In this document: in pieces, positions 1 through 45,143 of the stretch
How positions within the stretch are numbered: the stretch's first letter is position 1
Layout of the letters: the number at the start of each line of letters is the position of its first letter
Assembly: GCF_001913705.1 (NCBI RefSeq)
Contig: NZ_MKQD01000009.1
Span: forward strand, 1-45,143
Length of the DNA: 45,143 bases
Reading direction: 5' to 3'
DNA from: Thalassotalea sp. PP2-459
GTDB taxonomy: Bacteria > Pseudomonadota > Gammaproteobacteria > Enterobacterales > Alteromonadaceae
The notes under the pieces: generated by a model
The model's database searches: none
Told to the model about the DNA's origin: nothing
The model's input: the letters and a program-made list of their open reading frames with translations, nothing else
Made by a program: the position numbers and the translations under genes

Positions 1-61
1 TAACCATAGAATGACTATGCAATAATCCAAGTGCCGCGATCAGAAGGCGTTTAATTTGAAC

Positions 62-92
62 AAAACTTAAACAGCAAAGATCAACACGCTCT
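62..92 (-). repeat. end of a dispersed miniature element (GAGCGTGTTGATCTTT family)
   Basis: These 31 bases are the exact reverse complement of 17808-17838. The core TGTTGATCTTT recurs in the terminal inverted repeats of the element at 10627-10802 and in those of 17959-18222. Here it is probably one end of an element whose other end lies left of the window. It stops about 24 bases before the first Pho-box-like heptamer of the next operon. Confidence 0.75.
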
Positions 93-115
93 AACTAACG
101 CGTAATGCCATAAAA

Positions 116-160
116 GCGTCATAAACAAGTAACAAAGGTGTCATTTTTCTTAACTATGTT
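116..160 (+). promoter_or_regulatory. candidate Pho box and -10 upstream of olsF
   Basis: Seen: heptamers GCGTCAT (116-122) and GTGTCAT (138-144) match the PhoB heptamer CTGTCAT at 5/7 and 6/7. They lie 22 bases apart, two 11-bp helical repeats, with a poor 3/7 heptamer between them. Ten bases after the last heptamer is TATGTT (155-160), a fair -10 at the spacing known for PhoB-activated promoters. A perfect 9-bp stem (165-173 with 180-188) would sit at the 5' end of the mRNA. Activation by phosphate starvation is inferred. Confidence 0.4.
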
Positions 161-211
161 AAGAACATTCCAATAAAGGTTGGAATGTGACACTTTTTGG
201 AGCTTTAAAAG

Positions 212-1933
212 ATGATCCGTGTTGATGATGTTGTCGAACAAAACTTACCTAAAATACAACAAACCCCTTGGTTAGCAAAGCCAGTCAAAGCGATTTTAAA
301 AAGCTTATTACACGAAAACAAATTTCAAGATTTTGAACAGAAGTACCCGCATATTTCAGGGTTTGATTTTGTCGAACAAGGATTATCACATTTAGGTGTC
401 AGTTATTCAGTGCGAGATAACGAGCGTGAGAATATTCCAAGAGATGGTCGCGTGGTCATCATTGCCAATCATCCTATTGGTTCTATTGATGGATTAACCT
501 TAATAAAACTCGTTGCTGATATTCGTCGTGATGTAAAAGTTGTGGTGAATAACATGTTAATGGCGCTTACACCATTACAGTCTTTGTTATTGCCCGTTAA
601 TAATATGGGAGGGCAAACGCCAAAACAAAACTTACAAGCCATTCAACAACACTTAGCCAATGACGGCGCGATTATCGTTTTTCCTGCGGGTGAGGTTTCA
701 CGTTTAAGCCCAAGTGGCGTGAAAGATGGTAAATGGCATAGTGGCTTCCTACGTTTTGCTCAGCAAGCTAAATCTCCCATCGTACCAGTATATATAGATG
801 CGAAAAATTCAGCGAAGTTTTACGGTTTATCAATGATGTATAAACCAGCATCTACGTTGTTGCTCGTAAACGAAATGTTTAACAAGCAGCAAGGTAACGT
901 TGCGATGCGTATTGGGCAACAAATTCCTTACGAAAGCTATCAATCAATAGCTGTAGACATAAAAACCAAAACCAAGCTGTTTAAACAGCACCTTTATCGC
1001 TTAAAGAAAAGTCGAGCAGGTATTTTTAAAACACAATCTGCTATCGCTCCACACGAAGATAGAAAAGCGCTCAAGCATGCAATAAAAGCTTGTGAATACC
1101 TCGGTCAAACGCAAGATGGAAAGTGCATTTATCTCCATCGCTACCAAGAGAATGATCCTATTATGCGGGAAATAGGTGTATTACGTGAACAGGCATTCCG
1201 TGCAGTGGGTGAAGGGTCTAATCTACGTCGTGATATTGATCATTTTGACAAGCACTATCTGCATTTAATTTTATGGGATGATGACGAATTGGAAATTGTT
1301 GGGGCATACCGGTTTGCAGATACAAACGACGTGATATCAACGCAAGGCTTAACGGGTTTATATAGCCACTCTTTGTTTGATTTTTGTGAAGAGATGACAC
1401 CTTACCTTGCACAAGGTTTAGAGCTTGGGCGGAGTTTTGTGCAGCCTAAATACTGGGGAAAACGCAGTTTAGATTATCTTTGGTTTGGTATTGGCGCGTT
1501 TATAAATAAATATCCTAAATATCGCTATTTATTTGGCCCAGTCACAATCAGCAATAGTATGCCGCAAGCAGCTAAAGAGCTCATGGTATATTTTTACCGT
1601 CTATACTTTGGTAGCGAGCAAAATATCGCAACGTCGCGATCACCTTTTACCCTTCAACAATCCGCTATTGAACAATTAACACAGCAATTTACCGGACAAG
1701 ATTATAAAGCGGATTTTACACGCTTAAAACATCTACTGGCGAATATGGGCACTGCGATCCCTACATTATACAAACAATATAGTGAACTTACTGAACGTGG
1801 TGGTGTGCAATTTCTTGATTTTGGTGTTGATGCTGAATTTGCCGACTGCATTGACGGTTTAGTGATGCTAGATTTAGCTAAGTTAAAAACTAAGAAACGA
1901 GAACGCTACCTTGGAAAAAAGCTAAAACAATAA
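212..1933 (+). CDS. olsF: bifunctional ornithine lipid synthase OlsF-like (PlsC + GNAT acyltransferase)
   Basis: This is a two-domain acyltransferase of 573 residues. The N-terminal half is a PlsC-type lysophospholipid acyltransferase with NHPIGSIDG (His87, Asp93) and FPAGEVS (157-163). The C-terminal half is an OlsB/hemolysin-like GNAT domain with the family pattern REQAFRAVGEG and EIVGAYRF. This order and length match OlsF, where the C-terminal part N-acylates ornithine with a 3-hydroxyacyl group and the N-terminal part adds the second acyl chain to give phosphorus-free ornithine lipid. TTGGAG precedes the ATG. It leads an apparent operon with a PAP2 phosphatase and a glycosyltransferase. 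The amino acid acceptor could differ from ornithine (for example glycine or lysine); the two-domain acyltransferase call is firm. Confidence 0.8.
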   Translation: MIRVDDVVEQNLPKIQQTPWLAKPVKAILKSLLHENKFQDFEQKYPHISGFDFVEQGLSHLGVSYSVRDNERENIPRDGRVVIIANHPIGSIDGLTLIKLVADIRRDVKVVVNNMLMALTPLQSLLLPVNNMGGQTPKQNLQAIQQHLANDGAIIVFPAGEVSRLSPSGVKDGKWHSGFLRFAQQAKSPIVPVYIDAKNSAKFYGLSMMYKPASTLLLVNEMFNKQQGNVAMRIGQQIPYESYQSIAVDIKTKTKLFKQHLYRLKKSRAGIFKTQSAIAPHEDRKALKHAIKACEYLGQTQDGKCIYLHRYQENDPIMREIGVLREQAFRAVGEGSNLRRDIDHFDKHYLHLILWDDDELEIVGAYRFADTNDVISTQGLTGLYSHSLFDFCEEMTPYLAQGLELGRSFVQPKYWGKRSLDYLWFGIGAFINKYPKYRYLFGPVTISNSMPQAAKELMVYFYRLYFGSEQNIATSRSPFTLQQSAIEQLTQQFTGQDYKADFTRLKHLLANMGTAIPTLYKQYSELTERGGVQFLDFGVDAEFADCIDGLVMLDLAKLKTKKRERYLGKKLKQ

Positions 1934-1951
1934 TTATATTAACGTGCAATT

Positions 1952-1969
1952 TTGTCATCTTTCGGTCAT
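1952..1969 (+). promoter_or_regulatory. Pho-box-like direct repeat between olsF and the PAP2 gene
   Basis: TTGTCAT and CGGTCAT, each 6/7 to CTGTCAT, are separated by exactly four bases (11-bp phase). They lie in the 60-base gap before the PAP2 gene. The expected -10 position (from 1980) reads TAAGGT, a poor -10 that also overlaps the likely ribosome binding site. The motif is well formed, but a working internal promoter is doubtful. Confidence 0.35.
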
Positions 1970-1993
1970 ATATTCACGATAAGGTAGAGCATT

Positions 1994-2509
1994 ATGACAG
2001 TACTTGAAGCGCTATATCAGGTAGATTTACGGGTACTTCTATGGTGCAGGAAATCGCGTTATTACCCGCAATTTATCGCCTTTGTTCGGAGCCTGTCAAA
2101 AACAGGTGATGGCTATATGCAAGGCTTATTTCCCTTGGTTTACTGGGGATATAACCCTGATTCCGGACAAACATTTCTTTTACTTGCATGCCTTACTTTT
2201 GCTTTTGAACGACCTATATATTTTTTACTAAAAAACATACTTAAAAGACGAAGACCACCAGAGGTGGTGCCTGACTTTTTTTCTCTGGTAAAAGCCGCGG
2301 ACCAATTTAGTTTTCCGTCTGGACACACTATGGCAGCCTTTGCGTTAGCAGGACTTGCAACTATTCACATTGGCAGTGCTGCTTTTCCACTTTATCTTTG
2401 GGCTACTTGCATTGGTATATCTCGTGTAGTGCTAGGAGTACACTTTCCTTCTGATATCATTGCTGGAGCATTACTTGGTAGCCTAATTGTGATAGGAGTT
2501 GTGCTTTAA
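1994..2509 (+). CDS. PAP2-family membrane phosphatase
   Basis: This 171-residue membrane protein carries all three phosphatidic acid phosphatase type 2 motifs: K80-X6-R87-P88, PSGH at 108-111 and SR143-X5-H150-X3-D154. The signature residues for acid phosphatase chemistry are therefore intact, with the active site expected on the periplasmic side. Family members dephosphorylate phosphatidic acid, phosphatidylglycerophosphate, undecaprenyl diphosphate or lipid A. Its stop overlaps the next gene's start by one base (TAATG), so the two are translationally coupled. Between an ornithine-lipid synthase and a glycosyltransferase, release of diacylglycerol as a glycolipid acceptor is a reasonable inference. 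Undecaprenyl-PP phosphatase remains an alternative. Confidence 0.85.
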   Translation: MTVLEALYQVDLRVLLWCRKSRYYPQFIAFVRSLSKTGDGYMQGLFPLVYWGYNPDSGQTFLLLACLTFAFERPIYFLLKNILKRRRPPEVVPDFFSLVKAADQFSFPSGHTMAAFALAGLATIHIGSAAFPLYLWATCIGISRVVLGVHFPSDIIAGALLGSLIVIGVVL

Positions 2510-3531
2510 TGAAAATCCTTTACGGTATTCAAGCGACAGGCAATGGCCATATTTCACGGTCTCGTGTGATGGCTAAGTACTTTAACGAACGTAATATAGA
2601 TGTGACGTATTTATTATCAGGGCGTGAGAAAGAAAAACTATTTGATATGGAAGTGTTTGGTGACTTTCTTTATCGGAGGGGCCTGACATTCGTTACCCAT
2701 CAAGGAAAAATAGATCATTGGCGAACGATAAAAACCAATAATATTATTGAATTTGTTAATGATATTCGCACACTTGATGTAAAGCAGTACGATTTAGTGA
2801 TCACTGATTTTGAACCTATCACCGCCTGGGCTGCTAAATTATCTGGTGTAAAATCATTAGCGATTGGCCATCAATATGCCTTTGGTGAAAACACTCCGAT
2901 TACGGGTGGTAATGTATTAGCAAGTGGTATTTTAAAGTACTTTGCACCAGCAAAACAGTCGATAGGGCTACATTGGGCTCGTTACAATAATAACGTATTG
3001 CCGCCTATTATTGATGTTAGGTTAACACGTTCGGCACAAAAAGGGCCGGTATTAGTGTATTTACCGTTTGAAGATCAACAAACGGTTCTGAAAATGTTAA
3101 ACAGCGTTACAGCGTACCAGTTCGTTCAATACTCTCAAGAGTTAACAGATGGTGAACAAGCAAATGTGCAAACGCGAACAACGAGTTATCAAGGGTTCAA
3201 AGAAGATTTAAAGCGTGCAAGTGCAGTCATTTGTAATAGCGGCTTTGAATTAAATAGCGAATGTATTCATTTAGGCATTCCTATTCTTACTAAACCCATC
3301 GCTGGACAAATGGAGCAAGAATCGAATGCGCTGGCATTAGAACAGCTTGGTTATGGTAAAGCGGTTAGTGCGCTTTCGAGTACAGTCGTTGAACAGTGGT
3401 TGGTGAATTTACCAACACAAACACGAACTATTTTTCCAGATGTTGCTCAATTAATTGTCAATTGGTTATCGCAAGACAATGCGAACCACACTATTGATGA
3501 CTTTACTGCTCAAGTATGGAAGCAGCATTAA
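2509..3531 (+). CDS. MJ1255/VC2487-family glycosyltransferase (GT-B, MurG-like)
   Basis: A 340-residue GT-B type glycosyltransferase. The N-terminus has the GxGH loop typical of MurG-like enzymes (QATGNGHISRSR), and the C-terminal half has the nucleotide-sugar-binding pattern with NSGFELNSE and the KPIAGQMEQ segment. It resembles the group named after MJ1255 and VC2487, whose substrate is not established to my knowledge. No signal peptide or clear membrane helix is seen, so it probably acts at the inner membrane surface. Coupling to the PAP2 gene suggests a lipid acceptor such as diacylglycerol, which would make it part of a phosphorus-free lipid pathway. That substrate is inference. Confidence 0.75.
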   Translation: MKILYGIQATGNGHISRSRVMAKYFNERNIDVTYLLSGREKEKLFDMEVFGDFLYRRGLTFVTHQGKIDHWRTIKTNNIIEFVNDIRTLDVKQYDLVITDFEPITAWAAKLSGVKSLAIGHQYAFGENTPITGGNVLASGILKYFAPAKQSIGLHWARYNNNVLPPIIDVRLTRSAQKGPVLVYLPFEDQQTVLKMLNSVTAYQFVQYSQELTDGEQANVQTRTTSYQGFKEDLKRASAVICNSGFELNSECIHLGIPILTKPIAGQMEQESNALALEQLGYGKAVSALSSTVVEQWLVNLPTQTRTIFPDVAQLIVNWLSQDNANHTIDDFTAQVWKQH

Positions 3532-3637
3532 GCGTTAATACACTAACGTGCATTACTGTCTTCGGTAGACTCTTTCACTTTATCTTCGTTGAATGAAACA
3601 TTTATTTACAGCTTATTTGAGCGTAAAATTTGTGTTT

Positions 3638-3663
3638 TGGTGTACTGGTGATGTATAACACTA
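3638..3663. promoter_or_regulatory. imperfect inverted repeat, candidate operator of the GntR regulator
   Basis: TGGTGT (3638-3643) and ACACTA (3658-3663) form an imperfect palindrome 36-61 bases before the GntR start. It covers a possible -10, TATAAC (3654-3659). YtrA-type regulators commonly repress their own operons through GTGTA...TACAC-like sites. The match is partial. Confidence 0.35.
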
Positions 3664-3698
3664 ATTATTCGCTAATCACTATTCATGGATAAAACACG

Positions 3699-4058
3699 AT
3701 GACAACTCAATGGCAGGCTGATAAGCCTATCTATTTGCAGTTATATCAGCAAGTAGTTGGACGAATTCTTGATGGATATATTCAAGAAGGGGAAGCACTT
3801 CCTTCTGTGAGAAAGGTAGCTGCACAGTATCAAGTTAATCCAATGACCATTTCAAAGGCATATCAAATGTTGCAGGATGAAAACATTGTTGAGAAACAAC
3901 GAGGTAAAGGGCTTTATGTTAAAGCTGGCGCTCAAGAAACCATGCTTGTACGGGAACGTGAAGTGTTTTTACAAGAGCAATGGCCTGAGATATTACAACA
4001 AATAAAACGATTAAAACTTAAACCCGAATCATTGTTAACCACGGGGGACTCACTATGA
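3699..4058 (+). CDS. GntR-family transcriptional regulator, YtrA type
   Basis: A short 119-residue GntR regulator: an N-terminal winged helix (about residues 10-75, with LPSVRKVAAQYQVNPMTISK as the recognition region) and only a brief helical tail instead of a ligand-binding domain. That is the YtrA subfamily architecture. Such proteins repress the ABC transporter operon they belong to and respond to cell-envelope-active compounds in some firmicutes. It overlaps the ATPase start by four bases (ATGA), supporting one transcript of three genes. An imperfect palindrome upstream could be its operator. Confidence 0.88.
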   Translation: MTTQWQADKPIYLQLYQQVVGRILDGYIQEGEALPSVRKVAAQYQVNPMTISKAYQMLQDENIVEKQRGKGLYVKAGAQETMLVREREVFLQEQWPEILQQIKRLKLKPESLLTTGDSL

Positions 4059-4912
4059 GTGCGGTAGTGTCACTAAAACAAGTATCAAAGTGTTATAAAA
4101 AGACGAAAGTTGTTGATAATGTAGATTTAACTGTTGAAAAAGGACAGATCCTCGGTTTAGTTGGGCCTAATGGAGCAGGTAAAACTACCTGCTTACAAGC
4201 AATGTTGGGGCTAATTTCTTACCAAGGAGAAATTGACATTCTCGGTTTCGAACCCAGAAAGAACCGCGCGAAAATGCTAGAAAATGTCGCTTATATTGCT
4301 GATGTAGCAGTGCTGCCAAAATGGTTAACTGCAGCACAAGCAATTAAATATATGGCGGGGGTTCATCCAAGGTTTAATGCAGATAAAGCGCGTACTTTTT
4401 TATCTAAAACAAATATTAATGAGTCAAGCAAAGTAGGTACATTGTCTAAAGGCATGATAACGCAACTACATTTGGCATTGATTTTAGCGTTAGATGTATC
4501 GGTGCTTATCTTAGATGAGCCAACTCTCGGTCTAGACATTTTAACGAGACGCCAATTTTATAGTCACTTACTCGAAGACTTTTACTCCGAAGAGAAAGCG
4601 ATTGTCGTGACAACACACCAAATAGAAGAAATTGAGCACATTTTAACGGATGTTGCTTTTATTCAAGATGGCAACATTATTATTGCAGAAAGTGTTGAAC
4701 AGATTAAAGACAGGTTTAAGCTTGTTGCTGTTTCTGATGAATGCCAAGAGCTGGCATCTTCTATGTTGCCGTTATGTACGAATCGTTTAATGGGGATCAC
4801 AACCATGTTATTTGATCAGCACTCACGGGAACAGCTGGAAGCAGTTGGAAAAGTATCATCGCCAAGCTTAGCGGATATTTTTGTAGGCGTAATGGCCAAG
4901 GAGGTGTACTAA
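4055..4912 (+). CDS. ABC transporter ATP-binding protein
   Basis: A 285-residue ABC ATPase with Walker A GPNGAGKTT (37-45), signature LSKGM (130-134), Walker B LILDEP (151-156) and an H-loop histidine in TTHQIEE. The signature is LSKGM rather than LSGGQ, common in the YtrB/BcrA branch of ABC-2 exporters. It should pair with the membrane protein encoded immediately after it, whose ATG overlaps its stop by one base. The substrate is unknown; antimicrobial peptide or envelope-stress compounds are typical for YtrA-regulated systems. Confidence 0.9.
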   Translation: MSAVVSLKQVSKCYKKTKVVDNVDLTVEKGQILGLVGPNGAGKTTCLQAMLGLISYQGEIDILGFEPRKNRAKMLENVAYIADVAVLPKWLTAAQAIKYMAGVHPRFNADKARTFLSKTNINESSKVGTLSKGMITQLHLALILALDVSVLILDEPTLGLDILTRRQFYSHLLEDFYSEEKAIVVTTHQIEEIEHILTDVAFIQDGNIIIAESVEQIKDRFKLVAVSDECQELASSMLPLCTNRLMGITTMLFDQHSREQLEAVGKVSSPSLADIFVGVMAKEVY

Positions 4913-5802
4913 TGAACATGCACTCTTTACAAATGAATATACAAAAAGAATTATGGGAATATAAAAGAATATTTGTATGGTTGCCGGTAATTCTAGCTTC
5001 GCTAATAGTATTGATACCAGTGCTTAATTATATTCTCGGAGACGGCTTACCAATTAACTGGCAGCAACAGCTGAACAGAATTAGCCAACAGCAAGATAAC
5101 ATGTTGTTTTCGCAAATAGTGTTTGGTTTTATTTCTGCATTATTTGCTCCTTTTATGATTGTTGCGTTTATTGTGCAACTTTATTATTTCACCGCATGTT
5201 TTTTCGATGAAAGACGAGATTTATCTATCGTTTTTTGGCGTTCATTGCCAGTACCAGACAGCCAAACCGTCGGTGTTAAATTGCTTGTTGGTGCGATTAT
5301 TTTACCTGCCATTTTTATGTTAGCAGCAACGATAGTGTTATTGTTATTTGTGTTAGTAGCATTGATTGTATGTACGGTCTTATCTGTTAGTCAAGATATT
5401 GATATATGGGGCTTATGGTTTTCAGGTGAATGGCTCAGTAATTTTCTTATTACTTGGAGCAGTTTGTTACCGCTTAGCCTGTGGTTGTTACCTGTTTATA
5501 CTTGGTTAATGTTGACGTCTATATATGCTAAAAAAGCCCCCTTTTTATTGGCGATTTTACCCGTTACTATTTTAGTGATCGTTGAAGCAATTATTGTTGA
5601 ATATTTCAATTTAGCTTCACCGTATTTTACTGTGATGCTTGTCAATTATTTTGACTTTTCTAACGCTATAACCGGTCAATATACATCCATCTCAGCTGTT
5701 CCGATTAACGCAATAATGAGTAAGGTAACTGTGGGAACATTTGTGTTAGGCGGAAGCTTTATTTATGCCACTTATTGGTTGAGGGTAAATAGAGGCCAAT
5801 AA
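4912..5802 (+). CDS. ABC-2 type transporter permease
   Basis: A 296-residue hydrophobic protein with about six membrane segments: near residues 22-45, 65-90, 118-150, 175-200, 208-230 and a last one close to the C-terminus. A short hydrophilic FFDERRDLSIVFWRSLP stretch lies after the second, a pattern seen in ABC-2 permeases. It is the membrane partner of the preceding ATPase. A 13-bp stem terminator follows 22 bases after the stop, closing the operon. Confidence 0.85.
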   Translation: MNMHSLQMNIQKELWEYKRIFVWLPVILASLIVLIPVLNYILGDGLPINWQQQLNRISQQQDNMLFSQIVFGFISALFAPFMIVAFIVQLYYFTACFFDERRDLSIVFWRSLPVPDSQTVGVKLLVGAIILPAIFMLAATIVLLLFVLVALIVCTVLSVSQDIDIWGLWFSGEWLSNFLITWSSLLPLSLWLLPVYTWLMLTSIYAKKAPFLLAILPVTILVIVEAIIVEYFNLASPYFTVMLVNYFDFSNAITGQYTSISAVPINAIMSKVTVGTFVLGGSFIYATYWLRVNRGQ

Positions 5803-5824
5803 GTCACAAATATGTGTAAACCTC

Positions 5825-5871
5825 TTAGTAGTGACAACGTCGTAAAGTTTATTGTCACTACTAAATTTTTT
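5825..5871 (+). terminator. intrinsic terminator of the GntR-ABC operon
   Basis: A perfect 13-bp stem (5825-5837 with 5852-5864, arm TTAGTAGTGACAA) with a 14-base loop is followed by a T6 run (5866-5871). The minus strand lacks a U tract, so it serves the plus-strand operon. Confidence 0.9.
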
Positions 5872-5884
5872 ATGAAAAAGGCAC

Positions 5885-6175
5885 TTAAAAGTTACTGCAA
5901 TTCGTGCCATTACCTTTGCGTGATGCCCCTAAAATTTTATTCTGCCTATCGATCATAAAAGTTAAAGAACAATAATTAGCTGCTTTATGTAATGCTGTTG
6001 CGCCATCATATTCAATGACTTTATTGCCATCTTCGAGTTTTAGGAATGTTTGAGGTGTGCCATATTCTTCAATTAATGTACCGAGTGATTCTCCGTGCCA
6101 ATGTGACACATCTCCGTTTGATGCACATGAAGCAACGAATATCATGAAAAAACTACTTACTACTCTATTTTTCAT
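5885..6175 (-). CDS. small putative lipoprotein
   Basis: A 96-residue protein from the ATG at 6175, preceded by AAGAG at seven bases. An upstream in-frame GTG at 6199 would add eight residues before the signal peptide and is less likely. The N-terminus MKNRVVSSFFMIFVASC is a lipoprotein signal with an acceptable lipobox ending at the cysteine. The mature part has SLGTLIEEYGTPQTF and two further cysteines that could pair. The GTPQ segment resembles SmpA/OmlA-like small lipoproteins only weakly. It is convergent with the ABC operon. Function unknown. Confidence 0.65.
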   Translation of the reverse strand: MKNRVVSSFFMIFVASCASNGDVSHWHGESLGTLIEEYGTPQTFLKLEDGNKVIEYDGATALHKAANYCSLTFMIDRQNKILGASRKGNGTNCSNF

Positions 6176-6517
6176 TGTATTACTCTTGATATTAGCCACT
6201 AAAGGATTTGATTATAAAATAAACAAGTACGACTTGTAAATTATATGTATGAATATTTCATAGTGTGTATGGTTCGAAATGTTCACTTTACTGAACATAA
6301 TTAAAATCGCGTTTAGCTGAATACAAAGGGCAGGTTTTTTGTCATTTATACGTCGTTATTGCTATTTCATGTGGAATAACCACCTATTAATCGCAATGCC
6401 TTGTCTAAATACCAATAAACTGCTGTAAAAATACATGCGAAAGTAGACTTTGTTTCTGAGGGAAGCACAGCGATTAATACATATTAACCGCTGTTTTCTG
6501 CGGGTGATGATTTTTTG
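6176..6517. other. intergenic region with a dispersed repeat
   Basis: A gap without a convincing gene between two minus-strand genes. Bases 6307-6433 are a degenerate copy of the repeat at 18071-18198, listed separately. An open frame of about 60 codons on the plus strand (6057-6239) overlaps the lipoprotein and has no ribosome binding site. I see no clear terminator for the upstream membrane fusion gene. Confidence 0.6.
6307..6433 (+). repeat. dispersed ~127-bp repeat, copy 1
   Basis: About 90% identical by eye to 18071-18198, starting at GCGTTTAGCTGAA and ending near ATAAACTGCTG. It contains the shared segments TTTTTTGTCATTTATACG and ATTAATCGCAATGCCTTG. This copy lacks the terminal AGGGTCTGTTGA inverted repeats present around the other copy, so it is a fragment or a shorter family member. 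Confidence 0.85.
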
Positions 6518-7249
6518 TTATTTAACAAACATCCAGATACCAGCACTGATCATAAATAGGTTTTCAGTGAGAGAAATAAAACCTAGTGGTACGTTACTAT
6601 CTCCACCGACACATGCGCATTTTAATTCACGTTTATCAATATACACTGCTTTTATAACTGAAATTGCACCAATACCACCAATCAATAATGAAAAAGGCGC
6701 AACGCTATAAGCGGGTAAACCAGCAATCATTCCAATACCAACATAGGCCTCTATAAAGGGATAAGCATAGGCATATCTCACTACTTTCATGCCAACAAGA
6801 TCATAAGTAATAAATGAATTAGTAAAACTAAATAAATCTTGCAGTTTTTGTATTGCCAAAGCCGACATGGTTAATGCCACAAATAATTCAAGGGTGTATA
6901 TTGATATCAAGCTAAATCCAGCTGAGAAACTAAACGCTAAACTTAATAATAAGGTGATGGAAAAAATCGCAATTACCGGTGTATAACTGGTACCCTGTTG
7001 ATCTGCTTGTGCTTTATTAAAATAACTGCGCAATTCATCATATCCCCCTATGCGTGTATTTTGAATGAAAGTTTGTGGGGTGGTGTCTACGCTATGTTGC
7101 TTTTTAAATGAGTCTGTTTGTTCTCGAGACGTTAATAAATGGTCTGCAACGTTATATCCTTCTCGCTCTAATAAATCTTTTGATTTTAAACCAAATGGAC
7201 ATATGTGCTCTTCGGTAGCCATTCTAAAAAGTTGTGCAGACTTACTCAC
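6518..7249 (-). CDS. glutaredoxin-like / MauE-DoxX-like membrane fusion protein
   Basis: I chose the GTG at 7249 because AAGGAG lies six bases before it; the upstream ATG at 7273 has no such site. The protein is then 243 residues. Residues 1-80 form a glutaredoxin-like domain with CPFG (17-20), the cis-proline TTPQTF (55-60) and IGGYDEL. The second cysteine of the usual CPxC is glycine, so it is a monothiol type. The rest has four to five membrane helices with a conserved KCACVGG...PLGFISLTEN segment near the C-terminus, as in MauE/DoxX-like proteins of thiol redox systems. It probably moves reducing equivalents at the inner membrane; partner and substrate are unknown. Confidence 0.7.
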   Translation of the reverse strand: MSKSAQLFRMATEEHICPFGLKSKDLLEREGYNVADHLLTSREQTDSFKKQHSVDTTPQTFIQNTRIGGYDELRSYFNKAQADQQGTSYTPVIAIFSITLLLSLAFSFSAGFSLISIYTLELFVALTMSALAIQKLQDLFSFTNSFITYDLVGMKVVRYAYAYPFIEAYVGIGMIAGLPAYSVAPFSLLIGGIGAISVIKAVYIDKRELKCACVGGDSNVPLGFISLTENLFMISAGIWMFVK

Positions 7250-7474
7250 TATACGCTCCTTATTTACTAGCATGTAACAGAAATAAATAGACTTTGCTCT
7301 TGAGTATGGCTAATAATTACTATTCGTAAAGCCGTTGTACTGGAATAGCTTGTAAAAAGTGAAGATGATAATAGAGCATGTGGACGCTTGATAAAAGCTG
7401 ACGTGGTCCTAATTCATAGGCATTCAGTGATAATATTACAGTTGAAGGTTTGCATGTCTGTTACGTTAATCGTG

Positions 7475-7669
7475 TTAATTGGTTAAAAAGTCGCGATAAT
7501 TTTTAACACCAAAATATCGAATAGACTTTTTAACCTTTACTTGCTTCGCAATGAGTAAATCACCACAGTAAATTTTAACCACTTGCTTATCACCATTACT
7601 GTCTGTGTCGTATTGGTGTTGAGTATTAAGCCTGAGGTTATCAAACTCAGTTTTCATGATTAATTTCAT
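7475..7669 (-). CDS. small hypothetical protein
   Basis: A 64-residue basic protein, last of three co-directional genes and starting five bases after the previous stop. Its start has no obvious ribosome binding site, so it may depend on translational coupling. A second ATG four codons in is an alternative. No family recognised; IYCGDLLIAKQVKVKKSIRYFG is the only distinctive stretch. Confidence 0.45.
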   Translation of the reverse strand: MKLIMKTEFDNLRLNTQHQYDTDSNGDKQVVKIYCGDLLIAKQVKVKKSIRYFGVKNYRDFLTN

Positions 7670-7674
7670 GGTTG

Positions 7675-7917
7675 TTACAGTTTTTCTATTTCTTGACTAA
7701 CTTGGTAGCCCTGATCAGTCACGATCTTTTCTAGAACTTGTACACGTTCTTCCAAGGATAACACTTGCTTTTTTAACGAAATATTTTGCTCATGCGCTTT
7801 ATTATTACTATTTAGCGTACGTTCTTTAAAGGCTATATGCTTTTTATACATATCATACAGTACGCTAAAGCCCACAGATATAAGTACAATAAGCACAACC
7901 ATTGTAGTACCTGTCAT
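7675..7917 (-). CDS. small single-pass membrane protein, PspB-like architecture
   Basis: An 80-residue protein with a good AAGGAG seven bases before its ATG, which supports a real gene. It has one membrane helix (about 4-22) and a heptad-rich helix ending in LEERVQVLEKIVTDQGYQV. Size, topology and the RVQVLEKI-type ending resemble phage shock protein B, which regulates the Psp envelope stress response through PspA/PspC. No pspA or pspC lies nearby, so the likeness may only be architectural. It follows the MTHFR-like gene by 11 bases. Confidence 0.6.
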   Translation of the reverse strand: MTGTTMVVLIVLISVGFSVLYDMYKKHIAFKERTLNSNNKAHEQNISLKKQVLSLEERVQVLEKIVTDQGYQVSQEIEKL

Positions 7918-7928
7918 ATTAACTCTCC

Positions 7929-8903
7929 TTAACTGATCAGCGATTGCAACTCTTGCTTCGCTAGATAGTTTTCCATGGTAGAACGTAATAATTTATATAA
8001 CAATATTGAACCATCAATTTCTTCTTTTCGATTGGTTAAACTTTCAATATTCAGACCAAGTGGTAATTGATAAGGTAAAACGGCATCTAATATTTGGTGT
8101 AAACTATTAGTACAAATGCGAATAGACTCATATAGTGGTTTTTCGGCATTTAAAATACGTAGGCTGGTAGCTTCTGGAACGCTAACGCCTAACCAATCAA
8201 TAAATTCTAAGGTTTTCTCACTGCCACAAGGTGAAAACGTTAAGATAATTCGTTGAGGTTTTAGGCCTAACTTTTTACATTCGATCGCGTAGCGAGTGAG
8301 CATATCAATGGTGGCTTGAGGATCATAGATCGCCTGTGATATAAAGAAATTACAGCCTTGTTTATGTTTTTCAATCAATCGTTCATGCTCATTGCCTTTA
8401 CTCGCATGGCGTTCAGCAATTGTTACACCACCGATAAAAAAGTCATGTTGGTTTTCAACAAGCGTTTTATAAGCCGTTTGTAGCGGTAGTGATACTTGAT
8501 TGTGGCTTGAAGGACTTCCTACTAGCACAACGTCTGTAATACCAAATCGTTGCCATGCTTCATCTGCCCAAGTATTAAAATCATCAGCATTTGATTGCAC
8601 AACACTTTTATAAGTGATCACTGGTCGTGATGATTTTTGATTCAATAATGCAGAATAATGCCGTGGGTCATGTGTTGATTTAAATGGGAACGGCCTTGGT
8701 TTATTAGTGCGCGAATCTTCATTTTGAATATCGTAAACAATCAAGCCATCAAAGTCGATATCGCTAACTCGTTCAAGTAATTTTCCGGCTATTTCATCGA
8801 CTTTTTCAACGGGCGTATCACTTTTAGGAGGGGTAGTACCAATAAAGTAAACGCCACGCCTGATATCGTTATACCTTGCTCTTAATTCTGAACCTTGTTC
8901 CAC
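7929..8903 (-). CDS. methylenetetrahydrofolate reductase-like TIM-barrel protein
   Basis: A 324-residue protein starting at GTG (8903). The fold pattern is that of the MTHFR/FAD-dependent barrel: DGLIVYDIQNED near the first strands, VVLVGSPSSHNQVSLPL, IGGVTIAERH, a central FFISQAIYDPQATIDML and a LTFSPCGSEKTLEFIDWLGV segment. It is clearly not the ordinary MetF sequence, so the substrate may differ from 5,10-methylene-THF. Two small genes follow at 11 and 5 bases, forming an apparent operon. No metE/metH genes are present in the window. Confidence 0.6.
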   Translation of the reverse strand: MEQGSELRARYNDIRRGVYFIGTTPPKSDTPVEKVDEIAGKLLERVSDIDFDGLIVYDIQNEDSRTNKPRPFPFKSTHDPRHYSALLNQKSSRPVITYKSVVQSNADDFNTWADEAWQRFGITDVVLVGSPSSHNQVSLPLQTAYKTLVENQHDFFIGGVTIAERHASKGNEHERLIEKHKQGCNFFISQAIYDPQATIDMLTRYAIECKKLGLKPQRIILTFSPCGSEKTLEFIDWLGVSVPEATSLRILNAEKPLYESIRICTNSLHQILDAVLPYQLPLGLNIESLTNRKEEIDGSILLYKLLRSTMENYLAKQELQSLIS

Positions 8904-9041
8904 TGTTATATTCTTCTTAACCTAATTTGAGAGTAATCATACCGATTTTTTGGTTAAAAATCTTCGCTAACACTAGCTCGAATTGTGATAATTTATCGCA
9001 AATTTTTCGTATGGGTACGAGAAAAATTCATACCCGTGCAG

Positions 9042-10016
9042 TTATGGATATTTATTTTGGGCATCAAGTGAGGTGAGTGTGGAAATTTCTGCTAGTATTT
9101 CGTGCTTTTGTGTCAACGTTTTTATTCGTTGAAAAAGGCTTTCTGCTTGCGGGTATTGCAATTTCAAATAGCGGAGCCATTGTTTTAATCGACTCGAAAA
9201 ATAAAAGCTTTTATCACCGCTTAACTCTAATTGGGCATAGTGTTGTAGTAAGCGACTCAGTGCTTGCCAAGACATTTTATCTTCTATGCCCTTTATTACA
9301 TTCGCCAAATTAGGCATGGCAAGCGCACCTCGGCCTAGCATTAAATGTTGGGTTTTTGCTTCTACCATGCATTGTTGTGCTGAGTCTACATCCCATATTT
9401 CACCATTTGCGTAAATTGTCATATCGTGACTGTTGGTTAATTTACCAATATGTTGCCAATAAGCTGGTGGTCTGTAACCGTCTTTTTTGGTGCGTGCATG
9501 AATGGTTAATTCGTTTGCGCCAGCTTGGGCAACAGCTGAAACCACTTCTTCAAAAAGCATTGTGTCTTCGAAACCTAAACGAATTTTAGCTGATACGGTT
9601 TGAGAAGAGGGTACCGCACTTCTAACGGCAGAAACTATTTGATGAATGGTCTCCGGCGATTTTAATAACACTGCGCCGCCTTTACTTTTATTAACCGTTT
9701 TTGCAGGGCAACCGAAATTTAAATCAACACCTTGCGAACCAAGCTCAATAGCGCGTTTGGCATTTTCTGCCATCCACATGGCATGTTGACCTAGTAATTG
9801 AATGCGTACAGGTGTGCCATTAGAAGTTGTACCTTTATTACGTAATTCTGGCGACAGTTTGTGATAAATATGACGTGGTACTAACCCTTGTACTACTCTA
9901 ACAAACTCAGTGATACATAGATCATAGGCATTAATGGAGGTAAGCAATTCTCGCATTAGCGCATCTGCAACACCTTCCATTGGCGCAAGTGTTATTTTTT
10001 TTACGTTATTATTCAT
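9042..10016 (-). CDS. dusC: tRNA-dihydrouridine synthase, DusC type
   Basis: Start set at the ATG at 10016, giving 324 residues; the longer frame needs a TTG ten codons upstream. The N-terminus KKITLAPMEGVADALMRELL has the FMN-binding barrel start, and NFGCPAKTVNKSKGGA carries the catalytic cysteine (about residue 103). KIRLGF and NGEIWDVDSA are further Dus hallmarks. The enzyme reduces uridine to dihydrouridine in the tRNA D-loop with NADPH and FMN. Length and the ITEFVRVVQGLVP segment favour DusC (position 16) over DusA or DusB. Confidence 0.88.
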   Translation of the reverse strand: MNNNVKKITLAPMEGVADALMRELLTSINAYDLCITEFVRVVQGLVPRHIYHKLSPELRNKGTTSNGTPVRIQLLGQHAMWMAENAKRAIELGSQGVDLNFGCPAKTVNKSKGGAVLLKSPETIHQIVSAVRSAVPSSQTVSAKIRLGFEDTMLFEEVVSAVAQAGANELTIHARTKKDGYRPPAYWQHIGKLTNSHDMTIYANGEIWDVDSAQQCMVEAKTQHLMLGRGALAMPNLANVIKGIEDKMSWQALSRLLQHYAQLELSGDKSFYFSSRLKQWLRYLKLQYPQAESLFQRIKTLTQKHEILAEISTLTSLDAQNKYP

Positions 10017-10173
10017 AAATATATAGATACAACTTTGGCTAGACAAATCTTACTTTCTCGCCTAGCTTAAAAAAGCAATATTTGTTGAAATTAAATGAAA
10101 TAGTTCAGGTCTTCTTAAATAGAGCTGATCGTAAGATATGGTATCTATTTTTATATAATAAAGGAAAGATAAG

Positions 10174-10623
10174 ATGAGTATGTCAAAAAAATCTACAATA
10201 GCAGCAATGTTTACTGCTTTAGCGATGGCGAGCGTTTTTACGTTACCAGCTAAAGCGGAAAATAATATTAACCCATTTGAAATTGAAAATGTACAGTTTT
10301 CAGGAAGCAGCCATGTTGGACATGAAGGTGGTTCTTGCGGCGAAGGTGCCGATAAAAAAGACAAAAAAAGCTGCGGCGAAGGTATGAAGCATAAAGACAA
10401 GAAAAGCTGCGGCGAAGGTATGAAGCATAAAGACAAAAAAAGCTGTGGTGAAGGCATGAAGCACAAAGACAAAAAAAGCTGTGGTGAAGGCATGAAGCAC
10501 AAAGATAAAAAAAGTTGCGGTGAAGGTGCAATGAAGAAAAAGCCACGTACCAGTTGTGGTGAAAATCATTGTGGTGAAGGTAGTAAAAAGAAAATGAAAA
10601 AAATGAAAAAAGATAACGGTTAA
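10174..10623 (+). CDS. HvfA-like cysteine-repeat secreted protein (possible RiPP metallophore precursor)
   Basis: A 149-residue low-complexity protein with a signal peptide (AKA cut near residue 28), a short leader with NPFEIENVQF, then tandem 12-residue units SCGEGMKHKDKK. Eight cysteines lie in SCGEG or HCGEG contexts. The signal peptide, NPF leader and CGEG repeats match the COG3767 low-complexity / HvfA group. In characterised members a DUF692 (MNIO) enzyme with a DUF2063 partner converts EGKCG cysteines into oxazolone/thioamide groups that bind copper. Here Ser or His precedes the cysteine, and no maturation gene lies in the flanks. An alternative is a plain metal-binding protein. AAGGA lies eight bases before the ATG. 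Confidence 0.6.
   Translation: MSMSKKSTIAAMFTALAMASVFTLPAKAENNINPFEIENVQFSGSSHVGHEGGSCGEGADKKDKKSCGEGMKHKDKKSCGEGMKHKDKKSCGEGMKHKDKKSCGEGMKHKDKKSCGEGAMKKKPRTSCGENHCGEGSKKKMKKMKKDNG
10357..10520 (+). repeat. 36-bp coding tandem repeats
   Basis: Four near-identical 36-base units encode SCGEGMKHKDKK, flanked by diverged units on both sides. Differences between units are mainly synonymous (GGC/GGT, AAG/AAA), so the protein repeat is maintained by selection or is not brand new. Confidence 0.85.
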
Positions 10624-10626
10624 TAC

Positions 10627-10802
10627 AGAGCGTGTTGATCTTTTAAGTTTGTTTTTGCAGCAATTTGTTTGGTATTTATACAAGGCAGAGCTTGTGCCGT
10701 GTAGTTATTCTACTCAAATCAAGCGATAACATAGTAGAAATGTCAAATAGGTGCTGCCTGAAGGGTTTAACTAAACTCAAAAAGCAAAGATCAACACGCC
10801 CT
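10627..10802. mobile_element. 176-bp MITE-like element with 5-bp target duplication
   Basis: The terminal inverted repeats AGAGCGTGTTGATCTTT (10627-10643) and AAAGATCAACACGCCCT (10786-10802) are flanked by direct duplications AATAC at 10622-10626 and 10803-10807. No open frame is present, so it needs a transposase in trans. It sits directly after the stop of the HvfA-like gene and before that gene's terminator. The ends match those at 62-92 and 17808-17838. Confidence 0.85.
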
Positions 10803-10820
10803 AATACTCGCGCGCTTAAA

Positions 10821-10857
10821 AAGCCACTTGATAGTTTAACGTCAAGTGGCTTTTTTT
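10821..10857 (+). terminator. bidirectional intrinsic terminator
   Basis: AAGCCACTTGA (10821-10831) pairs with TCAAGTGGCTT (10842-10852), followed by T7 (10851-10857). The minus strand also ends in a shorter U run. It terminates the HvfA-like gene from the left and the GNAT gene from the right. Confidence 0.9.
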
Positions 10858-11422
10858 AGTATTTATTCTTTTGTTCATTGGCTAGCAGAGCGTAAATAAA
10901 CTCATCATGCCATTCATTATTGAGTAGAGTGTGAGCACGAAAGTGTGCCTCTTTCTGCATACCTAGTTTTTCCATGACTTTCCAGCTGCCAATATTCTTG
11001 GCATAACAATAAGCGATAACTTTATGAACGCCAATTTGTTGAAAGAGAAATTCAATCAGGCAACGACCAACCTCTGGAATAATACCTTTTCCTTGGTGTT
11101 TTCCTAATAGTAAATAACCTATTTCAGCACGCTGTTGCGCTAAGTCTTCAATACGAAAACCGATACTACCAACAGCAGATTTTGATGATTTTTCTGTAAT
11201 TTTAAAGGTTAGCCAATGCTCTTCTTCATGTTGCCAAGGCTTGATCCTTTGTGAAAATTTTTCTGCTAATGCTTGTGGCTCAAGTATTGGCCCAATGTAC
11301 TGCATTAATCTTGGATCAGTTTGTAACTGTTGAAACAGATTAAAATCATCTGAAGTCATTAAGGCTAAGTCAAAACGCGTTGTTTGAAGTGAAATGGACT
11401 GTTGGATCAGCTCAATGTTCAT
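10856..11422 (-). CDS. GNAT acetyltransferase, RimJ/RimL-like
   Basis: A 188-residue GNAT protein of the RimJ/RimL type: TTRFDLALMTSDDF at the start, RAEIGYLLLGKHQGKGIIPEVGR as the acetyl-CoA pyrophosphate loop, and VIAYCYAKNIGSWKVMEKLGM near the C-terminus. Family members acetylate N-terminal residues of ribosomal proteins or small amines; the substrate cannot be deduced here. AGGA lies seven bases before the ATG. It is convergent with the HvfA-like gene and shares its terminator. Confidence 0.85.
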   Translation of the reverse strand: MNIELIQQSISLQTTRFDLALMTSDDFNLFQQLQTDPRLMQYIGPILEPQALAEKFSQRIKPWQHEEEHWLTFKITEKSSKSAVGSIGFRIEDLAQQRAEIGYLLLGKHQGKGIIPEVGRCLIEFLFQQIGVHKVIAYCYAKNIGSWKVMEKLGMQKEAHFRAHTLLNNEWHDEFIYALLANEQKNKY

Positions 11423-11499
11423 AAACTATCCTTGAATAATGTATAGCGTGTTGCCATATAGTACATAAGGTTTGATCAATAACAAACAGAGGAAGTGAA

Positions 11500-12165
11500 A
11501 TGAAAAACACTGTAGTAATTACTGGCGCTAATCGTGGAATTGGACTTGCCATGGCGACGATCTTTGCAGATCAGGGTGATAACGTTATCGCATTATGTCG
11601 TCAAAGCTCAGAGGCGTTAGATGCGTTAAATGCAAAGGTAATCAATGGGGTTGATGTTGCCACCGAGCAAGGCTTAACTGTTATGGCTGAGGCATTATCT
11701 AACGAGAGGATTAACGTGTTGATTTGCAATGCGGGTATTCTAAGAGATGAACAATTAGGTCAATTAAACACAACCACAATAAAAGAACAGTTTGATGTTA
11801 ACGCCTTAGCACCTTTATTGGTTGTTGAACGTTTACTGCCTCAGCTAGTTACCGGTAGTAAAATAGCGATGATCACTTCTAGAATGGGCTCTATCGCGGA
11901 TAATGGTTCAGGTGGTCGATATGGTTATCGTATGTCAAAAGCAGCTTTAAATGCGGCTTCTATGTCGTTATCGAAAGATTTAGCATCTCACGATATTTCT
12001 GTTGGCGTATATCATCCAGGCTATGTTCAAACTGAAATGGTCAATATGGGTGGGGATATTAGTGCTAATGAAGCGGCTGGTCGTATTGTTAAGTTAATAG
12101 AGCAACAATCAATGGCTGAAACGGGTGTGTTTAAACATTCAAATGGCGACGTATTACCCTGGTAA
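11500..12165 (+). CDS. short-chain dehydrogenase/reductase (C-factor-like)
   Basis: A 221-residue classical SDR. TGANRGIG (8-15) binds the nucleotide, the NAG motif follows, and the catalytic set is present with Ser in MITSRMGS and YRMSK as YxxxK. The short length and RYGYRMSKAALNAASMSL resemble the C-factor/sniffer-like carbonyl reductase group. GAGGAAG stands just before the ATG. Its stop overlaps the next gene's start (TAATG), so it is coupled with the DNA alkylation repair protein; a functional link is not obvious. Confidence 0.88.
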   Translation: MKNTVVITGANRGIGLAMATIFADQGDNVIALCRQSSEALDALNAKVINGVDVATEQGLTVMAEALSNERINVLICNAGILRDEQLGQLNTTTIKEQFDVNALAPLLVVERLLPQLVTGSKIAMITSRMGSIADNGSGGRYGYRMSKAALNAASMSLSKDLASHDISVGVYHPGYVQTEMVNMGGDISANEAAGRIVKLIEQQSMAETGVFKHSNGDVLPW

Positions 12166-12521
12166 TGACCAACATAGGAAATTACCAACGAATTTGGCAA
12201 ACGGTACAACAGATCCCTGTTGGTAAAGTAGCGACTTATGGTCAAATTGCTGATTTAGCTGGTTTGCCCGGCCGCGCTAGATTAGTGGGTAAATCACTTG
12301 GCTATGTACCTGATGGCGGCTGGCAAAATAAAGCTGTTCCTTGGTTTCGTGTGATTAACGCACAAGGGAAAATATCGTTACCGCTTGCCAGTGAAGGGTT
12401 TGAACGGCAAAAAGCGTTGCTACAAGAAGAACAAATTGTGGTAGTAGGGGCTAAGATCAGCCTGAAAGAGTTTCAATGGCAGCCTGATCTTAGCGAGTTA
12501 TTATTTACCCTATCTTTTTAA
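12165..12521 (+). CDS. atl: alkyltransferase-like protein (Atl), MGMT family
   Basis: A 118-residue protein homologous to the C-terminal domain of O6-alkylguanine-DNA alkyltransferase. GKVATYGQIADLAGLPGRARLVGKSLG is the DNA-binding helix-turn-helix with its arginine finger. At the active site PWFRVIN replaces PCHRVI, so the alkyl-acceptor cysteine is tryptophan. That defines Atl proteins (YbaZ in E. coli), which bind O6-alkylguanine and hand it to nucleotide excision repair rather than repairing it. The gene overlaps the SDR stop by one base and ends three bases from the convergent SDR. Confidence 0.88.
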   Translation: MTNIGNYQRIWQTVQQIPVGKVATYGQIADLAGLPGRARLVGKSLGYVPDGGWQNKAVPWFRVINAQGKISLPLASEGFERQKALLQEEQIVVVGAKISLKEFQWQPDLSELLFTLSF

Positions 12522-12524
12522 CGA

Positions 12525-13313
12525 TTACAGACTGGATGTTCTGCCACCATCGACGGGTAAATTAATACCAGTGATGTAGCCCGCGCTAGGCGATGCTAAA
12601 AATGCAGCCGCAGCGGCAAACTCTTCTGGTTGTGCAAATCGTCTCATTGGTATGTGAGATTTTTCAATGTCGGTCGCTTGCTCAATACTAATGTTTTGCT
12701 TTGCTGCTTTACCTTCGATAATAGCGTCTAATCTTGCGGTGGCTGTTGCGCCTGGCAAAACGTTGTTTACCGTAATACCAAACGGGCCCAATTCATTGGC
12801 TAACGTTTTAGCCCAACTTGCTACTGCACCACGTATCGTATTGGAAACACCCAAATTTGGTAATGGTTGTTTCACTGACGTTGAAATAACGTTAATAATC
12901 CGTCCATATCCTGTATTTTTCATGTGTGGGATTACCGCTTGTACTAAGTGGTGGTTCGAGACTAAATGTAACTGAAAGGCATCGATGAACGCTTGCGCAT
13001 CTGCTGTATTAGCAGGCCCTGGCGTTGGCCCGCCAGTATTATTAATGAGAATATCAATGCCACCATGCTTTTCGATATTTGCAGTAATCGCATTTTTCAC
13101 TTGTTCAGGCTGGGAAAAATCAGCAACTAATACATGATGTTGTTGGCCTTGACTAGTGTCTAATAACGCCAAAACCTTATTGAGAGATTGTTCATTACGT
13201 GCAAATAAAGTGACGTTAGCACCCAGTGATGCTAATTCGATTGCACATGCTTTTCCAATACCTTGGCTGCTACCGCACACTAGGGCGCTTTTGTTGGTTA
13301 ATGTTATATTCAT
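12525..13313 (-). CDS. SDR-family protein with substituted catalytic residues
   Basis: A 262-residue FabG-like SDR. CGSSQGIG (13-20) replaces TGxxxGIG at the nucleotide site; NNTGG takes the place of NNAG, and PVDGG closes the fold. The YxxxK catalytic pair is absent: aligned to the conserved ASKAALxxxxKxLA block, SNTIRGAVASWAKTLA puts Ser at Tyr and Arg at Lys. Homologues annotated as 3-oxoacyl-ACP reductases with the same SNTxR pattern exist to my recollection, so this looks like a subgroup trait. Reductase activity by the usual mechanism is doubtful. Confidence 0.8.
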   Translation of the reverse strand: MNITLTNKSALVCGSSQGIGKACAIELASLGANVTLFARNEQSLNKVLALLDTSQGQQHHVLVADFSQPEQVKNAITANIEKHGGIDILINNTGGPTPGPANTADAQAFIDAFQLHLVSNHHLVQAVIPHMKNTGYGRIINVISTSVKQPLPNLGVSNTIRGAVASWAKTLANELGPFGITVNNVLPGATATARLDAIIEGKAAKQNISIEQATDIEKSHIPMRRFAQPEEFAAAAAFLASPSAGYITGINLPVDGGRTSSL

Positions 13314-13415
13314 GCTTCTCTTTATATCTTGCTTTTGACCTAGTTATTTAATCATATCTCTTGTTAAAATGTGCAACATTTTACGATGTTAATATGAAAA
13401 GGTTGTGTTTCAGAT

Positions 13416-14201
13416 ATGCAAGGTATCAAAGTATTAGGACAAGGCCCTGCCGTTATTTTATTGCATAGTTCACTCAGTAGTAGTAAGCAATGGTTGCCAT
13501 TGTGTTTTCAATTACAAGACAGCTTTACATTAATTAATGTTGATTTACTTGGTTATGGTGATGCAGGTTTACCTGATGATCTATCGAGTTATACCTTTGA
13601 AGATGAGTTAACTCGCATTGAACAGTGCTTACTTCAAGAAAATATTCAAACGCCAATTCATCTTGTTGGTCATTCGTGTGGTGGAGCTGTTGCATTAGCT
13701 TGGGCAATGAAAAATCGTCAACGAGTAGCAAGTTTATCTTTATTTGAGCCGGTTGCCTTTCATTTGCTTGAACAGGCTCAAGCGCAATACTTTCAGCAAG
13801 TGAGTGAATTTTCACAGCAATTACGCCAATTAGAAAGTACAGAGGCAACAGCGGCATTTGTTAATTTTTGGAATGGTGAACAGTTTTTTCAACAGCTTCC
13901 TCAAAAAGTACAACAGCAAATGGCACTTGCTATGCCGAAGGTTCATGCAGACTTTCAAGGAATATTAGACCAAAGCTATCAGTTGATAGACCTCAGTCAG
14001 TTATTATGTCCTTGTTTATTAGTCATAGGTGAACAAACCAGACCGTTGAGTAAAGTATTGAGTCAGTTAATTGCTGAGCATCTTTTTAATGCTCACCTGC
14101 ACTACGTTGAAGGGGGTCATATGGCGCCAGTTTCTCATCCGCAAGAGACGGTAACCTTGTTCAGCCAATTTTTAAATCAACAAAAAAAGCCCGGTGAATA
14201 A
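13416..14201 (+). CDS. alpha/beta hydrolase
   Basis: A 261-residue alpha/beta hydrolase with oxyanion region HSSLSSSKQW, nucleophile elbow GHSCGG (Ser at about 87), and a C-terminal histidine in EGGHMAPVSHPQE. The strand-loop VDLLGYGDAG is typical. Substrates range from esters to epoxides in this superfamily and cannot be assigned. No signal peptide, so cytoplasmic. The last codons lie inside the hairpin that terminates the convergent ibpA transcript. Confidence 0.85.
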   Translation: MQGIKVLGQGPAVILLHSSLSSSKQWLPLCFQLQDSFTLINVDLLGYGDAGLPDDLSSYTFEDELTRIEQCLLQENIQTPIHLVGHSCGGAVALAWAMKNRQRVASLSLFEPVAFHLLEQAQAQYFQQVSEFSQQLRQLESTEATAAFVNFWNGEQFFQQLPQKVQQQMALAMPKVHADFQGILDQSYQLIDLSQLLCPCLLVIGEQTRPLSKVLSQLIAEHLFNAHLHYVEGGHMAPVSHPQETVTLFSQFLNQQKKPGE

Positions 14202-14207
14202 CCGGGC
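14182..14207 (-). terminator. intrinsic terminator of ibpA (minus strand)
   Basis: GCCCGGT (14189-14195) pairs with ACCGGGC (14201-14207) around a 5-base loop. On the minus strand it is followed by U7 (14182-14188). It lies 34 bases after the ibpA stop and overlaps the end of the convergent hydrolase gene. Confidence 0.88.
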
Positions 14208-14240
14208 AAAAAATAAGGGATAAAATCAGTTTAGCTTATG

Positions 14241-14696
14241 TTAATTCGAGTTATCATTTAATAAGCTTTTACCATTAATGGCGATTTTTCGTGGTTTTAA
14301 AGCTTCTGGAATTTCACGCTGTAAATCAACGTGCAGTAAACCATTTTCCATAAAGGCACCAACCACCTTAACATGGTCGCCTAATTGAAATTTTCGTTCA
14401 AAATTTCGTTCTGCAATGCCTTGATGTAAGAATTTTCTGTCGGTTTTATCTGTTTCACCTGCTTTAGTGCCAGTAATGACTAAATTGTTATGTTCAGACT
14501 GTATCGCTAGCTCTTCTTCAGCGAAACCTGCAACAGCCATGGTAATTCTGTATTGGTCTTCAGCAAGCAATTCAATGTTATAAGGGGGATAAGACGATTG
14601 TTTATCAGCACGAGATGCTTTGTCTAATAATCCAGCTAAGTGATCGAAACCGATAAATGAACGGTAAAGTGGGCTAAAATCTGTAGTTGTACGCAT
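14241..14696 (-). CDS. ibpA: small heat shock protein Hsp20, IbpA-like
   Basis: A 151-residue Hsp20. The start MRTTTDFSPLYRSFIGFDHL matches IbpA, and the alpha-crystallin domain spans about residues 38-130 with PPYNIE, ITMAVAGFAEEEL and the conserved GLLHVDLQREIPE. A short C-terminal RKIAING carries the I-x-I contact. It binds unfolding proteins and keeps them in a state for DnaK/ClpB refolding. The leader contains a ROSE-like thermometer and a strong terminator follows. I could not find a good sigma-32 promoter. Confidence 0.92.
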   Translation of the reverse strand: MRTTTDFSPLYRSFIGFDHLAGLLDKASRADKQSSYPPYNIELLAEDQYRITMAVAGFAEEELAIQSEHNNLVITGTKAGETDKTDRKFLHQGIAERNFERKFQLGDHVKVVGAFMENGLLHVDLQREIPEALKPRKIAINGKSLLNDNSN

Positions 14697-14701
14697 AATT
14701 C

Positions 14702-14758
14702 ATATCCTCTGTTAAGCAATATGTTAATAAGTAAAGTTGTGCGTTGAATGTCGCTCGA
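14702..14758 (-). promoter_or_regulatory. ROSE-like RNA thermometer in the ibpA leader
   Basis: On the minus strand the leader reads AUAUUGCU - UAACAG - AGGAUAU just before the ATG. The two arms (14715-14722 and 14702-14708) pair and hide the AGGA ribosome binding site, leaving the G of UUGCU bulged, as in ROSE elements. A second hairpin, CGAG-AAC-CUCG, lies upstream (about 14755-14766). ROSE elements are the known thermometers of ibpA genes in gammaproteobacteria. Confidence 0.55.
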
Positions 14759-14827
14759 GGTTCTCGCCGCGTATTTCATCGTACTCGCATAACTTTTATA
14801 AAGTGCCTTTCAATAGTGAACAGGCGG

Positions 14828-14860
14828 TTAATTGTAGTCCCTTTCAGCGACTACAATTAA
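14828..14860. repeat. perfect 12-bp inverted repeat between tpx and ibpA
   Basis: TTAATTGTAGTC (14828-14839) and GACTACAATTAA (14849-14860) with a 9-base loop. Neither strand has a U tract after it, so it is not a standard intrinsic terminator. It could be an operator for ibpA or an mRNA end-stabilising hairpin for tpx. Confidence 0.7.
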
Positions 14861-14942
14861 TAGATAGGGTTAATATGTTTTTATTCAAGGATAAAAATTA
14901 AATTTTTTGTATTTATCTGGTAATTCATTAAAAATAAAGGCT

Positions 14943-15563
14943 TTATTTTTTGTCGTCTGTTAATTTTACTGCTTCTAAAGCCGCAAGTGCTGCATCGTAA
15001 TCAGGGTGTTGTGAAATATCAGCAACAAGCTCTTTGTAAGTGACTTTACCGGTAGCATCAATGACGAATATTGCGCGTGTTAATAACCCCATATCCTTGA
15101 TCAGAAGGCCATATTTTTTACCAAAATCACGCCAAACACTGTCTGATAATACTTGTAGCTGTTCGATATTTTCATTTTTGCAAAAGCGCTTCTGTGCATA
15201 AGGTAAATCATTACTAATCGTCAGCAACGTTAAGTTGTCGCCTAATTTGGCAGCTTCTTCATTGAATCGCTTTGTTTGAACGGAACAAACGCCTGTATCT
15301 AAGCTAGGTACTACAGAGATTAACACTGGCATATTAGAAAAGTCACTGAGAGATACTGGTGAAAACATATCATCAACCACTTTAAACTGTGGAGCTTGCT
15401 CCCCAACAGCTACTTGGTTGCCCAATAATGTAATGTATTTATCACCCGCCTTAACAAGGTCATAAGATTCAGGTAGCGGGTTCGATACTGTTTCATTGGC
15501 TAAACTTGGCAGCGATAGGCTGATGAGAATCGCGAAAATACTTGAATAAGTTGTTTGTTTCAT
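14943..15563 (-). CDS. tpx: thiol peroxidase Tpx-like, exported
   Basis: A 206-residue atypical 2-Cys peroxiredoxin. After a signal peptide (cut near SLA-NE, residue 23) comes the Tpx domain with the peroxidatic Cys93 in PSLDTGVCSVQT and the resolving Cys128 in KRFCKNENI, at the usual Tpx spacing. VVDDMFSPVSLSDF and GLLTRAIFVID fit the family. It reduces hydrogen and alkyl peroxides. The export signal is notable, since E. coli Tpx lacks a cleaved signal peptide; a periplasmic thiol reductant would be needed. Confidence 0.88.
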   Translation of the reverse strand: MKQTTYSSIFAILISLSLPSLANETVSNPLPESYDLVKAGDKYITLLGNQVAVGEQAPQFKVVDDMFSPVSLSDFSNMPVLISVVPSLDTGVCSVQTKRFNEEAAKLGDNLTLLTISNDLPYAQKRFCKNENIEQLQVLSDSVWRDFGKKYGLLIKDMGLLTRAIFVIDATGKVTYKELVADISQHPDYDAALAALEAVKLTDDKK

Positions 15564-15649
15564 GTGATGTCATATATTTTTTAAGAGTTGAAGATAAAAT
15601 AGTACCTCTGACAAAAATAAATTGCGAATAAATAGTGTTTTTATCGATT

Positions 15650-15665
15650 TATAACTATGGTTATA
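15650..15665. promoter_or_regulatory. palindrome in the divergent tpx / cheY-cheC promoter region
   Basis: TATAAC (15650-15655) and GTTATA (15660-15665) flank four bases in the 173-base gap between two divergent genes. It could be an operator; the sequence is AT-rich and the match to a known site such as OxyR is not convincing. Confidence 0.25.
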
Positions 15666-15736
15666 TTTGAGAAGGCTTTAAAATAGCCGAAATTGTTTTT
15701 TTATTAATATTATCTTTGTGTTAGACGAGTTTTTCT

Positions 15737-16831
15737 ATGCCAACACCTTTGTTGATTTGTGACGATTCAAATATGGCGCGAAAACAGGTCGCGAGATCTT
15801 TGCCTGATGGCTGGGATGTCGAGATCAGTTTCGCAACTAATGGCTTGGAGGCCATCGAGTTAATTAAAGCAGGCAAAGGAGATGTGCTATTTTTAGATTT
15901 AAATATGCCAGAAATGGACGGCTATCAAGTATTAGAGGCTATTGTACAACAAGACCTGCCAACAATGGTGATTGTGATATCTGGTGATATTCAACCTGAG
16001 GCGCACCAACGAGTCACTAGTTTAGGGGCGTTAGATTTTATACAAAAGCCTGTAAACAAAGAAAAATTAACGGACATATTAGCGGCTTTTGGTGTGTTTA
16101 ATGCTGATGTTCAGCAAGGTGAGACAGATAGGCCATTATCATGTAAACCTAGTGAACCTTTGAATGTAACACCAGCGAGCGTAGCTACCCCACCTTCTGA
16201 AGTGGCTGACGTTGAATCGGTACCTCAATTACCTGCGTTAGAAGGTGATATTCGCGATTGTTATCAAGAAATTGCCAATGTAGCGATGGGACAAGCCGGT
16301 GATTTATTAGCACGCTTACTTGATGTATTCGTGGTATTGCCAATTCCGAATGTTAATTTAATTGAGGTGAGTGAGTTGTCAATGGCGTTATCAGCCATTG
16401 AAGCCCATGAAAGTACGTCAGGAATTTGCCAAGGCTTTATTGGCGCAGGTATCTCTGGTGAAGCGTTACTTATTTTAAATGATTCTAGCTTTAAAGATGT
16501 AGCGGATTTAATGAATTATCAATATGAAGTTGACGATACAACCGAGCTTGAATTGCTAATGGATTTGGCAAATGTGCTGATTGGCGCTTGTTTGAAAGGA
16601 GTTTCGGAACAGTTAGATATGCCTTTTAGTCAGGGGCACCCGGTTGTGTTGGGTCAACATCGTAAAATATCGGAATTAATTGCGACTAATTCGACAAAGT
16701 GGCGAAGAACGTTAGCAATAGAAATAAGCTATGGAATTGAAAACTATCCAATAAAATGTGATCTTTTGTTACTGTTTACTGAAGACTCTATGAACACCTT
16801 AAATAATAAAATTGCTTACCTGTTGGATTAA
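15737..16831 (+). CDS. CheY-CheC fusion response regulator
   Basis: A 364-residue protein. Residues 1-125 are a receiver domain with acidic pocket DD (9-10), phospho-acceptor Asp in FLDLNMPEMDG (about 55), the SGD threonine/serine position and KP lysine near 104. A Pro/Ser-rich linker follows, and residues about 170-364 are CheC/CheX-like with ANVAMGQAGDLLARL and DLANVLIGACLKGVSEQL. The latter is the phosphatase helix pattern of CheC, which removes phosphate from CheY. Such fusions may dephosphorylate their own or other receivers. The diguanylate cyclase gene follows after four bases. Confidence 0.85.
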   Translation: MPTPLLICDDSNMARKQVARSLPDGWDVEISFATNGLEAIELIKAGKGDVLFLDLNMPEMDGYQVLEAIVQQDLPTMVIVISGDIQPEAHQRVTSLGALDFIQKPVNKEKLTDILAAFGVFNADVQQGETDRPLSCKPSEPLNVTPASVATPPSEVADVESVPQLPALEGDIRDCYQEIANVAMGQAGDLLARLLDVFVVLPIPNVNLIEVSELSMALSAIEAHESTSGICQGFIGAGISGEALLILNDSSFKDVADLMNYQYEVDDTTELELLMDLANVLIGACLKGVSEQLDMPFSQGHPVVLGQHRKISELIATNSTKWRRTLAIEISYGIENYPIKCDLLLLFTEDSMNTLNNKIAYLLD

Positions 16832-16835
16832 AAAC

Positions 16836-17801
16836 ATGTCGTTAGAAACTGAGCAAATAAATGAATTACACTGGTTAATGGAAATGTTGCACACCATAGA
16901 TGTAGGTTTGGTTGTGCTTGATCGAAAATACCAGATACAAATTTGGAATGGTTTTATGGAAAATCATAGCGGATTATTACCAAGAGAAGTGAAAGGTAAA
17001 ACGCTTTTTTCCTTATTTGAAGAAATTCCAGAAGAGTGGTTTGTGCGCAAATCAGAATCAGTATTTATGCTTAAAAATAAAGCGTTTACCATTTGGGAAC
17101 AGCGTCCTTATTTATTTAAATTTCAAAACTATCGCCCCATTACCGGTACCGCTGATTATATGTACCAAAACACCACGTTTATTCCCTTAATGTCGTCAAC
17201 GGGCGAAGTTACGCATTTATGTTTAATTGTTTATGATGTCACTGATAATGCTGTACATAAACAAGATCTTGAGCAAGCGAATGCTGAGTTAGCCATTTTA
17301 AGTCAAACCGACGGTTTAACAAAATTGTTTAATCGTACGCATTGGGAACGATGTTTAGAAGCTGAATATAAACGTTGGACGCGAAGTCAGCACGCGAGCA
17401 GTTTAGTGATGATTGATATTGATCGTTTTAAAGATGTTAACGACAATTATGGGCACGTGGTAGGTGATGAAGTGATCCGTCACTTGTCTAGTGTGATCCG
17501 TAAGCACGTACGAGAAACCGATGTTTCTGGTCGTTATGGCGGTGAAGAATTCGCTATTTTACTTTCAGATACCGCTATAGAAAATGCGCAAACTTTTGCG
17601 GAACGTTTACGTGCAGAAATTGAAAGCGCGCTAGTGCAACATAATGATATTGATGTTAAATACACCATTAGCTTAGGTCTGGCAGAAGTCGAGCCTAGTA
17701 TTAAAAATTATGAGGCCTGGATAGAATGCGCTGATGCGGCATTATATCGTGCAAAAGAATCGGGTAGAAATAAGGTCGTATTACATCCGAAACAGACATA
17801 A
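16836..17801 (+). CDS. PAS-GGDEF diguanylate cyclase
   Basis: Start set at the ATG 16836 (MSLETEQINEL), four bases after the preceding stop; an earlier start at 16812 would overlap that gene. The 321-residue protein has an N-terminal PAS domain (about 10-125, MLHTIDVGLVVLDRKYQIQIWN) and a GGDEF domain with GRYGGEEFAILLSD. GGEEF is an active form, and RETD five residues upstream is an intact RxxD inhibitory site for c-di-GMP. No membrane segment is seen, so it senses a cytoplasmic signal. Coupling to the CheY-CheC gene suggests one signalling output from phosphorelay to c-di-GMP. Confidence 0.9.
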   Translation: MSLETEQINELHWLMEMLHTIDVGLVVLDRKYQIQIWNGFMENHSGLLPREVKGKTLFSLFEEIPEEWFVRKSESVFMLKNKAFTIWEQRPYLFKFQNYRPITGTADYMYQNTTFIPLMSSTGEVTHLCLIVYDVTDNAVHKQDLEQANAELAILSQTDGLTKLFNRTHWERCLEAEYKRWTRSQHASSLVMIDIDRFKDVNDNYGHVVGDEVIRHLSSVIRKHVRETDVSGRYGGEEFAILLSDTAIENAQTFAERLRAEIESALVQHNDIDVKYTISLGLAEVEPSIKNYEAWIECADAALYRAKESGRNKVVLHPKQT

Positions 17802-17807
17802 TAAACT

Positions 17808-17838
17808 AGAGCGTGTTGATCTTTGCTGTTTAAGTTTT
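17808..17838 (+). repeat. end of a dispersed miniature element
   Basis: Exact 31-base match to the reverse complement of 62-92, beginning AGAGCGTGTTGATCTTTGC. It lies six bases after the GGDEF stop. No matching right end is found before the REP-like sequence, so the element appears truncated or interrupted. Confidence 0.8.
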
Positions 17839-17842
17839 AATT

Positions 17843-17899
17843 AAAGGGGTCAGGTACATTAAATTAAACATAAGTAAAGTTTCAGGTCACCCCTTTTAA
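17843..17899. repeat. REP-like inverted repeat with GGGGTCAGGTAC
   Basis: AAAGGGGTCAGGTAC (17844-17858) and a GGTCACCCCTTTT arm (17887-17899) form an imperfect inverted repeat. The GGGGTCAGGTACA motif is familiar from the ends of REP-associated tyrosine transposase (RAYT) elements. No transposase is present. Confidence 0.5.
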
Positions 17900-17944
17900 T
17901 AATAACCAACTAGTAGAGTCTGTGGTTCAAAAAGCTATACAAAA

Positions 17945-18229
17945 AGGCGCCATATATTAGGGTCTGTTGAACTTTCGAGATTAAATGTTGTTCGAACTAA
18001 ACGCTTTTTGTTCAAGGCGTGAGCAATGTCACATGGTTATTCCATGTAAATTTCGAACAACGATGAAGAAATAGCGTTTAGCTGAACCCAAAGGGCAGCG
18101 TTTTTTGTCATTTATACGTCGTTATTGCTTTTTCATGTGGAATAACCACACATTAATCGCAATGCCTTGTCTAAATACCAATAAACTGCTGCAAAAATAA
18201 ACACTAAAGATCAACAGACCCTAGGCGCC
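17945..18229. mobile_element. MITE-like element with AGGGTCTGTTGA ends
   Basis: Inverted ends AGGGTCTGTTGA (17959-17970) and TCAACAGACCCT (18211-18222) enclose 264 bp. AGGCGCC occurs just outside both ends (17945-17951, 18223-18229), either as target duplication or as an outer part of the repeat. The interior is largely self-complementary, with CTAAACGCT and GGTTATTCCAT arms. Its right half holds the repeat also found at 6307-6433. No coding capacity. Confidence 0.75.
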
Positions 18230-18252
18230 TTCCTAGAAACTAATGTTATCGG

Positions 18253-20067
18253 TTATATACCGCAGCTTTTACCTTGGTTTTTCTTCTTCAACCATTTATG
18301 TAATGGCGCAAAGTAATCTAAGATTGCTGTAGCATCCATTTGTTCGCTACCGGTTAGCACCTTATAAGCTTGCTGCCATGGTTTACTTTGTCCCATTTCT
18401 AACACTTCATTCAGTGCCTTTCCAGCCTCTTTATTATTATAAATAGAGCATCGATGAATGGGATCTGTGTTACCCGCAATTTCACATAACGCTTTATGAA
18501 ATTCAAATTGCTGGATATGTGCTAAGAAATAGCGAGAATATGGCACACCACCTGGCACATGATATTTTGCACCTGGATCAAACGCGTTATCTGGACGGGC
18601 TACAGGAGCCGCAATACCTTGATATTTTTCACGAAGTTCCCACCATGCCGTATTGTAATTTTCAGGCGTAATTTCACCCGAGTATACTTTCCAACGCCAT
18701 TGATCAACTAATAAGCCAAAAGGAATAAACGCCACTTTATCAAGTGCCATTTTCATTAATAATCCAATGTCTTTTGATTCATCTGGAATTGAATCAATTA
18801 GGCCAATTTCTTTAAGGTATTTAGGCGTAACAGAGAGTGCGATAGTATCGCCAATTGCTTCATGAAAGCCATCATTCGCACTTCCTTGATATAGCGTAGG
18901 TTGGTTTTTGTAGGCGCGTTGATAAAAGTTATGTCCTAATTCATGATGAATTACGTTAAATTCTTCCCCGGTTTTTTGAATACACATTTTAATACGAATA
19001 TCATCTTTAGCATCTAAATTCCATGCTGATGCATGACATACTACGTCACGATCTTTTGGTTTAGTAAATAAAGAACGCTCCCAAAATGTTTCGGGTAGTG
19101 GTTCAAAGCCTAGAGAGGTAAAAAAATGCTCGGCGCCTTTTACCATTTTAATTTCATCATATTGGTGCGCGGCAAGCTGTTTAGTAACATCATAACCAGG
19201 GTCGGTATTTTCAGGTGCGACTACATCATAAATATTGCCCCAGGTTTGCGCCCACATATTGCCAAGCAAATGTGCCGGTATCGGCTGGTCGCTCGGTACC
19301 TTATCTTCACCGTATTGCTCAGCTAGCTTATCTTTAACGTAGCAGTGTAAGTCTTCATATAATGGCTTCACCTGTAACCATAAACGATCTAGCTCTTTGG
19401 CGAATTCATCGGCTGGCATATCATAATTTGATCGCCACATTGTACCTAAATCGCGGTAACCTAAACCTTTAGCACCTTCATTAGCTAGTGCTGATTGTTC
19501 GGTAAATAAGGGCTTCATTTCTGGGCTGACTTCTCGCCAACCTTGCCACATTTCTAATAGTTCGTCATAGTCTCTTGAGGTTGCCATTGTCGATGTCATG
19601 TCACCTAGACTTAGCGTTTCACCAGAGTTGGTAGTATAGCTACCTCGTCCATACATGCTATTAAGTTGTGAACCTAGCGTCGCGAGTCTAGCTGATTTTT
19701 CAGCATTTTGCGGTGCAGGCATGACTAAGCTTTGTTTTAGAATATTCAGCTTTCTACGTTGATCTTCTGTTACATCAACATTATCAAATTTTGCCGCTTC
19801 CATAGCAAAACGTACACCGGCTTCTGTTGATTTCTGATCTGCATTTGCTGCAAGTGCATTTGTATCGTGAGTAATAAAATTAGCATTTATCCATGCCGCT
19901 CGAGCGCCGGCTAAATTCAATGCTATCAACTCTTGTTCTACATTATTGAGGAATTGCTCTGCATCTTGTTGAGTAAGTGAAGTTGTTGTTGCGGGTGTCG
20001 TGTTACAGCCAACAATGGTTGCTGCGATACATAGGGCTATGAAAGATTTTTTTAATTGTTTTTTCAT
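18253..20067 (-). CDS. M2-family (ACE-like) peptidyl-dipeptidase, lipoprotein
   Basis: A 604-residue zinc metallopeptidase of family M2, the angiotensin-converting-enzyme family. The zinc site is HHELGH with His375, Glu376 and His379, plus Glu403 in GFHEAIGDT. The N-terminus KSFIALCIAATIVGC has a lipobox with Cys21, so it should be membrane-anchored in the periplasm or outer membrane. M2 enzymes remove C-terminal dipeptides, which fits peptide scavenging in a marine heterotroph. Length matches single-domain bacterial ACE homologues. Conserved PGAKYHVPGGVPYSRYF near 520 supports the family. Confidence 0.93.
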   Translation of the reverse strand: MKKQLKKSFIALCIAATIVGCNTTPATTTSLTQQDAEQFLNNVEQELIALNLAGARAAWINANFITHDTNALAANADQKSTEAGVRFAMEAAKFDNVDVTEDQRRKLNILKQSLVMPAPQNAEKSARLATLGSQLNSMYGRGSYTTNSGETLSLGDMTSTMATSRDYDELLEMWQGWREVSPEMKPLFTEQSALANEGAKGLGYRDLGTMWRSNYDMPADEFAKELDRLWLQVKPLYEDLHCYVKDKLAEQYGEDKVPSDQPIPAHLLGNMWAQTWGNIYDVVAPENTDPGYDVTKQLAAHQYDEIKMVKGAEHFFTSLGFEPLPETFWERSLFTKPKDRDVVCHASAWNLDAKDDIRIKMCIQKTGEEFNVIHHELGHNFYQRAYKNQPTLYQGSANDGFHEAIGDTIALSVTPKYLKEIGLIDSIPDESKDIGLLMKMALDKVAFIPFGLLVDQWRWKVYSGEITPENYNTAWWELREKYQGIAAPVARPDNAFDPGAKYHVPGGVPYSRYFLAHIQQFEFHKALCEIAGNTDPIHRCSIYNNKEAGKALNEVLEMGQSKPWQQAYKVLTGSEQMDATAILDYFAPLHKWLKKKNQGKSCGI

Positions 20068-20227
20068 GATGCTATTTGTAAACCTATTGTAAATTTAATG
20101 TCAGTATAAAAGAATATATTGATGTTTAATAGTTCATTAAAAAAGTAATAGTGATAATCCAAAAGTGCAATGTTCTCTGCTTATTTTTATAAAAATGCAG
20201 GTAGATAGAAAAACTTAATACATTGAC

Positions 20228-20340
20228 AAAAAAAGCCCGACTGAATGCCGGGCTATTAAAATTCATGAAACTTAGAACACTCTTACGGCCAACACATTCC
20301 CAGTATTGAACAATACATTCACAAGAGTTGATTAAATAAT
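20228..20340 (-). ncRNA. candidate small RNA ending at an orphan terminator
   Basis: On the minus strand the hairpin AGCCCG...CGGGCT (20234-20239 with 20249-20254) is followed by U6. No minus-strand gene lies upstream to need it. Before it, an AACTCTT/AAGAGT outer stem encloses the perfect hairpin GTATTG-UU-CAATAC. This folded layout fits a ~110-nt small RNA. I could not find a convincing promoter and the 5' end is a guess. An 11-codon frame (MYCSILGMCWP) lies inside it and could be chance. Confidence 0.4.
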
Positions 20341-20670
20341 AACCTAAATATAAGTTAGGATCTTTAGCTATTTTAAAAAAAATTGTAATTGCTTATTTAT
20401 TAAGTAAATTTGATGTATTTCCTGCGTATAAATTAGGAAAAATTACAGATTATAAATTGAGATATTTGTCATACTGTTTGTTTTTATACAGTCATTGAAG
20501 AGCACAATAACCTACGCGATATTTACTCACTTTTAAAAGGATTAGCTTTATAAAAACGTATCATTGGAGGTTTTATTGTCAGTATAAAAACGGTTAATTT
20601 TGAACTCCACTGTTTTAGTGTTTCAGGTATCAATATTCATAGCTTGAACTTTCGTTTATTGCGTTATTTA

Positions 20671-20682
20671 AAACGCTTGTTT
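20671..20682. promoter_or_regulatory. candidate PsrA operator (AAAC-N4-GTTT)
   Basis: AAACGCTTGTTT, 41 bases before the psrA start, fits the AAAC(N4)GTTT core described for PsrA sites in gammaproteobacteria. It suggests autoregulation. Confidence 0.45.
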
Positions 20683-20722
20683 AAACTGTGGGGTAATTGT
20701 GCAGTAAAATGTGGTGATTCCC

Positions 20723-21352
20723 ATGGATACTAAAAATAAAATACTTGATGCCGCTGAAACATTATTTGCTGATAAGGGCTTTAATGGCACTTCGTTACGC
20801 GAGATCACAAGTTTAGCTGATGTAAATCTAGCTGCGGTTAACTATCACTTTGGGTCAAAAAAAGAATTAATTAAAGCAGTTATGTCTCGTTACATGAATG
20901 AATTAGCGCCGCGTTTAGAAGACTCCTTAGTCTTGGTTTGTCAACAAGAGCAGCAGCCTTCGTTACTTGAAGTATTCTCTGCGTTTATCGAGCCATTATT
21001 ATCGTTAAATGTTTTTCGTGACAATGGCACAAGCAATTTCTTACAGCTTTTAGGGCGAGGTTATACTGATAGCCAAGGTTTTTTACGTTGGTTTTTAACC
21101 ACTCAATACCCAGGTGTGATCACAAATTTTGTTGAAGCAGTTCAGCGAGCCTTTCCAGAATTAACCGCAGAAGATATTTTTTGGCGATTACATTTTACCA
21201 TGGGGACTGTTGTATTCACCATGTCCTCAAGTGATGCATTAATTGATATCGCTGAAAATGATTTTGATCAGTCATTAGATATTGGTGATGTTATACGTAA
21301 AGTTATTCCGTTTGTGTCTGCCGGTGTTGGCGCACCACTACAAGCCAGCTAG
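20723..21352 (+). CDS. psrA: TetR-family regulator, PsrA-like
   Basis: Start set at the ATG 20723 (MDTKNKILDAAETLFA); an in-frame GTG four codons earlier is possible. The 209-residue protein has a TetR helix-turn-helix (about 4-50) with SLREITSLADVNLAAVNYHFGSK, and a C-terminal domain resembling Pseudomonas PsrA (EDIFWRLHFTMGTVVFTMSSSDAL). PsrA represses fatty-acid degradation genes and is released by long-chain fatty acids or acyl-CoA. In Pseudomonas psrA also lies next to nagZ, as here. A site fitting its motif lies just upstream. Confidence 0.75.
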   Translation: MDTKNKILDAAETLFADKGFNGTSLREITSLADVNLAAVNYHFGSKKELIKAVMSRYMNELAPRLEDSLVLVCQQEQQPSLLEVFSAFIEPLLSLNVFRDNGTSNFLQLLGRGYTDSQGFLRWFLTTQYPGVITNFVEAVQRAFPELTAEDIFWRLHFTMGTVVFTMSSSDALIDIAENDFDQSLDIGDVIRKVIPFVSAGVGAPLQAS

Positions 21353-21433
21353 GGCGTTACCGAGTAATTTAACTTTTGCAATGTCACAATATTAGGTACA
21401 GTAAGCCGATTATTGTTTAGATATTTTACAGTT

Positions 21434-22456
21434 ATGGGTCCAATCATGATGGACGTGCATGGCACGTCGTTAACAGAGCAAGACAAAGAGCTTGTTCAAC
21501 ACCCGCTTGTTGGTGGATTAATTCTCTTTTCTCGAAATTTTGAGTCTGTTCAACAAATACGTGAATTAATTTCTCACATCAGACATACAGCCAATAAACC
21601 TTTATTGATCGGTGTAGATCATGAAGGAGGGCGTGTGCAACGATTTAGAGAGGGGTTTTCACAAATTCCTGCCATGGGGCGCTTTATTGAACACGCGAAT
21701 AATAATATAGCACAAGCCCAGCAATATGCGGCCAACGCAGGTGCTTTAATGGCTATGGAAGTACAAGGTGTTGGTATTGATATCAGTTTTTCGCCTGTCC
21801 TAGATATTAACGGGGTGAGTGACGTTATTGGTCAGCGTGCCTTTTCACAAAACATTGAACAAATTGCACCGTTAGCTAAAGCTTTTATTCAGGGGATGAA
21901 GTCTGCTGGCATGAAATGTACGGCAAAGCATTTTCCAGGTCATGGAAGTGTAAAAGCAGATTCACATATTGCTATGCCGATTGATACGCGTTCGTTTGCC
22001 GATATCTCTCATCATGATTTACAGCCGTTTCGCCAGTTAATTAATGAGAACATGATAGATGCGGTAATGCCTGCACATGTTATTTTTCCAGATGTTGATG
22101 ATAAATCGGTGGGCTTTTCAACCAAATGGCTTAAGCAAGTATTACGTAAATCGTTAGGTTTTTATGGGGCCATATTCAGTGATGACCTGTCGATGCATGG
22201 TGCGTCTTCCATTGGTGGGTATATAGAACGAGCAGAAGCGGCACAAGAAGCCGGATGCGATATGCTGTTATTATGTAATAATCGAGAAGCATGTATTGAT
22301 GTGATTGATAATGCAAATATTTCGATTCACCAAGAAAGTAAATTGCGATTAAGTGCAATGCTAGCAACAAAGCCAATGAATTGGCAACAAATGCAAGCAA
22401 GCCAAGTGTGGCAACAGTTAACCCAATGGAATAACCTATTTCTAGAAAATACCTAA
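21434..22456 (+). CDS. nagZ: beta-N-acetylhexosaminidase NagZ
   Basis: Start set at ATG 21434 (MGPIMMDVHGTSL), which matches the NagZ N-terminus; an in-frame TTG seven codons earlier is less likely. The 340-residue glycoside hydrolase family 3 enzyme has GVDHEGGRVQRF, the loop KHFPGHG with its catalytic His, and the nucleophile Asp in FSDDLSMHG. It removes GlcNAc from GlcNAc-anhydromuropeptides in cytoplasmic peptidoglycan recycling, which also generates the signal for AmpC induction where AmpR exists. It follows psrA. Confidence 0.93.
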   Translation: MGPIMMDVHGTSLTEQDKELVQHPLVGGLILFSRNFESVQQIRELISHIRHTANKPLLIGVDHEGGRVQRFREGFSQIPAMGRFIEHANNNIAQAQQYAANAGALMAMEVQGVGIDISFSPVLDINGVSDVIGQRAFSQNIEQIAPLAKAFIQGMKSAGMKCTAKHFPGHGSVKADSHIAMPIDTRSFADISHHDLQPFRQLINENMIDAVMPAHVIFPDVDDKSVGFSTKWLKQVLRKSLGFYGAIFSDDLSMHGASSIGGYIERAEAAQEAGCDMLLLCNNREACIDVIDNANISIHQESKLRLSAMLATKPMNWQQMQASQVWQQLTQWNNLFLENT

Positions 22457-22462
22457 GTTTCT

Positions 22463-22560
22463 AAAAAAAAGCCTTGGCTAATAGCCAAGGCAGGAACAAT
22501 GCAAACTAACGTGTTTGTTTACTAGAGAGAGCACTTAACAGCGAGCGTCGCTGATTAAGT
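22463..22560 (-). ncRNA. candidate Pho-regulated small RNA, ~98 nt
   Basis: Read on the minus strand from about 22560: a 5' stem-loop (CTTAA-TCAGCGA arm, 22559-22548, with 22544-22534, one bulge), a mostly single-stranded middle with the pyrimidine-rich UGCUCUCUCUAG, then a perfect 9-bp terminator hairpin GCCTTGGCT/AGCCAAGGC (22491-22483 with 22479-22471) and U8 (22470-22463). No minus-strand protein gene is present, and a promoter with Pho box ends about seven bases upstream of the proposed start. This is the layout of Hfq-dependent base-pairing RNAs; CUCUCU could pair with ribosome binding sites. Function and expression are inferred. Confidence 0.55.
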
Positions 22561-22566
22561 AACGCT

Positions 22567-22600
22567 ATATTATCGTGAGTTTATGACAGAAAAATGACGA
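22567..22600 (-). promoter_or_regulatory. Pho box and -10 for the small RNA candidate
   Basis: On the minus strand TCGTCAT (22600-22594) and CTGTCAT (22589-22583, perfect 7/7) are separated by exactly four bases. Ten bases on is TAATAT (22572-22567), a good -10 (4/6) at the spacing known for PhoB-activated promoters. This is the best Pho-box match I found in the window. Confidence 0.6.
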
Positions 22601-22654
22601 ACTTGCATGGGTGCGAATATTAAATCGTGATCGTTAAAACTAAGCGAGTATTTT

Positions 22655-24502
22655 GTGGCTGAGAAGAAATTACAACATTTTTATATTGCTGAAGAACAGT
22701 CAATCTACTTACTTAGCCATAAAGACGCGACCAAGCTAAAACAGTGGGTCGAACTTTGTGAGCGGCAACTTTTATTGTTGGGCTATGAAGATATTGAGTT
22801 AATTGGTAAAGGCGCTTATGGCTTTGTATTTGGTGGTAGAAATGAAGCAGGCGTTGAACAAGTTTTTAAATTTTCTCGGATTAATCTTCCGCAACATGTA
22901 CAAGACAGGCTAGCCGAGGAAGCTGAAATACAGCGTGAATTGACACACGAGCGTATTCCTCAAATAATTGAGTATTATAAAATTAAGCGGCAATCTATTG
23001 TGCATATGGAACGGGCTCCAGGCATTGATTTAGAACGTTTTTCGCATCAAGTTGGGCCGTTAGCGCCTGAATTAATTGTTAATATCGCATTGCAATTGGC
23101 AGATATTTTATTGTATTTACGAACCGTAAAATACCATAGTAAGGGGAAGCCGTACGTTCATGGGGATATTAAACCGTCTAACCTTGTGTACCATCAAGAA
23201 AAGAACAAATTATACTTGGTAGACTGGGGTTCTGCAGTCTCTGCTCAACTTGATATTAACGGCCAAACCACCGCAAATAATATCATGGATCTAATGAGTA
23301 GTGATTTGCAAAATTCTAATGCTCGGCTTGGTGATGTCTATTTTATCGGTCCGGAGCAAATTAATGGTGAAATGTCTTCTCCACGCTTTGATGAACAGGG
23401 CATGGCAGCAACATTATACGCGCTAGCATCTGGTCAATCATGTCGTTATGGGCATGAAGTGATAAAGCCAACTTCTCTTGGTTTACCAAAAATGTTGGCG
23501 AACGTGATTGAAGCGATGTTAAGCGATGATAGAAAAACACGTGAGCAAGCCGGAGATTACTTTTTTAAACATCTGTCATTATTACGCAATACTGTGTTAG
23601 CCGAAACCCCAACTTGGCCAGAGATAAGGCCACTTATTCCGGTGTGGTGCAAACCCCGCACACGAGAAATTGATACCGTAGTTTATGGATCTCGTAAATC
23701 ATTTTTACGTGAAGAAAGCGATGAAGCGTCTTTAGCAAATATCAATGATGCGCAGTTAGAAAAATATTATAAAAATTATTTAATGGGCATGGGCGATACC
23801 GAAAAAGCGTTTATTGCTGCGGTGAGCCGCTTAGGTAACTTTCCAGTGGTGGGTGGATTAGCGATCCGCTGGGAAAAAGAAGGGGTTTATATTGATTCAA
23901 ATTTAACGTTGTTTGATCAAGCGTTAAAAACATCGTTCCAAAGTGCAGTGAATAATATGATTTATTTAGCGCAAGGCATCTTTCGTACTGGTGTATTTAA
24001 AAGTTGTTTGTTCAATGCTCGTAATACCTTACATGTTGAACGGGATACTGTTGAACAGCCTTTTATTGCACAACCAGAGCAAGTGATACCGTTTGATATT
24101 AGTGATGTTCCTGATCAAGATGATGAATCAAAACTGCATTCGTATTTTGAAGACGGTAAAGATCCAGATGAATATCTATATTTGCCCGACGAAATGATGG
24201 AAGTCTTGTCGCAATTGAACTTAATTCACCATACGGGGTGTATTATTTTTGAAGTACTTGAAACACATTTAAAAATTCATAGCTATTTAATGTTATTAAA
24301 TCATGAGCAAGAAGCAGAATTTTCAAGTTTATTAGCTAAACTTTTGGTATTACTTCCTACAATAACGGGACTGGGAATTTCTGGTTTTATGAAACTTCCT
24401 TATAAAGACACACGGTTTTTTGAGCATATTAATCGGTTGCCGGAGAAATATTATCCGATAAACCCTAAATCACGTGAACAGCAAATAACAGAAGGTAAAT
24501 AA
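22655..24502 (+). CDS. protein kinase-like protein with unknown C-terminal region
   Basis: A 615-residue protein from GTG 22655. Residues about 45-310 are an eukaryotic-like kinase domain: glycine loop GKGAYGFVFGG (51-61), a lysine at 72 in VFKFSR, catalytic HGDIKPSN (169-176) and DWG (190-192) in place of DFG. Catalytic Asp, Lys and Asn are therefore present, with Trp substituted in the magnesium loop. No signal peptide or membrane segment is seen. Residues 340-615 match nothing I recognise. The VOC gene follows after one base. Substrates are unknown. Confidence 0.8.
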   Translation: MAEKKLQHFYIAEEQSIYLLSHKDATKLKQWVELCERQLLLLGYEDIELIGKGAYGFVFGGRNEAGVEQVFKFSRINLPQHVQDRLAEEAEIQRELTHERIPQIIEYYKIKRQSIVHMERAPGIDLERFSHQVGPLAPELIVNIALQLADILLYLRTVKYHSKGKPYVHGDIKPSNLVYHQEKNKLYLVDWGSAVSAQLDINGQTTANNIMDLMSSDLQNSNARLGDVYFIGPEQINGEMSSPRFDEQGMAATLYALASGQSCRYGHEVIKPTSLGLPKMLANVIEAMLSDDRKTREQAGDYFFKHLSLLRNTVLAETPTWPEIRPLIPVWCKPRTREIDTVVYGSRKSFLREESDEASLANINDAQLEKYYKNYLMGMGDTEKAFIAAVSRLGNFPVVGGLAIRWEKEGVYIDSNLTLFDQALKTSFQSAVNNMIYLAQGIFRTGVFKSCLFNARNTLHVERDTVEQPFIAQPEQVIPFDISDVPDQDDESKLHSYFEDGKDPDEYLYLPDEMMEVLSQLNLIHHTGCIIFEVLETHLKIHSYLMLLNHEQEAEFSSLLAKLLVLLPTITGLGISGFMKLPYKDTRFFEHINRLPEKYYPINPKSREQQITEGK

Positions 24503-24503
24503 T

Positions 24504-24884
24504 ATGAAAGAAGCAATTGGTGAAATGGCATGGCTAGATTTATCGGTGCAAAACGCTACTGAGGTGAAAGATTTTTATCAGAACGTGATTGGTTGGCAAA
24601 CCAGCGAGGTGTCAATGGGCGACTATCAAGATTATGCCATGCTTACACTTGGCAGTGGTGATGCTGTCGCAGGTATTTGTCATGCTAAAGGTTGTAATAT
24701 TGATTTACCAGCTGCTTGGTTACCTTATTTTTTAGTGGAGGATATCGAGCAAGCTGTTACTGCTACGAAAGAAAAAGGCGGAGAATTGATCACTGACATT
24801 AAATCGATGGGACAAGATAAATACGCCGTGATAAAAGATCCTGCTGGCGCAGTTTGTGCGATTTACCAAAAAGCGACATCGTGA
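24504..24884 (+). CDS. VOC-family protein (glyoxalase/bleomycin-resistance fold)
   Basis: A 126-residue VOC protein with AWLDLSVQNATEVKDFYQNVIGW at the start and the paired half YFLVEDIEQAVTATKEKGGELI...VIKDPAGAVCAIYQ. The fold pattern is clear, but the metal ligands of glyoxalase I are not obvious, and members of this branch have diverse or unknown roles. It begins one base after the kinase-like gene, so the two are likely co-translated. Confidence 0.85.
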   Translation: MKEAIGEMAWLDLSVQNATEVKDFYQNVIGWQTSEVSMGDYQDYAMLTLGSGDAVAGICHAKGCNIDLPAAWLPYFLVEDIEQAVTATKEKGGELITDIKSMGQDKYAVIKDPAGAVCAIYQKATS

Positions 24885-24924
24885 ACTCGGCAAAGTAATG
24901 AACTCGTTATGTCTGAACGACTGT

Positions 24925-25689
24925 TTATTTTTTGCCAGCTAGAGCATTGATAAGGCATTGTTTTATTTGATTGAAGGTGATGTGATCATGATGCGTTATC
25001 GCCATGTTATTGTTAAGTGCTTTTAATTGTTCTTCTAGGTGAATTAATGCCTGCGTTACAAAGGTTTGATAGTTTGTTGTGATAGGTTGTAACGTTTGTT
25101 GCATATATTCATTGGCAGAATGATCAAATAACAGCACAACAATCGTATTGGTATGCTGTGCTGTCGCCTTGTTGCTGAACGTTAACAAGGTCGAGATTTC
25201 GTTCGTTAACTGGTTGATATAAAACCGTCTTTTTTTCAATAAACGCTTAAGTGATAAAGGAGCATTATTTTTTGCACTTGTATCGTTATTGCTTTGTGTT
25301 ACCAGCATTATTTGTTCATTGAGAAAACAGTCTACATAACAGTGAGATTTTGCTGAAATGTATCGTTGAATATTTAGTACCGTTAAGTGTTTTTTTATCT
25401 GATGAATTAACCTCAATTTATCGTAATCAATAATGGGATCAATAGGGAAATTTATCCAAGTATCGTCCTCTCGTTGAATATAGCGCTTGGTCATTGTAAT
25501 TGAAGCGTTGTCTTGTTGTATATGCTCTTCGACAGGCTCATTCATTTGGTTTAATAGTGACAACTGAAGAAGCAATTTTCGACGAAAGTTATCGTTATTT
25601 TTTACGACTTTTTGAAAAGGTGTTGCCAGTGATAACATGCTCACTGGCAATTGAGTTCGATAAAAAAGAGTGAGGAGCAGATTTCTCAT
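24925..25689 (-). CDS. hypothetical protein, third gene of the Cys-rich locus
   Basis: Start set at the ATG 25689 (MRNLLLTLFYRTQL), with a weak AAAGA upstream; TTG codons just before it are less likely. The 254-residue protein begins with a hydrophobic stretch that could be a membrane anchor or weak signal sequence. A central KRYIQREDDTWINFPIDP, a basic LKRLLKKRRFY and helical C-terminal segments follow. No family recognised. It follows the 526-residue gene by 27 bases, so it probably belongs to the same transcript. Confidence 0.6.
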   Translation of the reverse strand: MRNLLLTLFYRTQLPVSMLSLATPFQKVVKNNDNFRRKLLLQLSLLNQMNEPVEEHIQQDNASITMTKRYIQREDDTWINFPIDPIIDYDKLRLIHQIKKHLTVLNIQRYISAKSHCYVDCFLNEQIMLVTQSNNDTSAKNNAPLSLKRLLKKRRFYINQLTNEISTLLTFSNKATAQHTNTIVVLLFDHSANEYMQQTLQPITTNYQTFVTQALIHLEEQLKALNNNMAITHHDHITFNQIKQCLINALAGKK

Positions 25690-25716
25690 CAACAATCTTT
25701 TAAAAGCTAGTCATGG

Positions 25717-27288
25717 TTAGCGACTAAACTGACGGTTATAATTATGTCGATGCTGTTGATAAGCTAACATTTGTTTTTCCAGCTTTTCGATCACACCACT
25801 ATCACAACGATGTTTCTCCATAGCTTCACTAAGCCCCATGGTGACTTCAAACAAATTAATTCTAGGGTACTTGTTTATTGCGCCTGATAACATATCGGCT
25901 ATTTGCACTTGTGCTTGCGTATCTTTATTGATATCAGCGAAGTTAACATGTGGATAAAGTCGACGCGGTATATAAATCGTATCAGATTTACTTGGTAGCC
26001 TTTCGGTACGAATTAATGTGCCAAAACCATTACGATACTCTTTTTGTCTTTCTGTTGTTAAAGTAATTACTGCTGGATTTTTACCTAAACAGGTAGGGTA
26101 GTAATGTTGATAGTAAGTTGCATAGGTGCCGAGTAGTCGGCCAACAAAATGGTAAGCTTTCCATGAATTCGTTAAATCTTGGTTCAGTTGCTCTTCACTG
26201 CCGTACAGATCACCAAACATTCGCGCCATTTCCGCGTTTGCTTCACCCATCCAGCCGAGTCGGTATGGAGCGCTAGATTGGTATTCAATGTCCATCGCTA
26301 AGGTAAAATCGTTGTCATATACAGCGGTTAAATAACTGCAACCGCTATAGCCGCTAAATGGGCTATCAGAACGACACTTACGTAGTTTTTCCACTGCTTG
26401 CTCAAAGCGTTTTTGCTTTTCTGCTTTTGCCGCTGTTAATGCTATTTGTTGCTGACGTTTAGCTTCTTCTCTCGCTCGTTTTTCAGCGACTAGTTGTTTT
26501 TGGTAAACAATATTGACCTGTTCATTCACTGATTGGGTGATTTTCTGTAATGAAACAATCGAACTTGCTGGGTTTCGACTGTAATGTTTGGCGCAAGATT
26601 TAGATTTTTGTAGCAGCTTTGTCGATTGGTCTTTTAATGCTGATACCCACGGAGTCATTTTATCTGCGCCTTTGAGGCTAGCTAATGACCCTTTTGCTAT
26701 TAATTGGCTAAACTGTTGGGTGTCATTACCTAAAGCACAACTTTTTAAACAGCTGTCTTTAAATAAAGAATTATGGCAAACATTACCTAACGCTGATAGC
26801 GATGGCACCAATGAATTAAGTACTTGTGCATATTGGCTTGGGGCACTGACCGTATTGACCTTTGGCTTGCCTGGCGCTGGTAACTTACCTTCATGCAAAC
26901 TTTTTAACAACAGTGCAAAAGGTTTAAATTCGGCAGGGAAGTTATTGCGCCATTGTTGGTTACAGCTAATAGTGTCACGAGCTAACTGTTTAACACTGTT
27001 CTTGATTGAAGGCTTGTTTGCCTGCCTATTTATTTGAGCCGAAAGTGTTTGAACTCTTCTGTATAAACCACCACAAGTGGATTTACATTGAAAAGCTTGT
27101 GCTGGGTTTTTAAACCGTGAGGTACATATTTGTTCAAGTTTTCCTGCTAGTATTTGTGCATTACCAACATCTAACTGATTACTAGCGGTTAACACGGGGA
27201 ATTGATCCGCACTCGTCGTATTTACGAACAGTAAAATATTAGCGACAAGCAAGCCTTGGATAATCTTGTATGTGCATGTTTTAAACAT
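25717..27288 (-). CDS. Cys-rich secreted protein of unknown function
   Basis: Start set at ATG 27288 (MFKTCTYKIIQGLL) because AAAGG lies nine bases before it; an ATG at 27297 sits too close to that site. The 523-residue protein has a signal peptide (cut near TSA-DQ), cysteine clusters (ICTSR...FQCKSTCG, VCHN...SCLKSC), a charged coiled coil of EKRAREEAKRQQQ type around 275-300, and a C-terminal part with RCDSG. The cysteine pattern C-x10-C-x3-C resembles part of the neighbouring 887-residue protein, suggesting paralogous N-terminal regions. No family recognised; it should act outside the cytoplasm. Confidence 0.7.
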   Translation of the reverse strand: MFKTCTYKIIQGLLVANILLFVNTTSADQFPVLTASNQLDVGNAQILAGKLEQICTSRFKNPAQAFQCKSTCGGLYRRVQTLSAQINRQANKPSIKNSVKQLARDTISCNQQWRNNFPAEFKPFALLLKSLHEGKLPAPGKPKVNTVSAPSQYAQVLNSLVPSLSALGNVCHNSLFKDSCLKSCALGNDTQQFSQLIAKGSLASLKGADKMTPWVSALKDQSTKLLQKSKSCAKHYSRNPASSIVSLQKITQSVNEQVNIVYQKQLVAEKRAREEAKRQQQIALTAAKAEKQKRFEQAVEKLRKCRSDSPFSGYSGCSYLTAVYDNDFTLAMDIEYQSSAPYRLGWMGEANAEMARMFGDLYGSEEQLNQDLTNSWKAYHFVGRLLGTYATYYQHYYPTCLGKNPAVITLTTERQKEYRNGFGTLIRTERLPSKSDTIYIPRRLYPHVNFADINKDTQAQVQIADMLSGAINKYPRINLFEVTMGLSEAMEKHRCDSGVIEKLEKQMLAYQQHRHNYNRQFSR

Positions 27289-27300
27289 TGTTAACATCCT

Positions 27301-29964
27301 TTATGAGCAACTTTTTGTTGCAGTTTGTCTTGCTTGGCTTTGTTGACGACTATTGGGATACCCTGATTTTTTGATCATATTAGCTATTGTGTTGCCGTAT
27401 GATGTTGCATAACACCCGCAGTTTACGCCGCTAAATGCTCCTGATTTTTGCATAGACGTACATTGATTAAGTTGTAGGTCAGCAATAGCTTTCTCATCGG
27501 CACATTGACGGAAAGGTTCACTCTTTGCGAATTTATACTCCGTTATATTAGGTGTTTTTTCTCTCTGTTTTTCGTATGCGTTTGCGGCACATTCACAATT
27601 GTATGTATTAGCCGTACCATTTTGCATACAGCGACCTAAATAATCTAATCGGTATGCATTACTTGAAACGGCGCGTGGTTTTATCACGTTTTGCTGTTCT
27701 GCAGATTTAGCAGGCTTACCTGAAAGACGTAATGCTAATTGACGTTCTTTTTCAGCTTGTGCCCGTTTAGCTAATAGTGATTGCATCGCAGCTTTATTGT
27801 CAAAGTCAATATTCGTCAATGTGTTAAATGCCTGCTTAGTTAATGCGATAAAGTGCTCGTTAATCGTGTTATCACTTAATTTGTGGTTGTTGCGTTCATT
27901 TTTTAGCATATGCATAACGCGTTGCATGCCATATAGGTCTAGATAATCAAAACCTAAAAACTGTATATAATCATTGTAAATGGCACCTTGGGTGCTAAGC
28001 GTTAGATTGCCTTGTTTTATCACTTTTTCAACAACGCTTTTTCCCATTGTTTTCGCAGTATCTAAATCCTCAAAGTTAGTTTTTGCTATGACTGGAAATA
28101 AATCTGCGCATCTGTTTATTGCAACGGTTGCTTTCAATAATGTTTGGTAGCTTGTGTTAGCTGGCGCGTCAAACAATTCACTTGCTAAAGAAGCGCCTTG
28201 CTCACAACTTACGATATTTTTAAGTAAAATTGCTTGGTAAAATTTAGGTTTTCCTGTTCTTTGATCGTTACCTGTAATTCCTACTTGTTGTATAAAGCCG
28301 TATATATTGCCAGGTGGTTGATGAATATTACTTTCAATTAACTTATCAGGAAATTTCCCCATCATTTCTTGTTGTAATTTACTGCTTTTTTCTGCAGCAC
28401 TTAACACTTTTAACGCCCCATTTATTTCTTGTTGGTGCTGCTTTATCCATGGTGATAATGTTTGCTCGACAAACGTTAAATATTTCGTTTGTTTTTCGTT
28501 GCTTTTAGCTACTTGATTGAATTTATTCTGCTTGTTTTTGGCGTATGCTGACCAGTTAGGTAACCATTGCTCTGCTGTCATTACTCTGTCTGGTGGGCAA
28601 TCTCGGCAAGTAGCACGACCACTTAACGGTGCTTGGGATACGTTGTTTTGCTGCCATTCATTGAATTGATTAGCAGAAGTAAATGTTGATACGTTGCGAG
28701 TAACATTGTTGTGTAATTCGTTAAAACACAAACGATGTAAATACGCAGGTTTTAACTGATAATTAAGAGCGAATGACTTTTGGTTGTTGGGAATCAGCCA
28801 AGGTGAGTCTTGGTTAAATTGTGTTAAATAGTTTGTATCACATGACTGCGTTAATGCTGCAACCAGTTCAGCTTGGCTGCCATATTCACTAAATTGCAGT
28901 GCTTTTTTCTTCCAGGTGTTTGAATCAACTTTACTTTTTAATTTTTCCAGTTTTTCCATCGAGGCTTTAATTTGGTCAAGTTTAAAACCGTTTTTGTTGA
29001 CACTTGATTGAATTTTTTTAAATTCATCTGTATTAGTAAAAAGGTTTTGTGCCTCAGAAAATGTAAGGTTTTCAATCGCATTAACTGCAACCACTTGCTT
29101 AACTTTATCACTAATGGTGATTTCTTCTTCTACGAGTAGTTCATCTAAGTTTAAACTTGGTGTTTCTTTAACTGGCCACTTACCCGCTTTTATTTCTTGT
29201 CCAGCAGCTATTAATGTGGTGACAATTTGGGGAGTGGTTTTTGACTTATCTAAATAAGCGTTGAAATAGTGAATACAACCGCCTGTTTGCCCAGTTAGTT
29301 TCTGCTCCAAGCCCATTGTTAATGCACGCAAACTACCTTTTGCTGAAATCTGTTTTATACCTGTTGCAGTCTTGGCTTTTTGCTGCGCGGCAGGAATATT
29401 GTCAAAATTTCTTGAGAGTTGTTTAGATGTATTTTCACATTGTGACTTACATAACTTTACTACACCGGCGCTATTCATATATGACTGACAATATGCAGAT
29501 AAATGACTGTATAACGCTTTTACTTTATTAGGCGCGAGATTACCTGATTGGTCATGAATGGTAAGATCTACATTGGGTAGAGGAGCTGTTTTAGCCGCTT
29601 GTTGACTGCTGGCTGATGTTTGTTCAGCGTTAACAATCAAATTAAGGTTACTATCAACCATCATTAAGCTCATATAAACACCGGAGTGTGCTGAAGAGTT
29701 TTTGGAGCTATCGTTTGCAAAAGCGTCGCGACATGCTTTTACTCCTTGTTTAATTGTAGATTCATTTCCGTTTAAGCTAGCCATATTTTTAATTGTTAAC
29801 GCTTGGCTCGCACATGTTTTTTGACAGCTTCCTTGGCAAATATTACTTGCTTGTTCTAAAGCATTTATTACGTCTTGCCGGCTTTTTGGAATGTTTATTG
29901 CGTTTGCTGTAATGCTTATTAATAAGGCTGAAATTAACCAACCCATAATGAGAAAACGTATCAT
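27301..29964 (-). CDS. large Cys-rich secreted protein with C-terminal CxC repeats
   Basis: An 887-residue protein with a signal peptide (cut near ANA-IN), starting at ATG 29964 with AAAGGA nine bases upstream. Cysteines come in clusters: ICQGSCQKTC (residues about 42-51), YCQS...LCKSQCE, ATCRDCPPDR in the middle, and two tandem C-terminal units, RCMQNGTANTYNCECAANAY and QCTSMQKSGAFSGVNCGCYA. The even pairing suggests disulfides, and so a periplasmic or extracellular place. No catalytic motif or known domain is visible. It leads the three-gene operon next to a membrane-bound regulator. Confidence 0.75.
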   Translation of the reverse strand: MIRFLIMGWLISALLISITANAINIPKSRQDVINALEQASNICQGSCQKTCASQALTIKNMASLNGNESTIKQGVKACRDAFANDSSKNSSAHSGVYMSLMMVDSNLNLIVNAEQTSASSQQAAKTAPLPNVDLTIHDQSGNLAPNKVKALYSHLSAYCQSYMNSAGVVKLCKSQCENTSKQLSRNFDNIPAAQQKAKTATGIKQISAKGSLRALTMGLEQKLTGQTGGCIHYFNAYLDKSKTTPQIVTTLIAAGQEIKAGKWPVKETPSLNLDELLVEEEITISDKVKQVVAVNAIENLTFSEAQNLFTNTDEFKKIQSSVNKNGFKLDQIKASMEKLEKLKSKVDSNTWKKKALQFSEYGSQAELVAALTQSCDTNYLTQFNQDSPWLIPNNQKSFALNYQLKPAYLHRLCFNELHNNVTRNVSTFTSANQFNEWQQNNVSQAPLSGRATCRDCPPDRVMTAEQWLPNWSAYAKNKQNKFNQVAKSNEKQTKYLTFVEQTLSPWIKQHQQEINGALKVLSAAEKSSKLQQEMMGKFPDKLIESNIHQPPGNIYGFIQQVGITGNDQRTGKPKFYQAILLKNIVSCEQGASLASELFDAPANTSYQTLLKATVAINRCADLFPVIAKTNFEDLDTAKTMGKSVVEKVIKQGNLTLSTQGAIYNDYIQFLGFDYLDLYGMQRVMHMLKNERNNHKLSDNTINEHFIALTKQAFNTLTNIDFDNKAAMQSLLAKRAQAEKERQLALRLSGKPAKSAEQQNVIKPRAVSSNAYRLDYLGRCMQNGTANTYNCECAANAYEKQREKTPNITEYKFAKSEPFRQCADEKAIADLQLNQCTSMQKSGAFSGVNCGCYATSYGNTIANMIKKSGYPNSRQQSQARQTATKSCS

Positions 29965-30037
29965 GTTTATCGTCCTTTAAACTGTTATATGTTTTGATTA
30001 TTACAGGTAAAAATATAATTGGAATAAGCACTCTAGC

Positions 30038-30061
30038 TTAACTGCCGTTAACTACAGTTAA
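30038..30061. promoter_or_regulatory. nested palindromes upstream of the Cys-rich operon
   Basis: TTAACTG (30038-30044) and CAGTTAA (30055-30061) form an inverted repeat that encloses GTTAAC (30047-30052). It lies about 75 bases before the 887-residue gene, between it and the regulator gene. This is a plausible binding site for that regulator. Confidence 0.4.
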
Positions 30062-30150
30062 ATGACGTTAGTGATTTTTTAGCAATAGAGAAGGTAAAGC
30101 AATGCAAATTTTGAGCGTTAAAAAATTTTCAACTGCATTAAACGTTTTTT

Positions 30151-30195
30151 ATAAAATAGATCTATGGACAATACTTTAGTATTACTCATAGATCT
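30151..30195 (-). terminator. terminator-like hairpin after the Xre/TPR regulator
   Basis: AGATCTATG (30158-30166) pairs with CATAGATCT (30187-30195), and inner AATAC/GTATT arms extend the stem. On the minus strand it is followed by ATTTTAT, a broken U tract. It lies eight bases after the regulator stop and would separate it from the Cys-rich operon. Confidence 0.5.
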
Positions 30196-30202
30196 GTAGT
30201 GA

Positions 30203-32245
30203 TTAACTAGCGAGCGGGGCTAAAATTGGATCTTTAACAAAACCAGGACACATGCCCACTATTTGTTTGTAGATTGGTCGTGCAGGTTCAAACTCTCCGA
30301 GCATGACATAAGCGAGCATTAAGCGAACTAATGCGTTTGGTATTGTTGCCTTGCTTGCTACTTCATTAAGTTCATTTAACAATTGTTGTTTCGTTGGCTG
30401 CTCGATACTTTGTTCATCAATATAGGCATCAGCAACTTTGATATACACGAGTTGTACTTCGGTATTACCTGGGGCTTTGCCTGCAATACGTAACCGTTCA
30501 GCAATTTGTAACGCTTTAGCAAAACTTTCATGTGCCACTTGTTTATTGCCATCAGCCTGATAAGCAAGTGCTTTGGTGATCCAAGGATCAAAATGACCGT
30601 CTACTTTTTCTGTTGTTAAAAGTGCCATGCCGCGTTCGGCATATTCAACCGCTTTGTTCGTTTCACCTAAAAACTGAAATAAAGACGCAAGTTGGTGTTC
30701 AATTATCCAGCTAGGATCTCGTTCGAGTTTGTTAACTTTTAGAAAAGCTTGTTTTGCTTGCTCCATGTCTCCTTGGCAAAAGTGCATGGTTCCTAAGTTA
30801 TTTAAATTATTGAAATTTTCATCTTTTTCTACGCTTTTTTGAAGCGTTGTTATCGCTTCAATGGGTTTACCTATACGATATAATAAATGTGACTTTAAAA
30901 AATATGCTCGCCAGCTTTCAGGCTCTTGAGCAATAGCGTTATCAATAATGTTTATCGCATCAGAATATAACGCAGGTTGCTTTTGCTGTGCCGCTTGCTT
31001 TTGAACGACTTTAAATTGACCATACAAAGCATCAGTATAGCCAGGATTCATTGCTAAAATATCTTGGTAATAAGCCATTGAGTCTTCAAGCTTCCCTTTG
31101 GCGCGTGTGAAATTTGCCATTCCTTGCAAAGACTCTTCTACAGGTGCTATTTTCAATGCTTGTGTGCAAGTATCTTCGGTTTCACCAATCATTTTAACAT
31201 CACTAGATAAGCTAGCTTTACGTAATAGGGTAGTGCAAAGTGCACCTTGCGCGCGCGCAAAGTTAGCGTCAATACGAATTGCTCGTTGTAAGCGTGCTTC
31301 TGCACGAGATAAGTTAGCTAAAGTATTTTCTTGATTTAAGTATTGCATGGCGAGCATGAATTGCTCTACAGCTTCATTTTGTAAGGTGAGTCCATCTATG
31401 CTCAGCACACTGCCTGTTTGTATAAAAGTGGTGAACGTTTGTGCTATTCGATTAGTCAATAGGCCAAGTTGTTTATTTAAAGAGACAGTTAACAGCGCAT
31501 CGTTGTACAGCATAATACGTTGATGTTGATCTAATAGATAAACTGTTAGATGACTGAAGCGTTCAAGATTGGTGATTTTCCATGTAATGACATAGTCAGC
31601 CTCTACTGATTTACTCCAATCTAGTTGATCTAGTTGCATCACAGATTTTGGCCAATGCTTTACGAGTTTTACGGTTGGCGATAATTGCTGAGAAAGCCTA
31701 TTTGTTATAGCTTTATTGATAGTATCATCTGAATTTATGATACCAAGTTTTACTATTTCGATACTCGCAGGCGGGCGAACTTTGTTACTATTTTCTGTGT
31801 TGGTTGGGGGAAAGAAAAATTGATAGCTTGTGATCAATATGGCGAGTAAAAAAACAAAAATAAAGGCAGGACTTTGCCATCTCTTTTTATTTTCAATGAT
31901 GTCATCATGCACTTTATCCGTTGAACTTTGTTTTGAATCAACAGGTTGAGGCGTTGTTTTTATAACAGGAGCTTCCGTATCTTCACTGGTTAAATACAAT
32001 TGGTAAGCTGGTACACAAAGGGCTTCGGCAATACGTTCTAATGATATAGGCTCTACGGGAAGTTGCCGAAATGCTCTATTAACCATGTCTTTCGGTGGGG
32101 TTGCTAGGCCTTCTTGTTCGGCAATTTTTTTAGCTAAAGCGGTTTGTGTTTTTAGCCCTACCGCTAGCATGGCTGCATCGAGCTTTTGTCGTGATGCTTT
32201 AATGCCACGCTTACGTGATTGGTTATTGTCTTTTTTTATTACCAT
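30203..32245 (-). CDS. transmembrane transcriptional regulator: Xre-type HTH, one helix, periplasmic TPR domain
   Basis: A 680-residue protein. Residues 22-85 look like a lambda-repressor-type helix-turn-helix (TQTALAKKIAEQ...SLERIAEALCVP). A single membrane helix spans about 126-145, after a basic stretch. The remainder is rich in TPR-like helical pairs (for example ARAQGALCTTLLRKASL, NNLNNLGTMHFCQGDMEQAKQAFLKV). The topology is that of CadC/ToxR one-component regulators, but with an Xre rather than OmpR-type DNA-binding domain. It could sense an envelope signal and control the adjacent operon. No strong ribosome binding site is seen. Confidence 0.78.
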   Translation of the reverse strand: MVIKKDNNQSRKRGIKASRQKLDAAMLAVGLKTQTALAKKIAEQEGLATPPKDMVNRAFRQLPVEPISLERIAEALCVPAYQLYLTSEDTEAPVIKTTPQPVDSKQSSTDKVHDDIIENKKRWQSPAFIFVFLLAILITSYQFFFPPTNTENSNKVRPPASIEIVKLGIINSDDTINKAITNRLSQQLSPTVKLVKHWPKSVMQLDQLDWSKSVEADYVITWKITNLERFSHLTVYLLDQHQRIMLYNDALLTVSLNKQLGLLTNRIAQTFTTFIQTGSVLSIDGLTLQNEAVEQFMLAMQYLNQENTLANLSRAEARLQRAIRIDANFARAQGALCTTLLRKASLSSDVKMIGETEDTCTQALKIAPVEESLQGMANFTRAKGKLEDSMAYYQDILAMNPGYTDALYGQFKVVQKQAAQQKQPALYSDAINIIDNAIAQEPESWRAYFLKSHLLYRIGKPIEAITTLQKSVEKDENFNNLNNLGTMHFCQGDMEQAKQAFLKVNKLERDPSWIIEHQLASLFQFLGETNKAVEYAERGMALLTTEKVDGHFDPWITKALAYQADGNKQVAHESFAKALQIAERLRIAGKAPGNTEVQLVYIKVADAYIDEQSIEQPTKQQLLNELNEVASKATIPNALVRLMLAYVMLGEFEPARPIYKQIVGMCPGFVKDPILAPLAS

Positions 32246-32372
32246 CGACGTTCAGTTAGTATGCTTTTTAATTATCATGCACAGTGGTTAAAATTAAGTC
32301 AATGATAATATGTGGTTAAGTTGTTCTTTATTCATCTAAAGGCACGTCGATTTATTCGCGATTCTTTTCTGT

Positions 32373-33419
32373 TTAAAGAGGTACAATTTTATTTATGTCG
32401 GGGGTACGAATAAACTGTGCAAAACTTTCAGCAAGTTGCTCCGATTGCGTCAAAACGGTTTGCCAATACGCAACTCTTTCTTGCGGTTCCATGGTGGTAA
32501 AGTCTTTACGATCCGGAATCTTTTTAAAAGGTAAGCTGTTGATAAATTTAGTTGAAGGACAAAGCATGACAACATTTTCATAATGTTTTATGGAGACTTG
32601 ACGTTTTGAGGTTTTATCGAACCAACCTGGCTTAGGTTGATTATTAAAATGAGGATATAAAATTAACCCTTTATTGTCGGGTAAGTTAACGTCAAAGTGG
32701 TAATCTATGAGTCCGCCATCACGATACATACCTGTAGGGGCTTGCTCGATAAACTTTACTCCCTGCATCACCAATGGGATAGAGCCAGACGCCAGTAAAG
32801 CTTGCTTATAATTCACCGAGTTTAAACTGATATATTGATTATTGAAGCGGTATTGATCTGAAACTTTTAACGGGCTATTAGGCGCATGGAAGACAAAACG
32901 TTGATATTGCTTTGCGAGTAAACCACGATTAACGCGGTTTAGTAATATGCTGCCAATTAAGCCTAATATTTGCGGGATTTTGTGATCGTAGCTAGTTAAT
33001 CCTCGACATTTAGCCACGATAAAATGTGGTTTAAATACAGGGTGATTAAGTGATTCTTCGATACCTTGTTCAGAAAAAACTGCATCGAGTAACGCTTTTG
33101 CTTTATCTGTCACCTCAACTGCATCAGCGTTTTTAGAATAAACCGTTTCACTATAAATTTCTGCTAATGCTGTTATAGCAGTTACCGGATCATGTTGACT
33201 TAATGCAGCAAAGCGGAAAGCGCCAGCAGATGAGCCAACTAAATTGATTGTTTGTGTTGTGTTTTTAAAAAATTCACCAAAGATAAATTTATCTAATCCA
33301 AATAACGTAAACCACTTAGGGCCACCACTTGCCCCGTACATTGCACTGAATAACCCTGGTGTAAAACCATTTTCATTTATTTGTTTTAAGGCATTTTTGC
33401 CAGCGTAAATCGTTAACAT
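32373..33419 (-). CDS. patatin-like phospholipase
   Basis: A 348-residue patatin-family protein. It has the oxyanion region GASGGPKWF (about 29-37), the nucleophile elbow GSSAG (62-66) and the catalytic Asp in RDGGLIDYH. The Ser-Asp dyad is therefore complete. Patatins hydrolyse lipid acyl esters; the target could be phospholipids. No signal peptide is seen. It starts three bases after the stop of the dGTPase-like gene, so the two are co-transcribed. Confidence 0.85.
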   Translation of the reverse strand: MLTIYAGKNALKQINENGFTPGLFSAMYGASGGPKWFTLFGLDKFIFGEFFKNTTQTINLVGSSAGAFRFAALSQHDPVTAITALAEIYSETVYSKNADAVEVTDKAKALLDAVFSEQGIEESLNHPVFKPHFIVAKCRGLTSYDHKIPQILGLIGSILLNRVNRGLLAKQYQRFVFHAPNSPLKVSDQYRFNNQYISLNSVNYKQALLASGSIPLVMQGVKFIEQAPTGMYRDGGLIDYHFDVNLPDNKGLILYPHFNNQPKPGWFDKTSKRQVSIKHYENVVMLCPSTKFINSLPFKKIPDRKDFTTMEPQERVAYWQTVLTQSEQLAESFAQFIRTPDINKIVPL

Positions 33420-33422
33420 GCT

Positions 33423-34772
33423 TTAATTATTTGACCATGAAAGGGGGGTGTGATCTTGAGGAATAAACAATGATTGATAAAGCTTGGTGGCAAAATCATC
33501 AGTCATACTAGCAACGTAATCAGCAATCACGCGATGTGGATTTTCTTCCTCACGTAATGCTTTTAGGTATTGTACTTTAGCTTGATTAGGCAGTAAACGC
33601 TCAGGATCAGAAGACAATGCTTCAAATAATTCCATGACAATTTGTTGTCCGCGATACTCAACTTGCTGTATTGCAGGTTGCTTAATAACAAATTGATAAA
33701 CGAACCCTTTAAAAATGTCTAAAACTTGTTCCGCTATTTTCGGATGTTTAGCGTTGTAACGTAACAATGGCTCAGTAAATGTAGTGCTTTGATCTGTATT
33801 TAAATCAACGAGTTCTATCGCAGTAATTAAGTAATTTACTAATGAGCCAATGGCTTCTTTTTGTAAGTGATGCTGCGTACTAAAAAGTTGTTCGGTTAAT
33901 TGAAGGCTGATTTGTTGCAACCATTGATCATCTAATTGTTGTAGTTTTTGAACGACATGTTTCTCAAAATCATTTTCTTGCACGACACCTGTGGCTATTG
34001 CATCTTCTAAATCGTGTATTCCGTAGGCGATATCATCGGCAAGTTCCATCATTGAACAATCTAACGATTTATAATGTGTTTTGAGGTGTTTATTTGCCGA
34101 TGGCGCAGCACATGATTGAAATAATTCTCTGTCTTGTGACGATAGTGGTGCTAATAACCAATTGATAGAAGATGTGTCATCGTTATATAGCCCTTTCGGC
34201 GGATGCCAGTCGCTTGCTTTTAACTGACGAAATCGTTGCGGTGCCTCAGGTGATTTTTTTGCGGTTAAGAGATCTAACGTTTGTGGATATTTAACCAATC
34301 CTAATAAGGTTCGCCGAGCTAAATTCATACCATAACCTTCACTGAATGGCTCTAAACGTGAAACAATACGAAAGGTTTGACCGTTACCTTCAAATCCGCC
34401 ATGGTCTCGCATCATAAAGTGTAAGGCAACTTCACCGCCGTGACCGAAAGGTGGGTGACCAATATCATGTGCTAAGCACAATGCTTCAATTAAACTGTCT
34501 TCCTGCGGGAATAGCTGTTCAGCTAATGCTGGATACTTTGCCCGTAACTGTGCACTGATACCCGAGCCTATTTGTGCGGCTTCTAAAGAGTGAGTAAGAC
34601 GAGTTCGATAAAAGTCACTTTGGCCACTGCCAATGACTTGAGTTTTGCATTGTAAGCGACGAAAAGCAGCAGAATGTAAAATACGTGCACGATCACGTTG
34701 AAATGGGCTTCGGTGATCGTGACGGCGTTTAACTACGGAAGAAAATTGTCGTTCTGACCAGATATCATTCAT
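33423..34772 (-). CDS. dgt: dGTPase-like HD-domain triphosphohydrolase
   Basis: A 449-residue HD-domain protein of the dGTPase family (Dgt type 2). Evidence: SPFQRDRARILHSAAFRRLQCKTQV at the N-terminus, TRLTHSLEAAQIG, and the HD pair HDIGHPPFGHGGE. It releases triphosphate from dGTP or other dNTPs, affecting dNTP pools and, in some cases, phage defence. Length fits the family. It is the first gene of a pair with the patatin; the functional link is unknown. Confidence 0.9.
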   Translation of the reverse strand: MNDIWSERQFSSVVKRRHDHRSPFQRDRARILHSAAFRRLQCKTQVIGSGQSDFYRTRLTHSLEAAQIGSGISAQLRAKYPALAEQLFPQEDSLIEALCLAHDIGHPPFGHGGEVALHFMMRDHGGFEGNGQTFRIVSRLEPFSEGYGMNLARRTLLGLVKYPQTLDLLTAKKSPEAPQRFRQLKASDWHPPKGLYNDDTSSINWLLAPLSSQDRELFQSCAAPSANKHLKTHYKSLDCSMMELADDIAYGIHDLEDAIATGVVQENDFEKHVVQKLQQLDDQWLQQISLQLTEQLFSTQHHLQKEAIGSLVNYLITAIELVDLNTDQSTTFTEPLLRYNAKHPKIAEQVLDIFKGFVYQFVIKQPAIQQVEYRGQQIVMELFEALSSDPERLLPNQAKVQYLKALREEENPHRVIADYVASMTDDFATKLYQSLFIPQDHTPLSWSNN

Positions 34773-35166
34773 ACATAGCCTTTGTCTAATTGTTTGATAA
34801 AACTCTGAAAATTAGCTTATTATACCAATTCGCATAAATATTCGGTCATTCAGCGAGAATTAAACGCTCTGAACTGACTTAATCTTTATGCGAATTGGTA
34901 TTATGTACATGTAACTTGAGCGTTGGCAACGTTTTGTTATCGTTAAAAGGCTTTAAGTCTTTCATTTACTTGTAAAACACATTTTAGTTTATACTACGGG
35001 TGTTATTTATTGTTGATAATGACGGAGTAATTTGTTCAATTAAACGAGTTTCATGTCGATATAGCGATACATTGGTACAACATTGTCGAAATTTTTCTGT
35101 CATATTTACGCGGTAATGTAAACTCAATTTTTGATGATAGTATGTGGTTTTTATTTGGGAGTTGGA
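34773..35166. other. intergenic region with a palindromic repeat
   Basis: A gap between divergent genes: the dgt promoter at its left, an 80-bp palindromic repeat (34822-34901) and the solute-binding protein's promoter at its right. A 65-codon minus-strand frame (34984-35181) overlaps that start and lacks a ribosome binding site, so I do not call it. Confidence 0.7.
34822..34901. repeat. 80-bp palindromic miniature repeat
   Basis: Perfect 17-bp terminal inverted repeats, starting ATACCAATTCGCATAAA (34822-34838) and its complement (34885-34901). Its first 47 bases are identical to 45054-45100. This TACCAATTCGCATAAA repeat type is familiar from Alteromonadales genomes. Confidence 0.9.
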
Positions 35167-35904
35167 ATGCGAATTAAACATTGGGTAAGTGTTGCTGTAT
35201 TATCCTTTAGCTTTTTATGTTCTATGGGTGTTTCCGCTAAAAAAGTGTCAGTTATTGCAAGCTTACCTAAACCACCTTTTATTATTGAAGAAAATGGTAA
35301 AGGCCTACAATTAGAATTGATGCGAGAGGCTTTAGCGCATTACAATATTGATGTTGAGTTTTATCATGCCCCAGGTGGACGAAATATTACTGCTTTTCAA
35401 CGTCTTAATGCCGATGTGATTTTAAACGTTCGGCCTGATTATCAATACCCAGCATTATATTTATCTAAGCCTTATGTTAATTACCAAAATGTAGCGATTA
35501 GCTTAGCTGAAAATAACTTTATGTTTAATAGCGTGGAAGGGTTAACAAATAAAGTGGTTGTTGCGTTTCAAAATGCTAAAAGATATTTAGATCAAGATTA
35601 TAATTCAGCCATTGATTATGTTATTGATTACAGAGAAATACCTGACCAAAAAAAGCAAGTTGAAATGCTATTTTTACGACGCGCTGAAGTGATCATCATA
35701 GACATTGCTATTTTTAATTATTATCTAAAACACTTCAGTAATGACCTGTTAGTTAAACCGCATAAAGTACATTACCTTTTTGAAAAAAGTACTTTTTCAG
35801 CTGCTTTTAAGTCTGAAAAATTACGCGATGATTTTGATAAAAGTATTGATACGATGCGAAAAAATGGCAGATATCAAAAAATAATTAACCAATATATTCA
35901 ATAA
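35167..35904 (+). CDS. periplasmic solute-binding protein (SBP_bac_3 family)
   Basis: Start set at ATG 35167: GGGAG lies seven bases before it, and the product MRIKHWVSVAVLSFSFLCSMGVSA is a clean signal peptide, whereas the upstream start at 35131 has none. The 245-residue product has a family 3 solute-binding fold: PKPPFIIEENGKGLQLELMREAL and a C-terminal DFDKSIDTMRKNGRYQKIINQY. No permease or ATPase genes are adjacent, so it is an orphan binding protein that could feed a sensor or a distant transporter. It shares the domain type with the sensor at 37821-40667. Confidence 0.82.
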   Translation: MRIKHWVSVAVLSFSFLCSMGVSAKKVSVIASLPKPPFIIEENGKGLQLELMREALAHYNIDVEFYHAPGGRNITAFQRLNADVILNVRPDYQYPALYLSKPYVNYQNVAISLAENNFMFNSVEGLTNKVVVAFQNAKRYLDQDYNSAIDYVIDYREIPDQKKQVEMLFLRRAEVIIIDIAIFNYYLKHFSNDLLVKPHKVHYLFEKSTFSAAFKSEKLRDDFDKSIDTMRKNGRYQKIINQYIQ

Positions 35905-35967
35905 AATAAATGGAATGTTGCAATTGTTATCGTATTTCAATGTATCCACTAACACTGATTAATTTGT

Positions 35968-36933
35968 TTATTTATTAGCAATGAAAATCGCGCGTTTGGG
36001 AGCAGGGTAACCTTCGATGGTTTTGCTATTATCGTTAGGGTCAAGAAAGTCTTGTAACGATTCTGTATCAATCCAATCGGTTTTACGTTGTTCTTCTACG
36101 GTAGTAATATCGGCATTTACCACTCTAACGTTACTAAAACCACATCGCTCTAACCACGCACACATTGCTTTTGCACTGGGTAAAAACCAGACATTGCGCA
36201 TTTTCGCGTAACGTTCTCCGGGTACTAGTACGGTATTTTCATCACCATCAACAATTAAGGTTTCTAACACTAATTCACCGCCTTTTACCAATTGTGCTTT
36301 TAATTGATATAAAAAATCGATAGGTGAACGTCTATGATATAAAACACCCATTGCAAATACCGTATCAAAGGCTGCTAATTCAGGTAAATCTTCAACGCCT
36401 AGGGGTAAAAGGTTCACCGAAGTATCTTTAGCAAAATGCTGAATAGCTTGAAACTGCATGAAAAACAGTTGTGTTGGATCAATGCCAACGACAAATTTTG
36501 CACCTGATCCTTTCATTCTCCACAAGTGGTAACCACTGCCACAGCCGATATCAAGCACATATTTATCTTGTAAATTACTGATGTGAGGGTATAGGCGATC
36601 CCATTTAAAGTCGCTACGCCATTCAGTGTCAATATGCAAACCATGAAGATGATACGGACCTTTGCGCCACGGTTTTAATTTTTTTAATAAATTTTCTGCT
36701 CGTTTATATTCGCCTTCATTGATATCACTCTTTTCACCAATCTTTACTTGCGAACTAAAATCGATAATCGAAGGTGATGTGTTAGGAAGTGCTTCAAGTG
36801 TTTTTTGCCAATGAGAAAACTCACCATGCAATTGTTCTTTTTGCCAACGTGCAAGTTGCTGGGGCAGTGAAGTAAGCCAGGGCGCTAATTTATTAACGGC
36901 TATTTGTTGGTAAAAAGAGGCAAAATAATTCAT
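35968..36933 (-). CDS. cmoB: tRNA U34 carboxymethyltransferase CmoB
   Basis: A 321-residue SAM-dependent enzyme with the family block [32 protein letters not shown] motif [15 protein letters not shown] and [14 protein letters not shown]. CmoB uses carboxy-SAM to turn 5-hydroxyuridine at tRNA position 34 into 5-carboxymethoxyuridine, widening decoding. It follows cmoA by nine bases, and the length equals the usual CmoB. Confidence 0.95.
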
Positions 36934-36942
36934 AAACGTAAC

Positions 36943-37677
36943 TTATTTAATCGCGAACAGTGAAAAGAAATTGTAGCACTGAAACCACGTGCTACTTTGT
37001 GAAAAGCCTGTGTTGGCAAGTCGAAGATGGTGATCTTCTAAAGAATCTGGCTTCATTACATTTTCAAGTGCAGTACGCTTTTGCGCAATTTCAAGATCGC
37101 TATACCCATTGGCGCGCTTAAAGTCATGGTGTAAGTCAATGAGCGTTTGGTTACAGGCATTGTCAGGATGAATAAATTTATCTGAGATAACTAATATGCC
37201 ACCCGGGGTTAAACCATCAAAAATGGTTTGTATTAGTTGAGCTCGTTTGTCTGGATCAATAAATTGCAGGGTGAAATTAAGCACTACCATAGAAGCATTT
37301 TCAATGTGTATCGCAAGTACATCATCTTCGATAATTTCTACAGGAGTTTCCCCTTTAAAGGCAAGTACGTGTCTACGACACCTATCCACCATCGCAGCTG
37401 AATTATCTACGCCAATAATGCGACAGCCTTTAGTTTTTATTCCTTGGCGCATTGCTAAAGTGGCCGCACCTAAAGAGCAGCCAAGGTCGTAAATATTAGT
37501 GCTTTCAGTCACATATTGTTGGCTAAATTGGCCAATTGTATCAATAATAGTATGATATCCCGGTACGGAACGAGATATCATATCGGGGAATACTTCGACA
37601 ACGTGCGCATCGAAAGCAAAATCTTTTACTTGGCGCTGCTTGTGAGAAAAAATAAGATCAGGTTTTGACGGTGTCAT
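36943..37677 (-). CDS. cmoA: carboxy-SAM synthase CmoA
   Basis: A 244-residue enzyme with FAFDAHVVEVFPDMISRSVPGY, SAM motif IYDLGCSLGAATLAM and NFTLQFIDPDKRAQLI. CmoA converts SAM and prephenate to carboxy-SAM, the cofactor of CmoB. It is the first gene of the cmoAB operon. In many gammaproteobacteria cmoAB lies near aspS and ruv genes, as here. Confidence 0.95.
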   Translation of the reverse strand: MTPSKPDLIFSHKQRQVKDFAFDAHVVEVFPDMISRSVPGYHTIIDTIGQFSQQYVTESTNIYDLGCSLGAATLAMRQGIKTKGCRIIGVDNSAAMVDRCRRHVLAFKGETPVEIIEDDVLAIHIENASMVVLNFTLQFIDPDKRAQLIQTIFDGLTPGGILVISDKFIHPDNACNQTLIDLHHDFKRANGYSDLEIAQKRTALENVMKPDSLEDHHLRLANTGFSQSSTWFQCYNFFSLFAIK

Positions 37678-37820
37678 GTTACTTTTAAATGGTAATCTAA
37701 AAAACTGTGATTATTTTAACTTAAAAACGCAAATGAATGAACTTGAATACGATAAACTCTTTGGACATCTTCGAAGTTTTTCACACGAAAAAGCATTAGC
37801 TAATAGATAGGAGCTAAAAT

Positions 37821-40667
37821 TTGTTGAGGTATTACACATTTTTATGCTGGCTTTTACTGGGTTTATTTATTGTTAAAAATGAAATTGTTTTTGCCGCTTC
37901 ATTTAATGACCGTGTGATCACAATCGCGGTAAATAAAACCTCTTACCCGTATCACTTTCAAAATAATCAAGGTGAAGCGGCGGGCCTAACCGTTGACTTA
38001 TGGCGTATGTGGGGCGAAAAGCAACAAGTTGATATTGTTTTTCGCCTAATGACTTGGTCAGAAACATTATCACAAGTTGATAACGGCTCTATTGATATTC
38101 ATGGCGGGCTATCAAAAACACGACTTCGTGCAAAAGAGTATGATTTTACCAGTGATTTTTTTCAGCAAAAAAATTATATCTATATACATCGCGATTACCA
38201 TGTTCGTGAAATTGATAGCTTAAAACCGTTTACTATTGGTGTGGTTCGTCATTCAAGCTATGTTGATTTTATCACTGAACAATACCCTGAATTAGTGCTG
38301 AAGTTTTACGATAACCGTTTTGATGTATTTAATGCTGCGTTAAAAGGTGAAATAGCGGCTTTTGCAAACATTGATAGAATTTCAAATAACTACCCTAAAT
38401 ATCGGGAATTGAGTCAACTATTTCCAGCTTATAAACGATTGTTGTTTCATCAAGGTGGTTATGCATCGGCAGTGAAAAAAGGTAATTCTCAATTACTTAA
38501 CTTTATTGAACAGGGAATGAGGAAAATTTCCCGTGAAGAGCGTTCAGCCATTGAGAAGAAATGGCTGGGTATTGATAAAAAAACAAACAACATAGTGTTA
38601 CTTTTTTCTCCTGAATTCGCACCTTTTATGACGGTTTCCTCTTCCGGAGAACCACAAGGGTTATTTATCGATATGTGGCGTTTATGGTCTGAATATACTG
38701 GCCAAATTATTGAGTTCGTTCCACAGTCATTTGAAAACGCCAGCGAAATGCTCACCAGTGGCGGGGCGGATATTCATATAGGTTTTCCAGATTTGAGCTT
38801 TACTCGTGGCAACTTAACCATGTACCCAGAACTACGTACCGCGATGCAAGTATACCAAGCTGATATCAAATGTTATGTGCATATTAACAATAAAAGGCCT
38901 GCCACTTCAGCTGATTTAGCAGGGAAAAAACTAGGTGTTTTTCAAATAATACCGAATGTAGAAAACATACGACTATTATTTCCAGAAAATGAACTGACCT
39001 TTTATCAAGACTTTAAAACCATGATTCAACAAGCTGAAAAGGGCGAAATTGATGGCATAATCGGCGTGAAAGACATTATGGAAGCCCGATTACAAGTAGC
39101 GAACGTACAGCATGACTTTTATGCATTACCAGACTCTTTATTAGGCGCCAATATTTATGCGGTTACATCGAAAAAGAATAATCGGTTAATAGAGATCATT
39201 AAAAATGGTTTTGAACTCATTCCAGAAGAAGAGTTAATTAAACTTGAACGCCGATGGTTAAACAAAGACAGCAAAGGCTACTTCAAGCTAAATAAACAAC
39301 GAGCGCAATTAAGTAAAGAAGAAGACAGTTGGTTATCTCAGCAAAACAAAATACGTATGGGGATTAATAAAAACTGGGTGCCGGTTGAGTTTATAGATGA
39401 AAATGGCCAAGTTCAGGGGATTAATATTGATATTAACACCCTTGTTGAGCAACGAACAGGACTTAACTTTACCTATGAAGTTTTCGATAACTGGCAACAG
39501 ATGCTTGAGGCGCTAAAACAACAAAAAATTGATATTGTCGCAAGTGCAACAGAAACTCCAGAACGTAGAAAACATATTATATTTACAGACTCCTACTGGG
39601 ATATGCCTTGGGTGATCATTCATCAGAAGCAGCAAGGTGAAAGGCAACAAATAGAAGATTTCTATGGGCGAGAACTAGCCATTGTTAAAGGTTACCACCT
39701 TATTGAAAAAATTCGAAAGGAGCATCCTACTATCTCTTTACGATTGGTAGATAATCATGAAGAAGGACTACTTGCTGTGCAAAATGGCATTGTGGATGGC
39801 TTTGCAGAAAATATCGCATCGGCGTCTGAATTAATTCGAAGAGACAGTTTGGTCACCTTATCCATGTCTGTTCTTGAAGATTTAAACATCGATGAAAATA
39901 ACTATGCGATCCGTAAAGATTGGCCAATCTTACGTAGTATTATCAATAAAGGTTTAGCAACTATAACGCCAGCTGAGAAAAAACAAATATATGAGCGCTG
40001 GTTTGAAATTAATATTGAAACCGGGCTTGATAAAAGTGTGGTATTACGAGTGTCGTTACAAATAGGTGCGATTATTGTGATCGTGATCATCGCCTTTATT
40101 TTATGGAATAGAAGACTCTATAGAGAAGTAAAAATACGTAAAGCCCTAGAGGAGAAAATGAAACATATGGCGACGCATGATGAGCTTACAGACTTGCCGA
40201 ATCGCCTACTGTTAAAAGATCGAATAAACCATGGCATTAACTATCACCGTAGGCAAGATAGAACCATGGCAGTCTTATTTATTGACCTTGACGGCTTTAA
40301 AACAATCAATGATACCCATGGGCATGATGTTGGTGATGAGTTATTAATACTGGTTGCCGATAAACTATCGGGTTGCGTGCGTAAGTCAGATACTGTGGTT
40401 AGGTTCGGCGGAGATGAATTTGTCTTATTATTGACGGGTTTACACCATAAAAATGAAGCGGCTTTTATTGCTGAAAAAGTATTGAAGTCAGTGCAGCAAC
40501 CCTTTGAGTTATCTGTTGGTGAAGTGCGAATTGGTTGTAGTATTGGTATTGCGATGTTTCCAACCGATGGTGAATCTGAAAGTGATTTACTCAAAGTCGC
40601 GGATACGTTGATGTACCGCGTAAAAGCTGCGGGTAAAAATCATTATATTTTTAACACGGATAATTAA
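37821..40667 (+). CDS. membrane diguanylate cyclase with three tandem solute-binding domains
   Basis: A 948-residue protein starting at TTG 37821, with AGGAG seven to eight bases before it; no ATG lies before the signal sequence (YTFLCWLLLGLFIV). Three consecutive SBP_bac_3 domains follow (about 25-250, 260-490, 505-735), each with the RxxxxxFT/DIxxG type pattern. Then come one membrane helix (about 750-772) and a GGDEF domain with RFGGDEFVLL, an intact active site and RKSD I-site. It is a sensor that should couple periplasmic amino-acid-like ligands to c-di-GMP synthesis. No EAL domain is present. Confidence 0.9.
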   Translation: MLRYYTFLCWLLLGLFIVKNEIVFAASFNDRVITIAVNKTSYPYHFQNNQGEAAGLTVDLWRMWGEKQQVDIVFRLMTWSETLSQVDNGSIDIHGGLSKTRLRAKEYDFTSDFFQQKNYIYIHRDYHVREIDSLKPFTIGVVRHSSYVDFITEQYPELVLKFYDNRFDVFNAALKGEIAAFANIDRISNNYPKYRELSQLFPAYKRLLFHQGGYASAVKKGNSQLLNFIEQGMRKISREERSAIEKKWLGIDKKTNNIVLLFSPEFAPFMTVSSSGEPQGLFIDMWRLWSEYTGQIIEFVPQSFENASEMLTSGGADIHIGFPDLSFTRGNLTMYPELRTAMQVYQADIKCYVHINNKRPATSADLAGKKLGVFQIIPNVENIRLLFPENELTFYQDFKTMIQQAEKGEIDGIIGVKDIMEARLQVANVQHDFYALPDSLLGANIYAVTSKKNNRLIEIIKNGFELIPEEELIKLERRWLNKDSKGYFKLNKQRAQLSKEEDSWLSQQNKIRMGINKNWVPVEFIDENGQVQGINIDINTLVEQRTGLNFTYEVFDNWQQMLEALKQQKIDIVASATETPERRKHIIFTDSYWDMPWVIIHQKQQGERQQIEDFYGRELAIVKGYHLIEKIRKEHPTISLRLVDNHEEGLLAVQNGIVDGFAENIASASELIRRDSLVTLSMSVLEDLNIDENNYAIRKDWPILRSIINKGLATITPAEKKQIYERWFEINIETGLDKSVVLRVSLQIGAIIVIVIIAFILWNRRLYREVKIRKALEEKMKHMATHDELTDLPNRLLLKDRINHGINYHRRQDRTMAVLFIDLDGFKTINDTHGHDVGDELLILVADKLSGCVRKSDTVVRFGGDEFVLLLTGLHHKNEAAFIAEKVLKSVQQPFELSVGEVRIGCSIGIAMFPTDGESESDLLKVADTLMYRVKAAGKNHYIFNTDN

Positions 40668-40770
40668 GTGACATTCACGCGTAAATCTATATAATTGGCG
40701 GCAATTTTTTCCGTAAAAATGGTTATCGGTATTGCGGTAACTAAAGTTCAAAAATTCAGGATTTAACTAT

Positions 40771-42552
40771 ATGCGTACGCTGTATTGTGGTGAGGTAAAT
40801 GAATCTCATATTGGTCAAGAAGTTACTCTTTGTGGGTGGGTAAATCGTCGTCGTGACTTAGGTGCGGTGATCTTTTTAGACTTACGAGATCGCGAAGGTA
40901 TCGTGCAAGTTGTTTATGATCCTGACTTGCAGGAAGTGCTTGAGAAAGCAAATACCTTACGAAATGAATTCTGTATTCAAGTGAAAGGTAAAGTACGCGC
41001 ACGTCCTGAAGGACAAATTAATAAAGATATGGCGACCGGTGCCATCGAAGTACTAGGCCTAGACGTCAATATTCTTAACCGTTCAGCGCCATTACCACTT
41101 GACTCTAATCAAGAAAACTCTGAAGAAAATCGTCTTAAATATCGTTATTTAGATTTACGCCGTCCAGAAATGACAGAACGTTTACGTTTTAGAGCAAAAG
41201 TGACTGCAGCGGTACGTCAATCTCTAGAGTCTCAAGGCTTCATGGATATTGAAACGCCTATTTTAACTGCGGCTACGCCAGAAGGAGCGCGTGACTATTT
41301 AGTACCAAGTCGCACACATAAAGGCAGTTTTTTTGCATTACCTCAATCACCACAATTGTTTAAGCAATTGCTGATGATGTCGGGAATGGAACGTTATTAT
41401 CAAATCGTAAAGTGTTTCCGTGATGAAGACTTACGTGCAGATCGCCAACCAGAATTTACGCAAATTGATATTGAAACATCGTTTATGACTGCCGACCAAG
41501 TGATGGAAGTTACTGAACGCATGATTCGTGAGTTGTTTTTACAATTGCTTGATGTCGATCTTGGTGAATTCCCACGTATGCCATACAGCGAAGCAATGCA
41601 ACGTTTTGGTTCAGATAAACCAGATTTACGTAATCCACTCGAAATCGTTGACGTAGCAGACATTTTAAAAGAGGTAGAATTTAAAGTGTTTTCTGGCCCA
41701 GCGAATGATGACAAAGGTCGTGTTGCGGTTATACGCGTACCTGAGGGCGCAAGTAAGTTTTCTCGTAAAAATATTGATGAACTGACTAAGTTTGTCGGTA
41801 TTTACGGCGCTAAAGGCATGCCTTGGTTAAAAGTTAATGATAAAGCTGCTGGCCTTGAAGGTTTGCAGTCACCAATTCTTAAGTTTCTATCTGAAGACGC
41901 CGTAACTGCATTGCTCGAACGAGCAAACGCAGAAACTGGCGATATTATTTTCTTCGGTTCAGATAGCTACAATGTGGTTACTGAGTCATTAGGCGCACTA
42001 CGTTTGAAACTTGGTGAAGAACTTGGTTTAACTACAGACGAGTGGAAACCATTATGGGTTGTTGACTTCCCTATGTTTGAAGAAGCCGACGGCAATTTAC
42101 ATGCTTTGCATCATCCATTTACAGCACCTACTAATTTAACACCTGAAGAATTAGAAGCTAACCCAATTGGTGCGCTTTCAAATGCCTACGATATGGTGTT
42201 AAATGGCTGTGAGCTTGGTGGTGGTTCGGTGCGTATACATGATCAAAAAATGCAAGCAGCCGTATTTCGTATTCTTGGTATTAGTGATGACGAAGCAAAA
42301 GAAAAATTTGGATTCTTACTTGAAGCCCTACAATATGGTGCGCCACCTCACGCTGGTTTAGCGTTTGGTTTAGATCGTTTAGTGATGTTAATGACAGGGG
42401 CAAGTTCGATTCGTGATGTAATGGCATTTCCAAAAACGACAACTGCAGCATGTCCTTTAACTAATGCTCCGGGTCAAGCAAATCCAGAACAATTGAAAGA
42501 ATTAGGCATTCAAACGGTTGTTCAAGTGGCTGACGAAACAGCTGGCGAATAG
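40771..42552 (+). CDS. aspS: aspartyl-tRNA synthetase
   Basis: A 593-residue class IIb synthetase, the usual bacterial length. OB-fold anticodon domain at the N-terminus ([24 protein letters not shown]), motif 2 with [20 protein letters not shown], the GAD insert in the middle, and motif 3 [13 protein letters not shown]. It charges tRNA-Asp. A strong terminator follows before ruvC. Confidence 0.97.
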
Positions 42553-42587
42553 CTTAATTATTAAGTATTAAATGACGAAAGCAAATG

Positions 42588-42621
42588 ATGCAGTTAAAGT
42601 CATACTTTAACTGCATTTTTT
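42588..42621 (+). terminator. intrinsic terminator of aspS
   Basis: A perfect 13-bp stem, ATGCAGTTAAAGT (42588-42600) with 42604-42616, a CAT loop, and T5 (42617-42621). Confidence 0.92.
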
Positions 42622-42664
42622 ATGTAAATCGTGCTTACTATAAGCAAACGGGTTAGGAATAACA

Positions 42665-43192
42665 TTGGCGATTATATTAGGAATTGATCCTGGTTCACGC
42701 TTTACGGGATACGGTGTGATCGAACAGCAAGGTCGTACAATAACTTATCTTGGAAGCGGCTGTATTAAAGCCATTGCTGCTGGCGATGACTTAGGTGATC
42801 GTTTACAAACGATTTATGCGGGGGTTAGCGAAATAATATTACAATTTCAACCCACGATGTTTGCGATAGAGCAAGTGTTTATGGCTAAAAACCCAGATTC
42901 GGCGTTAAAACTTGGCCAAGCAAGAGGCGCTGCAATTGTGGCAGCAACAAGTGCAGAGCTAAAAATTGCCGAATATTCTGCAAGGCAAATTAAACAATCC
43001 GTCGTTGGCACTGGCGGTGCAGATAAAATGCAAGTTCAGCATATGGTTAAGTCGATTCTAAAGCTGCCCGCTACACCACAAGCCGATGCAGCAGATGCGT
43101 TAGCGGTTGCGCTATGCCATGCCCACAGTCATGACTCAATAAGCAAATTGTCTGGCCAGGCGACTAAAATGGTACGTAGAAGATTAAGATAA
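42665..43192 (+). CDS. ruvC: Holliday junction resolvase RuvC
   Basis: A 175-residue resolvase starting at TTG 42665, with AGGA seven bases before it. [16 protein letters not shown] carries the first catalytic Asp, [10 protein letters not shown] the Glu, and [13 protein letters not shown] the last two Asp. It cuts Holliday junctions bound by RuvAB. E. coli has nudB and yebC between aspS and ruvC; here they are absent. Confidence 0.96.
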
Positions 43193-43279
43193 CACTTTAC
43201 TGTATAAATATATAGTGATAAGGTTTGCGACTAAGATTTATGAATTTAAATAGAACATTAGTTAAATAGGATTGCTGTA

Positions 43280-43897
43280 GTGATAGGGCGTTTGCGTGGA
43301 ACATTAATTGAAAAAATTCCTCCTGAAATATTGATTGAATGTGCAGGAGTAGGTTATGAGGTTACCATGCCGATGACCAGCATTTATGCCTTGCCAGAGC
43401 ATGAGCAGCAAGCGACAATTTTTACGCATTTCGTTGTCCGCGAAGATGCGCAATTACTCTATGGTTTTGCGAATAAAACTGAACGTAAGCTTTTTAGATT
43501 ACTCATTAAAATTAATGGTGTTGGCCCTAAATTAGCTTTGGCAATTTTATCAGGTATGTCTGCTGAGCAATTTGTTAGTTGTGTCGCCCATGATGATCTA
43601 TCGACCATTGTTAAAATACCTGGTGTTGGTAAAAAAACTGCAGAGCGCTTGCTGATAGAAATGCGTGACAAATTAAAAGATTGGCATACTGATACAGACA
43701 CTACTAGCTTCTCATTAACCGCAGATAATATTTCAACTAGAGCTTCAGATGCACCTGATACTAAAGGCGATGCAATCAATGCGTTAGTTTCACTTGGTTA
43801 TACAAGTGCGCAAGCGAGTAAAGCGGTAAAAGCAGTTCATCAGCAGGGTATGGATAGCGAAGCCATCATACGTGATGCATTAAAATCAATGTTATAA
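43280..43897 (+). CDS. ruvA: Holliday junction DNA helicase subunit RuvA
   Basis: A 205-residue protein starting at GTG 43280 ([20 protein letters not shown]). Domain I oligomer fold, then helix-hairpin-helix motifs [13 protein letters not shown] and [12 protein letters not shown] that bind the junction, and C-terminal domain III, which contacts RuvB. The 87-base gap after ruvC may hold a promoter, but I see no clear one. Confidence 0.96.
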
Positions 43898-43908
43898 AGA
43901 GAAGCAGC

Positions 43909-44916
43909 ATGATAGAAGCAGATCGCTTGATACAACCGGTGGCAACGAAAGAAGATGAAGGCATTGACCGAGCCATACGTCCGAAATTACTTAATGATTA
44001 TACGGGGCAAGCGCATGTAAAAGCGCAGATGGAAATTTTCATTCAGGCTGCTAGAAACCGTGAAGAAGCACTTGATCACCTGCTCATTTTTGGCCCGCCA
44101 GGTTTAGGTAAAACAACGCTTGCCAATATTGTAGCAAATGAAATGGGTGTGAATATTCGCACCACGTCAGGTCCTGTGTTAGAAAAAGCAGGCGACTTAG
44201 CTGCGTTGCTTACTAATTTAGAAGAAAACGATGTATTATTTATTGATGAAATACATCGGTTAAGCCCTGTGGTTGAAGAAGTATTGTACCCCGCCATGGA
44301 AGATTACCAACTAGATATTATGATTGGTGAGGGGCCTGCGGCGAGATCTATCAAACTTGATTTACCGCCTTTTACGTTAATTGGTGCAACTACCAGAGCA
44401 GGTGCCTTAACTTCACCATTAAGAGACAGGTTCGGTATTGTTCAACGGTTAGAGTTTTATAATAATCAAGATTTAACAGATATTGTTAATCGTTCTGCAC
44501 ATTTCTTAAATTTAAACATTGATAACGAAGGAGCGTTTGAAGTAGCGAAGCGCTCGCGTGGCACACCGCGAATTGCTAATAGATTACTACGCCGAGTTCG
44601 TGATTACGCCGATGTTAAAACACAAGGCCAAGTTGATCAAGGTATAGCACATCAAGCCCTTACTATGCTTGAAGTAGATAATGAAGGCTTCGATATAATG
44701 GATCGTAAATTATTAGAAGCAATTATTGATAAGTTTAATGGTGGCCCTGTTGGTTTAGATAACGTTGCTGCAGCCATAGGTGAAGAACGCGAAACAATTG
44801 AAGATGTACTTGAACCTTTTTTAATTCAGCAAGGCTTTCTGCAACGTACCCCGCGTGGGCGTATTGTTACCGACAAAGCATACCAACATTTTTCTATAGC
44901 TCCTAAAGCACCATAA
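43909..44916 (+). CDS. ruvB: Holliday junction branch migration ATPase RuvB
   Basis: A 335-residue AAA+ motor with Walker [10 protein letters not shown], Walker B LFIDEIHR, sensor [17 protein letters not shown] and the winged-helix end [15 protein letters not shown]. With RuvA it drives branch migration for RuvC. It begins 11 bases after ruvA, so the two are one operon. Length is standard. Confidence 0.97.
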
Positions 44917-45053
44917 TTTAAACGAGTCTCAGTGTATTTAACCTGGCTTGGGATAAGAAGTTAGCTAATCAACTGAAACGGTAAGCTTTTTATATATCAC
45001 ACAGTTCTAGCACGGAGTTTTTTCTTAGTACAAGGCAAATTTGTGCGGTAATA

Positions 45054-45143
45054 ATACCAATTCGCATAAATATTCGGTCATTCAGCGAGAATTAAACGCT
45101 TTAGAGGCACGGCGTTGATTGCAGAGAATGGTTATTCAGGAGA
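45054..45143. repeat. palindromic repeat, second copy (cut by the window end)
   Basis: Bases 45054-45100 are identical to 34822-34868. After GAATTAAACGCT the sequence diverges into TTAGAGGCACGGCGTTG, so this is a longer relative of the 80-bp element. Its right end lies outside the window. Confidence 0.85.

Follow-up and report, generated by a model that had tools for sequence, protein, structure and literature searches.

A candidate PhoB-activated small RNA gene divergent from a kinase gene in Thalassotalea and related genera

Results

A stand-alone unit between nagZ and a kinase gene

The window analyzed here, a 45,143-nucleotide stretch of contig NZ_MKQD01000009.1 from Thalassotalea sp. PP2-459, carries on its plus strand nagZ, which encodes a beta-N-acetylhexosaminidase (21431-22456), and a gene for a Ser/Thr kinase with a Pkinase domain (22655-24502). 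On the minus strand, an intergenic, stand-alone unit reaching from a Pho box to a terminator occupies 22463-22600, with nagZ as its convergent and the kinase gene as its divergent neighbor. A sequence-only reading of this DNA had placed the unit opposite the 3' side of nagZ. With the nagZ stop at 22456 and the kinase start at 22655, the unit does adjoin nagZ, lying 3' of it and between the two genes, and does not overlap it. The kinase domain lies in the first part of the protein (615 aa); Pfam gave no match for the C-terminal half, and NCBIfam gave matches below its cut-offs only.

The unit opens with a Pho box of the E. coli type (7-N4-7), TCGTCAT-TTTT-CTGTCAT, with half-sites at 22600-22594 and 22589-22583 on the minus strand, the second being a perfect CTGTCAT. 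Ten bases past the box lies the -10 hexamer TAATAT (22572-22567), from the position of which we infer a transcription start near 22560. The small RNA (sRNA) gene itself, delimited by this start, by covariance-model matches and by its fold, would thus span about 98 nt (22463-22560). Its 5' hairpin (22533-22560) pairs ACUUAA (22560-22555) with UUAAGU (22538-22533) around an inner CAGCGA/UCGCUG helix. It is followed by CUCUCUCUAG (22522-22531), the proposed seed, which is unpaired in the minimum-energy fold and has a CUCUAG core that is invariant in the alignment described below. One further stretch of RNA separates this element from an intrinsic terminator (22463-22491) with a 9-bp stem (22491-22471, six G-C pairs), a 3-nt loop and U8, called by the terminator scan on the minus strand only. 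The U8 tail is compatible with putative binding of Hfq or ProQ. Each of these parts, from the Pho box with its perfect second half and the -10 exactly ten bases on to the 5' stem-loop, the single-stranded stretch and the GC-rich terminator with U8, had been named in the sequence-only reading and was found again here.

That reading had also held that no protein gene uses the terminator, and the ORF list indeed contains no minus-strand ORF of at least 60 aa that ends there or lies inside the RNA. Length differences of 2 nt beside the seed between species argue against a conserved short peptide in the RNA. Folding of 105 nt gave -34 kcal/mol (z = -4.4), a value equaled by one out of 200 shuffles. 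The T. marina copy folds more weakly (z = -1.8), with 12 out of 200 shuffles equally good.

Promoter geometry matches that of phoB

We scored promoters with a composite, CTGTCAT-N4-CTGTCAT-N10-TANNNT, with a maximum of 17. The unit reached 15, and 200 dinucleotide-shuffled versions of the 300-bp region scored 13 at best. Across both strands of the 45-kb window, just one other site scored 15. This second site (1952-1985, plus strand) lies immediately 5' of two genes (1994-2509 and 2509-3531) for a PAP2-superfamily phosphatase and a family-1 glycosyltransferase, a pair that looks like a phosphate-starvation lipid-remodeling operon and consists of gene types expected under phosphate control.

Strict Pho-box spacing is reported for PhoB promoters in PMC10294691. 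When spacing was left free, the N10 distance to the -10 was best in 10 out of 10 copies of the unit and the N4 gap between half-sites in nine out of 10, the exception being genome G066 (12 at N5 versus 11 at N4). The TA...T of the -10 is retained in all eight aligned copies. The regulator itself is present, as the PhoB equivalog model TIGR02154 scored above its cut-off in 13 out of 13 genomes examined. The phoB promoters served as an internal control showing the form that the Pho box takes in these bacteria: the best composite upstream of phoB was 12-15 in all 13 genomes and at least 13 in 11 of them (0.08 expected from shuffles), and N4 was the best half-site gap in 13 out of 13 when the gap was varied. 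The -10 of these promoters is usually CACAAT. Taken together, the sequence evidence makes it very probable that PhoB switches the RNA gene on.

Copies of the RNA in related genera

A DNA search recovered the unit in its own species and, at 90% and 72% identity respectively, in G001 and G003. The T. marina copy was missed by this search and located through synteny, between a DASS-family symporter gene and the kinase gene. In T. eurytherma (locus L011), the site past the symporter gene holds, as judged by eye, a dsbB-like gene, and the unit was not found there. Within the genus, the RNA was found in five out of five genomes.

From the four transcripts (own, G001, G003 and T. marina), excluding upstream DNA, we built a covariance model, R1, which gave 18 matches in 17 out of 395 family genomes at E-values up to 0.05. 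We accepted nine of these, in nine genomes and four genera: the four model sequences, a second genome of the own species (G059), and G105, G066, G068 and G126, which belong to three other genera. The E-values of the latter four (2.9e-5 to 0.034) are interleaved with those of rejected matches, so the R1 score alone was insufficient, and they were settled as copies because of the upstream Pho/-10 composite. All nine accepted matches scored 13-15 out of 17, with the -10 ending at most two bases from the model start. The nine rejected matches scored 6-9.

A second model, R2, built from eight sequences, matched 46 places in 38 out of 395 genomes. These comprised the nine copies already accepted, 21 new loci (L061-L081) and 16 places without a new locus; one of these 16, L057 in G068, was judged by eye. 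Twenty of the 21 new loci were checkable (L061 was too short), and a Pho box was present in one (L080, in G102). The G102 RNA lacks CUCUAG, the core of the proposed seed, but has a Pho box (score 14) and kinase synteny, and R2 thereby added it to the set. Six loci (L055-L060) were rejected as copies by eye. In genus g25, just one out of six genomes has an accepted copy. A pattern search returned 11 matches, eight of them known copies, and its reversed control two; the other three, in G098, G381 and G361, appeared unrelated.

The weak model matches also included small, terminator-ended units in genus g76 that carry GTTTTCCTCCCTGAAATG or a near copy of it (L065 1501-1610; L072, minus strand; L062, L064 and L076), at up to three places per genome. 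Their Rfam matches stay below the gathering scores (suhB/mmgR, 34.4 bits against 41; anti-hemB, 34.4 bits against 49.5). These units possibly form a separate anti-Shine-Dalgarno sRNA family.

Covariation of the two hairpins

In the alignment of eight sequences, changes on both sides were seen in seven out of 16 pairs, compared to 2.5 in shuffles, on a structure that was drawn from the same eight sequences, which favors that structure. Paired cells amounted to 95.2%, compared to 88.6% in shuffles and 20-53% with the partner slid. Further pair types showed no excess (10 versus 9.5 in shuffles). Covariation is clear in the terminator stem, where five out of eight modeled pairs changed on both sides, and modest in the 5' hairpin, where two out of eight pairs did so, in one sequence each, and 93.5% of cells were paired.

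The kinase gene as constant neighbor

We read the neighborhoods of nine copies (own genome, G001, G003, T. marina, G105, G066, G068, G126 and G102, with G059 outside this set). The kinase gene is the divergent neighbor in all nine. The convergent neighbor varies, being nagZ, a DASS-family symporter gene or, as recognized by eye, adk or a gene for 2-oxoacid dehydrogenase E2. This variation bears on the idea that the unit acts on the convergent gene, that is, nagZ here and the symporter gene in relatives, as a cis-antisense or transcription-interference element. The terminator abuts or overlaps the symporter stop codon in G105, G066 and T. marina, as such an element might; the RNA nonetheless persists while the convergent gene differs between genomes, and we regard this explanation as very improbable.

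As the kinase gene is the constant divergent neighbor, we searched relatives for the kinase. Of 59 genomes, 34 encode a relative of the first 230 residues of the protein; the search yielded 30 loci, all of which were read (L082-L111). Eight of them have a Pho/-10 composite that scores 13 or more in the divergent orientation: four within the own genus, and G010, G032, G015 and G029, which represent four further genera. The RNA bodies of these last four are too diverged for the models to recognize, yet each unit ends in a terminator and contains a pyrimidine-rich stretch (CCUCCCC, CUCUCCC, CCCUCC or CCUCCUC). No composite of at least 13 was found in the other 22 of the 30 kinase loci, which makes the distribution of the unit in the family patchy. 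In G006 (L088), a composite of 12 out of 17 followed by a terminator stands divergent from the kinase gene and may be a further degenerate copy.

Across 35 regions, namely the 30 kinase loci and five added as model matches (two of which had been cut too short and scored 15 and 14 once recut), 11 had a composite of at least 13, compared to 0.22 expected from shuffles, and none did on the opposite strand. A merely fortuitous pairing of promoter-like and terminator-like sequence is conceivable in principle, Pho boxes being short and terminators common, but is contradicted by conservation across genera at fixed spacing, by covariation and by synteny, and hardly merits credence.

A related possibility is that the Pho box serves the kinase gene and that the minus-strand terminator is incidental. 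The box is indeed intergenic beside the kinase gene in all nine copies read, and no other neighbor is constant. However, the direct repeats and the -10 point toward the RNA, the opposite strand reached a score of 12 in none of the 35 regions, and 22 of the 30 kinase loci stay below a composite of 13. Control of the kinase would also leave the paired 5' hairpin and the CUCUAG element (invariant in eight copies) unexplained, which makes this reading improbable. An sRNA gene under PhoB control, as the sequence-only reading had proposed, is instead supported by the cross-genus Pho box, the hairpins and the kinase synteny. A failure of related genomes to share the Pho box and the hairpins would have counted against that proposal; fixed spacing, both hairpins and the kinase-side position are kept across genera.

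A pyrimidine-rich seed and its possible targets

Outside the stems, conservation among the eight copies is highest in the CU-rich stretch past the hairpin, whose CUCUAG core is invariant in eight out of eight. A CU-rich seed is complementary to purine-rich ribosome-binding sites, and translation repression is our best guess at its function. To look for targets, we counted CTAGAGRG-N0-14-ATG sites in three genomes, obtaining 13, 19 and 14 (46 in total). The reversed pattern gave 11, 9 and 12 (32); start sites complementary to the seed show no clear enrichment. Forty-five of the 46 sites were fetched, two overlapping ones in G002 being counted once, and among these an exbD/tolR-like gene was the one gene common to the three genomes. 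We discarded a second shared pair (G002 and G003), which looked like a match inside a coding sequence.

The exbD/tolR-like gene scores below the NCBIfam cut-offs and is followed by a proline-rich frame that appeared TonB-like by eye. Twelve out of 13 genomes have an ortholog, and G102 has only a 55% relative. The leader joins the stop TAG to AGAGAG and is conserved in 12 out of 12, including four genomes whose RNA lacks CUCUAG; it is conserved even without the seed because stop codon and ribosome-binding site coincide. Eleven consecutive bases of the site can pair with the RNA of the own species. Duplex energies were better than those of mononucleotide shuffles at the 5% level in the two closest species only (0.020 and 0.043), with 0.063-0.347 in six other seed-bearing species and 0.633-0.880 in the four with diverged units. 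We regard this gene as a lead only.

Weak target prediction would fit an RNA that binds or titrates a protein, as a sponge does, instead of acting by antisense pairing, and the conservation of GCUCGCUG and the hairpin within the genus would suit such a role as well. Csr-type RNAs carry GGA loops as a repeated protein-binding motif; by eye, we noticed no repeated motif of this or a similar kind. Moreover, among unpaired elements in the eight copies, conservation is highest in a single stretch rich in C and U, as is typical of antisense seeds. We therefore consider a sponge unlikely and a base-pairing repressor the most likely role of the RNA. The anti-ribosome-binding-site seed suggested by the sequence-only reading fared unevenly: the invariance of CUCUAG among the eight aligned sequences speaks for it, its absence in G102 and the weak target lead do not, and the mechanism is plausible but unproven.

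Discussion

Promoter geometry, hairpins, terminator, covariation, kinase synteny and the presence of PhoB, all read from sequence, support one explanation with high probability: the unit is an intergenic, PhoB-activated gene for an sRNA of about 98 nt, whose seed likely pairs with ribosome-binding sites and lowers translation. Upon phosphate starvation, phospho-PhoB would bind the Pho box, standing in for a -35 element, a role that the Pho box is reported to take over (PMC3616915). RNA polymerase would then produce a transcript of about 98 nt up to the intrinsic terminator, as anatomy and conservation suggest. The 5' hairpin would protect the RNA and present the unpaired (A/C)UCUCUAG, which most likely pairs with a set of mRNAs at their purine-rich ribosome-binding sites, resulting in less translation.

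In the whole window, no Rfam family was matched at its gathering score. In ten loci with homologs or diverged units, no match was found up to E = 0.05, and the five matches of the same scan all lay in two other loci. We recognized no description of the RNA in the open-licence papers searched, and it is filed as a new family of a known sRNA kind, unmatched in Rfam. The best Rfam matches, PrrF (RF00444; 23.8 bits against a gathering score of 90) and Spot 42 (RF00021; 19.8 bits against 80), were rejected as identities. As we read them, these alignments rest mostly on the terminator. Both RNAs resemble the one described here in having 5' structure, an unpaired middle and a terminator. They differ in their control, since Fur regulates PrrF and CRP regulates Spot 42, in contrast to the Pho box found here.

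To our knowledge, few sRNAs have been shown to be driven directly by PhoB. Two systems can be likened to ours by description rather than by sequence. EsrL of pathogenic E. coli is a reported phosphate-induced sRNA with PhoB bound upstream; PhoB binding upstream of esrL was not detected in K-12 (PMC10294691), whereas the Pho box described here is conserved across genera. An unnamed PhoB-induced sRNA of E. coli, attributed to Ruiz and Silhavy 2003 in a passage of PMC8829014, likewise acts post-transcriptionally upon PhoB activation, but raises rpoS translation, in contrast to the repression proposed here. Haloferax sRNA132, as outlined in PMC6560208, shares the link to phosphate starvation; unlike our RNA, it is archaeal and tied to a phosphate ABC-transporter operon. 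The reverse direction is represented by LasR-controlled sRNAs that act on phoB (PMC12506140). In some bacteria, phosphate limitation shifts the levels of many sRNAs; 45 sRNAs were altered in a nitrogen and phosphate study of S. meliloti (PMC8829014).

More tentatively, the diverged units suggest a PhoB-driven riboregulator family at one address divergent from the kinase gene. Eight genera or more would retain the promoter and terminator, with the RNA body rewritten and the pyrimidine-rich seed changed along with it (CUCUAG in four genera, CCUCC- or CUCCC-like in others), each lineage possibly retuning the mRNAs that it silences under phosphate shortage.

The proposed outcome is that a post-transcriptional repression arm is added to the phosphate-starvation response. 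The RNA, its seed and its promoter are defined objects for direct testing. If the explanation holds true, these marine gammaproteobacteria would gain such an arm of the Pho regulon.
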